IMG/VR virus record: IMGVR_UViG_3300009149_000011
Coordinates: 1 to 64,000 of that record
DNA from: a virus
Reading direction: 5' to 3' (one strand)
Length of the DNA: 64,000 nucleotides
Positions within the stretch are counted from its first letter, which is position 1. Each line of letters opens with the position of its first letter. This document shows positions 1-64,000 of this stretch, one piece after another. The notes under the pieces were generated by a model that did no database searches, was not told the DNA's origin, and saw only the letters and a program-made list of their open reading frames with translations. Both the position numbers and the translations under genes were made by a program.

Positions 1-12
1 CGTTATAAAACA

Positions 13-228
13 TTAGAGAAGCATACTTTCTAATATTTCTATTTCTATATAATTTTTAGTTGTAAGTTCTTTTAATGATAAACCACCAGTTGATTTCATC
101 CACACTTTCTTACCATTATTAAATTCACTTAACCATTCTTTCTCTTTATATAAGTCAAACAACTTACTTTTAATATTTTTTTCAATTCTATCCACAATAA
201 ACGTTTTATAACAAAGTGTAAAAACCAT
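13..228 (-). CDS. hypothetical protein, 71 aa
   Basis: Lysine-rich soluble protein with no domain I recognise, no signal peptide and no membrane segment. It has its own ATG and TAA and is separated from the next gene upstream by 143 nt containing a palindrome, so it is probably an independent unit and not part of an operon. It is the outermost member of a row of short single genes in the first 3.7 kb. Confidence 0.5.
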   Translation of the reverse strand: MVFTLCYKTFIVDRIEKNIKSKLFDLYKEKEWLSEFNNGKKVWMKSTGGLSLKELTTKNYIEIEILESMLL

Positions 229-318
229 TTTGTTCGTGGTTCTAATTAACTTTGTTTGGTTATTATTTAATTTATATTTTTAATTTAGTTCAGTTTCAAA
301 ACGGTTCTTACACAGACC

Positions 319-356
319 GTTGTGCTTCATTAAAACGCCACTTCGTTAAGCACAAC
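319..356. repeat. imperfect palindrome between cassette-like genes
   Basis: GTTGTGCTT at 319-327 pairs with AAGCACAAC at 348-356 around a 20-nt loop. It lies just downstream of the stop of the 372-581 gene. Its place after a short gene resembles an integron attC site or other cassette-end hairpin; the boundary motif CCGTTGT resembles those at 976, 1957 and 2299. Confidence 0.5.
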
Positions 357-371
357 ACAGAATATAAATAA

Positions 372-581
372 TTAAATTTTTCCGTCTGCAAATTCACATT
401 TAATATTTGTGTGCTTTTCAAGTTCACCCTCCCAAGCATTGAGGTCGCTTAGTGTATAGCCATCAATACCCCTTTGATTTCTATCTTGTTTTTGTAATAT
501 TCTTTTACCGTCTCTTATTAAGTTAAGCAACCTCGCAACTTCGTGAGGGTTTGTAATTTCAATTAAAGTTCTTGTTTTCAT
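372..581 (-). CDS. hypothetical protein, 69 aa
   Basis: Small charged protein starting MKTRTLIEITNPHEVARLL; no recognised domain. It is 33 nt downstream of the 615-917 gene, close enough for co-transcription, and is followed by the palindrome at 319-356. The ATG at 581 is the only sensible start. Confidence 0.55.
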   Translation of the reverse strand: MKTRTLIEITNPHEVARLLNLIRDGKRILQKQDRNQRGIDGYTLSDLNAWEGELEKHTNIKCEFADGKI

Positions 582-614
582 AATCCAAAATTTAAAAATT
601 CATATTCTAATTCG

Positions 615-917
615 TTATAGCACATACATACCAAGTACCTGCCTAATCATATCGTCAGTGTGTTTGATTATTTCCGCTATATGCTTCATCTGTTCTTCGT
701 CTGAACACCGCAGCATTTGTTTTGCCACTTCTTTTTTATAAGCCAATATTTCTTTTAGGCTTTCAGTTGTCTTTTCAATATCCATTGATGCTGCTACGTG
801 CAATGAATTAAGTTCACCTATCCTTGTTGCCATCGTTGCATTATCCGCATCAGAAGTACGTGCCATAACATTATGTATAGCACATTGCTGTAATCGTTTC
901 AATCTAAGGTCTTCCAT
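615..917 (-). CDS. hypothetical helical protein, 100 aa
   Basis: Predicted almost wholly alpha-helical, with a leucine/lysine heptad-like stretch around residues 45-75 that could form a coiled coil. No signal peptide or known domain. The TAA stop lies inside CGTTATAG, the same short motif found at other gene ends in this region, so a recombination-type boundary may overlap the stop. Confidence 0.6.
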   Translation of the reverse strand: MEDLRLKRLQQCAIHNVMARTSDADNATMATRIGELNSLHVAASMDIEKTTESLKEILAYKKEVAKQMLRCSDEEQMKHIAEIIKHTDDMIRQVLGMYVL

Positions 918-978
918 AATCTATAAAGTTTGTGTTTCAAATTAAAGTCATCGTTGGCAACGTGCCATACACGAGCCG

Positions 979-1185
979 TTATAGCCAATTAAAATAAATG
1001 GCAGTTTTCACAAATACAATAGAGCCTCCAACCATAGTTACAAACCAATACCAAAGTCCATATAATTTGTTTTTTAGTTGTTTGTTAGAAGCCCAAATAA
1101 TACCAATAAAGGGTAAAAAACTGGCTATAACACCACCTATATGTAATGCCTTGTTTCCTTTTTGGTTATTCTGTTCTTTATCCAT
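979..1185 (-). CDS. small membrane protein, 68 aa
   Basis: Two hydrophobic segments (about residues 16-34 and 44-62) separated by a short charged loop, after a hydrophilic MDKEQNNQKGNK leader, suggest a two-helix inner-membrane protein. Its 3' end runs into a 60-nt spacer with a CCGTTATAGCC boundary and a short CGTG/CACG stem. Function unknown. Confidence 0.55.
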   Translation of the reverse strand: MDKEQNNQKGNKALHIGGVIASFLPFIGIIWASNKQLKNKLYGLWYWFVTMVGGSIVFVKTAIYFNWL

Positions 1186-1270
1186 TGTTTTAGTATTTAC
1201 TTGTTAGTGTAGTAATTTATCAAGGTCGGCACTACACATAGCCAAACCATTGTGCTTAATATGGGCTACA

Positions 1271-1438
1271 TCAGTTCTTCGTAGGAACATTTTCGGGAGC
1301 CTTATTTTTTTGCCAACGCTCAATTAACTTACGGATTTCAGTTTCACATAAGTTCTTTCTGCTTCTACCATCATCACTTGCAATTTGGTCAAGTGTTTCG
1401 GTTTCATCTTCTGTTAGGTGTATTTCAATTCGTTTCAT
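1271..1438 (-). CDS. ribbon-helix-helix-like small protein, 55 aa
   Basis: Starts MKRIEIHLTEDETETLDQIA, a short beta strand followed by two helices as in Arc/CopG/MetJ-type DNA-binding proteins; the body is basic. Its ATG overlaps the TAA of the 1438-1755 gene by one base, implying translational coupling. It may be a repressor or an antitoxin, but no partner toxin is evident. The family call is by residue pattern only. Confidence 0.5.
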   Translation of the reverse strand: MKRIEIHLTEDETETLDQIASDDGRSRKNLCETEIRKLIERWQKNKAPENVPTKN

Positions 1439-1755
1439 TAATCAATCATTTTTATAGATGAATATGCGATATTCCAAACTTCACCGTTTTCTCTTTTACA
1501 TTTTACTTTTTTAGGGTTAAGCTTTAAAACCTCCCATATTTCACCATTAAATTTGTCGGCAGTAACAGAAACTATATCTCCAACTTTTAAATCGGTTCTT
1601 GCTTTTTCCTTTCGCTCTAATTTAGCTTGGTGCTCTTTTTCACGAATGAGTCTATTAGCATCAGCAATCACTTTATTCAGTTCATATAATGATAATCCAG
1701 TTAAGTCTATTTTACTTTCTGTGTTTATTGTTGCAAGTTCTTGTAGTAAATTCAT
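1438..1755 (-). CDS. hypothetical protein with KOW-like carboxyl half, 105 aa
   Basis: The amino half is helical and lysine/glutamate rich. The carboxyl half (DLKVGDIVSVTADKFNGEIW and onward) has the strand-turn look of a small beta-barrel such as KOW or SH3-like folds. It overlaps the RHH-like gene by one base. A good Bacteroidota-type promoter lies just upstream (1791-1821), so the two genes probably form an operon. Confidence 0.55.
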   Translation of the reverse strand: MNLLQELATINTESKIDLTGLSLYELNKVIADANRLIREKEHQAKLERKEKARTDLKVGDIVSVTADKFNGEIWEVLKLNPKKVKCKRENGEVWNIAYSSIKMID

Positions 1756-1790
1756 GTCTTTTTGTTTTAGTGTTACAATTAATTATACGA

Positions 1791-1821
1791 CAAACTTACG
1801 ATAAAGTTTCGTAACCACCAA
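1791..1821 (-). promoter_or_regulatory. Bacteroidota-type promoter
   Basis: On the minus strand: TTG (1821-1819), exactly 20 nt, then TAAGTTTG (1798-1791), matching the -33/-7 consensus TTG-N20-TAnnTTTG. It sits 36 nt upstream of the 1755 start codon. Confidence 0.65.
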
Positions 1822-1910
1822 ATTTATTTTACAACACTCTAAAAAATAAGGAGGAAAGGTTCGTGCTTCGTAGGTAGTTTATCGGTTCAAACCGCCCATA
1901 CTAAAGCACA

Positions 1911-1963
1911 ACAACACCTAAAAAGCATACCCTACGGGATACGCATTTTAGCCAAACCGTTGT
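1911..1963. repeat. imperfect palindrome, cassette-end-like
   Basis: Outer arms ACAAC (1911-1915) and GTTGT (1959-1963), inner arms CTAAAA (1918-1923) and TTTTAG (1946-1951), with a further GC-rich stem around CCC-TAC-GGG at the apex. The stacked short arms with mismatched spacers resemble a folded attC site. It lies directly downstream of the 1972-2205 gene. Confidence 0.5.
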
Positions 1964-1971
1964 AAGTAATA

Positions 1972-2205
1972 CTACGTTAGTGCTATTCCGTTCATAAACG
2001 GTTTACCATCTATATAATACCTTACTTTGGTTTTGTCATAAGGTTTAATTTCGGTATAGTCTACCCACCCCTTTTGATTTATATTATGAGTTCCACCACT
2101 CCAATCGCCTTGTATTTCTACGGTTGTTTTTCTGATTCCAACCACTTCAAAAGGGGATGCATCTGCTTTATGGTAAACCTTGTCACCTAATTTAAAATTG
2201 TGCAT
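1972..2205 (-). CDS. YodC-like small beta-barrel protein, 77 aa
   Basis: MHNFKLGDKVYHKADASPFEVVGI followed by alternating short strands resembles the YodC (DUF2158) family: a GD.V..K....F.V.. opening and a later W. Role unknown. Ends in TAG. Palindromes flank it on both sides (1911-1963 and 2242-2305), so it has the form of a single-gene cassette. Confidence 0.5.
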   Translation of the reverse strand: MHNFKLGDKVYHKADASPFEVVGIRKTTVEIQGDWSGGTHNINQKGWVDYTEIKPYDKTKVRYYIDGKPFMNGIALT

Positions 2206-2241
2206 ATATATATTATTTTAGTTATTAAATCCGTACTACTT

Positions 2242-2305
2242 ACAACACGTAATATAGTTAACCCTATCGGGTCGCTATCGCTTAACCATATTGCCATACG
2301 TTATA
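2242..2305. repeat. imperfect palindrome, cassette-end-like
   Basis: AATAT-A-GTTAA (2251-2261) pairs with TTAAC-C-ATATT (2282-2292); the flanks carry ACAAC at 2242 and CGTTATA at 2299. The CGTTATA overlaps the TAA stop of the 2301-2453 gene. Same architecture as the 1911-1963 element. Confidence 0.5.
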
Positions 2306-2453
2306 AAAAATTAAGCGTAAACCAATCTCTTATTCTTATAAAGAATCTCCACCGTTTTCTAACCTCAACTTTTTTAATCCAAGCCTTAGCTCTTTTGTCT
2401 GTGTGTGGTACAAATTCAAAACCCTCACGTTTACATATTTCTTTTATATCCAT
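2301..2453 (-). CDS. small basic protein, 50 aa
   Basis: Starts MDIKEICKREGFEFVPHTDK and continues with an Arg/Lys-rich helix (VEVRKRWRFF). No known domain. The frame is open from ATG 2453 to TAA 2301 and fills an otherwise empty spacer; its stop is embedded in the palindrome at 2242-2305. Confidence 0.4.
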   Translation of the reverse strand: MDIKEICKREGFEFVPHTDKRAKAWIKKVEVRKRWRFFIRIRDWFTLNFL

Positions 2454-2583
2454 ATCACATTTTATAACAAGGTTTATAAAGTAATTAGGCGGTTAAACTA
2501 CGTGGGTTTATTAATCTCAACTTACTCTTACCAATGCACTGGTGTGAGAAACTAAGCGCGCCTAAATACTTATACACTTAACA

Positions 2584-2907
2584 TCATAAACAATAAAGCG
2601 TACGTTCTTCAATTGGTATATTGTTTTTAGTTGCGTATTCTTTAGCGTAAATCATCCCTTTGCTGTATCCATAATCAATATAAAATATATGCTTTTCAGC
2701 TACTTCTTTCCATATAAGACCAGCATCAATACCCCATTTTCTTTCGTGAGGTATATCATCATTTAAAATACCTTCTTGGGTATAAAGTAAATGGCTTGCT
2801 ATAGGCGCTTCCCCTTTGCTTAAGCTATCCCTTACGCATTCCCTAGCGTACTTTATGTTTCTTTCGATATCTCCAGCGTATGGGCTTTCTAATATTACTC
2901 TTATCAT
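2584..2907 (-). CDS. DUF7768/DUF4406-like nucleoside 2-deoxyribosyltransferase-fold protein, 107 aa
   Basis: Opens IRVILESPYAGDIERNIKYA and contains APIASHLLYTQ and, later, DYGYSKGM: the pattern of the small phage and mobile-element family related to nucleoside 2-deoxyribosyltransferases (strand, SPYAG loop, ERN helix, PIASHL). The fold binds nucleotides; the reaction in this subfamily is not established. Full length for the family. Stands alone, TGA stop. Confidence 0.65.
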   Translation of the reverse strand: MIRVILESPYAGDIERNIKYARECVRDSLSKGEAPIASHLLYTQEGILNDDIPHERKWGIDAGLIWKEVAEKHIFYIDYGYSKGMIYAKEYATKNNIPIEERTLYCL

Positions 2908-2963
2908 AATTATAATTTAAAGTTTATAACACTATGCAAAACTCAATTAAAAAAGCGAATACA

Positions 2964-3320
2964 TTATCCAAAATGAACCATCTTTCGCTTTTTAATGGCA
3001 TCATTGCACCCATCAATGAATTTATCTATCATTTCAATGAAATCGAAATCACGCCCCTTTGAGTTATCAAAATTTTCTTTAATTGAGGTTAGTCCTTTCA
3101 CAATTCTCTTGCACTCTTTTATTGTGAGTCTACCATCACAATCTGAATGATTAATTAACGGCATTATGTCGTGATCTAAGTCTTTAGCGAACCCTTTATT
3201 CCCCCCGTATTCTTTTAGTTCGTTTATATCTATATCTATTTGCAAACATAAAGACTTCCTAAATCTTGCGAAAGTACTATAAGGTCCATTGAAACATCCA
3301 AATGTTGTATCTAATCCCAT
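2964..3320 (-). CDS. conserved MGLD/HSDCDG family protein, 118 aa
   Basis: Starts MGLDTTFGCFNGPYSTFARF and has the motif LINHSDCDGRLTIKEC at residues about 57-72. This uncharacterised family occurs widely in phages and bacteria as MGLD..(H/F)..(W/F).G.Y..F..(W/F)R with an L.NHSDC(D/E)G box; the His/Asp/Cys cluster could bind metal. A diverged paralogue (5762-6238) is in the window, with HSDAED in place of HSDCDG. Confidence 0.6.
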   Translation of the reverse strand: MGLDTTFGCFNGPYSTFARFRKSLCLQIDIDINELKEYGGNKGFAKDLDHDIMPLINHSDCDGRLTIKECKRIVKGLTSIKENFDNSKGRDFDFIEMIDKFIDGCNDAIKKRKMVHFG

Positions 3321-3350
3321 AATTTTTTGTTATTGTTAATTATACCGTAA

Positions 3351-3414
3351 TAATGCTAACACAAAACATAAAGCCATGCTTCGAAACGCCTTATATTTTT
3401 TATAATTAGCATTA
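3351..3414. repeat. long-range palindrome
   Basis: TAATGCTAA (3351-3359) is the exact inverse of TTAGCATTA (3406-3414), with smaller inner complementarities, between two short genes. Similar in kind to the palindromes at 319, 1911 and 2242. The distal arm overlaps the 3412 stop codon. Confidence 0.45.
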
Positions 3415-3642
3415 ACTCAGTGAGTCAAATCCTACAAATTCCTTAATTCTGTTTAATTCCTCTTCTAAATTATCAGCACGTTCATTTGAGCAACTGCTAA
3501 AATTATGCATAGGTAATGTATTTGCTACGCCCCTGCTTTCAATGAAGCTTTTTACCATTTCGAAAATTCTTATTTCATTTGCTCCACTATCGAAGATGTG
3601 CTTTATCTCCATTCTTAACTGCTCTTTTTCTATATCGTTCAT
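3412..3642 (-). CDS. hypothetical protein, 76 aa
   Basis: Acidic helical protein with two Cys/Ser-rich central positions (FSSCSNERAD); no recognised domain. Its stop lies in the palindrome at 3351-3414. Nothing in the context indicates function. Confidence 0.5.
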   Translation of the reverse strand: MNDIEKEQLRMEIKHIFDSGANEIRIFEMVKSFIESRGVANTLPMHNFSSCSNERADNLEEELNRIKEFVGFDSLS

Positions 3643-3720
3643 AATTCTGCGGTTTTAAACTTTAAATAAAATACCCACGCACCTATCATTAGCAAACACT
3701 AAACTCATCGTGTGAAAAAA

Positions 3721-3852
3721 CTAAGACCTCCAAAACCAATTGCCTTTTATGTGATTTCTATCTTCTGGATAAAATTGTGGACTATCAAAAGCAATCCACC
3801 ATAGTTCTAGTTTCCAAATATAAAATCTTCTTTGCGCTACACTTACCTCCAT
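3721..3852 (-). CDS. small Trp-rich protein, 43 aa
   Basis: MEVSVAQRRFYIWKLELWWI continues to a TAG stop. Five or more Trp and several aromatic residues, no signal peptide. Its ATG is 2 nt downstream of the stop of 3855-4280, suggesting coupled translation; this tight spacing is the main support for a real gene. Confidence 0.45.
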   Translation of the reverse strand: MEVSVAQRRFYIWKLELWWIAFDSPQFYPEDRNHIKGNWFWRS

Positions 3853-3854
3853 AT

Positions 3855-4280
3855 CTATTCCGTTTTATAAATCTTAATGGTATACTTATCGCCTTCTTTA
3901 ATCTGAAATTCACTATCTATATCCGTCCAAATCTTAACTCCCCCATGCTCTATTGTCATTAATCCTGGACATTCTTCCCAAAACTCTTCACCTTCACCTT
4001 CAAACTCATAACAAATTTTAGAATCATTTAAAGATAGCTTTTTCTTCATTAACTCCATAGCCCATACAGCTCCTCCAATGAAAGTTGCTTTAGTATCTTC
4101 AAAATCTCTTTTGTTATTGCAATTTGCAAAAGATACGGCTTCATCAAAAATTTCCTGTTTACTTATAGTTTCTGGTTCTATTTCAGATTTACACACAATC
4201 CTTCCGCATTCTTTGCAGAAAGGGATTATGTTTTTTTCAAAAGAAACATTAGGCTTAATACATTTACAAGGTATCGTCAT
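3855..4280 (-). CDS. hypothetical protein with amino-terminal zinc-ribbon-like cysteines, 141 aa
   Basis: Residues 5-30 contain CKC and later CKECGRIVC, a spacing compatible with a small zinc ribbon. The remainder is acidic with a (GEGEEFWEECPG) stretch and a beta-rich end. No family assigned. Heads a two-gene unit with the 43-aa protein downstream. Confidence 0.55.
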   Translation of the reverse strand: MTIPCKCIKPNVSFEKNIIPFCKECGRIVCKSEIEPETISKQEIFDEAVSFANCNNKRDFEDTKATFIGGAVWAMELMKKKLSLNDSKICYEFEGEGEEFWEECPGLMTIEHGGVKIWTDIDSEFQIKEGDKYTIKIYKTE

Positions 4281-4319
4281 GTTATTTCATGTATGTGTAA
4301 ACTTTTTCTAAATCGATTA

Positions 4320-4523
4320 TCATTTGTTCAAACCTAAATCTTTAGTAGATTCAGCTTTCTTCAACTTTTCATATTCCATGATAGCAGACTTAAGTATAGT
4401 TCTACAAGTTAAATCTCCAAAAACAGTGTTTCCGTCTTTATGTTTCAATTCAATTGGATCATCACCAACAACGGTCCACCCAATTGACTGTAAAGCCTTT
4501 TTATCTTCTTTTAACAATTTCAT
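4320..4523 (-). CDS. hypothetical protein, 67 aa, paralogous to 7931-8287
   Basis: LLKEDKKALQSIGWTVVGDD then PIELKHKDGN parallels LLKDLGWEIECESPLEIRHEDG at the start of the 7931-8287 protein, so the two share a small domain (helix, GW strand, P.E.(K/R)H.DG hairpin). Function unknown. Confidence 0.55.
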   Translation of the reverse strand: MKLLKEDKKALQSIGWTVVGDDPIELKHKDGNTVFGDLTCRTILKSAIMEYEKLKKAESTKDLGLNK

Positions 4524-4529
4524 AGTTTA

Positions 4530-4799
4530 TTAATAACAACGATTATAATTTAACCAATTATACCAATAGTGATACCCGCTTCTCCAGACATAAACCCATC
4601 TGTTACCATTCCATACATAAACATAGTGACCACCGTATTCAGAGTGCCAATAGGCTCTCTGACAAAAGCATCCATTACACCTATCTGAAATACTATATTG
4701 TTGACTGTAATAACTGCCTGATGAGAATCCGCTCTGAGCTTTAGTTTCGATGCTCATAATTCCTATGAGCAACAAACAAGTTAATATAAATTTTTTCAC
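4530..4799 (-). CDS. secreted Tyr/Trp-rich protein, 89 aa
   Basis: Sec signal peptide MKKFILTCLLLIGIMSIETKA with likely cleavage after TKA. The mature part of about 67 residues is packed with Tyr, Trp, His and Gly (YVWNGNRWVYVWRSGYHYW) and carries paired cysteines (CNGCFC). Small exported aromatic-rich proteins may bind the envelope or glycans; no family is recognised. It is 6 nt upstream of the 4320-4523 gene. Confidence 0.6.
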   Translation of the reverse strand: MKKFILTCLLLIGIMSIETKAQSGFSSGSYYSQQYSISDRCNGCFCQRAYWHSEYGGHYVYVWNGNRWVYVWRSGYHYWYNWLNYNRCY

Positions 4800-4836
4800 T
4801 ATATTAACTTAAACATTTAACTAATAAAAGACAAAT

Positions 4837-5373
4837 TTATCTTTCCATAAACACCTCTTCTCTTTCAATGTTTTCAATAGACTCAATGTTTGATCTTTTC
4901 ATCTTTCTAACCAGTATATTTGATTCATTCCTACAATGCCCAACTCTATAGTCTCCAGCCGTAACTCTAAAAGTTATTTCACCATCTCCATTAACAATAA
5001 ACCCGCCATCATTGAATGGCACATCTATATCTGGGCCTCCTACAAGACCATCATAATAAATGTTCTCTAATTCTATTTCATCTTTTTCCTCTGCGCCTTT
5101 AAGTATTTGATCATACTCTTCATTAGAAAGTTCTCTAGCCCCTCTCCATCTAGAGCAAACGTTCTTACTAATGTTTTTATCGTATCTATCGAATAATACC
5201 CAATGATATGTTACGGACCACACTAAGCTGTCATCATCCTTTTCAAAAACCTTACCGCTTCTAACTTCAAAGTCATTCTCTTCAATCTTCTTTCTTAGAT
5301 CTGCGGCTCTGGTCTCTAAATCAAGTCGATCAACCCTTAATTGATCTAATTCTTTTTGTAATTGGTCTTTCAT
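4837..5373 (-). CDS. hypothetical coiled-coil protein, 178 aa
   Basis: Residues 1-33 form a heptad coiled coil (MKDQLQKELDQLRVDRLDLE). The remainder is acidic and beta-rich with a GGPDIDVPFNDGGF loop. Not recognised. A small overlapping frame (5330-5470) may precede it. Its ATG at 5373 gives the natural coiled-coil start. Confidence 0.6.
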   Translation of the reverse strand: MKDQLQKELDQLRVDRLDLETRAADLRKKIEENDFEVRSGKVFEKDDDSLVWSVTYHWVLFDRYDKNISKNVCSRWRGARELSNEEYDQILKGAEEKDEIELENIYYDGLVGGPDIDVPFNDGGFIVNGDGEITFRVTAGDYRVGHCRNESNILVRKMKRSNIESIENIEREEVFMER

Positions 5374-5470
5374 TACTTGATTTATCTTTAAATATTATTA
5401 TTTTATTAGATTCAATGCCTCTTGAAAAAATCTTATCTAATTGTTTGAAGTTTGTTTTAATTTTTTTCAT
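5330..5470 (-). CDS. possible small basic protein, 46 aa, overlapping frame
   Basis: ATG at 5470 overlaps the TGA of the 5467-5760 gene as ATGA, the coupling arrangement used throughout the window. The product is Lys/Ile-rich (MKKIKTNFKQLDKIF). It overlaps the first 44 nt of the next gene in another frame, which is unusual here and keeps confidence low. Confidence 0.35.
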   Translation of the reverse strand: MKKIKTNFKQLDKIFSRGIESNKIIIFKDKSSNERPITKRIRSIKG

Positions 5471-5760
5471 AACACAGTTTCCCCTATTGATTCCACCATC
5501 TCTTCCACTTGTTTAATAACTTCAGGCTTTCTAAAACGAGAAGCACAAAACCCTGGCTCTACACCCTTAAGAACTCCATCGGTAAATGGTTTGTTAGTAA
5601 TTTCTACTAATAACAATCTACCTCTACTATCCCAACTTTCCACTCTACGAACAGTGTATTCCTGACCCTTTCTTGGAAGTTGATCAAAATGAGCTATCAT
5701 AACATCCACCATATCGGTGAAGTCATCATCAATACATATAACTTTATCCCCTACTTTCAT
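5467..5760 (-). CDS. conserved phage-type hypothetical protein, 97 aa
   Basis: MKVGDKVICIDDDF opening, RKGQEYTVRRV and EPGFCASRFRKP motifs: a small beta-barrel-like family common as a hypothetical protein in phages of Bacteroidota. No activity known. Starts 2 nt from the stop of the 5762-6238 gene. Confidence 0.6.
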   Translation of the reverse strand: MKVGDKVICIDDDFTDMVDVMIAHFDQLPRKGQEYTVRRVESWDSRGRLLLVEITNKPFTDGVLKGVEPGFCASRFRKPEVIKQVEEMVESIGETVL

Positions 5761-5761
5761 A

Positions 5762-6238
5762 TTAACAAAATTCTAATTCTTCTCCTGCTTCAGCAGCTTC
5801 ATCCATAGCATCAGCTAAAGATAAAGCTCTTTTTTTATCAAAATCATCTTCTGACCAGTCGGCAACTAACTCCCTTAATCTAGGAGCAGTGTCTACACAT
5901 TGAATAACTGTTAGACTATCTTCTGCATCAGAGTGGTATAACAGATTCTTTATAGGATCTTTTATTTTATCCCAACTCATAGGTTTGTGACAAACCATTT
6001 CAGACATGTTTTTATATTTATAGGCACCTACAAAAGAGCTGCCTTTCGCTTCCAAAATTTTAATCACAGCGTCTTGTGCTTGCTGCAAAGCTGATTTGCT
6101 ATGAAGTAAAACATCTTCTTGAGTAAATCCTTCCATCTGATCGATGTTGATACCTATATCTCTTGCAAGCTTTCTTCTAAAGTGACGAAATCCTCCATAG
6201 CTCCAGCTAACATCTCCATGACTAAATCCTAATCCCAT
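5762..6238 (-). CDS. MGLG family protein, paralogue of 2964-3320, 158 aa
   Basis: MGLGFSHGDVSWSYGGFRHF aligns with MGLDTTFGCFNGPYSTFARF of 2964-3320, and LLYHSDAEDSLTVIQC aligns with LINHSDCDGRLTIKEC. The Cys and second Asp of the conserved box are lost, so if the box binds metal this copy has diverged. Function unknown. Two nt separate it from the glycosyltransferase upstream. Confidence 0.6.
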   Translation of the reverse strand: MGLGFSHGDVSWSYGGFRHFRRKLARDIGINIDQMEGFTQEDVLLHSKSALQQAQDAVIKILEAKGSSFVGAYKYKNMSEMVCHKPMSWDKIKDPIKNLLYHSDAEDSLTVIQCVDTAPRLRELVADWSEDDFDKKRALSLADAMDEAAEAGEELEFC

Positions 6239-6240
6239 AA

Positions 6241-7281
6241 TTATTGCTTTAATAGTTTATCTAAATGTTCTTTAACCGTTTCTAAACTTGTTGGTTCCGT
6301 TGGAGTATAATCTACCGACTGCTTAGGGTTTTTACTTAACCTGGTAACTCCAAGTTGAAACTCATGCCACATCGGTGTTACATCACTAATTAACATCACA
6401 TGAGTATTACAAGCCCAAGATAGCCACGACAATCCAGAACTTACACCAATAAACAAAACAGACTCTTCAATCTGACTAATTCTATCTATCAAACTTATGT
6501 TGCCAGTCAAATCAATAACACGTTCCAATTCAGTAGGTTCTTTTGAAATAACAGCTACCTCAAAACCAAGAGAGCGGATATGATCAACAACCTTTTGCCA
6601 ACCGCCTTCTTCTTTCCAACCTTTCTTAGCATCACTAGCATGCTCTGATATACATACGACTTTTACCTTATCTTTGTTGCTCGATGTGCTCAGTTTAGTT
6701 TTTATTTCTTTATAATCAAGACCTAAAATACTAGAAGCCACCATTTGTAAAGGAACCTTTGAGCTATTTACTGGTGAATAAATAGAATTACCTTCTTCAT
6801 TAGCGCCAACATAATATTGGGCATATAAATTTTCTATTTCCGTATTAGGCTTTACGAAAACTATATCGGGATAAGCTCTGCTAAATATGCCATTAAAAAA
6901 TGTTGAACATATTACTTTGCAATTATGCTTTTTCCTAAACTCTTCTATATATGGCATCCATGCTATATTATCCCCAAGAGCAAATGCATCTATTTTAATT
7001 GAAACAATTTTATTTGTTGCATTAAAATGATCTATAAACACTATTTTTCCAGCTTTGTTGTTAATTCTTATCTTCCAATTTGTAAACCACTGCCTAGCCC
7101 CTAAGATCATATCGCCAGTCTCACACTCTCCAGAAAAAACTACGTTACCATTGTCATTGTTAATAAAATCAACGTCATAAATATCATCTTGTCCAGATTT
7201 AATCATAACTCTTGGACAATTACCTTGTATAGGTAAATTGCAAACATATGACACCTCTACTTCTATCATAATTCTATTCAT
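6241..7281 (-). CDS. glycosyltransferase, autotransporter O-heptosyltransferase-like (GT9 fold), 346 aa
   Basis: The core from about residue 90 (SIKIDAFALGDNIAWMPYIE, VICSTFFNGIF, LYAQYYVGA, VPLQMVASSILGL, FIGVSSGLSWLSWA) matches the TibC/BAHTCr group that transfers heptose to Ser residues of autotransporters, related to LPS heptosyltransferases. The GVSSGLSWL loop corresponds to the sugar-nucleotide site. The first 90 residues form a beta-rich extra domain. No autotransporter is in the window, so the acceptor is unknown; a virion or envelope protein is possible. Overlaps 7274-7741 by 8 nt. Confidence 0.75.
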   Translation of the reverse strand: MNRIMIEVEVSYVCNLPIQGNCPRVMIKSGQDDIYDVDFINNDNGNVVFSGECETGDMILGARQWFTNWKIRINNKAGKIVFIDHFNATNKIVSIKIDAFALGDNIAWMPYIEEFRKKHNCKVICSTFFNGIFSRAYPDIVFVKPNTEIENLYAQYYVGANEEGNSIYSPVNSSKVPLQMVASSILGLDYKEIKTKLSTSSNKDKVKVVCISEHASDAKKGWKEEGGWQKVVDHIRSLGFEVAVISKEPTELERVIDLTGNISLIDRISQIEESVLFIGVSSGLSWLSWACNTHVMLISDVTPMWHEFQLGVTRLSKNPKQSVDYTPTEPTSLETVKEHLDKLLKQ

Positions 7282-7741
7282 CTACGTAAATTGTCTCTTC
7301 GAACCCTCTACCACCTCTTCTTTTGTTAAAGCTAAGAACTTGCTTACCAGCCTCTTCAAATGATTCACAATCAAACTCAACACCGTCAATACTTAAAATG
7401 CGACCACCTGGATTATAAAAACAAGAAACCATATCACCCATTCCTCCTACATTAATTAAAAACATGTCACCACCAGTACCGTCAGCATAAACACTTCTAA
7501 TGTTCCAATTTAAAGGTTTGCACCTAAGCATATTCATACCATTGCTGGTCGTAAATCTTTCATAATTATAAACGCTAAAACCCCCCTTAGATGTTGTGTT
7601 ATTTATTTCACTATTCACTTCTGGAGAAAGTTTTTTCAAAGCTTCCTTTGGAACATCACCCCATTCGACAACTTCCATAAATTCTAAAGCGAACTCATTA
7701 GTCAAATCAATTGTGATCGGTATCGTAACTATATTACTCAT
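7274..7741 (-). CDS. hypothetical protein, 155 aa
   Basis: Soluble acidic protein with a GGDMFLINVGGMGDMVSCFY segment and a basic KRRGGRGF tail. No family recognised. Overlaps its neighbours at both ends (8 nt and 1 nt), placing it in the operon with the glycosyltransferase. Confidence 0.6.
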   Translation of the reverse strand: MSNIVTIPITIDLTNEFALEFMEVVEWGDVPKEALKKLSPEVNSEINNTTSKGGFSVYNYERFTTSNGMNMLRCKPLNWNIRSVYADGTGGDMFLINVGGMGDMVSCFYNPGGRILSIDGVEFDCESFEEAGKQVLSFNKRRGGRGFEETIYVDE

Positions 7742-7947
7742 TAAGAAGATATTTTGACTCCTTTGTTTAGCTCTGTTATTGCCTCTTGAACGTCTTTAGG
7801 GGTTATTGAGTATTTTCTACAAGTTTCGAATTTATGTATCACTTTCTTATTCAACCAAATGCTTACAACTTTTCCGTATAAACCTGACGATACGGTCCAA
7901 GCATACTCTACACCATCAACCGTTATATCTCTATGCTTCTTCTTCAT
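7741..7947 (-). CDS. hypothetical protein, 68 aa
   Basis: Basic start MKKKHRDITVDGVEYAWTVS, then strands and a terminal helix (PKDVQEAITELNKG). Not recognised. Overlaps the 7931-8287 gene by 17 nt and the next by 1 nt. Confidence 0.55.
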   Translation of the reverse strand: MKKKHRDITVDGVEYAWTVSSGLYGKVVSIWLNKKVIHKFETCRKYSITPKDVQEAITELNKGVKISS

Positions 7948-8287
7948 AATGTTCTAATAATTCTTTTGCTAGTTCTCGACATTTCCCAAGTAGAAAGTCG
8001 GTTTCTTTAATATGATGTTTTTTAAACTCTTCAAGCTCAACTTGGGGGAATCTCCTAAATCTACTTTGGCTTTCATCAAACTTTTTAACCTTTATCCAGC
8101 TGTTCGTGTTGATTATTTCCCTTAATCGTTCTCTTACCTTAAACGATTCACTATTCTCTTCTTCAAGATGATCATATAATATTATAGCCGCGTATCCGCT
8201 GGCAAAAGATCCATCCTCATGACGAATCTCTAAAGGAGATTCACATTCAATCTCCCACCCTAAATCCTTTAACAAAGCTTCATTCAT
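7931..8287 (-). CDS. hypothetical protein, 118 aa, paralogous at its start to 4320-4523
   Basis: The amino domain (LLKDLGWEIECESPLEIRHE) repeats the 67-aa protein at 4320-4523. It is followed by about 70 helical residues rich in Arg/Glu. Overlaps the esterase gene by 8 nt. No function proposed. Confidence 0.55.
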   Translation of the reverse strand: MNEALLKDLGWEIECESPLEIRHEDGSFASGYAAIILYDHLEEENSESFKVRERLREIINTNSWIKVKKFDESQSRFRRFPQVELEEFKKHHIKETDFLLGKCRELAKELLEHYEEEA

Positions 8288-9356
8288 ATCTCTTAGCTAT
8301 TTTTTCCATTACTCCTTTGTGGGAATAATTCTCTGAATGCCTTCCTCCCTCAGTAATGTCGATCACAAATTCTATTTTGTTATCCACATTATCAATGAAC
8401 TCTTTTGTTTCTTCAACCGCAAGGTTCAGAAAGTAATCATCCTGGCTACCAGTCCATAAATAAACTTTACCATCTATTTTTGGAGCTAGTTCATCCCAAT
8501 TCTCTTTCAAATGTAGCAAAATGTCATATCTTTTCCAAGACTCAGACACTTCTTTATCTATAACTCCAGTCTCATCATTGAATAATGGCTTTGGAAATCC
8601 CTCCTCATCTCTCTTACCATATACAGCAGAGTGAGCACCAAATTGCATTCTAGAAATCACGTAAGACCCTCCACCTAATCTCTTTTCATACTCAACCACC
8701 TCTTTCATTGACATAGCTGAGCCAAAATCGGACCTGTTTAATGGGAGTAACTCACCATCTTTCTCAAAGATGTTATCATCTTCGTAGATGTTAGTATTCA
8801 AATAATTATTAAAACTAATAGGGTCTGGACTATATGAAAATATACCTCCAAATTTATCTGGGTTCTTCAACAAAATAAATAACGATGCCCACCCTCCAGT
8901 TGAATAACCGTCAAGATATCGATCTTCATCATTACCTGTAAATCTTACATTTTCTTCCACGAAAGGCATAAGTTCGGTCAACAAGCTTTGACCAAAAGGT
9001 CCAAAGTTATCAGAGTCAACTTGATGTGGATCTCCAAGGGGGGAATCACCATGTAAAAACACTGTGATCACCTGTGGTGAGTCCTCAGAGGCGTGCCATT
9101 CCTTAAAGTCAGGATCAGACATCAATTCATACACTTTGCTAGCTGTAGTCCCGTAGCCGCCAATAGAATACCTAATAGGATACTCTCTAATTTCATCTGA
9201 GAAGTAAGAAGATGGTAACAATACCGACAATGGTATGTCAACATTTACTCCGTGAAACGCGGTTAACAACTCACTAGTAAAATGAGCAAACTTAATATGC
9301 TTGTCATCCATCGATGATGGCGCAGGCTTAGGTGATAAATCTTTTATTTGACTCAT
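8280..9356 (-). CDS. alpha/beta-hydrolase esterase, 358 aa
   Basis: Putative esterase family (PF00756-like). The nucleophile elbow GYSTGG (about residue 145) gives the Ser; a likely acid is the Asp pair in TGSQDDYF and the His is in EGGRHSENYSHKG near the carboxyl end. VITVFLHGDSPLGDPHQVDS marks the oxyanion strand. No signal peptide, so it would act in the cytoplasm or be released by lysis. Members hydrolyse acyl or feruloyl esters or enterobactin-type lactones; the substrate here is unknown. Confidence 0.75.
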   Translation of the reverse strand: MSQIKDLSPKPAPSSMDDKHIKFAHFTSELLTAFHGVNVDIPLSVLLPSSYFSDEIREYPIRYSIGGYGTTASKVYELMSDPDFKEWHASEDSPQVITVFLHGDSPLGDPHQVDSDNFGPFGQSLLTELMPFVEENVRFTGNDEDRYLDGYSTGGWASLFILLKNPDKFGGIFSYSPDPISFNNYLNTNIYEDDNIFEKDGELLPLNRSDFGSAMSMKEVVEYEKRLGGGSYVISRMQFGAHSAVYGKRDEEGFPKPLFNDETGVIDKEVSESWKRYDILLHLKENWDELAPKIDGKVYLWTGSQDDYFLNLAVEETKEFIDNVDNKIEFVIDITEGGRHSENYSHKGVMEKIAKRYE

Positions 9357-9361
9357 TTTCT

Positions 9362-9637
9362 TTAAAATATAATTGCTAAAATTCCACCTAATATAAGTGA
9401 TACTATTAAATCAGCCACCAACAAAACAACTATTGGAATTATTATTAATTTCTGAAATATTGATAAAACTTTTGATATCACAACGATGAGAGCTTTGTGC
9501 TTTTTATGAGCGCTAATACCAGTGGCATCAGTAACTCCATTATACAATTCTCTATAGTCTTGAATATCACTCCACTTCATATAAAGGAAACCAAACTGAA
9601 CCGCAACTAATATTGTGAAAACTAATATTGTAAACAT
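9362..9637 (-). CDS. membrane protein, 91 aa
   Basis: An amino-terminal hydrophobic helix (residues 1-18) and a long hydrophobic carboxyl half with one or two segments (about 47-91) flank a charged middle. No recognised family. It is 5 nt upstream of the esterase gene. Confidence 0.55.
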   Translation of the reverse strand: MFTILVFTILVAVQFGFLYMKWSDIQDYRELYNGVTDATGISAHKKHKALIVVISKVLSIFQKLIIIPIVVLLVADLIVSLILGGILAIIF

Positions 9638-9680
9638 ATTTTTTGATTTAATTAAGATTAATTTTCCCCAAAAAGGGTGT

Positions 9681-10109
9681 TTATTTTTTTACAGTATCTG
9701 GAGCATTGTTTCTCACAAACTCAATACCCATACCCTCTAATGATTCAGCTACTTGAGTATTCCACCACCCAAAACTCCCTCTCTCCACTTCAGAGAACTC
9801 GCCCCACTTAACAACGTGCGGCTCTTTCTCTTTGTCATAGCTAACCTCTCCAGAATATTCACAAAGATATGTATACCCCAAGTATCCATCTCTAAATTTC
9901 ACATATATAATCTGAGGATTTGAAATGTCTAACCCTGTTTCCTCTTTAACTTCTCTAGCCAAAGCCTCTTCCAAAGAATTGTCTTCTGGGTCAACTTTGC
10001 CTCCAGGCAGCCCCATTGAACTATGGTCATTTTTTCGACTAACCATCAACACTTGACCTTCCTTGTTGAATATAATTGCCATTACAGCATACTTTATTCC
10101 TTCTATCAT
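9681..10109 (-). CDS. NUDIX hydrolase, 142 aa
   Basis: The Nudix box is clear: GGKVDPED, then REVKEETGL at about residues 35-60, with catalytic REVKEE glutamates intact and a 1-2 residue longer spacer than the canonical box. Cleaves a nucleoside diphosphate linked to another moiety; substrate not predictable. Ends KYTF-like tail; 4-nt ATGA overlap with the 10106 gene. A second NUDIX gene is at 48802. Confidence 0.85.
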   Translation of the reverse strand: MIEGIKYAVMAIIFNKEGQVLMVSRKNDHSSMGLPGGKVDPEDNSLEEALAREVKEETGLDISNPQIIYVKFRDGYLGYTYLCEYSGEVSYDKEKEPHVVKWGEFSEVERGSFGWWNTQVAESLEGMGIEFVRNNAPDTVKK

Positions 10110-10435
10110 AATTTGAAGTGTTTGTTAAATTTTACTAAAGTTGCCTCAGGCGTATGTTCCCTTTTAAGATGTATACCAAAAGAGTTTATGATAACGCTAT
10201 CATAGAACTCAATCTTCATCTCTTGAGGCGCTTCGTTAATTATCTTTCTGGTGAACCAGCACCCTTTTCCATATTGAGTTAATATGCCTTCAGGAATTTC
10301 GTCACCACAAATGCTTTTAAGATGTTCAATTACTTCCAAATCTTTCATTGCAAATAACTCTTCGAAAATAGGATCTCCATACTCTTTAGAGTCTAAAATC
10401 TTTTGTGCCAGTGGACTTATTTTTGTTTGTTCCAT
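10106..10435 (-). CDS. hypothetical protein, 109 aa
   Basis: Mixed alpha/beta protein (LKSICGDEIPEGILTQYGKG, FTRKIINEAPQEMK). No family recognised. Translationally coupled to the NUDIX gene; overlaps the nuclease gene upstream by 19 nt. Confidence 0.55.
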   Translation of the reverse strand: MEQTKISPLAQKILDSKEYGDPIFEELFAMKDLEVIEHLKSICGDEIPEGILTQYGKGCWFTRKIINEAPQEMKIEFYDSVIINSFGIHLKREHTPEATLVKFNKHFKL

Positions 10436-11151
10436 AATTCGTAATTTGTATAGTTTTCTAATTCATCTTCCAAATCATCTGGTAGATGATGGAAGAAATC
10501 AATATTGGTAACCGACTCTACTGAATCAACTGTAACAACAAAGTCTTTATATGTTTCATCATATTTCCCGTTTGGCATTAAGAACCCAATCATCTTGTAT
10601 CCAGGGTCAGTATAGTCAAATACCACTTTATAAAAGTGACTTGGTATCTCTACTTCATTTTCACCAATAACCCCTATTGAATCTATAAATGCTGGACCAG
10701 TAACTATATACAAATGATTGCAATCCAGAGCCCAATCTCTAATGTCTGTTTCTAACTGTTTCCATTTACCCCTATTAAATGAAGGGTGTTGAGGTGAGAC
10801 ATTAGACATTAAGAAACTCTCTTTAATAGAAGCTTCATTAATTTGCATATCTGCAGCTGGACATAAGTGTCCTCGATCATAACCAGAGCCTGTATAGTCA
10901 TTAGTAGACGCGCTGCCAGTGCTCACTGAACCATCGAGCGTAAAATAACTTATACGCTTTACCAAACCGTTCATGTTTGAGCTTCCCAATTCATAAGCTA
11001 CCCACTCAGCTTGCTCATACTCTTCAATATATGAAATAGTATAATACGCATGGGAGACAACTTCGCCATTACTAGTTGGAAGGTAGTTAAAATGCACCGT
11101 GTCGTAAGAACACAGTGCAATCAGTGCGATAAACAATAATAACTTTCTCAT
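10417..11151 (-). CDS. secreted DNA/RNA non-specific endonuclease (NucA/EndoG type), 244 aa
   Basis: Signal peptide MRKLLLFIALIALCSYD, then a beta-beta-alpha-Me nuclease domain. The catalytic motif is DRGHLCPAADM (about residues 95-105, His as general base), followed by FLMSNVSPQHPSFNRGKW with the metal-binding Asn. Family members (Serratia nuclease, EndoG) cut DNA and RNA without sequence preference. Export suggests periplasmic degradation of host DNA, competing phage DNA or extracellular DNA. ATGA overlap with the CsaA-like gene. Confidence 0.9.
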   Translation of the reverse strand: MRKLLLFIALIALCSYDTVHFNYLPTSNGEVVSHAYYTISYIEEYEQAEWVAYELGSSNMNGLVKRISYFTLDGSVSTGSASTNDYTGSGYDRGHLCPAADMQINEASIKESFLMSNVSPQHPSFNRGKWKQLETDIRDWALDCNHLYIVTGPAFIDSIGVIGENEVEIPSHFYKVVFDYTDPGYKMIGFLMPNGKYDETYKDFVVTVDSVESVTNIDFFHHLPDDLEDELENYTNYELWNKQK

Positions 11152-11492
11152 AATACCACCGCTCCTTTATCCGCCTCTAAAGCGTATCTAAAATCTATGA
11201 AATCTTCATTAGCATTTGTAGCTAATAAAATCATAGCTTGAGATTCAATTCCTCTAATTTTTCTTGGAGCCAAATTTAAAACAAAAGGAAATGTCTTATC
11301 CAACACTTGATCTTGCTCCATTTGGTTAGCTATAGCCGAAACCACAGTTCTAACCCCAATCTCTTCACCGAAGTCTACCGCAAGCTTGTATAGCCTATCG
11401 GCCCCTTCTACTTTTTCAATCTCAGTGACGTTGCCTAAGCGTACGTCTACCTTCATTAAATCATCGAATGTTATTGTTTCTTTCTGCGACAT
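11148..11492 (-). CDS. CsaA/MetRS-C-like tRNA-binding (EMAP II/OB-fold) protein, 114 aa
   Basis: VDVRLGNVTEIEKVEGADRL, FGEEIGVRTVVSAIA, FVLNLAPRKIRGIESQAMIL are the signature strands of the stand-alone tRNA-binding OB fold (CsaA, Trbp111, C-domain of MetRS). It binds the outer corner of tRNA. I choose the ATG at 11492 (MSQKETITFDD), where family homology begins; the longer frame runs back into the upstream repeat gene. It is a plausible partner for the tRNA set encoded here. Confidence 0.8.
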   Translation of the reverse strand: MSQKETITFDDLMKVDVRLGNVTEIEKVEGADRLYKLAVDFGEEIGVRTVVSAIANQMEQDQVLDKTFPFVLNLAPRKIRGIESQAMILLATNANEDFIDFRYALEADKGAVVL

Positions 11493-11946
11493 AATCTTTA
11501 AATTTTTCTTCTTTATAATAATTACCATTAATCCACCATTCTTTAGATCCATCGGAATATTCAATAGATGGACCATCTACTCTATGTAAACTTCCATTAA
11601 GGTACCAATGTTTAGTCCCATTAACATATTCAATAGCTGGACCATCTTCTCGATGAAGTTTACCATTAATCTACCATTCTTTAGTTCCATCGGAATATTC
11701 AATAGCTGGACCATCTTCTCTATGAGGAGTTCCATCAATATACCAAAACTTAGATCCACTGGCATATTCAATAGCTGGCCCATCTATTCTATGAGGCCTA
11801 TCATTTATATACCACCCTATTGACCCGTCAGGGCATTCAACAGCTGGCCCGTCTTCCCTATGCCTTCTTCCGTTTAATAGCCAATTTTTAACACCCTCTG
11901 AATCTGTTTCACAAACTACTTCTGACATATTCTCTTTCTGTGCCAT
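11461..11946 (-). pseudogene. HREDGPA-repeat protein interrupted by in-frame TAG (readthrough candidate)
   Basis: From ATG 11946 three 23-residue repeats (x-HREDGPAIEYxxGxKxWYxNG) are read, then TAG at 11673-11671 replaces the residue after Trp, where other copies have Tyr or Trp. The same frame continues without another stop for two more intact repeats and a tail to TGA at 11461. Unbroken repeats beyond TAG mean a very recent nonsense mutation or productive amber readthrough. The intact paralogue is 31867-32658; an amber-reading tRNA is at 62266. Function of the family is unknown. Confidence 0.7.
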
Positions 11947-11952
11947 AATATT

Positions 11953-12231
11953 TTATTTATAATTTTCTTTACGAGAAACAAAGTCTTTTCTATCCTCATC
12001 AGTTTCAATAGGCTTTTTAATATCACCCTTAGCTCCCCATAATACCACTTTGAAGGTTTCATCTAAAATTTCATAACAAGAATGACCCATATCTTTGATA
12101 TGTTCATCTATTGTTTCAATATCGCTAACCTGTTTTAATTTTACACCTGTAAAAGAACAGGTTATTGTACTAAAATGATATCCAATTATTGTATATTTCA
12201 TGTTTATTGTTTTATAAAAACTTTTACTCAT
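11953..12231 (-). CDS. hypothetical protein, 92 aa
   Basis: Starts MSKSFYKTINMKYTIIGYHF; alternating strands and a helix, with DMGHSCYEIL in the middle. A later start at MKYTII (residue 11) is possible. Not recognised. It is 2 nt downstream of the 12234-12575 gene. Confidence 0.5.
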   Translation of the reverse strand: MSKSFYKTINMKYTIIGYHFSTITCSFTGVKLKQVSDIETIDEHIKDMGHSCYEILDETFKVVLWGAKGDIKKPIETDEDRKDFVSRKENYK

Positions 12232-12233
12232 AA

Positions 12234-12575
12234 TTATATTACATCATGGGGAATCATGTGGTCAAAATATTCTTTAACCCTAACTAATTCTTCTTCTGTA
12301 AATTCATCTAACCTTTTCCATGAAGTAGACCCTTTCATACGAAAAGAATTATCTCTCCAGTTTAAAAACTCTATGTCCTCCACTCTGTAAACTTTCATCC
12401 AGTCAGTGTCTGGGCACCAGCTATCTCTAAGGCATCTATTGTTAAGTTCAATTGCAATAATTGGAATTTCGCCTGCTGTCATAACAAATGCTCCATGCAA
12501 GTTCCTAATAGCCGAACATGCTCGATGCATGATGTTAATTTTATTTTTAATATGCTTTATTGTATCTTTTCCCAT
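12234..12575 (-). CDS. hypothetical protein, 113 aa
   Basis: Soluble protein with a Trp/Cys-containing centre (RDSWCPDTDWMKVYRVEDIE) and an acidic helical end. Not recognised. First gene of the leftward run that faces away from the homing endonuclease at 12658. Confidence 0.5.
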   Translation of the reverse strand: MGKDTIKHIKNKINIMHRACSAIRNLHGAFVMTAGEIPIIAIELNNRCLRDSWCPDTDWMKVYRVEDIEFLNWRDNSFRMKGSTSWKRLDEFTEEELVRVKEYFDHMIPHDVI

Positions 12576-12657
12576 ATTATTATAACGAAAAAACTTTCTT
12601 TTTGTTTCAATTCTTATTACTATTCATAAGCAGGGTAAGTGCCACACCCTAACAAAT

Positions 12658-13455
12658 ATGAAAAATAAAGATACATCAAAAAGTTTAATATACCAATTCT
12701 TAGATCATAATAATGAACCATTTTATGTAGGTAAAACAAACAATCTACATAGACGTAAACAAGAACATAAAAAAGATTTAAAAAAGAAAGCTAACCTATA
12801 TGTATATAGAAAGATAACCAAACTCATCAGGGATCATAATTACAAACTGAAAATAGATATTGTATCCGAAGGCTTGTCTGAATCAGAAGCAAATGCTATG
12901 GAAATAACGCTTATTAAAAAGTATAGAGATAAAGGATATAAATTATCCAATCTCACAGATGGTGGAGACGGTACTCTGGGTCATGTTCCAGTTTTTACAG
13001 ATGAGTGGAGAAAAAATTTAAGTGAAGCAGCCAAAAAAAGAGTTGCTAGAGATGGAGTTCCATTTAAAGGGAAAAAGCACTCTGATGAAACAAAGAAGAA
13101 ATTAAGCCAGGTGAGAAAAGGGAAAATGCAAGGCAAGGATAATCCTTTTTATGGAAAACATCACACCGAAGAATTGAAAAAAGCTAATGCAGAAAGAGCT
13201 AGAAAACTTTTTTCTGGAAAAAAACAAAATAAAGAACATAAAGAAAAAAGAAGGCAAGCTATGATTAAAAAATTTATTAAAGCTACCCCTCCAAATAAAA
13301 AAACATTTATATGGAAAGATAGCTCTTCTACTCTTTCAGATTTCCTACTTAAAGAATATGGATATAAAGTAGCTAGGGGAACAATAAGCACATACACAAA
13401 AAGTGAAAAAACACTTAAAAGCGGATGGAAATTTAAATATATAGAAAGATTCTAG
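12658..13455 (+). CDS. GIY-YIG homing endonuclease with NUMOD3 repeats, 265 aa
   Basis: GIY-YIG domain at residues 10-95: LIYQFLDHNNEPFYVGKTNN (Y...YVGK), then RRKQEHK with catalytic Arg and a Glu in ESEANAMEITLI. NUMOD3 DNA-binding repeats follow (FKGKKHSDETKKKLS, NPFYGKHHTEELKKA), then an HTH-like tail (AVARGTIS). Free-standing homing endonuclease like the T4 Seg enzymes, which cut a cognate site and spread by repair. One of only two plus-strand genes; its stop overlaps the PARP stop head-to-head (CTAG), the mark of an inserted mobile gene. Confidence 0.9.
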   Translation: MKNKDTSKSLIYQFLDHNNEPFYVGKTNNLHRRKQEHKKDLKKKANLYVYRKITKLIRDHNYKLKIDIVSEGLSESEANAMEITLIKKYRDKGYKLSNLTDGGDGTLGHVPVFTDEWRKNLSEAAKKRVARDGVPFKGKKHSDETKKKLSQVRKGKMQGKDNPFYGKHHTEELKKANAERARKLFSGKKQNKEHKEKRRQAMIKKFIKATPPNKKTFIWKDSSSTLSDFLLKEYGYKVARGTISTYTKSEKTLKSGWKFKYIERF

Positions 13456-14756
13456 CTTACTTCCACCAAATATTCTATAGTAGTTTGATTCTCATTGTAA
13501 ACCATATACTCATTATTTCTCAAATCAGCACCACCATGAGCAAACACTGAATCATAATCCCCTAGCCTTTTAAGACGCTCTTCTGTTAATTGAGAATGAG
13601 AGTGCTCCCATTTCTTAATGTGATACTGATTACCAACGTGAACACTATACAAAGCTAAGAACGCTTTGTCACTACTTCCATTTGCCCAGTACGACCCTCT
13701 AAGAGAGGTGTAACCTAAAGATTTCTTAAACTTATCTGAAAAATACGTCGATTGACCAAACATTTTTCCCGTTATTACAGCATTTGAGGGTCTTAACACT
13801 AATCCACCTTCCATGATAGACAACCAGTTCTCATTCCTAGATCCATGCCAGTACAATTCTACCGTTTTGTTATCGGCGCTGTTTCTATATTTATCGAATT
13901 TATTAAATGTCTTTTCATTCTTAACTCTAAAAGCGGACTTGAACATGTTAGATTCAGGGCCCATTTTCTTTTTAATCATGTCAATAGTAGCTTTATCAGT
14001 TACAGCTTCCATTTTTAGCCCCATAAGGTCCACAATAGTACCTGAAGGCTTATCGTCTCCGTCTTCCTCTTCCTCCTCATCTTGAGCCGCATTCATTTTT
14101 ACCTGGCCACGCATTACATCAAGAGTATCTTGCTCACTACCCAATAAGTCTTGAGCCACACTAATAGTATCTTTGTTAATGTTTTCCTCTAAAAGGTAAT
14201 CTCCAACGTGAGCCATTTTTCTTGGAATTACTTTATAAAGAGATAAAAGCTTTTCGTTTACAGCATCCTTATCCGTGCCTACTTTAATCAATCCTACAAT
14301 TTCATCGATAATCTCCTGAGCTCTATCAACCATCTTTACAGTTACGCTTTCAGAAGAAATTTCATAGTTCTCTTTTACCGACTTGTTAGAGTACGAGCTC
14401 AAAAGCTTCATAATTCTCTTAATCTCCGAATCGGCAATGTTAAAAATATCTTTTTCAACCTTTGGCTTCGATGGGTCTTTACTCTCCACATGAAACAGCT
14501 CGGTCATATCTTCATAACCTTTCTTCACCTTAGATCTAAGCGTGGAATCCCATTTAGACATTGGATAAACGGTTATTTTTAGATAAGTCTCTTCTAAAGT
14601 GTCTTGCTTGGTGGGATCAGCCCTACCCCAATGGGCTTCAAATTGACCATCACCTCTTTCGTACATATTGTACACTTTGTTGTTGTTTTTGCCATCACGA
14701 CCCTCAACAAAAACAAGTTTTTTAGCTCCAAGAATTACTTTAGTATCTGTACTCAT
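13452..14756 (-). CDS. poly(ADP-ribose) polymerase with WGR, regulatory and catalytic domains, 434 aa
   Basis: WGR domain at about residues 10-85 (YEAHWGRADPT-like core, FEAHWGRA seen). A helical regulatory domain follows, then a Glu/Asp-rich linker, then the ADP-ribosyltransferase domain. The H-Y-E triad is present: YWHGSR (His), GKMFGQSTYFSD (Tyr) and NEYMVYN (Glu), matching the HGS, GIYFAD and NEYIVYD motifs of PARP1. It should use NAD+ to build ADP-ribose chains, probably stimulated by DNA ends through WGR. Phage PARPs are known but rare; a role in host takeover or DNA-break response is inference. Confidence 0.9.
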   Translation of the reverse strand: MSTDTKVILGAKKLVFVEGRDGKNNNKVYNMYERGDGQFEAHWGRADPTKQDTLEETYLKITVYPMSKWDSTLRSKVKKGYEDMTELFHVESKDPSKPKVEKDIFNIADSEIKRIMKLLSSYSNKSVKENYEISSESVTVKMVDRAQEIIDEIVGLIKVGTDKDAVNEKLLSLYKVIPRKMAHVGDYLLEENINKDTISVAQDLLGSEQDTLDVMRGQVKMNAAQDEEEEEDGDDKPSGTIVDLMGLKMEAVTDKATIDMIKKKMGPESNMFKSAFRVKNEKTFNKFDKYRNSADNKTVELYWHGSRNENWLSIMEGGLVLRPSNAVITGKMFGQSTYFSDKFKKSLGYTSLRGSYWANGSSDKAFLALYSVHVGNQYHIKKWEHSHSQLTEERLKRLGDYDSVFAHGGADLRNNEYMVYNENQTTIEYLVEVS

Positions 14757-14757
14757 A

Positions 14758-15405
14758 TTAATTTTTGTTTTTATATTTTTTAAGTCCAGGTATATAATTT
14801 TTTCTTAATAAATTATATACCGTTTCAATTTTAGATTTATTTAAAAATAGTTGTTTCATATCATTTCCCTTAAAACAATTTGACCACCCTTCTGGATTTA
14901 TTTTTTTCAATCTTTCAATCTCCTTTTTTCTTTCAAGGCTTGAATTGTTACTGCCTAAACCTTTATTGGCCATATGCAAATCAATACACCTTTGTATCAT
15001 TTCGAATGACACAACGTCAATATATTCTTGAGGCGACACCATGTGATTAACAGCATACAATTTAAACTCTGCTATTTTTTGATATGTATATAGCTTAATT
15101 TTTTTGGATATGTCTATAATATCTTGCTTTAAATTTCCATGGATTGTATTTATATACTTTCTAGCTAATCCATAACAGTCCTCGGCAATATTAGTATATA
15201 ACCTATCTTCCGTCCCAGCTTCAACCAATGAAAGATATGATTTATCCTCAAAAACTGCAAAATTAAGCTTCCTACCAGGAATATCTTCATCATATATTTC
15301 TATGAAATCATATTTACCATATGAATCCTTCAATATTTCTAATGATGACAATTTCTTTTTAATTATTTCTACCTCTCTAAATCCCATATTATATACAACG
15401 CACAA
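14758..15405 (-). CDS. hypothetical protein, 215 aa, paralogous to 17619-18290
   Basis: LNFAVFEDKSYLSLVEAG, IQRCIDLHMANKGL, INPEGWSNCFKGND and LRKNYIPGLKK each have a counterpart in 17619-18290 (FIVFPDKSYVALISF, IQSCINLHMKKKG, GNPEGWNYCIMKDD, LKRSYIPNL). So there is a two-copy family with a beta-rich first half and helical second half, of unknown function. Located between PARP and a divergent small regulator. Confidence 0.65.
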   Translation of the reverse strand: MCVVYNMGFREVEIIKKKLSSLEILKDSYGKYDFIEIYDEDIPGRKLNFAVFEDKSYLSLVEAGTEDRLYTNIAEDCYGLARKYINTIHGNLKQDIIDISKKIKLYTYQKIAEFKLYAVNHMVSPQEYIDVVSFEMIQRCIDLHMANKGLGSNNSSLERKKEIERLKKINPEGWSNCFKGNDMKQLFLNKSKIETVYNLLRKNYIPGLKKYKNKN

Positions 15406-15466
15406 TTTAAGAAAATGTTTTCAAAAAACCATATATATTTATATGTATATATACATATAAAACGGT

Positions 15467-15673
15467 ATGGCAAGAAAATTAGCTTCATTCACATTAGACG
15501 AGGATACGATAGTAATCCTCAATAGATACTCAGAGGAGCATAATATTAACAAGTCTAAATGTGTGGAGATGCTAATTAACAATCATTTGTCTGAAAATAA
15601 ATCGGACAACATTTCAGGGATGACTTTAGAAGACATTGCCGAAAAGGTAGCTGAAATTCTAAGCAAAAAATAA
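15467..15673 (+). CDS. ribbon-helix-helix (CopG-type) regulator, 68 aa
   Basis: MARKLASFTLDEDTIVILNR forms the strand and first helix, followed by HNINKSKCVEMLINNHL as turn and second helix, typical of dimeric Arc/CopG DNA-binding proteins. The tail is acidic-helical. One of two plus-strand genes; the AT-rich gap to the divergent gene at 15405 (61 nt) may hold its own operator. It ends 4 nt from the convergent 15678 gene. Confidence 0.75.
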   Translation: MARKLASFTLDEDTIVILNRYSEEHNINKSKCVEMLINNHLSENKSDNISGMTLEDIAEKVAEILSKK

Positions 15674-15677
15674 ACTA

Positions 15678-15950
15678 TTAATCTTCGTAAGGATCTGGAT
15701 CATCATCAGTTCTTAATGATAACCTAAAACCTTCACTACACTCTTTATGAGTTCTATAGCTTTGGAACTCTGGGTAAAATTTATGACTATCATGCGGATC
15801 CCCTTTTGTAATTGTACCTCCACAATGTTCACAGCCATAGTCAGCTCTCGCTCTTGTTCCAACTCCAGTAGTCTCTCCAAGATCCTCTAACATTAAATGT
15901 TCATGCGGCACTCTTAATGGCTCACGTGATATGTAGAATTGCTTTCTCAT
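15678..15950 (-). CDS. zinc-finger-like hypothetical protein, 90 aa
   Basis: CEHCGGTI at about residues 40-47 with downstream HDSH and THKEC supply a CxxC...H...C set suited to one zinc ion. Acidic carboxyl end. No family assigned. Sits after the terminator of the release-factor gene, so it is probably separately transcribed. Confidence 0.55.
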   Translation of the reverse strand: MRKQFYISREPLRVPHEHLMLEDLGETTGVGTRARADYGCEHCGGTITKGDPHDSHKFYPEFQSYRTHKECSEGFRLSLRTDDDPDPYED

Positions 15951-15980
15951 TGTCTTAACTTTATATGTATAATATAAGCA

Positions 15981-16016
15981 AAAAAGGCTCTAAAATAAAC
16001 ATTTAGAGCCTTTTTT
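15981..16016 (-). terminator. intrinsic terminator after the release-factor gene
   Basis: On the minus strand AAGGCTCTAAA and TTTAGAGCCTT form an 11-bp stem followed by a run of T. It begins right after the TAA of the release factor at 16017. Confidence 0.8.
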
Positions 16017-16701
16017 TTACTTATGTAGTGATGAAATTTTACCTCTCAATACATCTTTATATTTAGCTGATTTACCAGTAACATGGTCATTAACCACGCC
16101 TTCTTTAACTCGATAGGTTCTACGTTTATCACCTCTATTCCCTGACCCAATCTGACCTTGTCTAATATTCTTTTCTTTTAGGGAATTTTCCTTATCGTTA
16201 ATCTTCTGCAGCTTTTCTTTTAATCTAATCCAGGCTTCTACCTCATTCTTTTGTCTATGCCTGGTTCCTTCTGATCTAATCATTATACCTGTTGGCAAAT
16301 GTTTGAGGATGACACAAGTTTCAACCTTGTTTACATTCTGACCTCCACTGCCTCTACTTCTAGTATAAGAACGCTCAACTTCACTTTTATCTATTTCTAT
16401 TTGAGAATGATATGAATCTTCCATCACAGCAACTGTTACTATGCTTGTATGGACTCTTCCTCGTTTTTCTGTTGGTGGTATTCGGTGCCAGCGGTGACCG
16501 CCAGACTCATTCTTAAAGAATTTCTTTGCACCTTTGCCAGTTATGCTAAAGGCATACTAAGCCGTCTCTGTTGATCTCGGATGAGATAGAGAATGAATTG
16601 TTTTGACATGCTTTCTTGTAGATATTAGCCATATCTTCGACTAATAACTTGGAATCAGTTCCGCCCTCGGCAGCCTTGATTTCTAGGGTAATCTTTTCCA
16701 T
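16017..16701 (-). CDS. RF1-type peptide chain release factor, expressed by +1 frameshift at an amber codon
   Basis: Two frames make one 227-aa protein. The first starts at ATG 16701 (MEKITLEIKAAEGGTDSKLL) and meets UAG (16548-16546) after a CUU codon, 51 codons in. A +1 slip at CUU-UAG-C continues as SITGKGAKKFF, IPPTEKRGRVHTS, then the GGQ catalytic loop RGSGGQNVNK (peptidyl-tRNA hydrolysis). PxT (PPT) in place of SPF indicates RF1 specificity (UAA/UAG). Domain 1 of cellular RF1 is absent. The CUU-stop-C layout copies the prfB frameshift, but with UAG. A simple frameshift mutation is the alternative. Confidence 0.75.
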
Positions 16702-16702
16702 C

Positions 16703-16903
16703 TTATTTTAAATTAGAAACAATGTATATTATAATCATTAAAGTTGATATAGCCAAAACTACTGCAGATGCAGCAATTAGCATTCTTTTTAAAGCCGATG
16801 GCTTCCCATTAGTTTTTAAAACCTTACAATCACATCCTAATAAATTTGATCTGCAACCTTTTTGGTTATAACATTCTTTCTTTTCCATAGCAAACTTAAA
16901 CAA
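16703..16903 (-). CDS. small single-pass membrane protein, 66 aa
   Basis: Cys-rich amino part (MFKFAMEKKECYNQKGCRSN, four Cys in residues 11-31, with a C.C pair) followed by one transmembrane helix (about 43-63). Probably starts at MEKKECYN (residue 6). One base separates its stop from the release-factor start, so the two are co-transcribed. Confidence 0.5.
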   Translation of the reverse strand: MFKFAMEKKECYNQKGCRSNLLGCDCKVLKTNGKPSALKRMLIAASAVVLAISTLMIIIYIVSNLK

Positions 16904-16918
16904 AAAAATATAAAAACA

Positions 16919-16960
16919 AAAATGCCTAGATGAAATACTTATATATCATCTAGGCATTTT
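16919..16960 (-). terminator. intrinsic terminator
   Basis: AATGCCTAGATGA (16921-16933) pairs with TCATCTAGGCATT (16946-16958), a 13-bp stem, located just 3' of the 16976-17380 gene on the minus strand. T-tract is short but present on that strand. Confidence 0.7.
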
Positions 16961-16975
16961 AAAATGTGTAGGTGA

Positions 16976-17380
16976 CTATTTATCTCCTTCAGATATGTTG
17001 TATGCCTTTTTCTCTAGGTCAGTCATATCATCAACTATATCAAAATATTCGCTTCTTTGAGTGTTAGAAATAGCTCCAATACCATAAGTTTGAACTACCC
17101 ATATCTTACCTTCATCGTCTAATTCGCTCCAATTAAGAGGGGCAATCATAGGGTAGAAGAAACTTACAAAACCTATTAATACTAGCGCTGTTCCTAAGGC
17201 AAACAAATTAGGGTTATTCATAGCATTTGTTTGAAATAAGCCTGATAAAATAATTCCAGGAACCATGAAGTTAGCGGTCTTTGGATAGTTTATGTATTTT
17301 CTTCTTCCAATTTTTATGGACATACCTCCAGAGACATATTTGTACATAAAATTTTTTAAGCCTGCTAGTTTTAAAGCCAT
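16976..17380 (-). CDS. membrane protein, 134 aa
   Basis: Amino third basic (KLAGLKNFMYKYVSGGMSIK), then two transmembrane helices (about 38-56 and 62-80), and an acidic cytoplasmic tail. No family recognised. Ends in TAG before the terminator at 16919-16960. Confidence 0.55.
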   Translation of the reverse strand: MALKLAGLKNFMYKYVSGGMSIKIGRRKYINYPKTANFMVPGIILSGLFQTNAMNNPNLFALGTALVLIGFVSFFYPMIAPLNWSELDDEGKIWVVQTYGIGAISNTQRSEYFDIVDDMTDLEKKAYNISEGDK

Positions 17381-17427
17381 AATCTTTTGTTTTTGTTATC
17401 TATAAATAGAAAAAAAAATCAACGATT

Positions 17428-17622
17428 TTACTCCAAAATAATACACACCTTATTGTCTTTAGCAAGCTTTTTAAGATTCATGGAATCCTTTCTATTAGTT
17501 ATTAGTTTAGATCCATACTCTCTTGGAACTATGCATATTGTAGGCTTTGGATTAATTTTACCTACTTTTTCTTTAAGTTGTTGCACCCCCTGCAACTCAT
17601 CCCCTACTTTAAACACTATCAT
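17428..17622 (-). CDS. hypothetical protein, 64 aa
   Basis: Small Lys-rich protein beginning MIVFKVGDELQGVQQLKEK, with IVPREYGSKLITNRKD in the middle. No family. ATGA overlap with the TGA of 17619-18290 supports it as a coupled gene. Confidence 0.5.
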   Translation of the reverse strand: MIVFKVGDELQGVQQLKEKVGKINPKPTICIVPREYGSKLITNRKDSMNLKKLAKDNKVCIILE

Positions 17623-18290
17623 AATTCTACTAAATTAGGTATATAAGACCTCTTTAATAAAGAATACATCTCTTCAACGGGAGCATTACTCAATGCCAAT
17701 TTTATAACATCATCTTTCATGATACAATAATTCCACCCTTCAGGATTACCATCTCTCAAATAATTTACTTCTTCTATTCTACCCTTCTCTTCCCTGTCAT
17801 CGCTCACCCCCTTTTTCTTCATGTGCAAGTTAATACAAGATTGAATTGCTGGATTGGTCACTTTCTCCATTAGGTCGTCAAAGGTTATTGTATTCTCTTT
17901 AAGGAATACAATAAGATCATCTTCATGTTGTTTAGCGTAGTTTATTACATATTTTGCTTTTGAAATAACTTCTTTCTTTTCCTGAGACTTTTCAGACTCT
18001 ATCCATTCTTTAGATAAACCCCAGAAATTATCCATAGCATTATAATTAAGATGTACATCATCAAAAGAAATCAATGCCACATAAGATTTGTCAGGGAATA
18101 CGATAAAATATGAGTTGTTAGAAGGAGTATTGCTATTGTATGCTTCTACAAAATTGTATTTTCCCTTCTTTTTATTAAGTTTCGTTTCTACTTCAGAATG
18201 TACATATCTCTTAGATCCAGATGGGACCTTTCCTTCTATTAAATCATCACCCTCTTCGGACTTTTTACCATCTACATATATCTTAAGAAT
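17619..18290 (-). CDS. hypothetical protein, about 223 aa, apparent ATT start; paralogue of 14758-15405
   Basis: The obvious ATG-less frame extends well upstream of any ATG/GTG near 18080: residues FVEAYNSNTPSNNSYFIVF and PDKSYVALISF match the beginning of the paralogue at 14758-15405. The frame opens right after the TAA of 18291-18518, and the first codon is ATT (18290-18288) in the TAA-ATT junction, where neighbouring genes have ATG. Either ATT is the start, as in infC, or translation begins at another rare codon, or an ATG was lost. GTG at 18080 would delete the first 70 residues. Confidence 0.65.
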   Translation of the reverse strand: MLKIYVDGKKSEEGDDLIEGKVPSGSKRYVHSEVETKLNKKKGKYNFVEAYNSNTPSNNSYFIVFPDKSYVALISFDDVHLNYNAMDNFWGLSKEWIESEKSQEKKEVISKAKYVINYAKQHEDDLIVFLKENTITFDDLMEKVTNPAIQSCINLHMKKKGVSDDREEKGRIEEVNYLRDGNPEGWNYCIMKDDVIKLALSNAPVEEMYSLLKRSYIPNLVEL

Positions 18291-18518
18291 TTAATCCTCA
18301 TGATCTAAGAATCCCTTTTCTTCAATAAAATCAAATGCTTCATCATAATCTTTAAAACCTTCAAAAACATCAGGGTAATGAAGTAAATCTCCTACACTTC
18401 CAGTATAAAATTTAACCAAAAACACCCCTTTAGGATATTTCTTCTTCATCCAAAAATGAAGCATAGAAAAGAATTTTGGCTCTTTCTTATCATTTGTCAC
18501 CATCCTAACATTTTCCAT
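18291..18518 (-). CDS. hypothetical protein, 75 aa
   Basis: MENVRMVTNDKKEPKFFSML then an acidic helix (YDEAFDFIEEKGFLDHED). Not recognised. Directly abuts the ATT-start gene downstream. Confidence 0.5.
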   Translation of the reverse strand: MENVRMVTNDKKEPKFFSMLHFWMKKKYPKGVFLVKFYTGSVGDLLHYPDVFEGFKDYDEAFDFIEEKGFLDHED

Positions 18519-18522
18519 AGTA

Positions 18523-20505
18523 TTACTTTTTATAATTACCCTGATTCGCTTCTAACCATTTCATAAAGTCATGAGCATATAAATCTTTTATCCCTTCGTT
18601 ATCATCAGTTCCATAATCTGGATCATTAGCCTTCATAGAAGCGTGTTCATCATGGAGCCATTTTCCAATAGATCTTTTTGAATCACCCCCACTAAAAGTG
18701 TTGAAACCCCTTTCATCTATACGCCATCCGTTAATCTTTTTCCAATCCTTATCATATACATCAAAGTGTTGATTGTTGCCAAAATACTCTTGACCTTTTT
18801 TATTGTCTGGATGAGTAGTCCCTAAAGGTTTAGCTTTACTAGTGTCTATAAACAGGCCTAAATCTTCTAAATATAAGCACATTGCATTTTCTCCTACACC
18901 GAATCCTTGTCTGCAAAACTCATTTTCAGAATCGATAGTATCTTGAGTATACAGGTAAATGTCTTGCTTATCGCTCATTTCGAACTTCATGGTAATAACC
19001 GACTTGTCAGTATTTTCCACATAAAAGAATACGGACTTCACCTCTTCTATAGCCAATGTATCATCTACTGCTTTCTTTAAAACTGTGTAGAACTTGGTAT
19101 GCTTCAGGCATTCAATATCATTAAAATAACCTTTACCTAAAGATTTTAGATCCCCTTTATCTAGAAAAATGGTTCCGTATAAATTATTATCTGCATAATC
19201 ATTTTCTTTAGTGTCATTTAAATAGAAATTAGATACAGCGCCCTCTTTTTCCATTTCATAATGATTCAAACTTTTAGATTGAGGAAACCATTTTCTATCA
19301 GGGTATTTTTGCAAACTACCTTTCTGAATAGGTTCAAAGTTTTTCAAAAACTTATCTCTAACCGCATACTTATCTATTTCTTTTGGAACTTGATTTCTGT
19401 ACTCTTCAAATCCATTGTTAAGTAAAAACTTTTTAGCAAATTCAACATTATTCTCTTCCTCCTTATCTTTATGATCTAAAATTTCCTTGCATACATTAAT
19501 ACATTCATCAACAGCACTAGGTTCAAGAGTTTCACTTTTCTCTTTGTTATTATGAATATGAATAAGAGAGTATTTGCTAATAGGATAATAACTTCTATAT
19601 GGCATCTCTTTTTTCTTGATGTCAACAGTAACTTCAACACCTGCTTCTTTCTGATATTTCGCAAGCATACCTTCGAACATTTCACGTTTTTCATCAGAAA
19701 GCTTACCAACCCCTTTAGCTAATACGGTTTTAATGGTCTCAATCATTTCCTCTGGATCAACATCAGAAATCCTATTAGATTTCTTTTTATTCTCTTTCCA
19801 TTCTCTATGAGCGGCTTCTGCAGCTACAAAAGTTTTTTCAACTTCTGGATAAGAAAGAATCTTATCTACCATGCTCTGAATGTCTTTCTTGCCAAATTTA
19901 GCATTTTCCCATTCTCCATACAAATCAACATCTTGATCCGCCCCACTAGCTTCAGATATAATGAAACCATCTTTATTAACTCCATAGCCGTTACCTATGC
20001 AAAGTAATAGATGATTGGCTACATCTCTTCTATTTTTGTATATGGTATCGCTATACTTGCCTTCAGGGTCAGTTAACACATCAACCCATTCATCAAAGTT
20101 TTTATTTACCTTTTTAAGCCTATTTTCATAGTCAGAATATTCTCTACCTTCCCTAATTAAAGAAGAAAATACCTCATAAGACCCTTCTTCAAAATCATTG
20201 CTAACATGCATACCCCATGCATCATAAATAAGATTTTCAATATCCTCATCCGCTGGATCACACATCTCAATTTTATACTTGGGATTATCTTCACAGTCAT
20301 TATTCTTTTGAATCCTGCCTTCATACCCCCAGCAAACTCTTCCATTATACCAAAGAGTGTTATATATATAACCAAGCTTTGCCAATTGAGGCAAATTCTC
20401 AGGTTTAGTCAAATATTCTTGGTGCTTTTTAATAGCTTTTAAAATTGGATCAATTACCAATTTCTCATATTTAAACTTCACCGTTTTCTTAGTTTTAACA
20501 CTCAT
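18523..20505 (-). CDS. large hypothetical protein, 660 aa
   Basis: Start set at 20505 (MSVKTKKTVKFKYEK), 4 nt after the upstream stop; a longer frame to 20550 would overlap that gene. Lysine- and acid-rich, no signal peptide. Segments LWYNGRVCWGYEGRIQK, KEMPYRSYYPISKYSLIHIH and QGFGVGENAMCLYLEDLGLF suggest several globular domains separated by helices. I recognise no family. Too long and too mixed in charge for a simple scaffold; could be an enzyme or structural protein. Confidence 0.6.
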   Translation of the reverse strand: MSVKTKKTVKFKYEKLVIDPILKAIKKHQEYLTKPENLPQLAKLGYIYNTLWYNGRVCWGYEGRIQKNNDCEDNPKYKIEMCDPADEDIENLIYDAWGMHVSNDFEEGSYEVFSSLIREGREYSDYENRLKKVNKNFDEWVDVLTDPEGKYSDTIYKNRRDVANHLLLCIGNGYGVNKDGFIISEASGADQDVDLYGEWENAKFGKKDIQSMVDKILSYPEVEKTFVAAEAAHREWKENKKKSNRISDVDPEEMIETIKTVLAKGVGKLSDEKREMFEGMLAKYQKEAGVEVTVDIKKKEMPYRSYYPISKYSLIHIHNNKEKSETLEPSAVDECINVCKEILDHKDKEEENNVEFAKKFLLNNGFEEYRNQVPKEIDKYAVRDKFLKNFEPIQKGSLQKYPDRKWFPQSKSLNHYEMEKEGAVSNFYLNDTKENDYADNNLYGTIFLDKGDLKSLGKGYFNDIECLKHTKFYTVLKKAVDDTLAIEEVKSVFFYVENTDKSVITMKFEMSDKQDIYLYTQDTIDSENEFCRQGFGVGENAMCLYLEDLGLFIDTSKAKPLGTTHPDNKKGQEYFGNNQHFDVYDKDWKKINGWRIDERGFNTFSGGDSKRSIGKWLHDEHASMKANDPDYGTDDNEGIKDLYAHDFMKWLEANQGNYKK

Positions 20506-20509
20506 AGTT

Positions 20510-20764
20510 TTACGCTTTTTTAGTTTTCCAAATTTTGTAACCCATTGCACCTAAGCCAGAGCAAACTAAAGCCATCAAGAAATTTGCTATAAATATAGCT
20601 CTTCCTTTAACTTCCATCATGTAATAAGCTGAATCAGTGTCTAGTTGATCCGCAGCTATTACAGAGTAGGAAACATCAATCTGATATCTTGATATGTTGT
20701 AAGCTCCAAATACTAGCACTGTTAGTATTATGAGAAATATGGTTTTTATAATTTTACCTTTCAT
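20510..20764 (-). CDS. two-helix membrane protein, 84 aa
   Basis: Transmembrane helices at about residues 5-23 and 53-75, joined by an acidic periplasmic loop (YSVIAADQLDTDSAYYM), with a basic tail KIWKTKKA. No family recognised. Four nt upstream of the 660-aa protein gene. Confidence 0.55.
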   Translation of the reverse strand: MKGKIIKTIFLIILTVLVFGAYNISRYQIDVSYSVIAADQLDTDSAYYMMEVKGRAIFIANFLMALVCSGLGAMGYKIWKTKKA

Positions 20765-20787
20765 CGAATGTAAATTTAAGTGAAAAT

Positions 20788-20810
20788 TAGCGGGGATCTA
20801 TTCCCCGCTA
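20788..20810 (-). terminator. probable intrinsic terminator
   Basis: TAGCGGGGA and TCCCCGCTA form a 9-bp GC-rich stem with a short loop, between the SPFH-tail frame (ends 20822) and the 20764 gene. The following T-run on the minus strand is modest (TAATTTTC). Confidence 0.55.
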
Positions 20811-20821
20811 ATTTATTATTC

Positions 20822-20962
20822 TTACTTGTTAACTTTAAAATTGGGAAGTATAGACCCTTCAGGTAATACTGTATAGTTTTGAGGTAGTTTAACTTTACCT
20901 TTCCCTATCCCTCTAAATAGATCGGCTTGAGCGCTCATTAAATCAATAGTTGCATCTAACAT
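20822..20962 (-). CDS. 46-aa frame in phase with the SPFH gene; likely its severed carboxyl end
   Basis: MLDATIDLMSAQADLFRGIG then KGKVKLPQNYTVLPEGSILP. It is in the same frame as 20966-21763, separated only by TAA-AAA. Many SPFH proteins end with a W/G.LP........P tail after the helical A/E/K-rich region, which this resembles. So it may be the natural end of that protein split by a nonsense TAA, or a separately started coupled gene. Confidence 0.5.
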   Translation of the reverse strand: MLDATIDLMSAQADLFRGIGKGKVKLPQNYTVLPEGSILPNFKVNK

Positions 20963-20965
20963 TTT

Positions 20966-21763
20966 TTATTGCTCAATTGCGGCTTTTGCTTTAGCAAATT
21001 TATTTGCGGCATCAACTTCATTCTGAGCAGATAACACTTTCTTCTCCGAAGCAAATTGATCATTAATAGAATTTTGTATTTTAGCATCTTTATATGTAAA
21101 TCCACCAGCGGCTCCAAGCTGCATAATCTCTACACCAAATTTAGCAAAATGTTCTTTGGTCATTTTTATCATGACATTAAACACTTCCTTTCTTTCAGCT
21201 TGACACGTGGTCAAGTCTCTGATGCCAAATTCTGAAGATAAAACACTTTGTATGTAAGCTCTCACGTCTTCATCCATAACCTTAGCTAATGATTTACCGC
21301 TATACGAATATAAGAACTTAGCCGCCCACCTTTCTGGAATAGTTGCGGTAGCCGTAATCCCTTGACCAAAAGCGATAGACTCTTTAGATTCCACTTCTAT
21401 ATCTTCTTTCTTATTTCCTTTGGTGCCAGATCCATCATTAATAGTCCACTCCCTAGTTACTGGAGCTCTAACAACTGTTATAACTTTAACGGTTTCAATG
21501 TATTTATAATCATACCACATACGACCAGTGCTAATTGATTTAGTTGGTATATAAATACGCTTGGTGGCAACTTTCATACTGTCTAAGTAGTTTTCAGAAG
21601 CAAACTGCTTTTGTCCAGTTTTATTTTTAGCCTCCATTGGCACTACAAAAGCCGTTTCATTTGCGCCTATCTCTTTATAGACCTGCTCTTGAAAAGGGCC
21701 CATACAAGAACTAAACATTGATCCAATAATAACCATGGACATTAATAACACAATTTTCTTCAT
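20966..21763 (-). CDS. SPFH/band-7 (prohibitin-like) lipoprotein, 265 aa
   Basis: Signal sequence with lipobox MFSSC (Cys about residue 20), so anchored to a membrane on the periplasmic side. SPFH domain at about 30-230: VITVVRAPVTREWTINDG, TIPERWAAKFLYSYSGKSL, IQSVLSSEFGIRDLT, MTKEHFAKFGVEIMQLG, followed by an Ala/Lys/Glu-rich helix. SPFH proteins form large ring scaffolds; phage copies are often found near membrane-stress genes. Stops at TAA one codon before the in-frame tail at 20822-20962. Confidence 0.75.
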   Translation of the reverse strand: MKKIVLLMSMVIIGSMFSSCMGPFQEQVYKEIGANETAFVVPMEAKNKTGQKQFASENYLDSMKVATKRIYIPTKSISTGRMWYDYKYIETVKVITVVRAPVTREWTINDGSGTKGNKKEDIEVESKESIAFGQGITATATIPERWAAKFLYSYSGKSLAKVMDEDVRAYIQSVLSSEFGIRDLTTCQAERKEVFNVMIKMTKEHFAKFGVEIMQLGAAGGFTYKDAKIQNSINDQFASEKKVLSAQNEVDAANKFAKAKAAIEQ

Positions 21764-21804
21764 AATAATTTTTGTTTAAGTAAATAATACATACTCCCTA
21801 AACG

Positions 21805-21837
21805 AAAAAAGCTCCAGGTTTGTTGCCTGGAGCTCTA
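21805..21837 (-). terminator. intrinsic terminator
   Basis: AGCTCCAGG and CCTGGAGCT form a 9-bp stem with a 7-nt loop followed on the minus strand by TTTTTT. It lies 20 nt past the stop of the 21856-22884 gene. Confidence 0.85.
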
Positions 21838-21855
21838 GTTAATTTATAAATAATT

Positions 21856-22884
21856 TTAATTTAATTTGGATACTTTATATAGACTGATTACTGGAGAGTC
21901 TGATCTAATTTCTTCAATATACACATCTCCATCTTCTATATATACTTCTTTTAGTATATTTTTTAAATTACTTGGAAATAATTCAGATGTAAATTTAGCT
22001 GTTTTACAAAGAGTAACATTATACCCAATAAGACTTAAATCTTGAAGCGTGTTTATGTATGGCAGCTTAACACTTTCAACTAAATCAATTACACTTAATC
22101 CTATATAATGTTTAGCATAATATTTATTCCATTCACTCAGGGAAACATATGTAGTGTTTGGGTTTTTAAATAAATGATTCCATGAAATTTTATCTTGAAT
22201 ATATTCAAAATCATCTTCAGACCAATTAGAAAGATCAGATTTCATACACACTATTTTCCAATTGATTTGTATTCCCTCATCTTCTAGTTTTTTAAACTCT
22301 TCAAGACCTAAACTAGCTACCTCTGACATAAAAAAAGCATCCCAATTTACTTCATGTTTAAAATCTATTAGAAACTGAAAATCTTTTGAAGTGAAGTTCT
22401 GATACCTACTTATCTCCATCCATTTAAGATCCGTGAACTTATCAGCATGTCTCTCTAATTTTTCGATACCTGTTTGCACAAACCCTCTTCCAGCTTGGAA
22501 CTCATACTCTTTTTCATTACTAACATGTTGTAACCTGCCATCATTATCACTAACCAATTCAGTTCTATCAAAGTTGTTAGAATTTATAAAAGCTGTTCTA
22601 AGTTTTGGATGTACTTCATGTTCTAAAAACTCTTTTGTAAATGTTTGTCTGTTTTCTGGCAATTCTGGATCCGTCTCTGGGAATAAATCACTATATAAAG
22701 CATTCATTTCCTCTAGCTCAATTTGTACTTGAACATCAGGCTCAGTATCTTCAATATCCATAACTGGATCAATATGAAGCCTTCCACCTATTATTCTCCA
22801 CTCACCTTCTACATTTAATAATGAATTAGGCAACCCTGACGCTTCTATATCATCAAAAGTTATTGTTTTTATACTTTCTTTCAT
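21856..22884 (-). CDS. hypothetical helical-repeat protein, 342 aa
   Basis: After an acidic amino third, the middle has repeated helix pairs of the kind W..(I/F)..YQ.F(T/S)..F..FID.F...V.W (KWMEISRYQNFTSKDFQFLI; NWSEDDFEYIQDKISWNHLF). The same repeats occur in 59150-59977 and 60009-60734. They resemble degenerate leucine-rich or HEAT-like repeats common in large phages, function unknown. Confidence 0.6.
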   Translation of the reverse strand: MKESIKTITFDDIEASGLPNSLLNVEGEWRIIGGRLHIDPVMDIEDTEPDVQVQIELEEMNALYSDLFPETDPELPENRQTFTKEFLEHEVHPKLRTAFINSNNFDRTELVSDNDGRLQHVSNEKEYEFQAGRGFVQTGIEKLERHADKFTDLKWMEISRYQNFTSKDFQFLIDFKHEVNWDAFFMSEVASLGLEEFKKLEDEGIQINWKIVCMKSDLSNWSEDDFEYIQDKISWNHLFKNPNTTYVSLSEWNKYYAKHYIGLSVIDLVESVKLPYINTLQDLSLIGYNVTLCKTAKFTSELFPSNLKNILKEVYIEDGDVYIEEIRSDSPVISLYKVSKLN

Positions 22885-22923
22885 TAATCATACAATAATG
22901 AAAAAAAATGAAAAAGTAAAATG

Positions 22924-22999
22924 TAGTTCCAACTGGATTCGAACCAGCGACCTCTTGCATGTCAAGCAAGCGCTCTAGACCAGACTGAGCTATGGAACT
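22924..22999 (-). tRNA. tRNA-Val (anticodon GAC)
   Basis: Acceptor AGTTCCA/TGGAACT, D arm TAGCTCAG..GAGC, anticodon stem CTTGC/GCAAG with loop TTGACAT (GAC), T arm GCTGG-TTCGAAT-CCAGT, A73. Complete cloverleaf; first of cluster 1. Confidence 0.9.
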
Positions 23000-23006
23000 A
23001 TTTTAG

Positions 23007-23081
23007 TGGGCCCCTTCGGGATTGAACCGAAAACCTCTTGATTATGAGTCAAGTGCTCTAAACCAATTGAGCTAGAGGCCC
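23007..23081 (-). tRNA. tRNA-Met or tRNA-Ile2 (anticodon CAT)
   Basis: Acceptor GGGCCTC/GGGGCCC, anticodon stem CTTGA/TCAAG with loop CTCATAA (CAT), normal short variable loop, T arm TTCGG-TTCAATC-CCGAA, A73. CAT may be elongator Met or lysidine-modified Ile. Confidence 0.9.
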
Positions 23082-23091
23082 TAAAATGGGA

Positions 23092-23826
23092 TTAATCCCA
23101 ACACCAAGAGTTTCTTTCGTAATCGTGAAAGTTTGCTAAAGAATCGTCATAATCATACTGTTTCATATTATTCATGACTTTTTTATTAGACGCTCTCCTG
23201 GACCTTGTGTATATGCACAGGGTTCTTTTTGGATAAGTTCTCCATTCATATTTTCGAGACTTATCCCAGTAACAAGAATCAATATGATTATCTATATAAT
23301 CATCTTCACTAATTAGATCTGGTTGAATCTCCTTATAATGGGTAGCATAGCATCTTTCGAAGTATCTATCCCAATACCATATAGGAACATTGCAATCGCA
23401 CCATCCACGTCCCCAGTAATCTAAGAATTCAGGAGGAGAGAACCATCGTTGAACTTCAGGTCTCAAGTGCTTATATGTTTCTATATCAATACCATAAGAA
23501 GAACCATAATATCCGCACCAAGGAGTATACTCTTGCCAATTGCGTAACCCTGTAACCGTACAAACGCTTCCATTAGACCTATATCCAAGTGATTTATTTT
23601 TAGACCAACATTTTCTTTCTATTAGTGAAACTACTTCCTCTATAGTGTCGGCATCGGCCCTATTAGCAATATCGCTTCTTAAACTAAGTCTAATGTACCA
23701 ACCGTGAGGTTCAGGCTCATCTAACTCAGCCCAGCAATTGTTCCTCTGGATATCGTTGATCTCATCTTGCCTTTTCTTCAAAGATCTTATCTTTGAATCA
23801 AGTTCATTGTATTTGTTTTTTCTCAT
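23092..23826 (-). CDS. Trp/Tyr/Cys-rich hypothetical protein, 244 aa
   Basis: An amino-terminal coiled coil (ELDSKIRSLKKRQDEIND) precedes a region with about a dozen Trp, many Tyr and Cys (WGRGWCDCNVPIWYWDRYF). No signal peptide. The composition suggests a compact, perhaps structural or metal-binding protein; no family recognised. It splits tRNA cluster 1. Confidence 0.55.
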   Translation of the reverse strand: MRKNKYNELDSKIRSLKKRQDEINDIQRNNCWAELDEPEPHGWYIRLSLRSDIANRADADTIEEVVSLIERKCWSKNKSLGYRSNGSVCTVTGLRNWQEYTPWCGYYGSSYGIDIETYKHLRPEVQRWFSPPEFLDYWGRGWCDCNVPIWYWDRYFERCYATHYKEIQPDLISEDDYIDNHIDSCYWDKSRKYEWRTYPKRTLCIYTRSRRASNKKVMNNMKQYDYDDSLANFHDYERNSWCWD

Positions 23827-23904
23827 TTTTCGATTTATTAAGTGAATTACTTAATAGAATCGAAGCTTTAATAGGTTTTTCATAGGATTAAATTTAAAGT
23901 TGTA

Positions 23905-24030
23905 CTATTTTTTATACATTAAATCTTTCTGTGGTCTAGCAATCAAAGTGCCTTTCACAATTTTAAATGTAGCTTTTTTACCAAAAGGCCTGCTGCTCTT
24001 TTTTCTTTTTGTTCTTACTCTCTTTCTCAT
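23905..24030 (-). CDS. small very basic protein, 41 aa
   Basis: MRKRVRTKRKKSSRPFGKKA and onward to a TAG stop; about 40 percent Lys/Arg. Clear ATG, sits between tRNA genes. Size and charge recall ribosomal-protein-like or nucleic-acid-binding peptides, but no family match is claimed. Confidence 0.5.
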   Translation of the reverse strand: MRKRVRTKRKKSSRPFGKKATFKIVKGTLIARPQKDLMYKK

Positions 24031-24063
24031 ATACATATATAGTTTATAAGATTTAATTTTTAG

Positions 24064-24137
24064 TGCTCCCGACAGGACTCGAACCTGTGACCTCTTGCAT
24101 GTAAGGCAAGCGCTCTTCGCAACTGAGCTACAGGAGC
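24064..24137 (-). tRNA. tRNA-Val (anticodon TAC)
   Basis: Acceptor GCTCCTG/CGGGAGC, anticodon stem CTTGC/GCAAG, loop CTTACAT (TAC), T arm ACAGG-TTCGAGT-CCTGT, A73. Complete. Confidence 0.9.
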
Positions 24138-24227
24138 TGGTATGAAGGTATCAATCGCTTTCCTTCATCTTTAAAACCTTACAAACTATTACGATTGTAT
24201 TATCGATAAGGTTACTGTATTCTAATT

Positions 24228-24305
24228 CTGGCACCAAATCGATGGAGTTGAACCACCTAGAATTGTAAAGAGAAATGCACTCGTTTACGCTAGAGAACCG
24301 CTCCC
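24228..24305 (-). other. tRNA remnant
   Basis: A good T arm (GGTGG-TTCAACT-CCATC, 24241-24257) and a D-arm-like CTCTAGCGTAAACGAG are present, but acceptor pairing is weak and the anticodon arm does not fold. Probably a decayed tRNA gene. Confidence 0.3.
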
Positions 24306-24338
24306 AGTATTGACCCAAAACTAGTTTGATTACTAGCA

Positions 24339-24408
24339 CAAATTAACCTGCTTTCGAAACAGGGACCTTCATAGTTCACAGACGCTCTTCCACCTGAGCT
24401 ATTAACCC
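24339..24408 (-). tRNA. tRNA-like gene with shortened anticodon arm
   Basis: Acceptor GGGTTAA/TTAATTT (three G-U pairs), D arm GCTC..GAGC and T arm CCTGT-TTCGAAA-GCAGG are intact, but only 14 nt replace the usual 17-nt anticodon arm and no 5-bp stem with U33 forms. Decoding identity cannot be assigned. Confidence 0.4.
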
Positions 24409-24423
24409 GCCTAAGTAATCTCG

Positions 24424-24496
24424 TTGTTCCACCAGGGCTCGAACCTAGACTCTTATCGACCAAAACGATACGTGTTGCCAATTACACCATAGAACA
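24424..24496 (-). tRNA. tRNA-Gln (anticodon TTG)
   Basis: Acceptor TGTTCTA/TGGAACA, anticodon stem TATCG/CGATA, loop TTTTGGT (TTG), T arm CTAGG-TTCGAGC-CCTGG. A promoter (24504-24534) lies immediately upstream. Confidence 0.9.
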
Positions 24497-24503
24497 ATTT
24501 ATA

Positions 24504-24534
24504 CAAATGTACAAAAGTTTAATCACAAACTCAA
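24504..24534 (-). promoter_or_regulatory. Bacteroidota-type promoter for tRNAs
   Basis: Minus strand TTG (24534-24532), exactly 20 nt, TACATTTG (24511-24504). Ends 7 nt before the tRNA-Gln 5' end. Confidence 0.7.
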
Positions 24535-24570
24535 GTACGATACACAATATGTCAAATAACTATTTACTTG

Positions 24571-24645
24571 TTACCCTGGAGGGACTCAAACCCCCGACCC
24601 GATCCTTCGTAGGGAACCGCTCTAATTCAACTGAGCTACAGAGTA
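24571..24645 (-). tRNA. tRNA-Arg (anticodon ACG)
   Basis: Acceptor TACTCTG/CAGGGTA, anticodon stem GTTCC/GGATC with loop CTACGAA (ACG, presumably inosine-modified by the host), T arm GGGGG-TTTGAGT-CCCTC, A73. Confidence 0.85.
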
Positions 24646-24647
24646 AT

Positions 24648-24872
24648 TTATATTATACAATATGATTTAGCCCACTTTCTAACAGAATTATCACTAACTC
24701 CATACTTTTTACCAACTGCAACATAAGATGTATCTTTTAACATATTTTCCAGCTCTTCCTTTGAAGGTCTCTCCACTTTTCTTATGTCAAGTCTTTCCAC
24801 TCTCAAACTTCTCCCATCAATCTTTTCTATTAAACCAATACTACCTTTGCAATGAAATATGTCAAAGAACAT
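24648..24872 (-). CDS. HNH homing-endonuclease fragment (carboxyl HTH only), 74 aa
   Basis: KVERPSKEELENMLKDTSYV followed by AVGKKYGVSDNSVRKWAK is the terminal helix-turn-helix common behind HNH domains of phage homing endonucleases. The catalytic HNH part is missing, so this is a remnant wedged between two tRNA genes. The frame starts at GTTCTTTGACAT, a motif repeated near 25991 and 40911. Confidence 0.6.
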   Translation of the reverse strand: MFFDIFHCKGSIGLIEKIDGRSLRVERLDIRKVERPSKEELENMLKDTSYVAVGKKYGVSDNSVRKWAKSYCII

Positions 24873-24880
24873 TATTTTGT

Positions 24881-24953
24881 AGAGAAGATGGGATTCGAAC
24901 CCACGACCAGCTGCATATAAGGCAGTTGCTCTACCTGACCGAGCTACTTCTCC
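24881..24953 (-). tRNA. tRNA-Ile (anticodon TAT)
   Basis: Acceptor GGAGAAG/CTTCTCT, anticodon loop CTTATAT (TAT, AUA codons), T arm GTGGG-TTCGAAT-CCCAT, A73. Confidence 0.85.
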
Positions 24954-24959
24954 ATGTTG

Positions 24960-25033
24960 TTGTTCCGATCAGACTCGAACTGATAACCTCCTGGATCAAA
25001 ACCAGACGCACTACGCAATTGTGCTACGGAACA
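24960..25033 (-). tRNA. tRNA-Gln (anticodon TTG), second copy
   Basis: Acceptor TGTTCCG/CGGAACA, anticodon stem TCTGG/CCAGG, loop TTTTGAT (TTG), T arm ATCAG-TTCGAGT-CTGAT. Diverged from the 24424 copy. Confidence 0.88.
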
Positions 25034-25039
25034 ATGTTG

Positions 25040-25113
25040 TTGGAATGGAGGGTCACGATCCCTCGACCTCTGACGTATCAGATCAGCGCTCTAACCAACT
25101 GAGCTACATTCCA
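25040..25113 (-). tRNA. tRNA-Ile (anticodon GAT)
   Basis: Acceptor TGGAATG/CATTCCA, anticodon stem CTGAT/GTCAG, loop CTGATAC (GAT). The T loop reads ATCGTGA in place of the usual TTCRANY, an unusual change. Confidence 0.8.
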
Positions 25114-25121
25114 ATTTAAAC

Positions 25122-25370
25122 CTAGTCCAATTGGACTAGGGTATTTTCTTTCAAGGCTTGTCTGATCCATTTCATGAAACCAGAGGCTTTGTCTTTAGCG
25201 TTGATGGTGCCGTTTCCAATATCTTCTCTCGGTACAAAGAATTGATATGTGTTACCATCTTTTGCTTTTACATTGTAGTAAAAGAACCCCGCTCTATAGT
25301 GATCAAATTTCACCATAGTGCCTACTACTAAATTTTTTACTTGCTCATTGAACTCTTTTAAGTTTTCCAC
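25122..25370 (-). CDS. hypothetical protein, 82 aa
   Basis: Small beta-rich protein (TMVKFDHYRAGFFYYNVKA, YQFFVPREDIGNG) with a terminal amphipathic helix. Its pattern resembles short phage proteins with a single PREDIGN-type loop. No function known. Lies between tRNA-Ile and tRNA-Gly. Confidence 0.55.
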   Translation of the reverse strand: MENLKEFNEQVKNLVVGTMVKFDHYRAGFFYYNVKAKDGNTYQFFVPREDIGNGTINAKDKASGFMKWIRQALKENTLVQLD

Positions 25371-25387
25371 TTTATTAATTGTTTACG

Positions 25388-25461
25388 AGCGAAAGACGGG
25401 CTTCGAACCCGCGACCTCAACGTTGGCAACGTTGCGCTCTACCAAACTGAGCTACTATCGC
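25388..25461 (-). tRNA. tRNA-Gly (anticodon GCC)
   Basis: Acceptor GCGATAG/CTTTCGC (one mismatch), anticodon stem CAACG/CGTTG, loop TTGCCAA (GCC), T arm GCGGG-TTCGAAG-CCCGT. Confidence 0.88.
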
Positions 25462-25472
25462 GTTAATTACCT

Positions 25473-25700
25473 TTACTCTTTTAAACTCATTTGCCACTGA
25501 GTTTTTCTGTGTCGCTTCCATGATCTCTCTAGGTTATTCCATTTTGAATTCACAGTTTCCATTCCATGAGGGAAGCAATAAGGGCATCCACCCATTTTTT
25601 CGTAATTGTGAATTCTCGACATCTTAACGTTTGAGAACTTTGGCGGTAATAATGGGAATCCTTCCTCATCAATACCGAACGCTTTTTTTTCTTTTTTCAT
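25473..25700 (-). CDS. hypothetical protein with CPYC motif, 75 aa
   Basis: FGIDEEGFPLLPPKFSNVKM, then GGCPYCFPHGME and a basic tail. The CxxC plus His suggests one bound zinc ion; a thioredoxin-type active site is less likely because the fold is too short. Found between tRNA genes. Not assigned. Confidence 0.55.
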   Translation of the reverse strand: MKKEKKAFGIDEEGFPLLPPKFSNVKMSRIHNYEKMGGCPYCFPHGMETVNSKWNNLERSWKRHRKTQWQMSLKE

Positions 25701-25782
25701 CTTCTAGATTAGGTTTGGTGTTACCTAAAGAAGAAGTGTTTTAATAGTTTTTTCATTTTACATTTATTTAACATTTAACTTG

Positions 25783-25853
25783 AGCTACGAGTGGCGCTTG
25801 CATCCACGACCTCCTGAATCTATCAGGCGCTCTACTATCTGAGCTATCCTAGC
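25783..25853 (-). tRNA. tRNA-like gene with a 5-nt anticodon loop
   Basis: Acceptor GCTAGGA/TCGTAGC (one mismatch), D arm GCTC..GAGC, perfect anticodon stem CCTGA/TCAGG but loop only TAGAT, two nt short, and T loop TGCAAGC. It cannot present a normal anticodon; decayed or non-decoding. Confidence 0.4.
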
Positions 25854-26002
25854 TTATTATTTTGCTTTTGTCTCCATCTTTTACGACCAATATTTCTTTT
25901 ATCCTTACCATTTCCTGCATTTAAAATGCCATAATTAGGAGTCAATGAATGACAATTTGGACAAAGCAATCTCGGATTTTTGACCAATATTTCAAAGAAC
26001 AA
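25844..26002 (-). pseudogene. HNH endonuclease remnant (carboxyl part)
   Basis: The frame reads VKNPRLLCPNCHSLTPNYG and a basic tail. RLLCPNCHS is the zinc-binding/second half of the HNH fold in phage homing endonucleases. The first half (His-Asn) is missing and the frame enters the neighbouring tRNA genes, so it is a truncated relic. Confidence 0.55.
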
Positions 26003-26009
26003 TAGTTTG

Positions 26010-26083
26010 AGCGGGTGGACGGGATCAAACCGACTCTATTCCAACTTGGAAGGCTGGCGCACCATCACTTATGCGTCACCCGC
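26010..26083 (-). tRNA. tRNA-Gly (anticodon TCC)
   Basis: Acceptor GCGGGTG/CACCCGC, anticodon stem CCAGC/GTTGG, loop CTTCCAA (TCC), T loop TTTGATC. Confidence 0.85.
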
Positions 26084-26089
26084 TTATAT

Positions 26090-26257
26090 TTACATAGTCG
26101 AAAGCTTCTCTCTCAACTCTTTAATCTGCCTTTGGTGCGAAGCTACATTTATCTCCGCAATGTAAGAGGTTTTTTTAGTTAGTGAAGCAATCATTTCCTT
26201 CTCCAACATCTCGATTCTCTCTTCGAGCTTCTTTTTCTTTTTTTCTATTTTCCCCAT
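26090..26257 (-). CDS. small coiled-coil protein, 55 aa
   Basis: MGKIEKKKKKLEERIEMLEK continues as a second helix (INVASHQRQIKELREKLSTM). Entirely helical with heptads; likely a dimeric coiled coil. Preceded by a terminator (26263-26294), so it needs its own promoter. Function unknown. Confidence 0.5.
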   Translation of the reverse strand: MGKIEKKKKKLEERIEMLEKEMIASLTKKTSYIAEINVASHQRQIKELREKLSTM

Positions 26258-26262
26258 AACGC

Positions 26263-26294
26263 AAAAAACCCGAATCCTGTTAGGGATTCGGGTC
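26263..26294 (-). terminator. intrinsic terminator
   Basis: ACCCGAATCC and GGGATTCGGGT form a 10-11 bp stem followed on the minus strand by TTTTTT (26262-26268 read as A on the plus strand). Ends the RNA containing the 26325-26395 tRNA remnant. Confidence 0.85.
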
Positions 26295-26324
26295 TGTTTG
26301 TTTAATGTTTTTATACAATCAACT

Positions 26325-26395
26325 AGAAGACATACGAATCCCGTAAGGTGAAAATCACCTGCCCTTGGCCTTGACCAATTATGCGAGATATTATG
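26325..26395 (-). other. tRNA-Glu-like remnant
   Basis: TTGGTCAAGG (D-arm-like), GGTGATTTTCACC (anticodon hairpin with TTTC) and GGGATTCGTATG (T-loop-like) occur in tRNA order, but acceptor strands do not pair and the anticodon loop is too small. Lies between a promoter (26461) and a terminator (26263). Confidence 0.35.
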
Positions 26396-26460
26396 TTTGT
26401 CATTCTTTTCATTGTCTTTATAAATATGTAAGTTTTTCTATTATTCAAATACTAACGATA

Positions 26461-26491
26461 CAAACATACAAATTGTTTCGTTACTTGTCAA
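26461..26491 (-). promoter_or_regulatory. Bacteroidota-type promoter
   Basis: Minus strand TTG (26491-26489), exactly 20 nt, TATGTTTG (26468-26461). It lies just past the 26497 stop codon and would drive the tRNA-like region at 26325 and possibly cluster 1. Confidence 0.7.
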
Positions 26492-26496
26492 GTATT

Positions 26497-27063
26497 TTAT
26501 GATAAATCTTTAATATAATTTTCAAAAGTGCTCCTGTGAGTGAATTTAAGCCCTTCTTTTATTAAAGGAATTACCTTTTTATGTTTATCTGAAATAATTG
26601 GCCTCTCTATAAATTTTCTATTTGGATTCTCAACTCTATAGCATAACATATCGCTTAAATAAGCGCAAGCCTCTGCGACCAAATCTATTTTATCATCTGG
26701 AAACACATCTTCTAAAGCTTTTTCCATTTTCTTCTGTTTCTCAAGTATGAAATAAAATATGTATTCTATTTGCTTAGATGACATATACTTTCCATTCCTC
26801 TTGCTAACTCTTGTAACCACGGGAAGCATAACCATAGCTGTTTCTTTGTCTAAATTGGTCCCTCCGCCAATCGGTAGAGGTTTATGTGCAAATTCTGGAT
26901 CATCAGAAAATTTAGACATTAAAAAAGCCATTTTTTCCAAATTGGAGGTGGTTATACGTCTAGATTTTATATCATCTATAACATACAAAAGTCCAGACCT
27001 TTCCCAGGATAACGTAGGGTCCAGATCTGGAATTATATAAAACCTCTTTCTAGTTTTATCCAT
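26497..27063 (-). CDS. hypothetical protein, 188 aa
   Basis: Helical soluble protein, basic at both ends (MDKTRKRFYIIPDLDPTLSW; FIERPIISDKHKKVIPLIKE). A PIGGGTNLD loop at about 65 could bind phosphate but no P-loop motif is complete. Not recognised. Confidence 0.55.
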   Translation of the reverse strand: MDKTRKRFYIIPDLDPTLSWERSGLLYVIDDIKSRRITTSNLEKMAFLMSKFSDDPEFAHKPLPIGGGTNLDKETAMVMLPVVTRVSKRNGKYMSSKQIEYIFYFILEKQKKMEKALEDVFPDDKIDLVAEACAYLSDMLCYRVENPNRKFIERPIISDKHKKVIPLIKEGLKFTHRSTFENYIKDLS

Positions 27064-27104
27064 TATAGTTTTTCAATTTTCTGATCTATACCTTGCACTT
27101 TATA

Positions 27105-27983
27105 TTACTTAGCGTCTAAATGTTTCATAACAAGAGTTAACTTAGGCATCAATCTCTCAATAATATCAGCTTTAGTATGTTCTTCCGTATTTCTTTTAGG
27201 GCAAGAGAAAATCTTAGCTCCTCTGTTCCCATATTTCCCTGTATGCCTCTTATCTGATTTATACATTCTGAATCCTAATCCGTCATCAACAGAGTCTATT
27301 AGAGTAAATGCGAAATCATCGGCAAACCACCTATCTTTACTATAAGTGTATTTTACATCAGGGATTGCATCAGAAACTTCTTTTAACAAATCTGATCCAT
27401 ATAAAGGAGTGGTTTTCAAATACCTTAACACGTCTATGTTGTAGTCCCTATTCACGTAATTACCATCTGTATTAAACCAACAGAACATAATACTACTCCA
27501 TTTACCGCCTATATCCGCTTTAACGGAAATGCCATTCCATGTGGAAACTTCAACTCTATGAGTTTTACAACCCACCTTTCCAAGAGCATCATAACATTTA
27601 TTGACAGTTTCCTCACTCCCATAAACTTCTAATCTTTCATATCCATTCTTAAGAAGTCCGAAATTATAGTTCCAATAAGTCCCCACTGGATACAAAGAAT
27701 TGATCTTATCAAGAAGATCTTTCTCTCTAGCGCTAGTGTAATCCTCTTTGTCTATCGTAAAGAATTCCCCTTCAGGACTCTTGCATAGATACTGAGTTTC
27801 ACTAAGCTCTTTGTCTATAACACAGCCTTTGCCGTATCTCCATTGAGAAAAAGAATCATCATCAAGTTTTACCGCTTTGATTTTTGACACTAGATCTTCA
27901 TCATGATTTTTGAATACAGTGCGTCCACTTTCCTCAATGGTGGATACAACTGTTATATTGTTATTTTTTTCTAAAGTCTCCAT
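27105..27983 (-). CDS. hypothetical protein, 292 aa
   Basis: Mixed alpha/beta protein with CKSPEGEFFTIDKEDYTSAR, GTYWNYNFGLLKNGYE and WFNTDGNYVNRDYNIDVLRY. No known motif. It overlaps the M42 peptidase gene by one base, so the two are likely co-expressed. Confidence 0.55.
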   Translation of the reverse strand: METLEKNNNITVVSTIEESGRTVFKNHDEDLVSKIKAVKLDDDSFSQWRYGKGCVIDKELSETQYLCKSPEGEFFTIDKEDYTSAREKDLLDKINSLYPVGTYWNYNFGLLKNGYERLEVYGSEETVNKCYDALGKVGCKTHRVEVSTWNGISVKADIGGKWSSIMFCWFNTDGNYVNRDYNIDVLRYLKTTPLYGSDLLKEVSDAIPDVKYTYSKDRWFADDFAFTLIDSVDDGLGFRMYKSDKRHTGKYGNRGAKIFSCPKRNTEEHTKADIIERLMPKLTLVMKHLDAK

Positions 27984-29068
27984 TACTTAATAATCGATTT
28001 ATGATATCTAAAATCTTGACCATCCTCAATAGACAGTAATGAGTAATAAATTAACTCGATCACTGAATCAACATCTGTTATTTGAACCGTCTCTACAGAC
28101 GTGTGCATGTACTTCAATGGAAGTGATATCAATTGACATGCTACTCCTCCGTTAGACTTGTAGAACGCTTTTGTATCTGTTCCTGAGTTTCCGTTATAAG
28201 TACCTCTTTGGAATTCAATTTCATTTTCTTTAGCAACATTCAATATTTGCTTGTGTAAATTCAATTGAATATCTGCTCCTCTAAAAACCACTGGCCCTTT
28301 ACCTGATTTAGTGTCTCCAGCAAGTTTTGCATTTAAATGAGGAGTGTGAGTGTCATGACAAACATCTGTAATAATTGCAACGTCTGGTTTAATTCTATTA
28401 GCTACCATTTCGGCTCCAACTAAACCAATTTCCTCTTGCACAGCATTAACTATGTATAAAGAGAAAGGTAGCTCTACATTTGCCTTTTGAAGCTTACGAG
28501 CAACTTGAGCAATCATATATCCACCAATTCTATTATCTAAAGCTCTACTAATGTATTTACCCTTTCTTTCTTCAAACGAAGTATCATAAACCATAGGGGT
28601 TCCTACAAATATACCCATTTCTTCAACCTCTTCTTTAGAGTTGGCTTCGACATCTACGAAAAGAGTGTTTGGTTCTGGCTGTACCGCCCCTTCACCTTTT
28701 CTCTCATGTATTGCTGGCCATCCAAAATGTCCCGCAACAACCCCGTCTTCTCCAAGAATTTGAACTTTCATACCTGGAGCAATATGATGATCAGAACCAC
28801 CATTTCTAACAACAGATATAAATCCATTATCATCAATGTGATTTACCGTCCACCCAATCTCATCAGCATGAGCTTCGATGACAACTTTATAATCTTTGCC
28901 TGGATTAATAATTCCCCAAGCTGATCCATATACATCAGTGTCAACCTCATCTACAAATTGTTTAATGTAGTCAATCCAAATAGCTTGACCTTCCATTTCC
29001 ATACCCGTTGGAGACTTAGCGTTTAAATACTTTTCCAAAAACTCATTTGATTTCTTATTTTTCTTCAT
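27983..29068 (-). CDS. M42-family aminopeptidase, 361 aa
   Basis: Metal ligands of the family are in place: EAHADEIG (His), ISRALDNR (bridging Asp), VQEEIGLVG (catalytic Glu and ligand Glu), IITDVCHD (Asp) and KYMHTSVE (His). APGMKVQILGEDG belongs to the inserted dodecamer-forming domain. M42 enzymes (glutamyl aminopeptidase, TET, endoglucanase-annotated YsdC/FrvX) are cytoplasmic peptide-trimming shells with two Zn or Co ions. Very unusual on a phage-like element; it may recycle host peptides or process a viral one. Confidence 0.9.
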   Translation of the reverse strand: MKKNKKSNEFLEKYLNAKSPTGMEMEGQAIWIDYIKQFVDEVDTDVYGSAWGIINPGKDYKVVIEAHADEIGWTVNHIDDNGFISVVRNGGSDHHIAPGMKVQILGEDGVVAGHFGWPAIHERKGEGAVQPEPNTLFVDVEANSKEEVEEMGIFVGTPMVYDTSFEERKGKYISRALDNRIGGYMIAQVARKLQKANVELPFSLYIVNAVQEEIGLVGAEMVANRIKPDVAIITDVCHDTHTPHLNAKLAGDTKSGKGPVVFRGADIQLNLHKQILNVAKENEIEFQRGTYNGNSGTDTKAFYKSNGGVACQLISLPLKYMHTSVETVQITDVDSVIELIYYSLLSIEDGQDFRYHKSIIK

Positions 29069-29552
29069 CTTCTTTTAGGTTTTTACTTTTTAAAATGATT
29101 GTAACACTTGAAGGGTATACTAAATTTTCACCCATTCCTATATCAAAAAAATCACGTTCATTAGGAAAGCAATATCTAAAGCTTTCCGCGTAATCGTTCT
29201 CTTTATACATTTTTGCGGCAATCATTGGATCTCTGAGAACTTCGTTATAATACTCTCTTCCTCTTCCAATAATCTCACTAATTAAATCGTCCCCTCGCTG
29301 TCCACCCATTCCAAATAAAACGGAAGGAGAGCATTTTAACCACGCTTCATAAATAGATTCTAACATTTCTCTATGATATATTTCCAATACGGACAACATC
29401 TCTTTTGGTATATTTTGATTTTTTTTATACTTAAAAGTTAGGTGAGTCCGTATAGATTTATAGTTATCATTGACACCTTTTTTCCACCCGATTTCTTCAA
29501 CCAGATTCCAAAAAACTACATTCTCTGGACACATATAGAACACCTTTCTCAT
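29055..29552 (-). CDS. hypothetical protein, 165 aa
   Basis: Opens MRKVFYMCPENVVFWNLVEE, has VLFGMGGQRGDDLISEIIGR in the middle and a charged KNLKEDEEK tail. The opening recalls small DUF4240-like proteins, not firmly. Overlaps the peptidase start by 14 nt. Confidence 0.5.
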   Translation of the reverse strand: MRKVFYMCPENVVFWNLVEEIGWKKGVNDNYKSIRTHLTFKYKKNQNIPKEMLSVLEIYHREMLESIYEAWLKCSPSVLFGMGGQRGDDLISEIIGRGREYYNEVLRDPMIAAKMYKENDYAESFRYCFPNERDFFDIGMGENLVYPSSVTIILKSKNLKEDEEK

Positions 29553-30041
29553 TTAACTAAATTCTGTGGTATCACTTATTCTTAAACCATCAATATATTC
29601 TTCTTTATGATAATTGATAAAATGGTTACCACTAGGATTTGCTTTGTAATAACTCTCTAAATCCCACCCATCTGGATATCCCCACTCTAAAGCCATTTTA
29701 ATAAACTCATCAGACTCCAACTCTTCACCGTATTCATTTATGACTCTACCAGATTTAATGAAATCTATAAGAGTCTTTTTATCTGAGTAAAACTTGTTTT
29801 CGTGAAAATTCCAAACGAACTTCCACCCTGAAGACCTCTTTCCTAAATGGATAGACATTCCTTCTTTAAATTTATGCCATGGACTTATTTTATCCCAATC
29901 GGATTCCCATGCTCCAATAGATCGAAACCCTTCTCTTATAGAGTTTGAGTCTATAGGCATTTCATTGATATCGTCTATCAATACCTTTTTTCTTTTTAAA
30001 ACATCTTCCTCTGTAGGAATTCTGTAGTAATTTGTACCCAT
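29553..30041 (-). CDS. conserved phage-type MGTNYY protein, 162 aa
   Basis: MGTNYYRIPTEEDVL and the later IHLGKRSSGWKFVWN are the two signatures of a family of phage hypothetical proteins (MGTNYY....C..C....HIGK.S.GW.F.(F/W)), here without the usual CxxC. Function unknown. Confidence 0.65.
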   Translation of the reverse strand: MGTNYYRIPTEEDVLKRKKVLIDDINEMPIDSNSIREGFRSIGAWESDWDKISPWHKFKEGMSIHLGKRSSGWKFVWNFHENKFYSDKKTLIDFIKSGRVINEYGEELESDEFIKMALEWGYPDGWDLESYYKANPSGNHFINYHKEEYIDGLRISDTTEFS

Positions 30042-30095
30042 AAGTTAAAGTTATAGAAATTATTTGATAATAACACTTATGAAGTGATCTAAAAT

Positions 30096-30287
30096 TTATT
30101 TTTCATCAGCAAAATACCACACGGCAAAATATATCAAAAGCAAAACTTGGCTATACATAGCGCACCCTAGATAAACTAATAGGAACAAAACTCGTAGCAA
30201 AGTACTGTCAACCCCAATCTGATTAGATAATCCTCCAAGCACTCCGCCAATCCATCTGTCGTTTGTTGTTCTTTTAAATCTACTCAT
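30096..30287 (-). CDS. PspC-domain membrane protein, 63 aa
   Basis: RWIGGVLGGLSNQIGVDSTL and LRVLFLLVYLG are the classic PspC box, with one hydrophobic helix pair behind it. PspC proteins sense or buffer inner-membrane stress with PspA. PspA-like (52540) and SPFH (20966) proteins in the window suggest a membrane-maintenance theme. ATGA overlap with 30284. Confidence 0.85.
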   Translation of the reverse strand: MSRFKRTTNDRWIGGVLGGLSNQIGVDSTLLRVLFLLVYLGCAMYSQVLLLIYFAVWYFADEK

Positions 30288-30646
30288 TTCTTCATTGCTT
30301 TTCTTTTCTCTTTTAATTTCTTAACGGTATACTCCATATGATCTAACATGTCATCAAAAAACTCAGTGTGATTTTTCATCAAGTGTTCAGTATAGCTAGA
30401 ATAAGCGCTTATTTCACAAACGGTGTTACCCATGTGAACATAAGTAGTGTGTGCGTCAGCATGTTTAGGCTCTTGGCATATAGTCATATTAGCATGGCTG
30501 CCTAATCCAAATTCTTTATCTGAAGACATGTTACCTCTCATGTTTCCGCTACAAGCGTTTAAAACGTTTTTAGCAAACTCTTCTGGATGCTTTTTAATCT
30601 CATCTAAGGCATCATTCCTTATAGTTATAGTTGTTAAGAATCCCAT
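30284..30646 (-). CDS. conserved phage-type MGFLTTITIRND protein, 120 aa
   Basis: I set the start at 30646 (MGFLTTITIRNDALDEIKKH), 4 nt after the upstream stop and where the family pattern begins; a longer frame reaches 30673. NACSGNMRGN, GSHANMTICQEPKHADAHTT and VHMG contain several His and Cys residues. Uncharacterised family seen in phages. Confidence 0.6.
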   Translation of the reverse strand: MGFLTTITIRNDALDEIKKHPEEFAKNVLNACSGNMRGNMSSDKEFGLGSHANMTICQEPKHADAHTTYVHMGNTVCEISAYSSYTEHLMKNHTEFFDDMLDHMEYTVKKLKEKRKAMKK

Positions 30647-30650
30647 ATCT

Positions 30651-30962
30651 TTATATTTCGCCAGTTTCAACAAATTTTTGTAACACAGGAATTAGTTCGG
30701 CAACTTGCTCTTGCGTCAAATGCATTCTTGTACTTAATAAAACGTCTTCTGGAATAGGAAATGGAACCCAGCCTGTAGTCTCCTTTGTTTGGACTCCATG
30801 CTTAGCGGCTTGATTTGCCATTATTTTAGGGTCTGCATTATCAATGCCAAACCATATAGCATCCTCAAACGCGAGACTGCTTTTCTGCAATGAGCATTCT
30901 TGATTATATCTATCTTTAAAATTAAAGATAGAAAAACCTCTGTTCGTTTTTTCTTTTTCCAT
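30651..30962 (-). CDS. conserved phage-type hypothetical protein, 103 aa
   Basis: DRYNQECSLQKSSLAFEDAI, then WFGIDNADPKIM and LLSTRMHLTQEQVAELIPVL. This FxDxYGxxCSLQxSSxA family is a very common uncharacterised protein in phages; the motif RMHLTQEQV is its hallmark. Confidence 0.75.
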   Translation of the reverse strand: MEKEKTNRGFSIFNFKDRYNQECSLQKSSLAFEDAIWFGIDNADPKIMANQAAKHGVQTKETTGWVPFPIPEDVLLSTRMHLTQEQVAELIPVLQKFVETGEI

Positions 30963-31017
30963 AAGACGTTTTATTATATAACGTCGAAGTTAAGGAAAAT
31001 GTTGCAATAAAAAAAGT

Positions 31018-31443
31018 TTATGTTATTTGTTGAGTCTGCCCATCTTGTTGATAAGCTTTCGGGATTTCTCTTCCTTGAGGGAAAATGTATATTCCCTTCT
31101 TTTTAAGGAGAGCATTGGCTATCTGTAAAATCATGTTACCCCCAGGCATAAATTGGAAACCTAGCAAATTAAGAACTTTAACAAAATCTATGCTCTTTTC
31201 TTTAAGGAATTTGATTTCTTCCGCTGTTATTGTTTGATCTTTAAGGCATGATAAAATAATCTTAGCCGCTATAATGTTTTCAACTTTAGCTCTACCAACC
31301 GCCTTTCTAAGTTCTCCAGCTTTTTTGATTACCATCTTTTTAACATCTATCTTCTTAAGAAAATCGCTAATCTTCCCTTCATCTAAATAAAAGTCCGCAA
31401 TCTCTTCTTGGATAATCTGTTGTATTCTAGCTTCGGTAATCAT
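31018..31443 (-). CDS. hypothetical protein with IIQEEI amino motif, 141 aa
   Basis: Start taken at MITEARIQQIIQEEIADFYL (31443); the frame is open to 31467. The IIQEEIxxFYL helix also opens 41564, 42385 and 62410. A hydrophobic stretch near the end (LLGFQFMPGGNMILQIANAL) and a QGREIPKAYQ tail recall LETM1-like phage proteins, tentative. A terminator lies just upstream. Confidence 0.55.
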   Translation of the reverse strand: MITEARIQQIIQEEIADFYLDEGKISDFLKKIDVKKMVIKKAGELRKAVGRAKVENIIAAKIILSCLKDQTITAEEIKFLKEKSIDFVKVLNLLGFQFMPGGNMILQIANALLKKKGIYIFPQGREIPKAYQQDGQTQQIT

Positions 31444-31468
31444 GTCAATAAATATGACCAAAAACATA

Positions 31469-31498
31469 AAAAGCCCTCCAAAAAGGAGAGCTTTTTTA
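31469..31498 (-). terminator. intrinsic terminator of the RNase P RNA candidate
   Basis: AAAAGCTCTCC and GGAGGGCTTTTT pair with one mismatch around a T-rich loop, followed by T-run on the minus strand. It is about 12 nt 3' of the conserved CR-V segment. Confidence 0.8.
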
Positions 31499-31499
31499 A

Positions 31500-31682
31500 A
31501 TGTAAAGTGAGCTTAGCCAAGCTTCTGTTTTAATCCATCATTTGTCTGAGCCTCTACCTTGTCATTATTGCCGCGAAGGAACCCCGACTAGACTGTTATG
31601 AGTTGCACACCATGTTGCGGAAGTGTAAGCGAATTTCTTCTCCTTCCTCCTTCGGATGTGGCCTGAGCTTCCTCTTAATAAT
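31500..31682 (-). ncRNA. rnpB: minimal RNase P RNA candidate
   Basis: Conserved regions appear in order on the minus strand: CR-I GAGGAAGCTCAGGC (31674-31661), CR-II-like GTGTGCAACTCATAACAG, CR-IV-like AGACAAATGATGG, and CR-V ACAGAAGCTTGGCTAAGC (31528-31511). P4 can form with the diagnostic bulged U: AGC-(U)-CAGG with CUUG-GCU, matching AAG-(U)-CCGGG with CCCGG-CUU in cellular RNA. At about 180 nt it lacks most peripheral helices. It would mature the tRNAs encoded here, with host RnpA. Function needs testing; the conserved core is convincing. Confidence 0.65.
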
Positions 31683-31859
31683 TTACTTATTAAGCGATGA
31701 ATTCTCTTCTTTACAATTTCCCTTTAACTCTATCAATTCTTGCTTAGTCTTATTGTGACTAGTTCTCTCCGCGTGAAAGGCAAACATATACATAAGTCCA
31801 CACACTCCAGCAATTATCAAAGGAAATGTTAAAGGATTAATTTGCTTTTTATTATTCAT
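31683..31859 (-). CDS. small membrane protein, 58 aa
   Basis: MNNKKQINPLTFPLIIAGVC leads into one transmembrane helix (about 10-29), followed by a charged tail with one Cys. Ends directly upstream of the RNase P RNA candidate, which may be cut from the same transcript. Confidence 0.55.
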   Translation of the reverse strand: MNNKKQINPLTFPLIIAGVCGLMYMFAFHAERTSHNKTKQELIELKGNCKEENSSLNK

Positions 31860-31866
31860 AACTTTT

Positions 31867-32658
31867 TTATTTAAATAACCAATAAAACCAAACCGCTTTC
31901 TTACCTATAGCTTTATAGAACTGATACTTAGTTAAAAATTTATCATTTATCCACCATTGTTTATCTCCATTGGAATATTCAACGGCTGGACCATCTTCTC
32001 TGTGATATAATCCATTGAGATACCATTTTTTAGTTCCATCAGCATTTTCAACGGCGGGACCATCTTCTCTATGCCTTTCTTTGTTGAGATACCAAGCTTT
32101 ATCTCCATTGGAATATTCAATAGCTGGACCATCTTCTCTATGAAGATTTCCATTTAGGTACCAACATTTATATCCATTGGAATATTCAATAGCTGGACCA
32201 TCTTCTCTATGCCTTTCTCCATTCAGATACCAATATTTACCCCCATCGGCATATTCAATAGCTGGACCATCTTCTCTATGCTTTTTTCCATTGAGATACC
32301 AACATTTATATCCATTAGCATATTCAATAGCTGGACCATCTTCTCTATGTAGATTTCCATTGAAATACCACTCTTTATTTCCATTGGCATATTCAATAGC
32401 AAGCCCACCTTCTCGATGTCTTCCCCCATTAAGGAACCATTCTTTGTCTCCGTTATCATATATGACAGCTGGACCATCTTCTCTATGAATCTTTCCATTT
32501 AGACGCCACTCACCACCCAAATCACCTTTCTTTTTGAAGGCATGTTCTTCTACAATTGGCACGCTAGTGGGTACGGTATTAGATCTCTCTTCAAACTCTT
32601 TCTGAGTTATTATAAGACCTTCCCATCTATAAATTTTTCTTTGTGTACTATCGCTCAT
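31867..32658 (-). CDS. HREDGPA-repeat protein (intact), 263 aa
   Basis: After about 58 unique residues there are eight 23-residue repeats of the form HREDGPAIEYxxGxKxWYLNG, encoded by 69-nt DNA repeats (about 31955-32510), then a short aromatic tail. Strand-turn-strand repeats like these resemble MORN/YwqK-type repeats and build an elongated beta solenoid. Binding partner unknown. Paralogue of the amber-interrupted gene at 11461. One-base overlap with 32658-33617. Confidence 0.8.
   Translation of the reverse strand: MSDSTQRKIYRWEGLIITQKEFEERSNTVPTSVPIVEEHAFKKKGDLGGEWRLNGKIHREDGPAVIYDNGDKEWFLNGGRHREGGLAIEYANGNKEWYFNGNLHREDGPAIEYANGYKCWYLNGKKHREDGPAIEYADGGKYWYLNGERHREDGPAIEYSNGYKCWYLNGNLHREDGPAIEYSNGDKAWYLNKERHREDGPAVENADGTKKWYLNGLYHREDGPAVEYSNGDKQWWINDKFLTKYQFYKAIGKKAVWFYWLFK
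31955..32510 (-). repeat. eight tandem 69-nt coding repeats
   Basis: Eight near-identical units inside the 31867-32658 gene, each encoding one HREDGPA repeat. The homogenised DNA sequence suggests recent duplication or gene conversion. They are coding and not a CRISPR array. Confidence 0.8.
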
Positions 32659-33617
32659 TATGATTTCAGTTTAATTCTTGAATAAACTACCGCTTCTCTT
32701 TTTTGAAATTCGTAATAGTGTTCTATTTCCCAATCTCCTGGAGAAACTTCTACAGTAAAAGCTGAATATCTCTGCTCATCACCAGCATCATCTAACGTTT
32801 TCTGATCGGCACATTGCCATCTCCAAACATCACAACAAATATCCCCAACAAGATCAAACCCTTCAAACACTTTCAAATCTACAGTTTCTAACTCTTTCAA
32901 CCTTTTTCTATTTTCATCTCTAGCTTCATCTGGACATTCTTCAATAAACCCTCTTAAGTCTTCAATCTGATCTTCTATATAAGGGTCTCCAATTAATATC
33001 TCCTCTTTTTCTTTTGAGTAATAAACATTTACACTCATATTTCCCAGTTGTCCATACCCAACATTCTTTGACGCCAGGTGTTGCATTAGTTGGTTACGAC
33101 CCATTATATCATTAATAGAATGATAACCTTCTTCTTTCATATCATACAACGAATCAGTTATAAAGAAATTGTCAAATACCAGTTTTCCAGTTGGCACATT
33201 AATGGTAGCAGTTAATTTTCCAGCATCAATCAATGGAGTCGCTTTACATGGCTGAAAATCACTTGGAGATAGAGTGAAATCTTTTCCATTCTCTTTTCCT
33301 AAATTATTAAAATCAGTTACATTGAAGAAACCTAAAGTTTTTGCATCAATCATTACCAATGAATTCCTTCCCCCACAATTAAAGCAATAGTTATCATAGG
33401 TGTCGTGAATAGGGACTCCTATCTTGATGTTTTCTATAAAGCTTTTATAGAAGTTGGAAATTTCTTCGTTATTCTCCCTCTTTTCAATCATACTCTCAGT
33501 GAACTCAACAACTCTTTCCAAGTTGTCTATTACCGAATTTGTAAGATGCCCTTTCTTATCTAAGACAATACTTCCATCTTCAAGTCCTGCTATGATTTCT
33601 TTAACGCTAATTCCCAT
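32658..33617 (-). CDS. hypothetical protein, 319 aa
   Basis: Acidic, no signal peptide. CFNCGG at about 78 and DICCDVWRWQCAD near 275 provide cysteines that might bind zinc. VNVYYSKEKEEILIGDPYIE looks like a beta domain. No family recognised. Overlaps the repeat gene by one base. Confidence 0.55.
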   Translation of the reverse strand: MGISVKEIIAGLEDGSIVLDKKGHLTNSVIDNLERVVEFTESMIEKRENNEEISNFYKSFIENIKIGVPIHDTYDNYCFNCGGRNSLVMIDAKTLGFFNVTDFNNLGKENGKDFTLSPSDFQPCKATPLIDAGKLTATINVPTGKLVFDNFFITDSLYDMKEEGYHSINDIMGRNQLMQHLASKNVGYGQLGNMSVNVYYSKEKEEILIGDPYIEDQIEDLRGFIEECPDEARDENRKRLKELETVDLKVFEGFDLVGDICCDVWRWQCADQKTLDDAGDEQRYSAFTVEVSPGDWEIEHYYEFQKREAVVYSRIKLKS

Positions 33618-33626
33618 CTCTGTTAT

Positions 33627-33950
33627 TTAATATAAGTCTTCACTATATAATTGATTTCCGTAATTCAATTTCTTTATCTGACCGCATCCTAAAGCTATAG
33701 CAGTTCCTTCTTTGCGATCAACAAATCGATTTTTACTGGTAATAAAACCATCTTCCCAAGCTCCAGCTTCCGCCTGTCTCAGTCCCGTAATAGCATTCAT
33801 TGTTCTAATGCATTGCAAATGTCTATGTCCACAAAATGTGATTCCAGATTCTATGTTCACAGGATTAACTTGTTCATTTGGAACATCTTTTTTAAACTCT
33901 AGCTCTTTAAACCAAACGGCTGAGCATGCTATATATTCTTGTTCAAACAT
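33627..33950 (-). CDS. conserved phage-type hypothetical protein, 107 aa
   Basis: IACSAVWFKEL opening, ITFCGHRHLQCI (Cys-His-Arg-His core), FITSKNRFVDRKEGTAIA and the final LYSEDLY are all hallmarks of a widespread uncharacterised family in phages. The CGHRH..CI cluster may bind metal. Confidence 0.75.
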   Translation of the reverse strand: MFEQEYIACSAVWFKELEFKKDVPNEQVNPVNIESGITFCGHRHLQCIRTMNAITGLRQAEAGAWEDGFITSKNRFVDRKEGTAIALGCGQIKKLNYGNQLYSEDLY

Positions 33951-33951
33951 A

Positions 33952-34254
33952 TTAACTTAACCTATCTGGAGTAAAAAGCTCCTTATCACATGTGTGAACT
34001 TTAATTGTTGTATAACTAGGAAACTCAGAACCCCAATATTCATTTGAGAATTTCATTTCCGCATGATAAGCAGTGCTGCTTAATACAGGCACCATTATCC
34101 TTTGCCCTTTTGTATATAAAGGCTGTTTGTTTTTTAAAATAAACCAAGCGTCTTCACAAATCTCTATTTCTACTACAAATATTCTTTTAGTTTTTTTCTT
34201 TTTATCAAAAGCCATATCACATAAATATTTTAAATTGTTCAACAAATATTTCAA
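33952..34254 (-). CDS. hypothetical protein, 100 aa (or 87 aa from 34215)
   Basis: The frame begins 2 nt after the upstream stop; an alternative start MAFDKKKKTKRIFVVEIEIC lies at 34215. Beta-rich with a basic patch. No family recognised. Confidence 0.5.
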   Translation of the reverse strand: MKYLLNNLKYLCDMAFDKKKKTKRIFVVEIEICEDAWFILKNKQPLYTKGQRIMVPVLSSTAYHAEMKFSNEYWGSEFPSYTTIKVHTCDKELFTPDRLS

Positions 34255-34256
34255 AA

Positions 34257-34793
34257 CTATTGCACACTATAGGCTCCATCTTTTCTTACTAAGTGAAATT
34301 CTTCATCATCATCTACACCATAGAAAAACTCTTCTTCCTCTGCTTGTTTCAAAACTGACTTGAGCCACATTTTTGTATTAAGAGTATTAAAATAATCTTC
34401 TGATTCTGGATCTACTCTAACCGAAAGATTGCCATCTTCTTCAATCTTAGCTATAAACATCACCCCCTCTAATGCTCTATCCCCGCAACCTTCAAACATA
34501 GCCTCTTTTCTCGGCTCAATTCTCTCTCCTTCTATTTGCCAATCTTCTAAGAGTCCAAAATAATCATATGGACCCTCTTTCCCAGGCTCTATATCTACTT
34601 CGAAACTGTCTGAAAACCCCTCTCCATATCCATAGTTTACTCTAATCTTGTTTTCAGATACAATATCAAAACCTTCATAGTAAGCTGAAGTTACATTTTC
34701 TTCGTTAAACTTTTTCTCAGCAAAATCATTAACAATGTTTTGTTGATCTTTAACTGATATAAGTTTTTTTAAAGCTTTATTTAATTTACTCAT
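34257..34793 (-). CDS. hypothetical acidic protein, 178 aa
   Basis: Helical first 35 residues, then VNYGYGEGFSDSFEVDIEPG and a strongly acidic end (AEEEEFFYGVDDDEEF). No family recognised. Ends TAG. Confidence 0.5.
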   Translation of the reverse strand: MSKLNKALKKLISVKDQQNIVNDFAEKKFNEENVTSAYYEGFDIVSENKIRVNYGYGEGFSDSFEVDIEPGKEGPYDYFGLLEDWQIEGERIEPRKEAMFEGCGDRALEGVMFIAKIEEDGNLSVRVDPESEDYFNTLNTKMWLKSVLKQAEEEEFFYGVDDDEEFHLVRKDGAYSVQ

Positions 34794-34806
34794 AATATTA
34801 AGAGTC

Positions 34807-35313
34807 TTATATTAAATTAATATGTCCAACAAATATATCAAAACTATCGCACACCACAATCTTTTCCCTTTCTTTTTTTACATAAACGATAGAGTCTAAA
34901 ATATCACGCCAATGAGCTCCAATCAAAAACACTGGAGGAGCATCTTTCTTCTTGCGAATAATATCCCAAATTAAGAAGAGTTCAGCAAGGGTTCCAACCC
35001 CCCCTTTTTGTACCACAAACAAATCAGCATTCATCAACTCTCTCAATCGATCAAAGATATCCTTAGCGGGCATAACTATATCTAAATAGTCATTACCCTT
35101 CAAGCTGCCAAAAGATTGACAAGTGACCCCTATAACATCGGCTCCACCCTCTTTCCCCCCTTTAGATACGGCTTCCATAAGCCCAGAGTAACCTCCAGAT
35201 TTAATTGTATAACCTTGCTCCGCTAATAACTTCCCTATCTTTATAGTATCTTTATACTCTTTCGTTGTAGTGTCATTAATTGCGCCACCAAACAAAGTTG
35301 CTACCTTTCCCAT
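34807..35313 (-). CDS. LOG/SLOG-family nucleotide-binding protein, 168 aa
   Basis: Rossmann-like SLOG fold: VATLFGGA at the start, SGGYSGLMEAVSKG (GGGxxGLM loop) at about 38-51 and QKGGVGTLAELFLIWD (PGGxGTxxE loop) at about 102-117 with both catalytic-type Arg/Glu positions suggested. Family members are cytokinin-riboside monophosphate phosphoribohydrolases or related NAD-metabolite sensors. Here PGG is KGG. With PARP and NUDIX genes in the window, an NAD or ADP-ribose link is conceivable, but that is inference. Confidence 0.75.
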   Translation of the reverse strand: MGKVATLFGGAINDTTTKEYKDTIKIGKLLAEQGYTIKSGGYSGLMEAVSKGGKEGGADVIGVTCQSFGSLKGNDYLDIVMPAKDIFDRLRELMNADLFVVQKGGVGTLAELFLIWDIIRKKKDAPPVFLIGAHWRDILDSIVYVKKEREKIVVCDSFDIFVGHINLI

Positions 35314-35315
35314 AT

Positions 35316-36023
35316 TTATGCTTCTACTATATTTCTATTAAAATGTTTTTCCAATAAATCTCCCACCTTGCTATTAAAATCTTCCTCGTAATCATGAAAT
35401 GAGAACCAATGCATAAATGCCATAGCAACAAACTCCCTAATGTTGAGCGCGCATCTTAATCCGCAATAACCCATTTCTTTTATTTTAGAATCATTTGTTC
35501 TATTACTCGCAAATAAACCCATTGCGGACACTATGTCGCCATTGAAGCCTGGATCTACCCCTATCTTCCAAGAGGAATCTTCAGATTCATGATATTTATA
35601 GCCAACAGCTTCAATCATTTCTCTATATTCATCCTCAAACTTTTTATATAAGTCTAAGTGACAATCTAAAGCGTGAGTATACTCATGTAAGAAAATTAAC
35701 TCCCAACCATACTGTCTATCTTGCCTTGATGATACTGGGTGGAGTTTTATAGTTTTTGTTTCTATACAAAAACCGCCTGGAGCATTATAAGGCATTTCGC
35801 CCATAGCTATTATCTTAACCGCGTCTGGGTTGATATCCATCTCGCATGAATGTTCAAAATCCGCAAGCATCTCCTCTAATAATTCAACATTCTCTGGAGA
35901 ACCAGCTAAAACAATTCCATTAGGCAAAGTTTTTTGAAAAGGCTCTGTCCACTCGTCTTCATATTTGAATATTAAGCCTTCAACAAATGAATCATATTTT
36001 TCTAATTGAGTTTTATTTTTCAT
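35316..36023 (-). CDS. zinc metalloprotease-like protein (HEYTH), 235 aa
   Basis: IFLHEYTHALDCHLDLYKKF contains HExxH with a following D, the gluzincin/metzincin-type helix; a third ligand could be Glu in INIREFVAMAFMHW (EF.A..F). The start is set at 36023 (MKNKTQLEKYDS), after the upstream stop; the longer frame to 36041 overlaps. Resembles anthrax-lethal-factor/Mlc-like peptidase relatives (HE.TH). No signal peptide, so probably cytoplasmic. Target unknown. Confidence 0.65.
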   Translation of the reverse strand: MKNKTQLEKYDSFVEGLIFKYEDEWTEPFQKTLPNGIVLAGSPENVELLEEMLADFEHSCEMDINPDAVKIIAMGEMPYNAPGGFCIETKTIKLHPVSSRQDRQYGWELIFLHEYTHALDCHLDLYKKFEDEYREMIEAVGYKYHESEDSSWKIGVDPGFNGDIVSAMGLFASNRTNDSKIKEMGYCGLRCALNIREFVAMAFMHWFSFHDYEEDFNSKVGDLLEKHFNRNIVEA

Positions 36024-36027
36024 AATT

Positions 36028-36225
36028 CTATAACTTATCAATTAAAATTCTTATAATTAAAGCTAGCGCCACATCAACAAGATACAAAGGCCAAAACTTA
36101 ATGACCATCTGCATTTGAGTTAATTCTGGATTGTTAAACCAAAAAACTATCGGTATCATTATCAAAAATAGGATAATTATAATCACTATAACTACTATTA
36201 CGGTTAAAGGTTTCAAGTTTTTCAT
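36028..36225 (-). CDS. two-helix membrane protein, 65 aa
   Basis: Hydrophobic segments at about residues 8-28 and 42-61 with a short FNNPELTQMQ loop. Four nt upstream of the metalloprotease start, so probably co-translated. Function unknown. Confidence 0.5.
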   Translation of the reverse strand: MKNLKPLTVIVVIVIIIILFLIMIPIVFWFNNPELTQMQMVIKFWPLYLVDVALALIIRILIDKL

Positions 36226-36277
36226 ATTATCTTATATTTAAAAACACTTATTTTAAATTCCAGTTACCTATATAACG

Positions 36278-36306
36278 AAAAAAGGCAACAATTTGTTGCC
36301 TTTTTA
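36278..36306 (-). terminator. intrinsic terminator
   Basis: GGCAACA and TGTTGCC form a 7-bp stem, extended by A/T pairs, flanked by AAAAAA and TTTTTT so it could work on both strands. Follows the 36351 gene on the minus strand. Confidence 0.85.
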
Positions 36307-36350
36307 GAAATTTAAAATATGTAACCTAATATATACCTAAACAGATGTGA

Positions 36351-36632
36351 CTATTTAAAGCTTTGATTGAATCTGTATATAATCCCTCTATTTGTTTCAG
36401 GTTCACACTTCTCAACGTCCTCCAACTCTATCTCTTCACTATAAATATCTCCATTAAATCCTATTATATGGATCTCCGCAAAATCTTCTATTTCTGCAAA
36501 TATAAGACAACTATCAAATTGACTTGTAGCCGTATAAACTCCAGGGCTGTGAATAAACCCTCCTACGTTGGCTGTTGGATATCCACATTTAGTGGATAAT
36601 CCCATACCTCTTTCTACTTTATATTTTTCCAT
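36351..36632 (-). CDS. riboflavin-kinase-like domain protein, 93 aa
   Basis: STKCGYPTANVGGF matches the GxLGxPTANI loop that binds the phosphates and Mg in riboflavin kinase; SPGVYTATSQF and FNGDIYSEEIELE match its next strands. At 93 residues it is shorter than the usual 120-130-residue domain and lacks a clear catalytic Glu segment, so it may bind flavin without catalysis. Followed by a terminator. Confidence 0.55.
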   Translation of the reverse strand: MEKYKVERGMGLSTKCGYPTANVGGFIHSPGVYTATSQFDSCLIFAEIEDFAEIHIIGFNGDIYSEEIELEDVEKCEPETNRGIIYRFNQSFK

Positions 36633-36636
36633 TGTA

Positions 36637-37527
36637 TTATTTAAAATCGGATGTATATTCAGTTACATAACGCTGCCTCATTAAAGTTATTTCTCCATGG
36701 TCTGGGGATATTTTCTCCGCTCTTTTAAGGCAAGACATTGCATATATAGGTAAACCATTTTGATCAAAGAAATATGCAAACTTCAAAAACTCTAGAGGAG
36801 ATGTAACGTCCATAGTAGATTCGATTTGATCCATCTCTATAGATATAGGACCTTCTTTTTCCATTGAGATTAGTGAAAATGTAGATTGACTGCTGTTTTT
36901 TGGATTACCTTTCTCCGTAACTCTTATAATGTAATCGCTAAAGTAGCTTAAAAGCATGAAATTTATATCAACTACAGTTTCAGTCCCAAAAGCTTCAGCC
37001 ATCCAAAAGGTTTCATCAAATAAATTCAAAACTTCTACTTTATATAATTTAGATTTTTCTCCCGTCCAAGAAATTTCAAATGGTTTAGAATGCAATACTT
37101 TAAACTTCCCTGGAAGTATAAGCTTAACATCTCCCAACCCTCTAGATACGCTACCTGTTACATTTGAATTTGATTTAGAATCTTGCTTCTCCATATTATT
37201 TAAAACAAAAGACGCGTATTTAGATGAAAAGCTGGATTTACTTCCTTGTAATTTTTCTTCCAAATTACTTGATACGTATGTACCATCAGTTTTTAATTCT
37301 AAAGTTTTTCCTGAAGAATGCATTAACCCAACGTATGATCCGCTAGATAATTTTATCTTAGAATCTAACAATATTTTACTCCCACTCTTAAGTAAGACCC
37401 ATCCATTTCCATCATTACCTTGAACCACCCCCTTACTAGCTAGCACTTTAAACGTGTACGCCGTATCTTGTCCAAATACTGATAAAATGCTCATAAACAA
37501 CATTATGCATAGTAAAAATTTTTTCAT
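36637..37527 (-). CDS. secreted FecR-like protein, 296 aa
   Basis: Signal peptide MKKFLLCIMLFMSILSVFGQ. Residues about 25-100 have the FecR pattern (VLASKGVVQGNDGNGWVLL, then SGSKILLDSKIKLSSGSYV), a periplasmic beta domain. The rest includes an Ig-like strand set (PGKFKVLHSKPFEISWTGEK) and a helical end resembling a TPR hairpin (YAMSCLKRAEKISPDHGE). Probable periplasmic or surface role; partner unknown. Confidence 0.65.
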   Translation of the reverse strand: MKKFLLCIMLFMSILSVFGQDTAYTFKVLASKGVVQGNDGNGWVLLKSGSKILLDSKIKLSSGSYVGLMHSSGKTLELKTDGTYVSSNLEEKLQGSKSSFSSKYASFVLNNMEKQDSKSNSNVTGSVSRGLGDVKLILPGKFKVLHSKPFEISWTGEKSKLYKVEVLNLFDETFWMAEAFGTETVVDINFMLLSYFSDYIIRVTEKGNPKNSSQSTFSLISMEKEGPISIEMDQIESTMDVTSPLEFLKFAYFFDQNGLPIYAMSCLKRAEKISPDHGEITLMRQRYVTEYTSDFK

Positions 37528-37601
37528 GTTCTTTTTTTTAAATTATCCTTTTGTAATAAATAACGATTCTTTTTAAGAATACCTAGTAAAACCCGATGTT
37601 T

Positions 37602-37808
37602 TTAACGCAAAAAAGCCAAAACATCTTGGGAATCATAATCTCTTCCTTTGTGCTTTGGCTTCTTATACTTTTTCTTTGACTCAACAATCTTGGATTGGAA
37701 TCTTCCGTCAAGAGCTCCTTGCTCTTTCAGGTCTCGGTGATGCTTAGACTTCTCAATTTGCATGAGCTTCTCTTTGCTGATCACCAAGGGTCTGTTTTTT
37801 CTAGACAT
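37602..37808 (-). CDS. small basic protein, 68 aa
   Basis: MSRKNRPLVISKEKLMQIEK, then KKKYKKPKHKGRDYDSQ; about a third Lys/Arg. Likely nucleic-acid or ribosome binding. The basic tail faintly recalls the rescue factor ArfA, but I do not claim homology. Lies next to tRNA cluster 2. Confidence 0.5.
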   Translation of the reverse strand: MSRKNRPLVISKEKLMQIEKSKHHRDLKEQGALDGRFQSKIVESKKKYKKPKHKGRDYDSQDVLAFLR

Positions 37809-37871
37809 ATCGGTAACATTTAAATTAGTGGGGCATCCGATAAATCGAACACCATTAACCTATATAGGTTG

Positions 37872-38025
37872 TGGGATAGGTAGGATTCGAACCTCAACCT
37901 TACTTTTGGATATCACTAGTAATACTAAGAATCTGCGCAGACTTCCTTTCTCACAAAGATTGTTTTACACAGTCGTAAAACGCCTTGCTCGCCGCAAGGT
38001 GGGCTCACCAGCGCCCAGCTACCCC
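37872..38025 (-). ncRNA. oversized tRNA-like RNA (about 154 nt)
   Basis: Ends pair as a full acceptor stem (GGGGTAG/CTATCCC). A D-like arm GGGC..GCCC, a hairpin CCTTG/CAAGG and a T-like arm ending TTCGAATCC are present, but about 80 extra nt lie between the anticodon-position hairpin and the T arm, including GTTTTAC/GTAAAAC. No anticodon with U33 is evident. Confidence 0.5.
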
Positions 38026-38039
38026 ATGTAGCTTTATTG

Positions 38040-38120
38040 TGGGAGTAGCAGGGATCGAACCTGCACGTTGTTAAACCACGGAGTTACAGTCCGCTAAGCC
38101 ACCAGTTGCTCAATACTCCC
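38040..38120 (-). tRNA. tRNA-Tyr (anticodon GTA)
   Basis: Acceptor GGGAGTA/TACTCCC, anticodon stem GCGGA/TCCGT, loop CTGTAAC (GTA), long variable arm as expected for Tyr, T arm TGCAG-TTCGATC-CTGCT-like, A73. Confidence 0.88.
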
Positions 38121-38121
38121 A

Positions 38122-38673
38122 TTAATTTTGTTTTGCTATAAAACTATCTCTGTATTTATTTACTCGCTCTGATATCAAATTTTTATATCTACTATGCATA
38201 TACATATGATGTGTAGGGCATAGTGGAATCAGATTATCTGGAGAGTTATTTTTTCTATCCTCATCATAATGATGAACATCTATAATTTTATCTTCTTCAC
38301 AAATAACACATTTTTTCTTATGATAATAAAAGCAAGTACTTCTATAAGCGTCATCTTTCCAATTAGGGTGATTAACTCCAGATCTATAATACGTATTAGC
38401 GCAAGAATGAGAACAGGTCACTTTTTCTTTAAGGCCTCCCAATCTTGTTTCAAATTTACCTAAACATATTGGACACTCTTTTTGGATTATGTCATATTTA
38501 ATATTTCTCTTAGATAACCCGCCATCAAAATGACTAACGTCCAACGAAAGGTCTTCAATCATTTTGGTGATTTTTCTTCGCCCTCCACCCCCAGTTACAT
38601 ATCCCATCTTTCTACATACATCGGATTTGCTTTTTGAACTTTTGACAGCTTCAATTAATTTTTCTTTATTCAT
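38122..38673 (-). CDS. HNH homing endonuclease, 183 aa
   Basis: Amino HTH (SSKSKSDVCRKMGYVTGGGG), zinc-ribbon-like CPICLGKF...CSHSCANTYYRSG with NHPNWKDD, then the HNH core CVICEEDKIIDVHHYDEDRK...NNSPDNLIPLCPTHHMYMH (His-His, Asn, His). Complete and apparently functional. It sits between two tRNA genes, the typical docking place of phage homing endonucleases. Confidence 0.9.
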   Translation of the reverse strand: MNKEKLIEAVKSSKSKSDVCRKMGYVTGGGGRRKITKMIEDLSLDVSHFDGGLSKRNIKYDIIQKECPICLGKFETRLGGLKEKVTCSHSCANTYYRSGVNHPNWKDDAYRSTCFYYHKKKCVICEEDKIIDVHHYDEDRKNNSPDNLIPLCPTHHMYMHSRYKNLISERVNKYRDSFIAKQN

Positions 38674-38761
38674 TATTTTTATTATAAATAATCAAATAAA
38701 AGTATACCACACATCTTTTGAATATGATTGTCCAAAAGTTGTAAGGTGTACCTAGTTTTAT

Positions 38762-38859
38762 GTCAGGAGTGGGGGATTCGAACACCCGAACCACACTAAC
38801 TGTGCGCAGTTATCCGTGTCCAAAACGGATGCCTTAAACCTTACTCGATCAATTCCTGA
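38762..38859 (-). tRNA. class II tRNA with Pro anticodon TGG
   Basis: Acceptor TCAGGA/TCCTGA, Ser/Leu-type D region (GGTTTAAGGC), anticodon stem TCCGT/ACGGA with loop TTTGGAC (TGG), and a 5-bp variable arm AACTG-CGCA-CAGTT. A proline anticodon on a long-variable-arm body is not normal; a separate ordinary tRNA-Pro(TGG) is at 40950. Charging identity uncertain. Confidence 0.6.
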
Positions 38860-38896
38860 TATCTCAAGGGAGTATACGCCTTACCCAAGAACTGCG

Positions 38897-38983
38897 TGGT
38901 GGGAGCGAGAGGGATCGAACCTCCTATCCATGCGGATTACCAGGGTTACAACCTGACGCCTAACCAATTTGTGCATCACTCCC
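38897..38983 (-). tRNA. tRNA-Tyr (anticodon GTA), second copy, CCA encoded
   Basis: Acceptor GGGAGTG/CGCTCCC followed by encoded ACCA; anticodon stem TCAGG/CCTGG, loop TTGTAAC (GTA); variable arm ATCC-GCAT-GGAT; T arm GGAGG-TTCGATC-CCTCT-like. Confidence 0.88.
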
Positions 38984-39003
38984 AATTTATGTGTCCTACT
39001 CCA

Positions 39004-39090
39004 AGAAGCAGACTGGACTCGAACCAGCGATCTTCGGCTTGGAATACGCAAATGCTTTTCCGACGCTCTATCCAACTGAGCTACAACCTC
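39004..39090 (-). tRNA. tRNA-like gene with 13-nt insertion in the anticodon arm
   Basis: D arm TAGCTCAG..GAGC and T arm GCTGG-TTCGAGT-CCAGT are normal and the acceptor GAGGTTG/CTGCTTC pairs with one mismatch, but the anticodon arm is 30 nt (TCGG...CCGA) instead of 17. TTCCAAG at its 3' side could be the original loop (Trp CCA or Gly TCC). Confidence 0.45.
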
Positions 39091-39094
39091 TCTT

Positions 39095-39280
39095 CAGACA
39101 CATACTTAATAGCTTCATCTACTTTATCAGATTGTTGCTTCCTTTCATTAAACTTTTACTTTCAGACCTGTCCAGCTCTTCCCTGGATCACAGTTTTTAA
39201 GGTCTAGCCTTTGCGTATGTTATCGTCCAGCTAATCGTTTAATTTCCAGAAACACTTCCCATCCATTTCCTTGAAGTGTT
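39095..39280 (-). pseudogene. decayed coding fragment between tRNAs
   Basis: One frame reads coding-like pieces (EHFKEMDGKCFWKLND; LDDNIRKG; TLKTVIQGRAGQV; KFNERKQQSDKVDEAIKYVS) separated by two TAG, one TGA and one TAA. Looks like a broken gene, possibly an endonuclease tail. Low certainty. Confidence 0.25.
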
Positions 39281-39285
39281 CGGTG

Positions 39286-39360
39286 TGGAGGATATCGGAG
39301 TCGAACCGATGACCTCTGCAGTGCAAGTGCAGCGCTCTAAGCCAGCTGAGCTAATCCCCC
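39286..39360 (-). tRNA. tRNA-Ala (anticodon TGC)
   Basis: Acceptor GGGGGAT/ATCCTCC, anticodon stem CTGCA/TGCAG, loop CTTGCAC (TGC), T arm ATCGG-TTCGACT-CCGAT, A73. Confidence 0.9.
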
Positions 39361-39419
39361 AAATATAATTCTATGCAGCTACTCTATAAGCTCTATGAAT
39401 TATTAACAGTCTCTCTCGT

Positions 39420-39492
39420 GGACACATACGGGCTTCGAACCCGTGACTCCTGGGTGCAAACCAAGTGTGATAGCCAACTTCACCAACGGCCC
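39420..39492 (-). tRNA. tRNA-Ala-like (anticodon TGC), poor acceptor
   Basis: Anticodon stem CTTGG/CCAGG, loop TTTGCAC (TGC) and T arm ACGGG-TTCGAAG-CCCGT are good, but acceptor strands GGGCCGT and ATGTGTC pair badly. May be a degenerate second tRNA-Ala. Confidence 0.55.
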
Positions 39493-39503
39493 AAATATTA
39501 TTA

Positions 39504-39580
39504 TGGCGGTCCAGAAGGAATTCGAATCCTCAATCTCTCCCGTGACAGGGGAGCAACATGCGCCGATATGATGCTGGACC
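39504..39580 (-). tRNA. tRNA-Asp (anticodon GTC), CCA encoded
   Basis: Acceptor GGTCCAG/CTGGACC, G73 and encoded CCA, anticodon stem CTCCC/GGGAG, loop CTGTCAC (GTC). Confidence 0.88.
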
Positions 39581-39660
39581 ATGGTGGAGGGATTTTAGTT
39601 GACCTGCAGGATCAATTTAACTTTCACCACCCCCCGATGTGAATCACAATGAAAGTATTG

Positions 39661-39736
39661 CGGGATATACGGGATTCGAACCCGTGACCTTCTGCGTGAC
39701 AGGCAGACATCCTAAGCCAGACTAGACCAATACCCC
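39661..39736 (-). tRNA. tRNA-Asp (anticodon GTC), second copy
   Basis: Acceptor GGGGTAT/ATATCCC, G73, anticodon stem TCTGC/GCAGA, loop CTGTCAC (GTC), T arm ACGGG-TTCGAAT-CCCGT. Confidence 0.9.
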
Positions 39737-39944
39737 AATTAAAATTATCTATCCATTTCTAAGTGGAATATTTTCATTGACAAACGATCTGCTTTCACAG
39801 GCAATCCCTCAATATCTTACAATAAACAACGTCATCTTAGCATGACTATAAAACTTACCTAACGAACCTATCTCTGCCGCTCTAGGAGGTGTAGGGATTC
39901 AACCCACTTCATAGTTTTACTGCTTATCTTCAGTAGATAATTAG

Positions 39945-40017
39945 CTCTCGCGCCTGGGCTTGAACCAGGGACCATCGGAGTAACAATCCGAAGCTCTACC
40001 AGCTGAGCTACACGAGA
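39945..40017 (-). tRNA. tRNA-Asn (anticodon GTT)
   Basis: Acceptor TCTCGTG/CGCGAGA, G73, anticodon stem TCGGA/TCCGA, loop TTGTTAC (GTT), T arm CCTGG-TTCAAGC-CCAGG. Confidence 0.9.
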
Positions 40018-40019
40018 AT

Positions 40020-40585
40020 TTACACTTTAATGATTCCAGCATGTATCTCTCTATGACAATTAGAACACACTAAAATACATTTATCAAGTTCTTTTTTTAC
40101 TTTATCCCAAGAGTAACAATAACCTCTATGGCTTAAGGAAAAATCTTTTTCATTAGGATCAATGTGGTGAAACTCTAAAGCTCCGATATACTTGTCATAT
40201 CCACAACACTGACATTTTTCACCTTTATAATCCACGGCCATATCTTTAACTTTTCTCCTTCTTTTTTGTACAGCTTCGATTCCCCTCTTTCTTTTTTCTT
40301 CCAGAGAATAGGTTTTATTTTTTTCAGCTGAATATAATTTGTAACAGTACTCCTGCTAAATCCAAATTTTTCAGCCACTTTATTACTTGACCCACATTCA
40401 TCATAATACCTTTGCATATCAGAAATTGTATTTTCATCTATTCTTAAATCAGGAGCTCCAATACCAGCTTTTCTGCAATGATGAGAGACAGTGGATTTAG
40501 AACACCCTAATTCTTCGCTTATCTCTTTGTAAATCTTACCTTGTTTTCTTAGATCAATAATCTTACCTTTTAGAACACTTGTCAT
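40020..40585 (-). pseudogene. HTH-HNH homing endonuclease broken by a frameshift
   Basis: The 5' frame (from ATG 40585) encodes two HTH units (YKEISEELGCSKSTVSHHCR; KVAEKFGFSRSTVT). The 3' frame holds KRKRGIEAVQKRRRKVKDMA then the HNH core CQCCGYDKYIGALEFHHIDP and LVCSNCHREIHAG. The two join only if a one-base shift near 40340-40360 (just before an A7 run) is restored. Inactivated copy beside tRNA-Asn. Confidence 0.75.
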
Positions 40586-40640
40586 ATAAATTAATTTTTA
40601 TTGTTAATCTAAAAAGACGAAGGTCTAAAGTAAATAGTTT

Positions 40641-40716
40641 TGAGAATCATCTGAGACTCGAACTCAGATCTCTAAGTTTAACAAACTTGCATTTAAGCTA
40701 TTAAACTAAAAGTCCT
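40641..40716 (-). other. tRNA-Asn-like remnant
   Basis: T arm CTGAG-TTCGAGT-CTCAG is perfect and an anticodon-like loop TTGTTAA (GTT) on stem AAGT/ACTT is present, but the acceptor strands scarcely pair and the D arm is AT-only. Probably decayed. Confidence 0.4.
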
Positions 40717-40722
40717 TTTTTG

Positions 40723-40896
40723 CTGTAGGAGAAGGATTCGAACCTTCAAGGTGCAGTTACCGATTAGACATTTTGCTTACTCTAAGTATTTTAATGCTTA
40801 GTGGTCAATCCATTATCTAACGTTTATCCCGTGATCACCGCCTTCGAGACAGGAAGGTGCGTTTGCCCAGACCGAAGTCCGTTTCGCCACCCTACA
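40723..40896 (-). ncRNA. oversized tRNA-like RNA (about 174 nt)
   Basis: Acceptor TGTAGGG/TCCTACA pairs fully. The 5' part is Leu/Ser-like (TGGCGAAAC...ACGC) with an extra GGAC-TTCG-GTCT hairpin in the D loop, then CCTTC/GAAGG with loop CTGTCTC. About 90 nt follow before the T arm GAAGG-TTCGAAT-CCTTC. An intron or a tRNA-like RNA with a giant variable region are both possible. Confidence 0.5.
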
Positions 40897-40949
40897 ATTT
40901 GTTATTACCAACATGTCAAAGAACTGGAAGTAAACTTTTTTACTTCTCG

Positions 40950-41023
40950 TCGGAGCAGTAGGATTCGAACCTACGACCTCACCCCTCCAAAGGGCGTAAA
41001 CAACCTGACCGTTATCTACTCCG
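40950..41023 (-). tRNA. tRNA-Pro (anticodon TGG)
   Basis: Acceptor CGGAGTA/TGCTCCG, anticodon loop TTTGGAG (TGG) on stem CGCCC/GGGTG, normal variable loop, T arm GTAGG-TTCGAAT-CCTAC, A73. Confidence 0.88.
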
Positions 41024-41037
41024 TTTTATTTAAACAC

Positions 41038-41071
41038 AAAAAAACCCAAGCCTTTCGGACTTGGGTTTCTT
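41038..41071 (-). terminator. intrinsic terminator upstream of cluster 2
   Basis: AACCCAAG and CTTGGGTT form an 8-bp stem over a CCTTTCGGA loop, with T-rich tails on both strands. It would stop readthrough from the 41096 gene into the tRNA cluster. Confidence 0.85.
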
Positions 41072-41095
41072 TATATCTTTGGATTATATTCTGTT

Positions 41096-41209
41096 TTACC
41101 AGCTTATAATATCAAATATAACATCTCCAAGTCCTCGATTACGATCATAATCGGGATTGCCCGCGTTACACGGATAATTATTGGCGATATTTATATTTGC
41201 TCTTTTCAT
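41096..41209 (-). CDS. possible small protein, 37 aa
   Basis: MKRANINIANNYPCNAGNPD continues to LGDVIFDIISW and TAA. Lies between a promoter (41262-41292) and a terminator (41038-41071), the layout of a complete single-gene transcription unit; that context supports it despite its size. Confidence 0.45.
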   Translation of the reverse strand: MKRANINIANNYPCNAGNPDYDRNRGLGDVIFDIISW

Positions 41210-41261
41210 TTTCTTATTATTAAATAGTTAAGGTTTTTGTTTTTCCTAATTAACTATACGA

Positions 41262-41292
41262 CAAACTTAGAGTTTTTGTTTCAATTTGTCAA
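41262..41292 (-). promoter_or_regulatory. Bacteroidota-type promoter
   Basis: Minus strand TTG (41292-41290), exactly 20 nt, TAAGTTTG (41269-41262). The downstream TAAGTTTGTCGTATA is shared with the 1791 promoter. The AT-rich stretch 41293-41480 behind it has no gene I can support. Confidence 0.7.
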
Positions 41293-41488
41293 GTATTATT
41301 ATGAAAAACTTTAAAAAAACTTTCATAATCTCTTATTATTGGCTAAAAACGCTATTTATTAGCGCATCATTATTACAGCCACTTCATTCATAATAATCAT
41401 AAACTTTATTCTTCTCTGCTTAATCTTGTGCTTCATCCTTATACACCTCATGTATATTGTAACATTTTTCATAACTCTTATAAAATAA

Positions 41489-41521
41489 GAAAAGGGGTTA
41501 GTAGCGAACTTTCCCCTTTTC
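41489..41521 (-). terminator. intrinsic terminator
   Basis: AAAAGGGG and CCCCTTTT form an 8-bp stem with a 15-17 nt loop, 43 nt beyond the stop of the 41564 gene. Confidence 0.75.
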
Positions 41522-41563
41522 AATGACCGAAGTCATAACGGTCCTAATCCGTATGTTTTAACC

Positions 41564-42388
41564 TTAACTAGTAGGAAAGGTTGTTATAGTTTCATTATTT
41601 TTATCTATCACTAAAACTGGCATCTTATCGATCCCTAATTCTATAGCAGCATACGCTCTATGTCTACCATCGTGATCTACTACTTTATTATTATTCAAAT
41701 ATAATGTAGGAGGATCTATTTTCACACCTTTTTCCATCATATTTTTCAAGTCCTCTATATTATCTTTAGAATCTTCATCCTCAACATTCAATGCGGGGGA
41801 CAGTTTTAAAAACTTTTCTGGAGACATCATAAAAATCTTACCACCTCTTGCTTCATAGTCAGAGTCTCCATATTCTGGAGGCAAAGCAACTGGATATTGT
41901 GCAGAATTCTCTTTAACAGATAGTATTGGGTTAGATGTTTGAAAACCCTTTTTCCTCATCACCGTCTTGCTTACAAGGTCCATTTCTTGATTCTTCTCAT
42001 CCCATTCTAAAGCGAATGGAATATTAATGTCTGTAGATAAGCTTTTTATAACAGCTTGAAAGCTTGCTCCAGATTTATTGATGTCATCCTTATATTTAGA
42101 ATACACTTCCTTGAAGATAGCTCTTAGCTCGTCAATAGTGATATCCTTCTTGTTTCTAGGATCATTTACTCTATCTAAAAAATGTTTAGTAAACTCAATA
42201 TCAATTCCAGCTCCAGCAAAAAGAGCATCCAATTCTCTTTCTAAAGAATTTAGATGCTCACTTGTTATATAAGAATTGTAGGCGGGATCATCATGGGCAA
42301 TTTTTTTACCCATATCAACAGACCCTATCCTTGGTCGCTTTTCTAAAAAAAGTTTAACCTCTTCCTTAATTATGTCTATTAGTTTCAT
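41564..42388 (-). CDS. phage-type protein with ParB-like carboxyl domain, 274 aa
   Basis: Amino helix MKLIDIIKEEVKLFLEKR (shared IIxEEIxxFL motif), then FTKHFLDRVNDPRNKKDITI, a domain seen in phage structural-region proteins. At the end PPTLYLNNNKVVDHDGRHRA and IELGIDKMPVLVI form a ParB/Srx-like fold with DGRHR as the nucleotide-binding loop. Many phage ParB-like domains are NTP-dependent or nuclease-like; activity here is unproven. ATGA overlap with 42385. Confidence 0.65.
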   Translation of the reverse strand: MKLIDIIKEEVKLFLEKRPRIGSVDMGKKIAHDDPAYNSYITSEHLNSLERELDALFAGAGIDIEFTKHFLDRVNDPRNKKDITIDELRAIFKEVYSKYKDDINKSGASFQAVIKSLSTDINIPFALEWDEKNQEMDLVSKTVMRKKGFQTSNPILSVKENSAQYPVALPPEYGDSDYEARGGKIFMMSPEKFLKLSPALNVEDEDSKDNIEDLKNMMEKGVKIDPPTLYLNNNKVVDHDGRHRAYAAIELGIDKMPVLVIDKNNETITTFPTS

Positions 42389-42807
42389 ATCTTACCTAAA
42401 TATTTTTTTATTAAAACATTTTCTGGATTTGCTAAAAATTGTTCTGGAGTTTTTTTCCCAAACAACTCAAAGCTTTTTTTATACTTAGGATTAGTTAATA
42501 TGACTTCATATAAATGATTTGGCATATTTACACCCTCATCTTTGAAAATTCTTAACCACTCTTTAGGTGAATTTGATGCATATATATAATCTCCACTCCC
42601 GCCTCTTTCAGCGTTTTTTAGATCAGAATTTTGTTCATCCATGCTCTTTCCCAATTCTAAATCGGGAGCTGTTGACAAATGATAACTGTCAATAACTCCC
42701 TGATATAAAAATGTTCCTGGATAAATCTCTTTTAACTTGCTTTCAAAATCTTTATCAGATTCTAAGAACAGTTTAATTTCCTCTTGTATAATTTTTAAAA
42801 CATCCAC
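42385..42807 (-). CDS. hypothetical protein with IIQEEIKLFL motif, 140 aa
   Basis: MDVLKIIQEEIKLFLESDKD, then GTFLYQGVIDSYHLSTAPDL, GGSGDYIYASNSPKEW and a Lys-rich end. The YIYAS.SP pattern is reminiscent of ADP-ribosyltransferase-like phage proteins but the catalytic residues are not identifiable. Coupled to both neighbours. Confidence 0.5.
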   Translation of the reverse strand: MDVLKIIQEEIKLFLESDKDFESKLKEIYPGTFLYQGVIDSYHLSTAPDLELGKSMDEQNSDLKNAERGGSGDYIYASNSPKEWLRIFKDEGVNMPNHLYEVILTNPKYKKSFELFGKKTPEQFLANPENVLIKKYLGKI

Positions 42808-43872
42808 TTATGAATGCCAGTTTCTTTTAAGATCTGAAATGATTTCCTCTTTCTCTTCAGCAGATAGTCCATACCAATCGTCCCCAGCATATTCTAAACC
42901 TTCAGCTTCCCAGTCTACACCGTTCAATCCAGAAGTCTTAGCCCAAGCAATAGGATCTACCTCTTCGTCATTTTCTGATATGTTATTACTTTTTTCTTTA
43001 GTAATTTTATCTAAAACTTCAAACGCCTTACCTTTGTCACTGAAAGTTCCATGAGAATACTGTTCATAATATCCAGAGCCAGCCGATAACTCAAATATTT
43101 TATAGCTCCCGTCTTTTTCTCTAATTACATATCTGTGACCATCTGCGTCTGTAGCTTTTTTTATAACATCTTTAGGATATTCATCATTTTCAAAAATGTG
43201 CTCACCTTCAAAACTTTCTTTTAGCAAACCTGTTAGCTTCATCATTCTCTTATTAGAAGATTCATTCATGAAGTCTAAATCTTTAAAAAATAAAGATGAC
43301 TTAGGTCTATTTGCTATTTTTACATCAGATCTTTGTTTTAAAAGGCTTTGTAAAATTTCTTGTTCTTCCTCATCAAGAGAGATCATAGAGTCTCCTAAAG
43401 TAGGAATTTCTCCTTCATTTAGAGAAAAGGCTCCCATTGATTTTTTAGCCGCAGCCTTTTTAGCTAATATATTTTTAAGCTTTTGCAATTCTTCTTCATC
43501 AGACGGCAATCTAAGATTAGCTCTTTCTAGATCTCCAGATAAACTTTCTTCTTCTTCATCAGAAATATCATCCATAGGTTCTCCAAAATAATCTTCTATA
43601 TCTTGCGCTGCTGCAGACTTAGCTGTTGTTTTAAAATCAACGGCATCAAAGTCTTGATATTCATGAGGAACTTCGTCTTCATCAATATGCTGTATAGCTT
43701 CATCAATTTTTTGAACCTCTTTAGTTTTTTGAGCGATAGCTTCTTCAAGAAGCGCCTCTTTTACTAATTTCTTAAGTTCGCTTTTAGTTATTTTAAAATT
43801 TTGATCCTTCTCAAACGCTTCGTTTAGAGCTTTTTCGACCATTTTGCTTATTGGGGATTCTTCGTAGTTCAT
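42808..43872 (-). CDS. acidic phage-type protein, 354 aa
   Basis: Helical, strongly acidic amino half (FKITKSELKKLVKEALLEEA; long Asp/Glu runs), later a small beta domain (DADGHRYVIREKDGSYKIFE) and a terminal YGLSAEEKEEIISDLKRNW helix. Composition resembles prohead core or scaffold proteins of large myoviruses, unproven. Adjacent to two IIxEEI proteins. Confidence 0.5.
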   Translation of the reverse strand: MNYEESPISKMVEKALNEAFEKDQNFKITKSELKKLVKEALLEEAIAQKTKEVQKIDEAIQHIDEDEVPHEYQDFDAVDFKTTAKSAAAQDIEDYFGEPMDDISDEEEESLSGDLERANLRLPSDEEELQKLKNILAKKAAAKKSMGAFSLNEGEIPTLGDSMISLDEEEQEILQSLLKQRSDVKIANRPKSSLFFKDLDFMNESSNKRMMKLTGLLKESFEGEHIFENDEYPKDVIKKATDADGHRYVIREKDGSYKIFELSAGSGYYEQYSHGTFSDKGKAFEVLDKITKEKSNNISENDEEVDPIAWAKTSGLNGVDWEAEGLEYAGDDWYGLSAEEKEEIISDLKRNWHS

Positions 43873-43908
43873 CGAGTTAATATTTTATATAAATATATAG
43901 TAAAATAT

Positions 43909-44550
43909 CTATTTACACCATATCATACCCCAGTCGTTATTTTTCTTATCTAATGATTTTATAGACTCATATATAGAGTCGTAATCTTCTGTATATGATT
44001 CAGGTCTATTGAAGTAATCCTCCCGCCCCTTGTTACAAATATATACACCAAATTCTTTATACCCTAACTCGCTCAAGTGATCTAATATTTTCTTTACAAA
44101 ATAAACCCCTTCTTTATGCCACTCAAAACAAAGTTCAGGAGACTTTGTTTTTAACGATGAAATAGCTTCCCACTCATGCTCTTCAACGTCAACCTTTATA
44201 ATGTCTGGAACCCCATACTCTTCCACTAATGATTGGATAGTAACTGTGTCTACCTCAATTTCTTCTTCCCACTCTCCTATGTTAGAAAAAACTCCATTTA
44301 TAGAAAATCTTCCCATTTGCTGCCACGTTTTATTCACGGTTGACATTTCATGTTGAGAATAAACATATAGGGTTATCTTTTCACCATCAGTGTTAGACAC
44401 CGCTTTATTAATAACAGTTTGATTTGGTATATTATTTTTAAGCTCTTCTATAATTGCAGGGTTTGCCTCAACAGCAATTACATCATAACCTCTTTTAATA
44501 GCTGCTTTGGCATAATTACCAACATTTGCTCCGATATCTAAAAACTTCAT
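43909..44550 (-). CDS. FkbM-family SAM methyltransferase, 213 aa
   Basis: MKFLDIGANVGNYAKAAIKR is the SAM-binding motif I (DIGANVG); VIAVEANP is motif II; IIKVDVEEHEWEAISSL is the FkbM DVEGxE-type motif. FkbM enzymes O-methylate sugars or polyketides. With the two glycosyltransferases here it may decorate a glycan on virion or host surface. Confidence 0.88.
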   Translation of the reverse strand: MKFLDIGANVGNYAKAAIKRGYDVIAVEANPAIIEELKNNIPNQTVINKAVSNTDGEKITLYVYSQHEMSTVNKTWQQMGRFSINGVFSNIGEWEEEIEVDTVTIQSLVEEYGVPDIIKVDVEEHEWEAISSLKTKSPELCFEWHKEGVYFVKKILDHLSELGYKEFGVYICNKGREDYFNRPESYTEDYDSIYESIKSLDKKNNDWGMIWCK

Positions 44551-44597
44551 AGGTAATTATAAACAAATTAATGCATACAATCAATATAGTTCAATGT

Positions 44598-45050
44598 TTA
44601 ATCGTCATGATTATGGTTTCTTGCCATTTCGATAGCAAGATCCCTAATCTCTTTAGATAATTCCCTATAATCATCTTGAGATGTTTTTCTCAGTTCTTTA
44701 TCTTGCTCATTAGCCCTATCTTCTACTCTTCTTATTTGATGCAACCTGCTTTCAACTTCACCTTTCAGAGCTTCCCTCATCTCTTTGTCGTTGTCATCGC
44801 TTTTATCCTCAATTCTCTTCTGCTCTTTTTTAAGCTTCTCTATTTCATTGTTAGCCAGGCTTCTGAAAGAGGTTAATTGACCATCGAATTCCTTTACTCT
44901 TTCTTTATCGTTTGAATAGTTATTTTCAATAAGTTTTTGATGATCTTTTTGATCGTTTTCTAAAAGTGAAATTCTAGTCTGTAATTTTACATATACACCA
45001 ACCAAAGCCCCCAAAAGACTGATTAAAGAAATGATAGTTGAAATGTCCAT
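44598..45050 (-). CDS. membrane-anchored coiled-coil protein, 150 aa
   Basis: One amino-terminal transmembrane helix (MDISTIISLISLLGALVGVY) and a long, charged coiled coil to the end (His-Asp-rich terminus). Shape is like phage spanin-type or DUF2730 holin-associated proteins. Not assigned. Confidence 0.55.
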   Translation of the reverse strand: MDISTIISLISLLGALVGVYVKLQTRISLLENDQKDHQKLIENNYSNDKERVKEFDGQLTSFRSLANNEIEKLKKEQKRIEDKSDDNDKEMREALKGEVESRLHQIRRVEDRANEQDKELRKTSQDDYRELSKEIRDLAIEMARNHNHDD

Positions 45051-45106
45051 AATTATTGTAATTTTTATAATAAATATGGATACTTTGATGCCCTTCTGCT
45101 AGAGCT

Positions 45107-46060
45107 TTAATTTATAATTACTTTCTTGGTGAGTGAGTTTTTACCGTCAGAATAAATTACTAGATACATCCCTGGATTAACGCCATTAACATCTATCACA
45201 CTTGAGTTATAATACTCACCGACTACACATCCAGATATGCTATATATAATTACATTAAAGTTACCCTGATCCGTTTCTATGTATATATAGTCATCTACTA
45301 ATGTAGGGTATATTTCAATTACGTATTCCCCATCACCTTTTTGAACTGCTACAACACGACTATAATCATGTTGACCATCGTAATCCACTTGCTTTACTCT
45401 ATAGTATGCTATTTCACTACTATGGTCAGGATCTACAAATTCATAATTAATTAGGCTTAAGCTATTGCCAGCGCCTTCAACTTGACCTATATTGTGAAAA
45501 TTGATTACATCATAAGATTTTTGAATGTCGTAATAATCATTGTTATTTTCTAAAGCTGTAGCCCAACTAACAACAATTCCATCTTGTCTAGGTTTAGCAT
45601 TTATAAATATAAACTCTACAGGTAAAGCTGTACATGTTACATACTGCTCTGGTATACCTGGACCTTTTATATGATATGTAATTTCCGTGCATCCTATAGA
45701 AGAAGGCGTGGATGTACCGCAATCGCTAACTGGCCTCCAAGAATTAGATGTATTTACTGTTCCAGAACCCCCTCCATTTGGTAACCCAAAGAAAATTGAT
45801 CCTTGATCGCACTCTATTGTGCCATCCAATGTGTACATAGACCCAGAGCTAGGTGTTCCCCCTACAAATGTTATATCATAAGATATGACAACTTTAAATA
45901 CATATCCGCTACCACAAGTAGCTGGTTTAACCAAAGAAACAGCTTCTCCTTCAATATGAACCGTGTACCCCTCTGATGAAACAACATCATAAGAACACTG
46001 CGCAAAACCTGAAACCAAAGCGCGCAACAATAGTGCGGCTACTAATAAAATATTTCTCAT
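45107..46060 (-). CDS. secreted protein with type IX secretion sorting domain, 317 aa
   Basis: Signal peptide MRNILLVAALLLRALVSGFA, then a beta-rich region with paired cysteines, a fibronectin-like module (VVSWATALENNNDYYDIQKS, IAYYRVKQVDYDGQHDYSRV) and a terminal VEIYPTLVDDYIYIE...GMYLVIYSDGK.LTKKVIIN domain. The latter is the T9SS type A sorting domain, exported across the outer membrane and attached to the cell surface in Bacteroidota. Host-acquired or used to change the infected cell surface. Confidence 0.85.
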   Translation of the reverse strand: MRNILLVAALLLRALVSGFAQCSYDVVSSEGYTVHIEGEAVSLVKPATCGSGYVFKVVISYDITFVGGTPSSGSMYTLDGTIECDQGSIFFGLPNGGGSGTVNTSNSWRPVSDCGTSTPSSIGCTEITYHIKGPGIPEQYVTCTALPVEFIFINAKPRQDGIVVSWATALENNNDYYDIQKSYDVINFHNIGQVEGAGNSLSLINYEFVDPDHSSEIAYYRVKQVDYDGQHDYSRVVAVQKGDGEYVIEIYPTLVDDYIYIETDQGNFNVIIYSISGCVVGEYYNSSVIDVNGVNPGMYLVIYSDGKNSLTKKVIIN

Positions 46061-46081
46061 GATTATAAATAGATTCTTAAT

Positions 46082-46504
46082 TTATGATATATTATCCATT
46101 AACTCCTTTACTAGACTACATTTAACATACTCTTCAGATACTATGTATACGGATAGCATTTCTTTTAAATATTTTTTTCTAGAATTATAGTCTGGCTCTA
46201 TTTTCTCAAAATGATCTAAATTTTCAAAAGGTATTAACTTAACGTCTAATATATCTCTATAAATTTTAGATATAGCTTGACCCTCTTCTTTAATTTTATG
46301 AAGAATATTGCTGTTTTCCAATAAAGATTTCTTTTGAAATATTAAAAAATTACTATCTATATCGTTTAACCCTCTCACATCTAAAGACTTAAGGGTATTT
46401 AGGTTTTTTAAAATTTCATCCTTAACTCTTATTATCTCCCTATCTTTAAGATCCAAGTAATCTCTTGTCACTTGTTTGATGATAATGAAATTAAAATCAC
46501 TCAC
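46082..46504 (-). CDS. hypothetical helical protein, 140 aa
   Basis: MSDFNFIIIKQVTRDYLDLK with long helices (KDEILKNLNTLKSLDVRGLN, KSLLENSNILHKIKEEGQAI). Not recognised. Confidence 0.5.
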   Translation of the reverse strand: MSDFNFIIIKQVTRDYLDLKDREIIRVKDEILKNLNTLKSLDVRGLNDIDSNFLIFQKKSLLENSNILHKIKEEGQAISKIYRDILDVKLIPFENLDHFEKIEPDYNSRKKYLKEMLSVYIVSEEYVKCSLVKELMDNIS

Positions 46505-46642
46505 TTATTTTTTAATAAAGGATTTTCTAACATCTTTCCCCACTCCAAGCCTGCCTCTTTTTCTAGCTACACTTTTAGGTTCGTACTTTCTAAGTCGCTT
46601 AACTTCAGCTTTTAGAATTTCAATTTTTTGTTCTTTTGTCAT
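46505..46642 (-). CDS. small basic protein, 45 aa
   Basis: MTKEQKIEILKAEVKRLRKY, then KSVARKRGRLGVGKDVRKSF. Lys/Arg-rich with a helical start; probably nucleic-acid binding. Its stop codon abuts the start of 46082-46504. Confidence 0.5.
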   Translation of the reverse strand: MTKEQKIEILKAEVKRLRKYEPKSVARKRGRLGVGKDVRKSFIKK

Positions 46643-46694
46643 ATCAATTGCTATTTTATACAATTTATAAAAAATAAGCGTATTTCCATAGTTA

Positions 46695-46736
46695 AATAAA
46701 AAAAAACAATAGCTATAAATTATAGCTATTGTTTTT
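46695..46736 (-). terminator. intrinsic terminator
   Basis: AACAATAGCTATAA and its complement form a 14-bp stem with flanking A and T runs, directly after the stop of 46741-47592. Confidence 0.85.
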
Positions 46737-46740
46737 GTGT

Positions 46741-47592
46741 TTAAGCAGTTGCGTGATCTGGAGATAAAACTGTAATCTTATCAAGGGGAGCGTCAACATC
46801 AACCCTGATTTGTTTAACTGGATAATCATCTACAGCATAAACATTCCAAACTTTAATGATCAGCGCTAGTTTATAAGCTCTTGTCATACTTAAACTATTA
46901 GCCTTAGAAGTTTGCAATTTCTTATAAGCATAGAAAGTAGAACTTCCGCTATCAGCTTTAACTCCACAAATCATTTTCACAAAATTAATATGTCTACTAT
47001 CAATAGAATAAGTTTGACCTGATGTTATATAGAGTATTAAAGCTATATCTTTTACAGATAACAATTTAATAGGCTGCGCTTGATAAGTGCTCATAGCAAT
47101 TTTAATCACCTTGTAAAGCTCAGTTTTAAATTTAGTAGCATAATCAAGACCCATGCTATTTGAAATATAATTAATAGAACTGTTTCTGATACTTCCGCTT
47201 TTAGAAGATTTCAACCCTTGTCTATAAGCTAAAATAGACTTAATAGATCCAGCTAAGTGATTAGCATTTGTAAACTCATTCAACTGCAACACGTCAGCAA
47301 AACTACGGTTAGTGCCCGTATCAATTGTATCCATAACATCAGGATTAATATCCGTTATTAATGGAACATTGTAGCTAAACCCTGCCGCTATTACTGCATG
47401 TAATCTATGTTGACCATCTTTAACAAAACCATTGACATCAACTATGATTGGCTCACCGTTTTCTTTCCATTCACCCTTTTTCATTTGAGCTACATATACA
47501 TTTACAATAGGCTTCAGTCTCCTGTTACCTATATTCATTTTAAGTAGCTCTTCCGCTTTCTGAGGCGTTAAATTAATAATTTCTGCTTTCAT
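46741..47592 (-). CDS. ParB/Srx-like phage protein, 283 aa
   Basis: NRRLKPIVNVYVAQMKKGEW and VKDGQHRLHAVIAAGFSYNV (DGQHR loop) then DTIDTGTNRSFADVLQLNEF: the layout of a large family of phage ParB-like proteins with a helical tail. Often next to replication or structural genes; biochemical role undefined. Own terminator. Confidence 0.75.
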   Translation of the reverse strand: MKAEIINLTPQKAEELLKMNIGNRRLKPIVNVYVAQMKKGEWKENGEPIIVDVNGFVKDGQHRLHAVIAAGFSYNVPLITDINPDVMDTIDTGTNRSFADVLQLNEFTNANHLAGSIKSILAYRQGLKSSKSGSIRNSSINYISNSMGLDYATKFKTELYKVIKIAMSTYQAQPIKLLSVKDIALILYITSGQTYSIDSRHINFVKMICGVKADSGSSTFYAYKKLQTSKANSLSMTRAYKLALIIKVWNVYAVDDYPVKQIRVDVDAPLDKITVLSPDHATA

Positions 47593-47597
47593 TTTTA

Positions 47598-48062
47598 CTA
47601 TTTTAATTTAGACATATATTTTCTTAAAATTTTCCAATCTACTTTAGGATCGAAACCCGCCTTATCTTCCAACAAAACATTCATATAAGGTTTTCCAGTA
47701 AAATTTCCATACTTATTGTCTTTAACATCTGGGTTTTCATTAACAAATTTAAAGTTAATCCCCTTACTTTTGAAATATTTTAAATATTCATCCGTTTGAT
47801 GTTGGTGAGAACATGTGTATAGATTTATAATCATATCACTTCTCTCGGACATCATACGCAAAGTTTCCTCAGCGTCTTCATAAAATTCTTTTGGAACCTG
47901 GACTTCATAGTTAGGTTTAACTATTGTTCCATGAATATCGCAGAACACAAAGAATTCTGGCCATCCTTTTTTACCCATCTCTTCGTAAGCTGTTACAAAA
48001 GCGTCTTTAGCTGAACTAATTCCAAAAGTTATTTTAATAAAATTGATTAGCTTCCTTTTCAT
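47598..48062 (-). CDS. HAD-like protein with altered motif I, 154 aa
   Basis: FFVFCDIHGTIV is HAD motif I (DxDGT) with His in place of the second Asp. NLYTCSHQHQTDEYLKYF fits motif II (hhh(S/T)), and LLEDKAGFDP fits motif IV (ED). The second Asp is the usual acid/base, so phosphatase activity may be weakened or changed. ATGA overlap with the cupin-like gene. Confidence 0.6.
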   Translation of the reverse strand: MKRKLINFIKITFGISSAKDAFVTAYEEMGKKGWPEFFVFCDIHGTIVKPNYEVQVPKEFYEDAEETLRMMSERSDMIINLYTCSHQHQTDEYLKYFKSKGINFKFVNENPDVKDNKYGNFTGKPYMNVLLEDKAGFDPKVDWKILRKYMSKLK

Positions 48063-48559
48063 AAATCTTCTCTATTTGTTATTTCTCCTTTTCCTTTCAT
48101 TTTGGAGAAAGTCTTTTGACTTACCCACTTCTTTAAATCGTGAAGATAAAATCCCCACACACCTTTTCTTTTTCCAGTAATAACTAATGTTACTGTTGTT
48201 GAGTGCAGTTCATGAAGATTGTGAAAATCCCACTTATTCATAAAAGCTAAATTTAGAAAACCTCTTTTTCTCAAAACAGGTTCTCCGACATTTAATTCAT
48301 TTTTATCAAGCCTAGGATCATATGTGTATCCTAAATTCTTTCTTTTTTGTTCAGTATAACCTCCCCATAGTATGAGCGATAAAAAAGGCCAAGGGTGATC
48401 ATGGCAATATTTATCCTTAGAACCTTTATAAATTATATGGATGTATATATTAAACCATGGAATTCCAAATGGTAACATTCTCCATCTCTGAAAATGTAGC
48501 GTTCCCTTTTTTTGTCCCTCTCGTTTACTTGCTCTTATTTCCCGTACTAAAAACTTCAT
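48059..48559 (-). CDS. cupin-like protein, 166 aa
   Basis: KYCHDHPWPFLSLILWGGYT supplies an HDH(P)W cupin motif; WDFHNLHELHSTTVTLVITG the second His cluster. Predicted small beta-barrel metal-binding protein; family members are uncharacterised. Overlaps the XRE regulator gene by 35 nt. Confidence 0.6.
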   Translation of the reverse strand: MKFLVREIRASKREGQKKGTLHFQRWRMLPFGIPWFNIYIHIIYKGSKDKYCHDHPWPFLSLILWGGYTEQKRKNLGYTYDPRLDKNELNVGEPVLRKRGFLNLAFMNKWDFHNLHELHSTTVTLVITGKRKGVWGFYLHDLKKWVSQKTFSKMKGKGEITNREDL

Positions 48560-48797
48560 TACCTTCGTTGTCTGTTATGGATATAAACATTTCTGATTCC
48601 ATAGCTTCAAATATTTGAGCTATTGCTGATAAAGTCAAATTCTTTTTGGCCCCAGTTTCTAGTTTAGAAATATGGGATCTTCCGACCCCAATTTTCTCAC
48701 CTAACTCTTCTTGACTCAAATCTTTAGAGAGTCTAGCTTTTTTGATTGCTTTCCCTATAAACTCTGGCGACAACTTAGATTTTTTATTTTTAGTCAT
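48525..48797 (-). CDS. XRE-family HTH regulator, 90 aa
   Basis: KKARLSKDLSQEELGEKIGV and GRSHISKLETGAKKNLTLSA form the Cro/CI-type helix-turn-helix (residues 15-70), with a short acidic tail. Likely transcriptional repressor or antitoxin-like; no toxin is adjacent. Confidence 0.85.
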   Translation of the reverse strand: MTKNKKSKLSPEFIGKAIKKARLSKDLSQEELGEKIGVGRSHISKLETGAKKNLTLSAIAQIFEAMESEMFISITDNEGNEVFSTGNKSK

Positions 48798-48801
48798 AAT
48801 T

Positions 48802-49299
48802 TTATATTAATTTTAACTCTTCCAATATCGGCATGAATCTCCAGAAGATTTTAACTTTCAATTCTGACTTGTCAACAAATCCAGCCCAATCTACTTCTCT
48901 CAAAGAGAGTTGGCTTTTTTCCCTAACCTCACTATCAATTCCGATCTCGTCTAGATCACTAATTATTACTGGGAACCATTTTACCTTCTTATATGTTCTT
49001 CGACCTTTTTTATATCGAACCTCAACCCCCTCTACCCCTATTAATTCCTTAGGCACTTTTATTCCAGTCTCTTCCCATGTTTCTCTTATAGCTGCATCTA
49101 TAGGCTCTTCTCCTTTTTCCAACTTTCCCTTTGGTAAGGAATAAGTACCTTCCCAAGATTGTTTTGTCGGATGAACAAGTAAAAGCTTTTCTTTATAGAT
49201 GATAGCTAATCCTGCTGATATTTCCATCTCACTTAATACTTTAACGTAGCAAACGGTTGCTTTGTTGCCTAATTTACAGAAAATAGTACCATTCTGCAA
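48802..49299 (-). CDS. NUDIX hydrolase, 165 aa
   Basis: Perfect Nudix box: GKLEKGEEPIDAAIRETWEE then TGI (about residues 55-78). An internal start at MEISAGLAII (49227) fits the domain better; the frame is open to 49299. Substrate unknown. Together with PARP and the LOG-like gene it could act on ADP-ribose-type compounds, which is inference. Confidence 0.85.
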   Translation of the reverse strand: MQNGTIFCKLGNKATVCYVKVLSEMEISAGLAIIYKEKLLLVHPTKQSWEGTYSLPKGKLEKGEEPIDAAIRETWEETGIKVPKELIGVEGVEVRYKKGRRTYKKVKWFPVIISDLDEIGIDSEVREKSQLSLREVDWAGFVDKSELKVKIFWRFMPILEELKLI

Positions 49300-49332
49300 G
49301 AGAAAAGCCTAACATCTGTAAAGTTGTCACTT

Positions 49333-50112
49333 TTATGACTCTAGTTGCATCATTAAATCTTCCAATTGCTGCACCATACTGATGAACTTAGGATCTCTCT
49401 TTATTGACTTATCTCTGTCATAAGGTAAATCAACTTTGATGTGATGCTTAATCTTAGCTGGAGCATTTGACATGATGTAAATTTCATCAGCTAGATATAC
49501 AGCCTCAGCTATATCATGAGTAACTAATATTACAACAGGCTCTATATCTTTCCAAATACTAACCAATAGATCTTGCATTTGAAGTCTTGTTTTTATATCT
49601 AGAGCTCCAAATGGTTCATCCATAAGAAGAATCTCTGGACTTGCCAATAAGCTTCTCGCTATAGCAACTCTTTGCAGTTGCCCTCCCGAAAGAGAAGGGT
49701 ACTGAGCATATTTATTTTCATTACCTTCCAATCCTACCAATTTAATCATCTCCTTAGCTCTCTTTATACGCTCTTCTTTACCAACGCCCTTAAGCTCCAA
49801 GCCTAAGGCTACGTTATCTAGAACAGTTCTCCATGGGAATGATGAATATTTTTGAAATACCATACCAACACCGTTTCTAGCATTTGCTGGCTCATCATTT
49901 ACTAGAACTTCTCCAGACGTTGGATCTTGTATCCCAGCTATATATCGAAGCAATGTAGATTTACCGCAACCAGAAGGCCCTAATATGGCTTTAAATATAC
50001 CTTTGCCATTTACTTTGTTGGCTGAGAAGTTTAAATCCTTTATAATAGTTTTTTCTTTTCCATTAATACCTGGATAAACTTGAGTGATGTTTTTTAAATC
50101 TATTTTTGTCAT
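49333..50112 (-). CDS. ABC transporter ATPase, NitT/TauT type, 259 aa
   Basis: Walker A GPSGCGKST (about 43-51), Q-loop FQKYSSFPWRTVLDNVALG, signature LSGGQLQRVAIARS, Walker B ILLMDEPFGALD and switch His in VTHDIAEAV. Family exports none and imports nitrate, sulfonate, cyanate or similar small anions. ATGA overlap with the permease. Confidence 0.92.
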   Translation of the reverse strand: MTKIDLKNITQVYPGINGKEKTIIKDLNFSANKVNGKGIFKAILGPSGCGKSTLLRYIAGIQDPTSGEVLVNDEPANARNGVGMVFQKYSSFPWRTVLDNVALGLELKGVGKEERIKRAKEMIKLVGLEGNENKYAQYPSLSGGQLQRVAIARSLLASPEILLMDEPFGALDIKTRLQMQDLLVSIWKDIEPVVILVTHDIAEAVYLADEIYIMSNAPAKIKHHIKVDLPYDRDKSIKRDPKFISMVQQLEDLMMQLES

Positions 50113-50912
50113 TTGTTTACGTATTTATGTGGAAATATAGCTCTGTCCAATGCTTTAAATAGCAAATCTTGTAACACGCCAATTAATACAATTACAACAA
50201 GAAGGGCAAACACTTTATCAATCCTACTTTGTCTAGCTGCAGTGAACACCATAGCCCCTATACCTTCCGTCTTATTTAACATCTCAGCAACAATTATGTA
50301 TGTCCAAGAAATAGCCACTATAACTCTAATATCGTCAGATAACTTACTAATAACGGCGGGAATAAACACTTTAACAATTATTTGCCACTTACTAGCTCCT
50401 AATGTTTTAGCCGTCTGAACATATACTTTAAGGACCTCATCTATTCTTTGAACCACTATAGGTAATAGATATACAAATATACCAAAAGCTAAGAAATTAA
50501 TCTTCATATTATCTTCTATACCGAACCAAGCTATGAACAATCCAGTAACCGCAGTTAGGGGTATGAATCTAGCCGCATCAACATATTGAGAAAATAGAGA
50601 TCTGAAGAATGGGAACAATCCAATAATAAACCCTATAGGCAGCGCATACAAGATGGCTTTGAAATACCCCCAATAATTAAGTTTAATTGAATATATTGCA
50701 TTCTTAACTAGAAAATCTTTAAAATGCAACTCCTTGAAAGATCCTAAAACGTTTCCAGGATGAGGAAGCAGCGATGGTTCAACCCATTCATTTGCGGCAA
50801 TTGTGTACCATATTAACATGATTACAAAAACACCGCCCAATCCGATTATCATAGAAGTCCTTTTTTCAATAGAACCTCTTAACTCAAACCATCCACTAAA
50901 GAATTTTTTCAT
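50109..50912 (-). CDS. ABC transporter permease, NitT/TauT type, 267 aa
   Basis: Five to six transmembrane helices with the cytoplasmic EAA loop at about 165-185 (VYVQTAKTLGASKWQIIVKV, the EAA...G consensus). Pairs with the ATPase downstream. A terminator at 50939-50971 separates it from the binding protein gene, so expression ratios may differ. Confidence 0.88.
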   Translation of the reverse strand: MKKFFSGWFELRGSIEKRTSMIIGLGGVFVIMLIWYTIAANEWVEPSLLPHPGNVLGSFKELHFKDFLVKNAIYSIKLNYWGYFKAILYALPIGFIIGLFPFFRSLFSQYVDAARFIPLTAVTGLFIAWFGIEDNMKINFLAFGIFVYLLPIVVQRIDEVLKVYVQTAKTLGASKWQIIVKVFIPAVISKLSDDIRVIVAISWTYIIVAEMLNKTEGIGAMVFTAARQSRIDKVFALLVVIVLIGVLQDLLFKALDRAIFPHKYVNK

Positions 50913-50938
50913 GATTGTTTTGTTTTAAATTTAAAGTA

Positions 50939-50971
50939 AAAAAAAGGGAAGCTATTGACTTCCCTTTTTAA
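50939..50971 (-). terminator. intrinsic terminator between binding protein and permease
   Basis: AAAGGGAAG and CTTCCCTTT form a 9-bp stem, loop of about 7 nt, followed by TTTTTT on the minus strand. Placed 5 nt after the 50976 stop. Confidence 0.85.
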
Positions 50972-50975
50972 TTTT

Positions 50976-52508
50976 TTAGTTTTCAATTAACTCAAAGTCT
51001 GTTCTCCTATTTTTAGACCTACCTTTTGAGGTAGAGTTGTCAGCTACAGGTTTATCTGGACCGTTACCTACAACTACGAACCTATTTGGATCAAATCCAT
51101 GTTCTGAAGCCAAGTAGTCAGCAACCGCTTGAGCTCTTTGTTTAGATATTCTCTTATTAGTAGATAAGCTTCCTGTGTTATCAGTGTTACCTTGAATTCT
51201 AATACGAGCGTTACCGAAACTCTTAGCTATTTCCAAAAACTGTAAGTCAATTATATATTTAGAATTCTCATCTAACTTATAAGCTCCAGTGGGGAATGTA
51301 ATAGTTACTTGTTTAGTTGAAATTGCTTCTTTAGTTATTAGAGCCGCAGTAGGCGCTTCGAAAGTTACCCCTCCTTCAGCATCATTTTCAGAACCACTTA
51401 ATGAAACGCTGCTTACAATTTCCTTGGTAGATACAGATCTCCAATTAGGAACTGTGCTAACAAAACCTAACTGGCTATATTTGTTACCCATATTTCTATA
51501 AAGATCTTCACCAGTAACCCCTCTATAAGAACCATCAAGTCCAAAGAAAGCTTGATTATCTCCCAGCGTTGCTAATCTTACATTATTAATAGCTGAGTAG
51601 CAGAAATTATAATCCATACCTAATCCTTTTTGAAGGATTTGAGCTGCTTCTTTCTTAGCTGATTCAGTTGTATTAATTGCGGCAGAACCTTTCATCCAAC
51701 CTTCAAACAATTGCGTCAACTCTTTATTATTATTATCTATGAAATCTTGCTTAGCAAAGAATACATCAGCGATAATATTAGAAGCCGTTTTAGTAGACTG
51801 TAATACCTTAGAGCCTTTTACGTTATCAACACAGTCAGCATCGTCTGGAGACCACACTACAGCCCCATCTACACTGCCAGATTTAAACATAGACGCGGCA
51901 TCAATTGCACTAGCTACCTCTATAATATTTACATCAGATGTTTTTAGATTACTAGTTTCAAGTAAATTGATTAAGAAAGAGTGAGACGGAGTCATATAAG
52001 CTACCGCAATTTTCTTTCCTTTTAAATCAGATACATTACCAATACCTCTTCGAACTACTATAGCATCTCCTCCACGGGACCAATCTGCCTGGAATACAAT
52101 CTTAGGATCAAACTCCTTAAGAGCATCAGCTTCAGTAGGGAAGGCATCAACTGTTGCCCATAATAAATCCACATCTCCTGATTTCCAAGCTTCTCTTGAG
52201 GCAACGAAGTCATCTAAAACTTTGAACTCTACTAGGAATCCGTAGTCTTTATAAAATTTAGAGGCAGTGTTAGCTTCAAAGCCTTTATTCCAAAACTGGC
52301 CTCCAGCATATCCACCCCAAGTCACTACTCCGACTTTAATGGTTTTTGTATCTTCAGATACGTCTGCAGCTTCTGCAGTTTGTTTATTTTCTTCAGGTGT
52401 TGGAATCACGCTATCTAGCGCTCCAGTGAAGTGAAGAGCCGCATAGATACCCCCGAACACGAGAGTAAATATAAAGATCTTAGCAAATGGTGTCATTGAT
52501 TTCCACAT
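50976..52508 (-). CDS. ABC substrate-binding protein fused to OmpA peptidoglycan-binding domain, 510 aa
   Basis: One transmembrane anchor (residues 9-29, IFIFTLVFGGIYAALHF), then a periplasmic binding domain of the NMT1/TauA/SsuA type (KTIKVGVVTWGGYAGGQFWN, WKSGDVDLLWATVDAFPTEA, DLKGKKIAVAYMTPSHSFLI, VDGAVVWSPDDADCVD). The end is an OmpA domain: RIRIQGNTDNTGS, NKRISKQRAQAVADYL, KGRSKNRRTDFEL (Asp and Arg that bind meso-DAP). The fusion would fix the receptor to the cell wall. Ligand unknown. Confidence 0.85.
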   Translation of the reverse strand: MWKSMTPFAKIFIFTLVFGGIYAALHFTGALDSVIPTPEENKQTAEAADVSEDTKTIKVGVVTWGGYAGGQFWNKGFEANTASKFYKDYGFLVEFKVLDDFVASREAWKSGDVDLLWATVDAFPTEADALKEFDPKIVFQADWSRGGDAIVVRRGIGNVSDLKGKKIAVAYMTPSHSFLINLLETSNLKTSDVNIIEVASAIDAASMFKSGSVDGAVVWSPDDADCVDNVKGSKVLQSTKTASNIIADVFFAKQDFIDNNNKELTQLFEGWMKGSAAINTTESAKKEAAQILQKGLGMDYNFCYSAINNVRLATLGDNQAFFGLDGSYRGVTGEDLYRNMGNKYSQLGFVSTVPNWRSVSTKEIVSSVSLSGSENDAEGGVTFEAPTAALITKEAISTKQVTITFPTGAYKLDENSKYIIDLQFLEIAKSFGNARIRIQGNTDNTGSLSTNKRISKQRAQAVADYLASEHGFDPNRFVVVGNGPDKPVADNSTSKGRSKNRRTDFELIEN

Positions 52509-52539
52509 AATTAATTAAATTTAAAGTTATACGTTTATT

Positions 52540-53577
52540 TTACAAGAATTTATCGTAACCTGTTTGATTACCCTTTTTTGACCTAGATGCTGGTAAAGCA
52601 ATCTTTTGTTTAGTTCCAACCTTAGCTTGTGAGCTATTAAGACTGTCTATTATAGAGTAGTCAGTACCCTCTTCTAAAAGAATGGTGTTAATTTTATTAT
52701 CCCATTCTTCAAGCATTTTTTCCCCCCTGGCTTCGAATACTCCATTTTGGATATCCATGTTTTCCATAAAAGATTGAGATTGCTCCATAAAACTATCCAT
52801 CTCACCAAGTTTCATTCCGATGTCATCTACCACATATTCCATTGCTTGGTCGAATAACATCTTCTTGTCATTATCACCCGCTATAATGGATTTAGCTGAC
52901 TTCATTACACTGTGACTTTTAAGGACAGCTTCTCGCTCAATTTTCATATGCTTAACTTTATCATCAGTATCTTCGATCATAAAATTAGAAGCTTTGTGCA
53001 TTTTCTTAATAACTTCCTCAAGAATACCCATTGTTCTATATAGGTTAATCAATTTCTGATTAGTAGCTTCAGAACGAGCGGCTTTGTTAGAGTATAAAGT
53101 AACGCTAGCCTTACTCTTACCTTGAGATTGAGCAGATTTAGCTTTCTCAATATTCTCTTTCATTTCTTGAGTATTGTTATCTATCTGTCGTTTAACCTTA
53201 CCTCTTTGGCCAGATAATTGAGTTATTTGTTCAGACATCTTATGACTCTTCTTATGAAGATCTTCTACATATGTTTCCAATATACCAATAGGGTCTATTT
53301 GAATAAAGGCCGCAGTCATTTTACGCATAGCCAGTTTGTAGAAATACCATAAAAGAGTTCTAAATCTTTTATCGGTTGCCAATACAAAGATAACTCCAAG
53401 GCCAGCAATTAAAGCTAAAGCCGTATAGATGTTAGTAAGTAAAGTTATTAAAAAAGGAAGTATATGATACAATCCTATACCCGCGCCTACTATGATAGCA
53501 GCCATGACTATCATACCTGGCGTACCTTCGGGTCTTTGCCAAAATGTTTTTATTGGCTTATTTCCTCCGTTTTCCAT
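52540..53577 (-). CDS. membrane-anchored PspA-like coiled-coil protein, 345 aa
   Basis: Two or three transmembrane helices (about 20-70: MIVMAAIIVGAGIGLYHILP, NIYTALALIAGLGVIFVLAT), then about 220 residues of coiled coil (KKSHKMSEQITQLSGQRGKV, with Gln/Lys heptads) as in PspA/IM30 and ESCRT-III relatives. Basic tail. Likely a membrane-stress or remodelling partner of the neighbouring binding protein, by context. Confidence 0.6.
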   Translation of the reverse strand: MENGGNKPIKTFWQRPEGTPGMIVMAAIIVGAGIGLYHILPFLITLLTNIYTALALIAGLGVIFVLATDKRFRTLLWYFYKLAMRKMTAAFIQIDPIGILETYVEDLHKKSHKMSEQITQLSGQRGKVKRQIDNNTQEMKENIEKAKSAQSQGKSKASVTLYSNKAARSEATNQKLINLYRTMGILEEVIKKMHKASNFMIEDTDDKVKHMKIEREAVLKSHSVMKSAKSIIAGDNDKKMLFDQAMEYVVDDIGMKLGEMDSFMEQSQSFMENMDIQNGVFEARGEKMLEEWDNKINTILLEEGTDYSIIDSLNSSQAKVGTKQKIALPASRSKKGNQTGYDKFL

Positions 53578-54269
53578 TATGCGTTTTCTTTAGTAGTTGA
53601 AAGATACTTTTCAATATTAGCTTTATCTTCCTCAAGCTCTTGTCTAAGAGTATCAGCCGTAGCAATAAAGTTTGTTACGCTTGATGTTATGTTATCGCCT
53701 TCTGTGATGATTTCAGAATCAAGCTCTTTGTTCCTAGCACTTAACTCTTGAATTTCTTCAGTTAACTTCTGAATTTGAGCCGACTTAACCTCAATAGAGG
53801 AAGTATTAGCTTCTTTCTCTTGCTCTCTTGATCCAACTTGACTATTTCTCTTTGAATCAGCCGCAGATTGGAAAGTCACCTTTTCCGAGTCTAACTTGGA
53901 TATATAAGAATTGATTGCTGATAAAAGCGACTCTTGAGTTAACCCTTGCGAAGTTTGAAGTGTAATAAACGCGGTTTGAAACTTAGCCGAATCAGGAATG
54001 TTTACTGCACTCAAATTATCTAGCGCTGCAGAGAATGATTCCAACCCTTTATCTGGAACTGAAGAAACAAGAACACCTTGTAAGTGGTCATAAATCTCTT
54101 TATTGAAAACCCCTTCTTCTGGAGCCCCTTGAACACCAGCCTCAGTAAATGAAAAGTTGAATTCAGCTTTCTCGCCATTTTCAAGCTCCACCTCTTCGGT
54201 CACTTTTTCTTTTGCTTCTACTTCTGAATCAGTTTCAGATTCTTTGAAGAATAATCCTTTTAATCCCAT
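53577..54269 (-). CDS. acidic coiled-coil protein, 230 aa
   Basis: Acidic amino half, then long helices (SAQIQKLTEEIQELSARNKE, DTLRQELEEDKANIEKYLST). Starts MGLKGLFFKESETDSEVEAK. No membrane segment. Overlaps the PspA-like gene by one base, so probably its cytoplasmic partner or a scaffold. Confidence 0.6.
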   Translation of the reverse strand: MGLKGLFFKESETDSEVEAKEKVTEEVELENGEKAEFNFSFTEAGVQGAPEEGVFNKEIYDHLQGVLVSSVPDKGLESFSAALDNLSAVNIPDSAKFQTAFITLQTSQGLTQESLLSAINSYISKLDSEKVTFQSAADSKRNSQVGSREQEKEANTSSIEVKSAQIQKLTEEIQELSARNKELDSEIITEGDNITSSVTNFIATADTLRQELEEDKANIEKYLSTTKENA

Positions 54270-54333
54270 TTGCTTTTTTTAGTTATAATATGTTAACGAA
54301 CAAAACTTGATAATGTTTCCAAAACGGAAATGT

Positions 54334-54804
54334 TTATTTACTAAGTTTAGGTATTAGATAATCTAATACTGCTTTATGATTTGGAAACTTTTCTGTTTTA
54401 TAGTGGATTAACTCCCCCGTGAAGTCTTTCCAAGTATCTGCGTGATCATCTATAAGATAATCTCCTATATTCAATTCTTTATAGCAACTTAAAATTAATC
54501 TTTCAACATAGCTTGAGCCAAAATGTTTTTGGATCCACATAGCCTTTGCCGTAAAACACCAAAGGTTTCTTGGAGAAGGTTTAGATAAGAACAACGCAAG
54601 AACACCTGGCTGCCTATCTACTTCCAAAAACGCTTCTATCGCCCCATCTATAGGCTCTAAATTTTCAAAGAATCCAAACTGACTCTGAGGCCAAGCAATG
54701 CCTGGCTCCTCTCGTAATGCTGCTGAGCTGGCTCCAGTGAAGTCGGCCATAACATCATCCATGTCGAAATATACTATCTTACGATTTTTGCTTTCTTTTG
54801 TCAT
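54334..54804 (-). CDS. 5'-(deoxy)ribonucleotidase-like HAD phosphatase, 156 aa
   Basis: IVYFDMDDVMADFTG is HAD motif I with DxDxV plus the NT5C signature DMDDV; FLSKPSP fits motif II (Ser) and IDDHADTWKDF motif IV (DD). Removes phosphate from (deoxy)nucleotides; phages use such enzymes in nucleotide economy. Family members are 160-200 aa, so full length. Confidence 0.75.
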   Translation of the reverse strand: MTKESKNRKIVYFDMDDVMADFTGASSAALREEPGIAWPQSQFGFFENLEPIDGAIEAFLEVDRQPGVLALFLSKPSPRNLWCFTAKAMWIQKHFGSSYVERLILSCYKELNIGDYLIDDHADTWKDFTGELIHYKTEKFPNHKAVLDYLIPKLSK

Positions 54805-54880
54805 CTTTTTCTCGCCATTTTACTAGCTCTTTTTGAAGCTTTTCTTCTGCAAAGTCTAAAGGTATGTTTTTTCTTTGCAT
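54779..54880 (-). CDS. possible small basic protein, 33 aa
   Basis: MQRKNIPLDFAEEKLQKELV continues with KWREKDDKRKQKS. It overlaps the nucleotidase start by 26 nt in another frame. Supported only by ATG, charge bias and position. Confidence 0.3.
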   Translation of the reverse strand: MQRKNIPLDFAEEKLQKELVKWREKDDKRKQKS

Positions 54881-54927
54881 TTTTTTAATAAAACCTTGAC
54901 TTTATGTCTATTTTTATATCAAACATA

Positions 54928-55812
54928 TTACTTCAAGCTTATGTGTTTGGTCCAAAACTCAACAGACTCTCTATACTTATCCTCATCTATAGGTTCTCCA
55001 TTTCCACCGTACTCTTTACCTGCAGCATTACGCAACATAGTAATAGGTTTCATAGGCTCTTGTTCCTCGGCGTTGTGAGCTAATATAGCTACAACACACC
55101 AATCGGCATCAAGATTAGCGCTAGAATTATTACTTATTAAATCTCTTACGTTGATGTGGTCTGGAAAATTGTAGCCATCCAAGCTCAATTGTTCAGCAAC
55201 TGATTTAGCTGCAAACTTCTCTTTCTCTCTATAGGCTGAAGCTTTATCATACTCAGCGTCTTTAGCTGCTTTATTTTTTAAAGTTTTAATATCTCCTATA
55301 GCCCCTAGTCTAGAGCACACTATATCAAAAGCTTCATCTTTTTTTACTTGACCTAGCTCAGAATAATCAATCAACTCTTTCGCAACTTGAGAAGCATTCT
55401 CTTTGATCACCTGCTCTTTTGAATAAAGGACAATTGTTAAATTATTAGCAACAGGCTTTAGATGATCTAATCTCTTTGGCAATTCAAGCCATTCAGATAA
55501 AACTGGAAGCTCACTATTTGTTCTTGCTGAATATCCAGATCTAACAAAAGGGTAATAAGCTGGAGACAGCTCAACAACAGATAACTTAGCATTGGTGAAG
55601 TTTTCAAATGTAATTAAACGAGAAAATTCATAATCTCCTTTTCTTACATTTTTAACTCTAGTGTGTTCAGCATCATCTTGAATTTCCAAATTCATATTAA
55701 CACCTTCAATGAACGATTCATACGTTCTATCCGTAATCTTCGTTCCTCCAAATCCTGGATCGAAATGCCTTTTGGCAAAATCGGTCATGCATATACTTTG
55801 TACGTCTTTCAT
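54928..55812 (-). CDS. DUF3228-like protein, 294 aa
   Basis: The last third (WCVVAILAHNAEEQEPMKPI, then TMLRNAAGKEYGGNGEPID and VEFWTKHISLK) matches the EPM.P.TM.RN...GG......FW..H ending of the DUF3228 family. Earlier TRVKNVRKGDYEFSRLITFE and SWELPVLSEW-like strands also fit. No activity known. Confidence 0.6.
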   Translation of the reverse strand: MKDVQSICMTDFAKRHFDPGFGGTKITDRTYESFIEGVNMNLEIQDDAEHTRVKNVRKGDYEFSRLITFENFTNAKLSVVELSPAYYPFVRSGYSARTNSELPVLSEWLELPKRLDHLKPVANNLTIVLYSKEQVIKENASQVAKELIDYSELGQVKKDEAFDIVCSRLGAIGDIKTLKNKAAKDAEYDKASAYREKEKFAAKSVAEQLSLDGYNFPDHINVRDLISNNSSANLDADWCVVAILAHNAEEQEPMKPITMLRNAAGKEYGGNGEPIDEDKYRESVEFWTKHISLK

Positions 55813-55824
55813 AATTTCGGCAAT

Positions 55825-56325
55825 TTAATGAGAATAAGTGATTACACCAAATTTAATTTCCACTTCTTTATAGAAATCTTTCAAAGCGGATATCTCGTTA
55901 GAGTACTCCACTTCAAATTCTTGCTTTGATTTTTCTATGTGATGAAACTCTATCTCAGTAGTATATTGCTCACCTCTACCTGAGTCTGATGTTGATATGG
56001 TTCCCTTGCCTCCATTAGGCATAAGAATTGTGTAACCTGTCTTTTGGTCTATATATTCAGGCTGAAAGAAAGCGTCCTCGTTTAAGTTTTCAGGCTCATT
56101 AAGCTCTCTATACAAATCATGCCAACCACAAAACGTTTCAGGAACCTCAATAGTTTCAGTCAACCTTTCTACTGGATCTCCAGTATCTGGATCAAACTTA
56201 ACTTTTTTCTTGAATATTTTATTAGTCTTTTGATTTTTATATATCATCTTTATCTCTTTCTTAATAATGACTTTATTCTTAACAAGTAGATAAGACCCTA
56301 CTACTGTTGTTGTATCTATTCCCAT
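55825..56325 (-). CDS. hypothetical protein, 166 aa (or 140 aa from an internal ATG)
   Basis: Beta-rich with FDPDTGDPVERLTETIEVPE and EYTTEIEFHHIEKSKQEFEV-like strands. A second ATG (MIYKNQKTNKIFKKKV) lies 26 codons in. No family recognised. Confidence 0.5.
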   Translation of the reverse strand: MGIDTTTVVGSYLLVKNKVIIKKEIKMIYKNQKTNKIFKKKVKFDPDTGDPVERLTETIEVPETFCGWHDLYRELNEPENLNEDAFFQPEYIDQKTGYTILMPNGGKGTISTSDSGRGEQYTTEIEFHHIEKSKQEFEVEYSNEISALKDFYKEVEIKFGVITYSH

Positions 56326-56385
56326 ATTTTCTATTCGTTTTATATTATAACGAAAAAAATGGATAAATGTTTCTATAATGGCAAC

Positions 56386-56418
56386 AAAAAACCGAAAGGT
56401 TTCCCTATCGGCTTTTGT
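56386..56418 (-). terminator. intrinsic terminator of the tmRNA/tRNA unit
   Basis: Minus strand CCGATAGG-GAAA-CCTTTCGG (one mismatch) followed by TTTTTTG, just after the 56426 tRNA. Confidence 0.75.
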
Positions 56419-56425
56419 TTCAAGT

Positions 56426-56510
56426 TGCGGTGGGTAGGATTCGAACCTACGTTCTCTTTCGAGTTAGAGCTTATGAGACTCCGCTGGTACCAGACTCCAG
56501 TCGACCCCGC
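56426..56510 (-). tRNA. tRNA with CAT anticodon and long variable arm
   Basis: fMet-like beginning (GCGGGGT), anticodon stem GGAGT/GCTCT, loop CTCATAA (CAT), then a 15-nt variable region with hairpin CTC-GAAA-GAG, T arm GTAGG-TTCGAAT-CCTAC. The acceptor 3' strand CCACCGC leaves two mismatches. A CAT tRNA with a class II arm is unusual. Confidence 0.7.
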
Positions 56511-56544
56511 GATATACCTTCAAGATTGATATTCATCTAATTGT

Positions 56545-56628
56545 AGCGGGAGAAGGACTCGAACCTCCGCAAGCGCCTACGCGTCTCTGGGTTATGAGCC
56601 CAGCGTGTTACCAATTACACCACCCCGC
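56545..56628 (-). tRNA. tRNA with CAT anticodon and long variable region
   Basis: Acceptor GCGGGGT/CTCCCGC, D arm GGTGTAATTGGTAACAC, anticodon stem CTGGG/CCCAG, loop CTCATAA (CAT), 18-nt variable region, T arm GGAGG-TTCGAGT-CCTTC. Met, initiator or Ile2 cannot be told apart. Confidence 0.75.
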
Positions 56629-56744
56629 AATATATGCTTTGTATCTCATGGGTCAGGATGAACCTGTCTCATGTGATATGAATACCAATAAAATTTTTCG
56701 AATGTTTGAGTTTCTCTACGGAAATCGCTTGTGTCGTTTTGTTG

Positions 56745-57112
56745 TTTAGTTTAAAGACCTGAGAGGAGGCTCCGCCTCCCCTAAAGTCTCGAATTCTTTT
56801 AATTGAATGAATGCTGATTAGGCAGCCATTGCAAGAGATTCTGTGTTTACGTTTATTTCGCCGTTTACTTGTTTTGATCTAACTCTTTTCACTCCGTTCA
56901 TCATGACCAGTCAAGTGCCAGTTAATCCCCATTTAAACTCTTTACCTTAAAGTTTGATTTCTCAGGGACAATAAGGAATCAGATAACTGTTTCCATGTCA
57001 TAGTTACGTTTCCGAAGAAAGAGGCTTTACTAGACCTAGTGGAGAATTGGGGAGTTGAACCCCAGTCCTGTGAAACTTCTCGAAACAAATACGAACGAGT
57101 AGCGATCCTGTA
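56745..57112 (-). ncRNA. ssrA: tmRNA, apparently circularly permuted
   Basis: Tag frame at 56862-56821: GGC resume codon then G-E-I-N-V-N-T-E-S-L-A-M-A-A and TAA; the ending LAMAA is a typical degron and GE.N is Bacteroidota-like. The T arm/acceptor end (TGGGG-TTCAACT-CCCCA-ATTCTCC, 57064-57041) lies upstream of the tag, while the tRNA-like 5' end GGGGATTAACTGG (56930-56918) follows it, the order of permuted genes. GGGGA pairs with TCTCC, and GAAC-G-GAGTG (56899-56890) with TACTCGTTC (57101-57093). Exact ends unknown. Confidence 0.75.
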
Positions 57113-57123
57113 TAAATACAAAA

Positions 57124-57154
57124 CAAAATTACAAAAAGTTCAAACTAATATCAA
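57124..57154 (-). promoter_or_regulatory. Bacteroidota-type promoter of tmRNA
   Basis: Minus strand TTG (57154-57152), exactly 20 nt, TAATTTTG (57131-57124). Predicted start of transcription falls a few nt upstream of the acceptor piece of the tmRNA. Confidence 0.75.
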
Positions 57155-57177
57155 ATTATTTTGATATTATTTTAATA

Positions 57178-57465
57178 TTAGTATAAATCATCTAAAAATA
57201 CGGGCGTAGTTTCACCTAAATAACCTCCAATTATGTTATAGTAAAAATACTCCAAAGCATCCTCGTGAGTCATATCATCCTTCATAAGGATATCTATGAT
57301 TCCCTTCTTACTGTATAATACGGCCATATCATTTCCGAATTTCTCTACAACCCCTACTATAGCATCGTCTAATCCATCGAAGAATATCAATCCATAATCT
57401 TCATCATAGTTTTGCTCTATCTCTTCACGTTTAGATATCTTTTTAATCTCTTTTTTTTCGCTCAT
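57178..57465 (-). CDS. conserved phage-type hypothetical protein, 95 aa
   Basis: Start set at 57465 (MSEKKEIKKISKREE) where TAATG overlaps the upstream stop. FFDGLDDAIVGVVEKFGNDM, IIDILMKDDMTHEDALEYFY and GGYLGETTPVF are the marks of a very common uncharacterised phage family. Confidence 0.75.
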   Translation of the reverse strand: MSEKKEIKKISKREEIEQNYDEDYGLIFFDGLDDAIVGVVEKFGNDMAVLYSKKGIIDILMKDDMTHEDALEYFYYNIIGGYLGETTPVFLDDLY

Positions 57466-57656
57466 TATTTTGGTTTTCTTATTGCTAATTGATATACGGT
57501 TATCGGCCATGTTAATGTTACTGCTATTATCATAATCAGCTCTTTTTTAGGGACAGTTTGCTCCAAGTTAGTACCATACTTAAAAAGAAGCAAAGTAGAT
57601 AACGAGAAACAACCACCCATCAAAAAATACATTGAAATATATAATCCCCAGTCCAT
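57465..57656 (-). CDS. two-helix membrane protein, 63 aa
   Basis: Hydrophobic segments at about 3-24 and 38-56 separated by KYGTNLEQTVPKK. One-base overlaps with both neighbours. Function unknown. Confidence 0.5.
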   Translation of the reverse strand: MDWGLYISMYFLMGGCFSLSTLLLFKYGTNLEQTVPKKELIMIIAVTLTWPITVYQLAIRKPK

Positions 57657-58624
57657 TAGAAGTTTGTTTCTATAATCTTTTTTACTGGAAAAAATTCATT
57701 TACAGCACTAGACTCCTCGTCTTTATTAAACTTGTTACCATCCCAAAGAAAAGCCGATGCGTGAGTTGATCTTTGTATATATTTAATTACAAAATTATAC
57801 AACTCAACAAATGGCTGATCCTGTTTAAATCCTGGTAAAGTCATTCCCCAATAATTTAAAAAGAACTCCATAAATACCTCCAAATGAGCCGATCCCACAT
57901 GTTTCCAGTAATCTGCTGTCGGAGTCCATATATCTGTGTGAGGATGCACATCTACTATAGCTGAGGCAATTGCGAAACAAGCTTCATCAGGAACTTGTTG
58001 AGCCCATTTACTCATTTCAATATCAACGTCTCCATTAGACACCGCATCATATACCTCTAATGCTTTGTCAAACAATTTTTCAGCTGAGCCTCCTTTCTTC
58101 CAATAAATAAAGTGGCTATGTATTTGAGACATTGTTCCTTCTTTTAAATCAAAAGCTTTTGCAAAATTACCAACAGTACCCCAGTCCATTATTTTTTGAT
58201 TTGACTTTTTAGCAATGTCAAATTTACCAGAAACATATGAAGTAAAATCATGCTCCTGCAATTCATACATAAGCCATGAGACCTTTTTACCAGGAAACCA
58301 TAATGAATCAGAATCAATAAATGCAACTTCATCAAACGGGTTATAATGATTAATCATGCATTTAAATCTACTAGGCATCATAACGTCATCAACGTATAAA
58401 TCCTCCCTTTTAGCTAATATCTTTAAAGTGAATATCTTTTGCTGTTTATAATCCAATTCTGCAAACACCTCATCGCCATAATATATAATGGCAATTGGTA
58501 TTGTAGGGTCTTCAGATCTAATGCTTAGAGCTAGATTGTAGGCATACTTGCCATACACCGATTGCCCTGCCGCAAACAATAATACCCCTTTAGATAAATC
58601 TGTTTTTTCAGTTTTTACTCCCAT
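57656..58624 (-). CDS. GT-A-fold glycosyltransferase-like protein, 322 aa
   Basis: SKGVLLFAAGQSVYGKYAYN start, then EVAFIDSDSLWFPGKKVSWL: the DSD is the metal/nucleotide-sugar-binding DxD motif. HSHFIYWKKGGSAEKLFDKA and VPDEACFAIASAI fit the acceptor side of nucleotide-diphospho-sugar transferases. Similar proteins occur in large phages. Acceptor unknown. Confidence 0.75.
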   Translation of the reverse strand: MGVKTEKTDLSKGVLLFAAGQSVYGKYAYNLALSIRSEDPTIPIAIIYYGDEVFAELDYKQQKIFTLKILAKREDLYVDDVMMPSRFKCMINHYNPFDEVAFIDSDSLWFPGKKVSWLMYELQEHDFTSYVSGKFDIAKKSNQKIMDWGTVGNFAKAFDLKEGTMSQIHSHFIYWKKGGSAEKLFDKALEVYDAVSNGDVDIEMSKWAQQVPDEACFAIASAIVDVHPHTDIWTPTADYWKHVGSAHLEVFMEFFLNYWGMTLPGFKQDQPFVELYNFVIKYIQRSTHASAFLWDGNKFNKDEESSAVNEFFPVKKIIETNF

Positions 58625-59127
58625 TAGAAATCTTCGTTTTTTACTTTAATGTCTGCGTAGTAATCAGCAAACTCTTTCTTTTCCCAAGAAAGTCTAGTGT
58701 CAATCTTTCCATCTTCCCAACCTCTACCAGACTTCATTCTCTTAATTCTTATATCCTCATCAATGTCAAATCCAATCACCACAAATTGATCATGGTATTC
58801 TTTAGGTATCTTGGATATACCTGAAGGAGTCATGATAAAAAGGTCAAATAACTCAAACTGTTCTTTGGTGGTGCCGTAATAATCAGATATCACCGTTCCA
58901 TCTTCCAATTTGTTATCAACTCTATCATATTCAAGCCACATATCTTGCTCTATCATACCTTCAAAATCTTCTTTAGTTATAAAAAGGTAATCCTCTCCAT
59001 TAACTTCTCCAGGTCTTGGATCTCTAGTAGTAAATGAAACGCCTAATTTAAAACCTTTAGTTTCAAACTTTTTTCTAGCGTAATCTTTTCCAGATGCGGA
59101 TGGCCCGCATAAAATAACTTTTCCCAT
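58624..59127 (-). CDS. gmk: guanylate kinase, 167 aa
   Basis: P-loop GPSASGKDYA (Asp follows GK where Ser/Thr is usual), GMP-binding segment SFTTRDPRPGEVNGEDYLFI with the conserved Arg, Glu and Tyr, and a WEYDRV-like core (MWLEYDRVDNKL). Converts (d)GMP to (d)GDP for genome synthesis. Shorter than bacterial Gmk (about 200 aa); lid region present but compact. Confidence 0.8.
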   Translation of the reverse strand: MGKVILCGPSASGKDYARKKFETKGFKLGVSFTTRDPRPGEVNGEDYLFITKEDFEGMIEQDMWLEYDRVDNKLEDGTVISDYYGTTKEQFELFDLFIMTPSGISKIPKEYHDQFVVIGFDIDEDIRIKRMKSGRGWEDGKIDTRLSWEKKEFADYYADIKVKNEDF

Positions 59128-59149
59128 TGTATTATACTTTTATCTTTCT

Positions 59150-59977
59150 TTAACTATTAGTGCTATATTTACCGTTTATAGATCTTCGATCTTTGTTCCT
59201 TTGAATAAATTCAATCATTTGCTGATTTTGTTGTTGAGCTAATATAGCATCAGAATGAGCTCTTTCTTCAGCTCTAATCTTCATTTCTGACCTACGTTCA
59301 TCTGAAATGTTTGGGACCTTATCCCAATAGCTTGCCGCACTATTACTTATAGATGCGTTATGAGATTGCATTTGATCTCCCGCTACACTTACATGATTAT
59401 TATGAGTTGCAGAAACGGTATCTGATACAGATATAAGTCTAATCTTAGGCTTTTTTCTACCAACAATTACTCTACTTGACCACCAATGTTTAAAGTCCTT
59501 ACTCATCCTACTATCTTTCTCGAAAATAGGAAATTTGTCTTGATACGTTATTATAAATTCATTAGATAAAATTTGAGTTTGCCAAATAACTTCCCAACAT
59601 CTATCATCTAGATATTTTATATGACCCCTAATGAAAGACTCACTCATTTCTTGATATTTACACACCAAAAACCAATTAATTTCTTCTTTGAAGCTTTCTA
59701 TAAAAGCTTCTGAAACAATTTGATCTTTTATAACCAAGGGCCATTCAATGTATTCAAAGTATGCTTCTAAAACTTCCTCTGGAATAAAGTAGTCTTGAGA
59801 AATAGATGTTATAACTTTCTCTATAGCAGAGAACTTTAGATTACGTGCATATTCTGCAGCATCACTGTAAGGGCTTACGATAACTCCATCTTCTTTATTC
59901 AAATAACTTTCAGCTATGTACTTTCTAGTTTCCTTGAATATAAGTTTCTCAGCTAAAGATATACTAATCTCTTTCAT
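59150..59977 (-). CDS. helical-repeat protein, 275 aa
   Basis: Repeated helix pairs such as EEVLEAYFEYIEWPLVIKDQ, SEAFIESFKEEINWFLVCKY and SESFIRGHIKYLDDRCWEVI, the same repeat as in 21856-22884 and 60009-60734 (LS..FI......W..I...Q). A long Ser/Gln-rich tail follows. Function unknown. Confidence 0.6.
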   Translation of the reverse strand: MKEISISLAEKLIFKETRKYIAESYLNKEDGVIVSPYSDAAEYARNLKFSAIEKVITSISQDYFIPEEVLEAYFEYIEWPLVIKDQIVSEAFIESFKEEINWFLVCKYQEMSESFIRGHIKYLDDRCWEVIWQTQILSNEFIITYQDKFPIFEKDSRMSKDFKHWWSSRVIVGRKKPKIRLISVSDTVSATHNNHVSVAGDQMQSHNASISNSAASYWDKVPNISDERRSEMKIRAEERAHSDAILAQQQNQQMIEFIQRNKDRRSINGKYSTNS

Positions 59978-60008
59978 CTTGCGTTTTAATTCAAGACAAA
60001 TATAGGAA

Positions 60009-60734
60009 TTAATTATCTCTTAAGCAAATAGGAGATACTTCAAAATTCACAATCACAGATATTCCTAATGGGTATTCGCCAATTCCCTCTACAGGTTCCA
60101 CTTGTAGATTTATATAAGAAACTTTATCTCCAGAATTTAGACTGTCATGAATAGATGAGAATAGAGACACTTCAAACAGGTTATGCTTCTTTCTGAGGTC
60201 ATCCACGATTCCTACAAGCTCATCCTTTGAAACATCTGACTTAAACCCGTTAAAAAATGCTTCATAAATGTCTAGATTAAATTGAGCGGCTCTTTGAAAC
60301 ACGTGAAAAGATATGTTGTTTCCATGCTCTTTTTCAAAGTAAGATTTTAAATCTGAAGCTTCTAAATTTGTAAATATTTCGTGTATATGATGAGAGTCCC
60401 TACTGACATATCTATATAGCCTACTCCTATCATCGTTGTGTTGAGCAAAATGCTCTACCATATCCAATAATACATTTTCATCCCCTTTAGCATCCAGCTC
60501 AGCTAATGTATATATTGCTTTATATTTATCATATCTATCACCCAGGTAATCTTTATGATTCTCTAAAAATTCCCTTGATAGCTTTTGTTTTTTTAATACT
60601 AGATCTATATTTATAAACTCTATAAACTCGGAAAGAAATTCTTCAGGTATTTCTTCATGATTATCATATATAGCATCCCAATCGTCACCGCCATTTACAT
60701 CTTCAAGAATCTGTTCCTTTAATAATTCAGTCAT
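60009..60734 (-). CDS. helical-repeat protein, 241 aa
   Basis: EEFLSEFIEFINIDLVLKKQ and SREFLENHKDYLGDRYDKYK repeat the helix-pair motif of its neighbour at 59150. The second half is a different beta/helical domain (LQVEPVEGIGEYPLGISVIV). Ends near a terminator of the next unit. Confidence 0.55.
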   Translation of the reverse strand: MTELLKEQILEDVNGGDDWDAIYDNHEEIPEEFLSEFIEFINIDLVLKKQKLSREFLENHKDYLGDRYDKYKAIYTLAELDAKGDENVLLDMVEHFAQHNDDRSRLYRYVSRDSHHIHEIFTNLEASDLKSYFEKEHGNNISFHVFQRAAQFNLDIYEAFFNGFKSDVSKDELVGIVDDLRKKHNLFEVSLFSSIHDSLNSGDKVSYINLQVEPVEGIGEYPLGISVIVNFEVSPICLRDN

Positions 60735-60772
60735 GTAAAAAATATACTATTATGAATTATTAAAATAAAGCA

Positions 60773-60806
60773 AAAAAAAGGAGACCTTAATAGGTCTCCT
60801 TTTTAA
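60773..60806 (-). terminator. intrinsic terminator
   Basis: GGAGACC and GGTCTCC stem with a short TTAATA loop, followed on the minus strand by TTTTTTT. It is 7 nt after the stop of 60813-61520. Confidence 0.88.
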
Positions 60807-60812
60807 TATTAT

Positions 60813-61520
60813 TTACTCATCATCATTATAAACGTAATTATCATCTTTCAATTTGTAATTACTTTTATAGTCGGGCCTTAATTGGAATGCTAGTTCATAA
60901 GACTCTCTTGAACCTCCTTCTAAAGAGCGTATTTGAGATACTCCATCCGACATGCTCATGATTCCACAATTATACCCAATATCCTCAGAGCTCCATTCAT
61001 ATTTAATTTCAACATCAGGAAACTTCTGCCCCAACTTTTCAATTAAATCAGGAACCCCACTCCAAGGTGTTTCAAATGTAAATATGTCTTCTGAAACTTT
61101 TTGGCAACAATAACTATTCCACTTAACTCCCCAATTTTCCCTATTCCAATTGCCCCACCAATTAGGCAAGTGATCAACCTCACTTTGGCTAGGCTCGTCA
61201 TTATAAGCTGGATCGTCCAGTGGTGGCTTTACAATTTTTCCAAAATCAGGAAGCTGATCCCATGCGTCATCAAAGTAAGGCACGTATCCTTCTGGAACAC
61301 CTTCCACAGGCTCCCCCTCTCTTCTTTTGAAGATATTTGTTTTCTCGTCTAACCAGCCATATTCTACATTATCATCATCGATATATTTCGTATATGTCCT
61401 ACCTCCATCAAAAGAGTAATGCTCTCTCTTCTTATGATGAGTGGTAATAGAGTCTATAACTTTTTTTACCAAGTCTGGATCTCCTATTATCTGTATTCTA
61501 TTCTTTATGTGATTTGGCAT
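60813..61520 (-). CDS. DUF1281/Api92-like protein, 235 aa
   Basis: MPNHIKNRIQIIGDPDLVKK opening, NWGNWNRENWGVKWN (W...WGTKW motif) and FETPWSGVPDLIEKLGQKFP are the three signatures of the Api92-like ferredoxin-fold family, common in phages and plasmids, function unknown. Confidence 0.75.
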   Translation of the reverse strand: MPNHIKNRIQIIGDPDLVKKVIDSITTHHKKREHYSFDGGRTYTKYIDDDNVEYGWLDEKTNIFKRREGEPVEGVPEGYVPYFDDAWDQLPDFGKIVKPPLDDPAYNDEPSQSEVDHLPNWWGNWNRENWGVKWNSYCCQKVSEDIFTFETPWSGVPDLIEKLGQKFPDVEIKYEWSSEDIGYNCGIMSMSDGVSQIRSLEGGSRESYELAFQLRPDYKSNYKLKDDNYVYNDDE

Positions 61521-61523
61521 ATC

Positions 61524-61988
61524 TTATTGTTGTTTAAGTAATACGGCCTCCATTACATGATGTTCATCTTGCGTTCCAGGTAAAGTTTTATAACCTTTTT
61601 TAATATGTATAGCATCAAACTTAGGCTTGTCGTCTATAATATCCATAAAGTGAATTTGATCGATAACTTCTCCAATGTCAGGCTTTAAGAAAAATCTTGA
61701 TGATGATTTGCATAAGAACTGTATTGTTTTGTATTCAACAAGGCCCAGCAAAGGATCATCTACAGTTTCAATAATATCAAACGTAAGAGAAACTCTTCTT
61801 AGTTTTTCTTTTAATCTTTCCATAGATGAATCACTTAATGGGTAGTATCCAAATACAGTACCTTCACCTTTATGTATCTTAGAAACTATTTTAACGTTTT
61901 CTAAAATAGAAACTAACTTTTCATCTGATACGTTTTTATAGTTGTAATACAACTGCGAAATTGGCGCTTCTTTTGTCTCCATAATCAA
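61524..61988 (-). CDS. hypothetical protein, 154 aa
   Basis: Starts MIMETKEAPISQLYYNYKNV; alternating strands and helices, ending with GYKTLPGTQDEHHVMEAVLL. No family recognised. ATGA overlap with 61985. Confidence 0.5.
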   Translation of the reverse strand: MIMETKEAPISQLYYNYKNVSDEKLVSILENVKIVSKIHKGEGTVFGYYPLSDSSMERLKEKLRRVSLTFDIIETVDDPLLGLVEYKTIQFLCKSSSRFFLKPDIGEVIDQIHFMDIIDDKPKFDAIHIKKGYKTLPGTQDEHHVMEAVLLKQQ

Positions 61989-62254
61989 TCTTCCTCTAAG
62001 TAAAGTTTAGCAAATGGATTCATTTTGAATGTTCTGACAAATTCGTACTGTTTGCCTTTAGGTATTGCATCTAATACTTGTCTAATGTCTGGAGTATCGT
62101 TAATGATAAATCCTCCAGTCATAATCACCTCTTCACCTTTTCTTTGAATAGCTGCTAGATGGTTTTTTTTGTTAATTCTATTAGCTATTAAAATAACTTC
62201 TTCGTAACCCCCAGTGCTAGGGGTTATATGCAATACGTTCATAAATTCATCCAT
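61985..62254 (-). CDS. hypothetical protein, 89 aa
   Basis: Start taken at MDEFMNVLHITPSTGGYEEV (62254); the frame is open further but would run into the tRNA at 62266. MNVLHI at 62242 is another option. Beta-rich (LAAIQRKGEEVIMTGGFIIN). No family. Confidence 0.5.
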   Translation of the reverse strand: MDEFMNVLHITPSTGGYEEVILIANRINKKNHLAAIQRKGEEVIMTGGFIINDTPDIRQVLDAIPKGKQYEFVRTFKMNPFAKLYLEED

Positions 62255-62265
62255 TTTAAAGTTAG

Positions 62266-62338
62266 AGGGAGTGATGGGGCTCGAACCCACGACCACGGTG
62301 TTAGAGACCGCTGTTCTAACCAGCTGAACTACACTCCC
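62266..62338 (-). tRNA. amber-suppressor-type tRNA (anticodon CTA)
   Basis: Complete cloverleaf: acceptor GGGAGTG/CACTCCC, D arm GTTCAGCTGGTTAGAAC, anticodon stem GCGGT/ACCGT with loop CTCTAAC (U33, anticodon CTA, A37), T arm GTGGG-TTCGAGC-CCCAT, U73. CTA reads UAG. The amino acid it carries cannot be read from sequence with certainty; the acceptor GGGAGTG equals that of tRNA-Tyr at 38897. Confidence 0.88.
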
Positions 62339-62409
62339 ATATACTTCTATAACGAATGAATGTTATATTTGTTGCATGTATTGTAAAATATTGTATAGCA
62401 AGTAATGTT

Positions 62410-63318
62410 TTATATACTATTCAGTAGATCTGAGATGTATTTTGGAGGAGTTTCTTCTGGATCATTATCGTTTTCAACAGATCCTTTAATCCACTCAGAA
62501 ATGTCAGCAATGTCGTTTAGATCGTATTTATCATCCAATCCCGACTCTTTCATTTGATCTAGCCAAGCACTCCACGCTTTTTCTCTACCTTTCTCAACCA
62601 AGTCATACAAAAACCCTTTTAGTAAAGGGTTGTTTATTTTTTCTAATACAGATTTATCAATATGCTTATCATTTGAATCATTAAAAGCTTTTTCTAATTC
62701 ATTAAACCAAGCTTTTATTTCTGGTTTTAGATCAAGCTTTTCTAGTATAATAACAAAAAACTCTTTATCTCTATCTGTGTTGAATTTCTTTACATCATAA
62801 ACATCCGCTATATGATTATTTGTCTTCCCTTTAACTTTCATAGCATTTACTGCTTCTGATTTATCGGAGGTTATCTTCATTACCTTTCCATCTCCAATAT
62901 CATGAGCTGGCCCAAACATCCCCTTCCCTATAAAAGAAGATTTTTCAATACCCATTTTAGATTTTATTTTATCTAACATAGTTTCTTCATTCAAGTCTAA
63001 CCCCTCTGGCTCCTGATTAAAAGAAGAATAGTAATCACCAAACCCAAGATCGAAAACACCTAGATTTCCATTTGTTTTAATTCCTAAATTATCGACATTA
63101 ATAAAGTCTTTAGAATCAATACCACTTTCCCTTACTTCAGATACTAATGAGATAAATTGCTGTAGCACTTTCTTTAACTTATCATCCAACATGGGAACTT
63201 CAAACAATGAAGCGTCAGACCCATCATGTATATTAGAAATAAAGTCTTTAAAACTAACTTTCTTTTGCTCTAATAAAGCTCTTCTAACCTCTTCTTGTAT
63301 GATGTTTATAATATCCAT
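62410..63318 (-). CDS. protein-kinase-like protein with permuted motif order, 302 aa
   Basis: MDIINIIQEEVRRALLEQKK opening (shared IIxEEI motif). FIGKGMFGPAHDIGDGKVMK with KIT is a Gly-rich loop plus invariant-type Lys, and FVIILEKLD a hinge. NVDNLGIKTNGNLGVFDLG and FGDY, which resembles the catalytic loop and DFG segment (..N.G....GNL...DFG), comes before the Gly-rich loop, not after. So it may be a circularly permuted or degenerate kinase. No clear HRD Asp. Confidence 0.55.
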   Translation of the reverse strand: MDIINIIQEEVRRALLEQKKVSFKDFISNIHDGSDASLFEVPMLDDKLKKVLQQFISLVSEVRESGIDSKDFINVDNLGIKTNGNLGVFDLGFGDYYSSFNQEPEGLDLNEETMLDKIKSKMGIEKSSFIGKGMFGPAHDIGDGKVMKITSDKSEAVNAMKVKGKTNNHIADVYDVKKFNTDRDKEFFVIILEKLDLKPEIKAWFNELEKAFNDSNDKHIDKSVLEKINNPLLKGFLYDLVEKGREKAWSAWLDQMKESGLDDKYDLNDIADISEWIKGSVENDNDPEETPPKYISDLLNSI

Positions 63319-63342
63319 ATATATAAATATTGTAAAATATTG

Positions 63343-63481
63343 TAGCGTAGAGAGGAGTCGAACCTCTACTTAATCATTATAAACATTAGAACCGCCGCAA
63401 GCAGGAGTTGCCCCAAATTTCACGCGCCATGAAACTCTTCTAATGCCTATTACTTTGGGTATACCCAATTGTAACTACGCT
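63343..63481 (-). ncRNA. oversized tRNA-like RNA (about 139 nt)
   Basis: Acceptor AGCGTAG/CTACGCT, D-like arm TTAC/GTAA with an extra GGGTATACCC hairpin, T arm AGAGG-TTCGACT-CCTCT. In the anticodon position an 8-bp stem CATTAGAA/TTCTAATG encloses about 46 nt with their own stems (GAGTT/AACTC, TTTCA/TGAAA). Looks like a tRNA with an inserted domain or intron. Confidence 0.5.
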
Positions 63482-63573
63482 GGCCAAATAGTGAAAGCGG
63501 TTTCTCAATACCTCTGATTTAACCCTTGCAATGGGGTACCCTTTCATGCTATACCAGTAAACACGTACTATTG

Positions 63574-63649
63574 CGCCCAAGGAAGGATTCGAACCTCCAA
63601 ACATAAACTTTGCGGAATTTATGACATCATACCGTTTGATGTCTTGGGC
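63574..63649 (-). tRNA. tRNA-like gene, anticodon arm with CCGCAA loop
   Basis: Acceptor GCCCAAG/CTTGGGC, D arm CATC/GATG and T arm GGAGG-TTCGAAT-CCTTC are normal. The anticodon arm is 22 nt: CATAAATT/AGTTTATG closing the 6-nt loop CCGCAA, so there is no U33 and no ordinary 7-nt loop. Confidence 0.55.
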
Positions 63650-63655
63650 AACTTG

Positions 63656-63733
63656 AGCTCCTGGAAGGGATCGAACCTCCGAACTTTCTAAACCTTGCGG
63701 GGTTTAGCGCTTATACCAACCAGCCACAGGAGC
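63656..63733 (-). tRNA. tRNA-like gene, anticodon arm with CCGCAA loop
   Basis: Acceptor GCTCCTG/CAGGAGC, T arm GGAGG-TTCGATC-CCTTC. Anticodon arm 20 nt: CTAAACC/GGTTTAG (7 bp) closing CCGCAA. Same hexaloop as its neighbours. Confidence 0.55.
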
Positions 63734-63738
63734 ATTTT

Positions 63739-63813
63739 GAGCGAAGGGGTAGAATCGAACTACCGTACTATAGGTTTGCGGACCTATCGCCTAACCACTC
63801 GGCAACCTTCGCT
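63739..63813 (-). tRNA. tRNA-Cys-like gene, anticodon arm with CCGCAA loop
   Basis: Acceptor AGCGAAG/CTTCGCT, D region GCCGAGTGGTTAGGC as in tRNA-Cys, T arm GGTAG-TTCGATT-CTACC. Anticodon arm ATAGGT/ACCTAT closes CCGCAA: like the Cys loop CTGCAAA but with C33 and one A fewer. Confidence 0.6.
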
Positions 63814-63814
63814 T

Positions 63815-63841
63815 ATAGGGTTCTTATTTATAGAACCCTAG
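63815..63841 (-). terminator. hairpin overlapping a stop codon
   Basis: TAGGGTTC and GAACCCTA pair across a 9-11 nt AT loop that contains the TAA of the 63824 gene. Possible terminator or processing signal before the tRNA cluster. Confidence 0.5.
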
Positions 63842-64000
63842 CTTTTCTGCTTTAAAAGCTACTCTCGCAGCTTCAGTTTTCGCAAGAAGATCTTTATACT
63901 CTTTTCTCAAAGAATCAATCTTTTGCTCTTTTTTAGATTTCTCAACATAGATCTTATCCATATCTTGAACTCTTGTCTTTAGGAAGTGAAGAAGTATGTT
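63824..64000 (-). CDS. coiled-coil protein, 5' end beyond the window
   Basis: The frame is open from the window edge to TAA at 63824: VEKSKKEQKIDSLRKEYKDL then LAKTEAARVAFKAEKLGFYK, a charged heptad coiled coil. Start codon not in view, so only the last 58 residues are known. Confidence 0.55.
   Translation of the reverse strand, partial: NILLHFLKTRVQDMDKIYVEKSKKEQKIDSLRKEYKDLLAKTEAARVAFKAEKLGFYK

What the first reader, a model, noticed from the sequence alone, without database searches (positions are those of the whole stretch)
37872..41023. Oversized tRNA-like RNAs
Seen: 37872-38025 (154 nt), 40723-40896 (174 nt) and also 63343-63481 (139 nt) have perfect or near-perfect 7-bp acceptor pairing and a T arm, but carry 50-90 extra nt with internal hairpins, including a GAC-TTCG-GTC hairpin. 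39004-39090 has a smaller 13-nt insertion. Group I introns are normally larger. Inference: a new class of tRNA-like RNA, tRNAs with very small introns, or giant variable regions.
Basis: partly seen in the sequence, partly recalled or inferred. Interest (0 to 1): 0.7.

Follow-up and report, generated by a model that had tools for sequence, protein, structure and literature searches.

The report
Oversized tRNA-like genes in huge phages
A giant bacterial virus carries transfer-RNA-like genes about twice the normal size; one of them is conserved, fold and all, in a distantly related 636-kb virus, so it is a real RNA with an extra structured domain, and following it up turned up a separate family of tiny intron-like inserts in tRNA genes of many phages and some bacteria.

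Summary
The window is part of a 149-kb huge-phage record. In detail: three tRNA-like genes (153, 173, 138 nt) have 7-bp acceptors and T arms, and neither ARAGORN nor Rfam calls them. They differ in strength.

RNA2 (40724-40896) is solid. A homolog sits in the 636-kb huge phage LR756504. All 33 proposed pairs are kept, 11 with changes on both sides (0/500 shuffles). Both share the anticodon loop CUGUCUC and a folded 75-92-nt domain between anticodon and T arms. I read it as a tRNA-like RNA with a retained giant variable arm: neither intron nor pseudogene. Its function is inferred only.

RNA3 has a perfect 7-bp acceptor and an unusually stable fold, with its insert in the anticodon loop. RNA1 is weaker. 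Neither has a found relative.

Oversized tRNA genes recur in related huge phages (10 perfect acceptors against 0.9 expected).

Off-target find: over 30 oversized tRNA genes in phages and bacterial contigs share a 38-57-nt insert after position 28/29 (covarying hairpin plus ACAGCAA). Its removal restores a 5-bp anticodon stem in most. It looks like an undescribed tiny tRNA intron, but it is absent from this record. Splicing is untested.

The parts
40724..40896 (-). RNA2: 173-nt tRNA-like RNA (acceptor 40890-40896 with 40724-40730; discriminator G at 40723)
   Evidence: 7-bp acceptor, 3-bp D stem, 5-bp anticodon stem, 5-bp T stem; homolog in LR756504 (L086:9896-10041); 33/33 pairs kept, 11 double changes
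40841..40857 (-). RNA2 anticodon arm CCUUC-CUGUCUC-GAAGG (GUC at 34-36, pyrimidine at 37)
   Evidence: loop identical in the homolog (UCUCC-CUGUCUC-GGAGA), stem covaries
40748..40840 (-). RNA2 giant variable domain: closing helix GGUG/CACC, 6-bp covarying helix (40816-40821 with 40763-40768), conserved GGGAUAAACG and UGGAUUGACCAC
   Evidence: four of six pairs of the inner helix change on both sides between the two phages
40870..40879 (-).
   Evidence: present in sequence; absent from the LR756504 homolog, so not conserved
37873..38025 (-). RNA1: 153-nt tRNA-like sequence; D arm GGGC-GCUGGUGA-GCCC, anticodon-like arm CCUUG-CGGCGAG-CAAGG (no U33), about 84 nt before the T arm with hairpins such as GUUUUAC/GUAAAAC
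   Evidence: sequence and fold; T stem imperfect; no relatives
63344..63481 (-). RNA3: 138-nt tRNA-like sequence; 7 WC acceptor, 8-bp helix CAUUAGAA/UUCUAAUG in the anticodon-stem position
   Evidence: z -3.14, 1 of 200 shuffles folds as well
63392..63437 (-). RNA3 insert of about 46 nt inside the anticodon arm (hairpin UUUCAUG...CGUGAAA)
   Evidence: fold; no match to tiny-intron model R2
39004..39090 (-). RNA4: tRNA with about 13 extra nt in the anticodon loop
   Evidence: Rfam tRNA 45.3 bits; sequence
38762..38858 (-). 97-nt tRNA-Pro(UGG)-like gene with a 16-nt hairpin (UAACUG-CGCA-CAGUUA) as variable arm
   Evidence: ARAGORN; sequence
40175..40585 (-). HTH protein gene next to RNA2, HNH endonuclease-like by DNA similarity; an HNH-like gene also abuts the homolog in LR756504
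   Evidence: Pfam HTH hits, DNA similarity to annotated HNH genes, reading of L086:9600-9899

Best explanation
RNA2 is a functional tRNA-like RNA gene of huge phages. The cloverleaf has a class-II (Ser/Leu-like) D arm, an anticodon arm with an invariant loop CUGUCUC, G at position 73, and a variable arm enlarged into a 75-92-nt structured domain closed by GGUG/CACC. The likely route is: transcription with the tRNA array, trimming by host RNase P and 3' processing, CCA addition (CCA is not encoded), and retention of the extra domain in the mature RNA. The most likely use is not routine decoding but a tRNA or tRNA mimic reshaped at the variable region, plausibly to resist or occupy host tRNA-cleaving defences. 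Shown here: the sequence, the conserved fold and the recurrence of oversized tRNA genes in relatives. Inferred: expression, processing, retention and role. RNA1 and RNA3 are probably of the same general kind (tRNA genes with an added domain) but are unrelated in sequence and unproven.
For: Homolog in LR756504 (L086:9896-10041; also IMGVR 3300012582_000005, identical where read). All 33 pairs in 7 helices kept, 11 pairs with changes on both sides, 0/500 shuffles reach it, slid structures give 0-1. The domain sits exactly where a class-II variable arm sits, with 1-nt and 2-nt linkers. Blocks CUGUCUC, GGUGAU-A-GGGAUAAACG, UGGAUUGACCAC and UAACU-CACC are nearly invariant although stems differ. In another huge phage (G008) three oversized genes share a comparable extra domain ending UACAAGCA. 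No tRNA splicing endonuclease family (PF01974) in 20 huge-phage records searched, while it rings in 4 archaeal controls. Precedent for variable-region remodelling as evasion: T5 tRNA-Tyr resists retron-Eco7 because of its distinctive variable loop, and Septu cuts there (PMC13096335).
Against: Only two independent RNA2 sequences. The covariance model found no third among about 27 other phage records or the 14 pattern loci. Position 37 is a pyrimidine, unusual for a decoding tRNA. RNA2's folding energy is no better than shuffles (z 0.04). No transcript data. The defence role is by analogy only. RNA1 has a poor T stem and no U33.
Confidence: 0.6

Rival explanations
1. The extra nucleotides are small introns that are spliced out by an unknown mechanism, leaving normal-size tRNAs.
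For: Tiny intron-like inserts do exist in tRNA genes of other phages, including the huge phage LR756501 and XbC2, and some huge phages encode RtcB or T4-type RNA ligase. RNA3 and RNA4 inserts lie in the anticodon loop, the canonical intron site.
Against: No match to the tiny-intron model in the whole 149-kb record. No RtcB, tRNA endonuclease or Rnl1-type ligase found in the record, which is partial. In RNA2 the domain lies in the variable region and its own sequence is conserved and closed by a helix, as for a retained arm.
Confidence: 0.15
2. They are decaying tRNA genes (pseudogenes) in a fast-evolving array.
For: The record carries several degenerate tRNA-like sequences missed by tRNA finders (for example 24340-24413 and 25790-25858). 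RNA1 has a poor T stem and no U33; no relatives of RNA1 and RNA3.
Against: RNA2 keeps 33/33 pairs with 11 double changes; RNA3 has 7/7 acceptor and 5/5 T-stem pairs and z -3.14; oversized genes with perfect acceptors are ten-fold over control in relatives.
Confidence: 0.2
3. Two neighbouring half-tRNAs or a chance pairing of an orphan T arm with an unrelated upstream stretch make the RNAs look like single genes.
For: Controls give 2-8 chance pairings per 81 orphan T arms at the loose threshold; some loose hits in relatives visibly contain another tRNA.
Against: RNA2's homolog keeps the same pairing; 7/7 matches are 10 against 0.9 expected; D arms follow the 5' acceptor strands directly.
Confidence: 0.05

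Closest known systems
Class II tRNAs (tRNA-Ser, -Leu, bacterial -Tyr) with long variable arms
   Same: RNA2 has the class-II type D arm (GGCGAAACGG...CAAACGC), G73 and a variable arm closed by a short helix between anticodon and T arms.
   Different: Class II variable arms are about 10-20 nt; here the region is 93 nt (75 in the homolog), multi-helical, with invariant sequence blocks; the anticodon triplet is GUC (Asp) with a pyrimidine at 37.
Allo-tRNAs and other tRNAs with novel cloverleaf structures (recalled from the literature; paper not held)
   Same: Bacterial and mobile-element tRNAs with unusual arms missed by standard tools.
   Different: Those differ in acceptor/T-branch and D/anticodon stem lengths, not by a 75-92-nt extra domain.
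Group I introns in bacterial tRNA genes
   Same: Enlarge tRNA genes by insertion in the anticodon arm.
   Different: Far larger and ribozyme-based; none reported by Rfam here. A 2014 review states that all phage introns seen by then were in protein genes despite many phage tRNAs (PMC3984707).
Archaeal bulge-helix-bulge tRNA introns
   Same: Can be very short and lie at several tRNA positions.
   Different: Need the splicing endonuclease family PF01974, not found in 20 huge-phage records; no bulge-helix-bulge was evident on inspection.
tmRNA, including permuted tmRNA (RF04321)
   Same: tRNA-like ends with a large internal domain; the record has a permuted tmRNA hit at 56818-57099.
   Different: RNA1-3 have a D arm and anticodon-arm-like helix and were not called as tmRNA by ARAGORN or Rfam.

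Membership tests
tRNA (canonical, Rfam RF00005) | 7-bp acceptor and 5-bp T arm with TTCRANY loop | tested here: met
   RNA2 and RNA3; RNA1 only 3 of 5 T-stem pairs
tRNA (canonical, Rfam RF00005) | score over the RF00005 gathering cut-off | tested here: not met
   RNA1-3 not called at gathering threshold nor among the 34 matches of the own-genome search; RNA4 is (45.3 bits)
tRNA (canonical, Rfam RF00005) | 7-nt anticodon loop with U33 and purine 37 | tested here: inconclusive
   RNA2: 7-nt loop with U33 but U37; RNA1: G33; RNA3: loop enlarged
tRNA (canonical, Rfam RF00005) | aminoacylation and decoding | not testable with these tools
   needs expression and charging assays
Class II tRNA | variable arm with a stem between anticodon and T arms | tested here: met
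   GGUG/CACC stem plus covarying 6-bp helix in RNA2 and its homolog
Class II tRNA | variable region of about 10-20 nt | tested here: not met
   93 nt in RNA2
Group I intron in a tRNA | Rfam group I match / catalytic core of about 200 nt | tested here: not met
   no such match over gathering threshold in the window; inserts are under 100 nt
Archaeal-type BHB intron | splicing endonuclease PF01974 in the record | tested here: not met
   0 of 20 records; 4 archaeal controls ring. The host could supply it; the host is unknown.
Tiny phage tRNA insert (hairpin + ACAGCAA, model R2) | match to covariance model R2 at a tRNA | tested here: not met
   window and rest of G000: best E 0.04, not at a tRNA
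tmRNA | tmRNA call by ARAGORN or Rfam | tested here: not met
   RNA1-3 not called; a separate permuted tmRNA is called at 56818-57099

The most novel reading that the evidence does not exclude
Phage tRNA genes carry at least two undescribed kinds of insert. One is a retained structured variable domain that makes a conserved tRNA-like RNA (RNA2 of this window and LR756504). The other, not in this record but found by following it up, is a new class of 38-57-nt tRNA intron after position 28/29 of the anticodon stem (A-rich leader, covarying hairpin, ACAGCAA) in tRNAs for Lys, Asn, Asp, Arg, Pro, Thr, Ser, Ile, Phe and Gly of many phages and at least one bacterial chromosome, removed by an unknown mechanism.
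Probability: 0.45. Interest if true: 0.9.

Novelty: new variant of a known kind. Interest (0 to 1): 0.62.

Why it matters
tRNA finders miss these genes, so the tRNA repertoires of huge phages are undercounted and misread. A conserved tRNA-like RNA with a built-in extra domain would be a new tool in the arms race around tRNA-cleaving defences or in translation takeover. If the separate tiny inserts are spliced, they would be an intron class about a fifth the size of group I introns, in phage tRNAs where no introns had been reported as of a 2014 review (PMC3984707), and would make the enzyme or ribozyme that removes them a direct experimental target.

Tried and rejected
Relatives of RNA1 and RNA3 by DNA similarity in named phages and about 25 huge-phage records: none (RNA1 hits were only T arms of ordinary tRNAs). 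Close relatives of the neighbouring proteins 36637-37527 and 62410-63318 in IMG/VR: none; the 41564-42388 protein was too general. Wider RNA2 search by motif patterns and model R1: only the LR756504 type; other R1 hits are ordinary tRNAs, or unconvincing (L232:1884-2025, 142 nt, 24 bits; L158:10549-10669). A match between the LR756501 insert and a Pseudomonas phage Milchi tRNA-Asp was a mistake of mine: the query extended into the next tRNA. Four of the 22 loose oversized hits appear to be chance pairings, three of them visibly spanning another tRNA arm (L155, L176:10215, L182, L185). Test whether the insert-bearing tRNA-Lys of Ruminococcus flavefaciens is the only one there, which would force splicing: an intact tRNA-Lys(UUU) exists, so not decisive. 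P1-like pairing of the 5' exon with the tiny insert holds in some members only and was dropped as a defining feature.
Full report
Where it is. The window is bases 1-64000 of a 149,006-base IMG/VR virus record, with no sign of completeness. An OmpA-like protein (50976-52508) is 38% identical to the 735-kb phage LR756501 and 41-42% to Lak phages, and retrieves 23 further IMG/VR contigs, many of huge-phage size. I call the source a huge-phage relative; the host is unknown. ARAGORN finds 22 tRNAs in the window and 8 more in the following 20 kb.

The observation. RNA1 (37873-38025), RNA2 (40724-40896) and RNA3 (63344-63481), all on the - strand, have the acceptor pairings described and are missed by ARAGORN and by Rfam's tRNA model. 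RNA4 (39004-39090) is a normal tRNA hit with about 13 extra nucleotides in the anticodon loop. Chance was tested on 600 kb of tRNA-array DNA from this record and about 20 other records, mostly related huge phages. Among 81 T arms without a normal-size acceptor partner, 22 have a 7-bp partner at 98-230 nt (shuffled controls 2-8), and 10 have a 7/7 Watson-Crick partner (control mean 0.9, maximum 4 in 500). RNA3 is one of the ten. RNA1 does not enter this count because its T stem has only 3 regular pairs.

RNA2 is conserved. A blastn hit of RNA2's 3' end led to LR756504 (636 kb), where a 142-nt relative follows an HNH-like endonuclease gene; the same sequence lies in IMGVR 3300012582_000005. The alignment has a mean column identity of 79%, and its two long gaps are the D-loop hairpin and a 19-nt apical hairpin present only in the window. 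In a structure I wrote down (acceptor, D, anticodon, T stems, the GGUG/CACC closing helix, an inner 6-bp helix, a 3-bp hairpin), 33 of 33 pairs are kept and 11 change on both sides; no shuffle of 500 reaches this and slid structures give 0-1. The changes spread over acceptor, D, anticodon, T and inner helices, so both the tRNA frame and the extra domain are under selection. Caveat: two sequences only, and I chose the structure after seeing both. Minimum free energy alone does not single RNA2 out (z 0.04).

How RNA2 likely works. Shown: fold and invariant blocks. From established knowledge: RNase P and the 3' processing enzymes read the acceptor/T-arm half, which is intact; CCA is not encoded, so it would be added. 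Inferred: the extra domain stays in the mature RNA, because it occupies the class-II variable-arm site, is closed by its own helix and is conserved in sequence. The loop CUGUCUC contains GUC but has a pyrimidine at 37; the D arm and G73 resemble serine tRNAs, whose synthetase reads the variable arm. I therefore doubt routine aspartate decoding. Phage tRNAs with altered variable loops are known to escape tRNA-cutting defences: T5 tRNA-Tyr resists retron-Eco7, and Septu cuts the variable loop (PMC13096335). A decoy or cleavage-resistant role is my best guess, not a result.

RNA1 and RNA3. RNA3 folds better than all but one of 200 shuffles (z -3.14) and places a 46-nt insert inside an anticodon-arm-like 8-bp helix. 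RNA1 (z -1.87) has a good D arm and an anticodon-like arm without U33, then about 84 nt of hairpins. No relatives of either were found. They may be functional, unique or decaying; I cannot tell.

Wider pattern. Oversized tRNA genes with perfect acceptors occur in LR756501, LR756500, G002, G008, G010 and XbC2. In G008 three of them (124, 132, 134 nt) look like a family: short hairpin, long-range helix around a hairpin mostly with a GCAA tetraloop, then UACAAGCA before the T arm.

Off-target finding: tiny tRNA inserts. XbC2 tRNA-Lys (122 nt) carries an insert kept in Kaldavass, GAP32, CBB, BF and Erwinia phages. LR756501 has it in a tRNA-Arg and cyanophage BUCT-ZZ01 in a tRNA-Asn; Aeh1 and PX29 carry it too. 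A pattern (D arm, 14-40 nt, ACAGCAA) returned 56 IMG/VR and 78 GTDB stretches; 32 distinct oversized tRNA genes pass the acceptor and T-arm test, one of them (L317, an archaeal contig) doubtful. In most, removing 38-57 nt after position 28 or 29 gives a 5-bp anticodon stem and a 7-nt loop with U33 for Lys, Asn, Asp, Arg, Pro, Thr, Ser, Ile, Phe or Gly. ACAGCAA is partly a result of the search; the hairpin is not: all 7 pairs covary in 24 sequences, and model R2 finds members not used to build it, such as a second copy each in Aeh1, PX29 and BUCT-ZZ01. In Ruminococcus flavefaciens FD-1 the gene stands beside alaS with an encoded CCA, so it is not confined to phages, but an intact tRNA-Lys(UUU) exists there. 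Splicing is not shown; an anticodon stem interrupted by such a domain would be hard to use unspliced, and PX29's annotators joined two pieces. Nothing in the held literature described it, and a 2014 review states that no phage tRNA intron was then known (PMC3984707). Subscription papers and preprints were not searchable. The element is absent from this record.

Verdict. RNA2 is a real conserved tRNA-like RNA and a new variant of the tRNA kind; RNA1 and RNA3 are plausible but unproven. The intron reading is not supported in this window but has a strong candidate elsewhere.

Noticed in passing
L159:3198-3314(-), L087:17911-18032(-), L206-L212, L216-L218, and about 30 of L237-L369: Family of 38-57-nt intron-like inserts at tRNA position 28/29 or 29/30 (A-rich leader, covarying hairpin, ACAGCAA) in phage and some bacterial tRNA genes; removal restores the anticodon stem in most.
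   Followed up: partly
L368:3213-3330(-) (Ruminococcus flavefaciens FD-1): Insert-bearing tRNA-Lys(UUU) with encoded CCA next to alaS on what looks like chromosomal DNA; an intact tRNA-Lys(UUU) exists elsewhere in the genome.
   Followed up: yes
L312 and L338 (CAMWUK010000002.1, Clostridiaceae MAG contig): Several insert-bearing tRNA genes on one contig, none called by ARAGORN.
   Followed up: partly
L176:8935-9067, L177:1835-1966, L177:2127-2250: Three oversized tRNA-like genes in huge phage G008 sharing a large variable domain ending in UACAAGCA.
   Followed up: partly
window 56818-57099(-): Rfam permuted tmRNA (RF04321, 51.2 bits) in a phage.
   Followed up: no
window 63574-63649, 63655-63733, 63739-63812 (-): Three adjacent tRNA genes whose enlarged anticodon loops all hold CCGCAA; ARAGORN reads a four-base anticodon CGCA in two of them.
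   Followed up: no
window 62265-62338 and G000 64291-64364 (-): Two tRNAs with anticodon CUA (amber suppressors).
   Followed up: no
window 24230-24413, 25790-25858, 26330-26400 (-): Degenerate or truncated tRNA-like sequences missed by tRNA finders, some with 5-nt anticodon loops.
   Followed up: partly
L232:1884-2025(-): 142-nt tRNA-like sequence with a class-II D arm and 7-bp acceptor (AATGCGG/CCGCATT), not called by ARAGORN.
   Followed up: no
window 13452-14756(-): PARP-type ADP-ribosyltransferase, 40% identical to one in huge phage LR756500.
   Followed up: no

What the first reader, a model, noticed from the sequence alone, without database searches (positions are those of the whole stretch)
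56745..57112. tmRNA gene with circularly permuted order
Seen: the T arm and 3' acceptor strand precede, and the 5' acceptor/D-like strand and LAMAA tag follow, on the coding strand. GGGGA pairs with TCTCC and a second long-range helix (56890-56899 with 57093-57101) joins the two pieces as in two-piece tmRNAs. Known: permuted tmRNAs are described in alphaproteobacteria, cyanobacteria and some betaproteobacteria; Bacteroidota host tmRNAs are one-piece. A permuted one on a Bacteroidota mobile genome would be new to me, and its own promoter and terminator bracket it.
Basis: partly seen in the sequence, partly recalled or inferred. Interest (0 to 1): 0.85.

Follow-up and report, generated by a model that had tools for sequence, protein, structure and literature searches.

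The report
Permuted tmRNA in a Bacteroidota megaphage
A very large virus of Bacteroidota bacteria carries its own, scrambled-order copy of the bacterial ribosome-rescue RNA (tmRNA), although its hosts use the ordinary one-piece form; similar permuted copies turn up in other Bacteroidota phages, hinting that this gene rearrangement may have arisen once more in phages.

Summary
Confirmed: window 57100-56763 (minus strand) holds a circularly permuted tmRNA gene. Rfam RF04321 (tmRNA_permuted) matches end to end at 51.2 bits (cut-off 47). The one-piece model RF00023 does not match, and the downstream T-arms belong to tRNA-Met genes. Key parts are there: T-arm, alanine G3·U70 acceptor, D-like arm and an in-frame tag, GEINVNTESLAMAA. 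ARAGORN misses it. The window is part of a 149-kb IMG/VR virus record that overlaps a 388-kb record (20 kb aligned at 100%), so the phage is probably at least 484 kb. Its ribonucleotide reductase and a T9SS sorting domain point to a Bacteroidota host. Sampled Bacteroidota chromosomes carry one-piece tmRNA; 1 of 395 genomes had a permuted one, inside a prophage. Permuted tmRNAs recur in other Bacteroidota phages: Chryseobacterium phage MA9V-3 (annotated only as "tmRNA"), crAss-like cr60_1 and cr53_1, and an environmental phage. Most share a Bacteroidota signature (UUGAC, not UUCGAC) and Gly-start tags. An independent permutation in Bacteroidota phages is therefore plausible but unproven. SmpB was not found on the phage; a ClpC-like unfoldase and ClpP were. 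I found no paper describing this lineage in the open-access library searched.

The parts
57124..57155 (-). Bacteroidota-type promoter candidate TTTG-N20-TAATTTTG
   Evidence: Pattern match: 4 in the window, 1.7 expected; placed just upstream of the first tmRNA segment
57091..57100 (-). P2 helix strand of the acceptor piece (ACUCGUUCGU)
   Evidence: Pairs with 56901-56891, 10 pairs and one bulge; energy not significant alone
57048..57064 (-). T-arm UGGGG-UUCAACU-CCCCA
   Evidence: 5-bp stem and TTCRANT loop; RF04321 alignment
57040..57047 (-). 3' acceptor strand AUUCUCC and discriminator A73; CCA not encoded (ACTA)
   Evidence: Sequence; nearly all tRNA genes in the window also lack encoded CCA
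56931..57039 (-). Intervening sequence, presumed removed; contains a 44-bp element (56982-56939) shared with phage contig G002
   Evidence: Between A73 and G1; element by BLAST
56924..56930 (-). 5' acceptor strand GGGGAUU; 6 of 7 pairs, G3·U70 kept
56907..56923 (-). D-like region AACUGGCACUUGACUGG with the Bacteroidota-type UUGAC
56891..56901 (-). P2 helix strand of the coding piece (AUGAACGGAGU)
   Evidence: Complementary to 57100-57091
56818..56862 (-). Tag reading frame GEINVNTESLAMAA* (alternative resume codon GUA at 56850 would give VNTESLAMAA)
   Evidence: Translation; UAAAC|GG context shared with MA9V-3
56813..56826 (-). Small hairpin GCUG-CCUAAU-CAGC around the tag stop codon (P5-like)
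   Evidence: Sequence reading; inference
56763..56781 (-). GC-rich hairpin GGGGAGGC-GGA-GCCUCCUC at the 3' end, no U-tract
   Evidence: Beta_tmRNA model aligns its 3' hairpin here; terminator scan negative

Best explanation
This is a phage-borne ssrA gene of the circularly permuted (two-piece) type. Shown: all tRNA-like and tag segments are present in permuted order, and the genome is a Bacteroidota phage. Inferred: the precursor is cut by host RNase P at G1 and by 3' tRNA-end processing at A73, CCA is added by the host enzyme, and the two pieces stay joined by the acceptor and P2 helices. The RNA is charged with alanine through G3·U70 and bound by host SmpB. It then rescues stalled ribosomes during infection, adding a GEINVNTESLAMAA tag that sends the truncated protein to Clp proteolysis, by host proteases or by the ClpC-like unfoldase and ClpP that the phage records encode.
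For: RF04321 full-length match over cut-off; RF00023 absent; 0 of 300 simulated windows match the descriptor; intact tag ending AMAA as in the Bacteroidota host tag GESNYAMAA; permuted homologues in other Bacteroidota phages; two-sided changes in acceptor, T-stem and P2 across seven phage sequences; Bacteroidota host by RNR and T9SS domain.
Against: No RNA evidence for two pieces or tagging. The P2 helix alone is not significant. The bit score is only 4 above cut-off. SmpB was not found, so function depends on the host. One acceptor mismatch.
Confidence: 0.87

Rival explanations
1. A permuted tmRNA-like decoy: it competes with or inhibits host trans-translation rather than carrying out tagging.
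For: A tag-less tmRNA form of phage DS6A was reported to inhibit endogenous tmRNA (cited in PMC11915505). No SmpB on the phage.
Against: The tag frame, stop codon and alanine identity pair are intact, and tags are kept across related phages, which a pure decoy would not need.
Confidence: 0.07
2. A decaying, non-functional relic of a permuted tmRNA acquired from a host or another phage.
For: Score only slightly above cut-off; one acceptor mismatch; ARAGORN misses it.
Against: T-arm, G3·U70, A73, tag frame and stop are all intact, with a promoter candidate upstream.
Confidence: 0.05
3. A one-piece tmRNA, the upstream T-arm being an unrelated tRNA fragment.
For: Neighbouring tRNA-Met genes have T-arms downstream.
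Against: RF00023 gives no match. Downstream T-arms pair 3/7 against 6/7 for the upstream one, and belong to complete tRNA genes.
Confidence: 0.01

Closest known systems
Permuted tmRNA (Rfam RF04321, merging alpha RF01849, beta RF01850 and cyano RF01851)
   Same: Gene order, T-arm, acceptor with G3·U70, intervening sequence, tag downstream of the 5' half.
   Different: Bacteroidota-type UUGAC instead of UUCGAC and a Gly-start 14-residue tag; weak or no score with the three lineage models.
Permuted tmRNAs of Bacteroidota phages: Chryseobacterium phage MA9V-3, crAss-like cr60_1 and cr53_1, G278 prophage, L432
   Same: Permuted order, long Gly-start tags (14-17 residues), similar resume context.
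   Different: No detectable blastn similarity to the window gene in the phage collection; different T-stem, intervening sequence and tag.
Two-piece tmRNA of marine phages (Melnitz and pelagiphages, PMC9004378)
   Same: Phage-encoded permuted tmRNA.
   Different: Those resemble alphaproteobacterial genes and have a glutamine riboswitch; none was found here.
One-piece tmRNA of Bacteroidota hosts (RF00023)
   Same: UUGAC D-like motif in 25/25; GE-start tags in several genomes (GEENYALAA, GESNYAMAA) and DNTSYALAA in others, the latter resembling crAss GNTSYVMDYTRLAA.
   Different: Gene order is not permuted and tags are about 9 residues.

Membership tests
Permuted tmRNA (RF04321) | Score at or above the curated cut-off over the full model | tested here: met
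   51.2 against 47 bits, model 1-213
Permuted tmRNA (RF04321) | T-arm and 3' acceptor upstream of the 5' acceptor and tag on one strand | tested here: met
Permuted tmRNA (RF04321) | Acceptor stem joining the two pieces, with G3·U70 and A73 | tested here: met
   6/7 pairs, G3·U70 and A73 present
Permuted tmRNA (RF04321) | P2 helix joining the two pieces | tested here: inconclusive
   10-pair helix present, but energy p=0.40; covaries across phage relatives on a hand-cut alignment
Permuted tmRNA (RF04321) | Tag reading frame with stop codon | tested here: met
   GEINVNTESLAMAA*
Permuted tmRNA (RF04321) | Mature RNA in two pieces; trans-translation with SmpB | not testable with these tools
   No RNA data; SmpB not found on the phage records
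Beta-type permuted tmRNA (RF01850) | Score at or above cut-off 84 bits | tested here: not met
   28.6 bits
One-piece tmRNA (RF00023) | Match to the standard model; T-arm downstream of the tag | tested here: not met
   No match at E<=10; downstream T-arms pair 3/7 and belong to tRNAs

The most novel reading that the evidence does not exclude
Circular permutation of tmRNA arose independently in Bacteroidota phages from a Bacteroidota one-piece tmRNA, a further origin beside alpha-, betaproteobacteria and cyanobacteria, and this megaphage couples it with its own ClpC-ClpP to run a phage-owned tag-and-degrade pathway using only host SmpB.
Probability: 0.35. Interest if true: 0.75.

Novelty: new variant of a known kind. 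Interest (0 to 1): 0.55.

Why it matters
Two-piece tmRNA has been described in three cellular lineages and their phages, and in mitochondria. A set of permuted tmRNAs in phages whose hosts keep one-piece tmRNA, bearing host-type sequence signatures, makes it testable whether phages can themselves create the permutation, and whether a phage gains from a tmRNA of its own. It also shows that ARAGORN misses divergent members and that public annotations hide the permuted form under the plain label 'tmRNA'.

Tried and rejected
Megablast and blastn of the region and of the gene against INPHARED and PLSDB: nothing. Relatives of the neighbouring 322-aa protein in IMG/VR: none. Related contigs G001-G009: no tmRNA over cut-off. 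P2 folding energies against shuffles: not significant for the window. A tree of the tRNA-like domain was prepared but not built, because most viral sequences were fetched by a T-arm pattern and would bias it; only the D-region signature was used, and it too is partly affected for the contigs fetched by the ACTGG..TGACTGG pattern, which are left out of the comparison. A sigma-70 promoter/terminator scan was uninformative. Literature searches found no paper on permuted tmRNA in Bacteroidota phages; the library is limited to open-licence papers.

Full report
Observation. On the minus strand, window 57100-56763 reads: P2 strand ACUCGUUCGU (57100-57091), T-arm UGGGG-UUCAACU-CCCCA (57064-57048), acceptor 3' strand AUUCUCC and A73 (57047-57040), intervening sequence (57039-56931), acceptor 5' strand GGGGAUU (56930-56924), D-like AACUGGCACUUGACUGG, P2 partner AUGAACGGAGU (56901-56891), tag frame GGC...UAA (56862-56818) and a GC-rich hairpin (56781-56763). 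Rfam tmRNA_permuted RF04321 matches the whole model at 51.2 bits, cut-off 47. Beta_tmRNA gives 28.6 bits, below its cut-off, and one-piece RF00023 nothing. A simple descriptor hits the window once and none of 300 simulated windows. Downstream T-arms belong to the two tRNA-Met genes and pair only 3/7 with this acceptor. ARAGORN misses the gene.

The acceptor pairing is right (6/7 pairs, U-U at position 6, G3·U70 kept). The second long-range helix exists one base away from the stated coordinates and has 10 pairs and a bulge, but its energy is ordinary against shuffles. The promoter TTTG-N20-TAATTTTG at 57155-57124 fits the Bacteroidota consensus (from my own knowledge) and position, though the pattern occurs 4 times in the window with 1.7 expected. 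The terminator is only a hairpin without T-run. CCA is not encoded, as for nearly all tRNA genes in the window.

Whose genome. The window is part of a 149,006-bp IMG/VR virus record. A 20-kb stretch of that record is 100% identical to part of a 388,594-bp record, G001, and the offset is consistent at a second site, so the two probably overlap and the phage is at least about 484.6 kb (inference). It has T4-type baseplate proteins and no close cultured relative. The best ribonucleotide reductase relatives are almost all Bacteroidota at 56-60% identity, and one window protein bears a type IX secretion sorting domain.

Hosts. Of 35 Bacteroidota genomes, 27 have a one-piece tmRNA over cut-off. Of 395 Bacteroidota genomes, one has a permuted tmRNA over cut-off (strict filters, five candidates scored per genome, so misses are possible). 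That genome also has a normal one-piece tmRNA. The permuted copy lies in a prophage with rIIA, rIIB, DNA polymerase A, primase, helicase and integrase, tag GKVIQMNNAPVRLAA.

Relatives. RF04321 passes the cut-off in the cultured Chryseobacterium phage MA9V-3 (64.7 bits), crAss-like cr53_1 (50.3) and environmental phage G439/L432 (56.4), whose DNA polymerase is nearest Bacteroides and other Bacteroidota phages. cr60_1 scores 40.3, below the cut-off, but ARAGORN calls it permuted. MA9V-3 and cr60_1 carry the plain annotation 'transfer-messenger RNA'. BS-TP1, phi13:1, phiST, immuto and LR756508 have none. L085 (tag GTYEYRLAA) is permuted but its host is unknown. On a hand-cut alignment of seven, 97.6% of cells pair and 11 of 18 pairs change on both sides; acceptor and T-stem positions are fixed, but the P2 blocks were chosen to pair, so that helix is favoured.

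Origin. The base before GAC in the D-like arm is U in 25/25 Bacteroidota host tmRNAs, C in all but one of the other permuted viral tmRNAs examined once the re-fetched prophage copy is set aside (42 C against one cyanophage-type U), and U in the window, the prophage, L432, cr60_1 and cr53_1, but C in MA9V-3 and L085. L432 was fetched by a pattern that required UGACUGG, so its U is not independent evidence. Tags of the phage group start with Gly as in several Bacteroidota hosts; crAss GNTSYVMDYTRLAA resembles host DNTSYALAA. Other permuted viral tags start mostly with Ala. This points to descent from a Bacteroidota tmRNA and thus an independent permutation, but no tree was built and horizontal transfer with convergence is not excluded.

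Function. SmpB was not found in either record. G001 encodes ClpP (211 bits). G000 encodes a Clp ATPase with a UVR motif and an IGF loop (L003:2129-4282; Pfam hits, ClpC-type reading from my own knowledge). A phage-run tag-and-degrade pathway with host SmpB is therefore possible, but is inference.

Novelty. Permuted tmRNAs and their presence in phages are known (PMC11915505; PMC9004378). I found no paper on the Bacteroidota-phage lineage, though the genes sit in public records. I rate this a new variant of a known kind.

Noticed in passing
window 56982-56939 (-) and L149 5968-5925 (-): A 44-bp element (89% identical) inside the tmRNA intervening sequence recurs in phage contig G002, there upstream of a 27-aa ORF, an attenuator-like hairpin pair and tRNA genes. 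The ends CCTTA..TAAGG and CCTTC..GAAGG covary. An IMG/VR pattern scan found only G002.
   Followed up: partly
G001:C1:339415-339945 (L459) and G000:C1:86129-88282 (L003:2129-4282): The phage records encode ClpP and a ClpC-like AAA+ unfoldase, a possible degradation partner for the tmRNA tag.
   Followed up: partly
L148/L149 (IMGVR_UViG_3300022843_000009): CRISPR-like array of 36-nt repeats (GTTGTGATTCCCTTGCAGAATGAGATGATAAACAGG) on a related large phage contig.
   Followed up: no
L029, L032, L045, L047, L052, L054, L072, L091: RF00023 matches only about 82 nt long that span the whole model: tmRNA-like RNAs possibly without a tag frame.
   Followed up: no
window 62265-62338, 63655-63812; L002 291-364: Two CUA-anticodon (suppressor-like) tRNAs and two tRNAs with odd anticodon loops in the phage.
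   Followed up: no
window 49333-54269: Genes resembling an ABC transporter (ATPase, permease, substrate-binding protein fused to an OmpA-like domain) and neighbouring TelA-like genes in a phage genome; read from sequence, not tested.
   Followed up: no
L451 847-1620 (crAss-like cr56_1): An endonuclease gene sits just upstream of a tmRNA 5' half with tag GNTSYVMDYTRLVA; no T-arm was found next to it, so it may have inserted into the intervening sequence.
   Followed up: no
L392, L394, L400, L401, L421, L423, L433: One-piece tmRNAs on viral contigs with the UUGACUGG motif, possible one-piece relatives of the permuted Bacteroidota-phage group.
   Followed up: no
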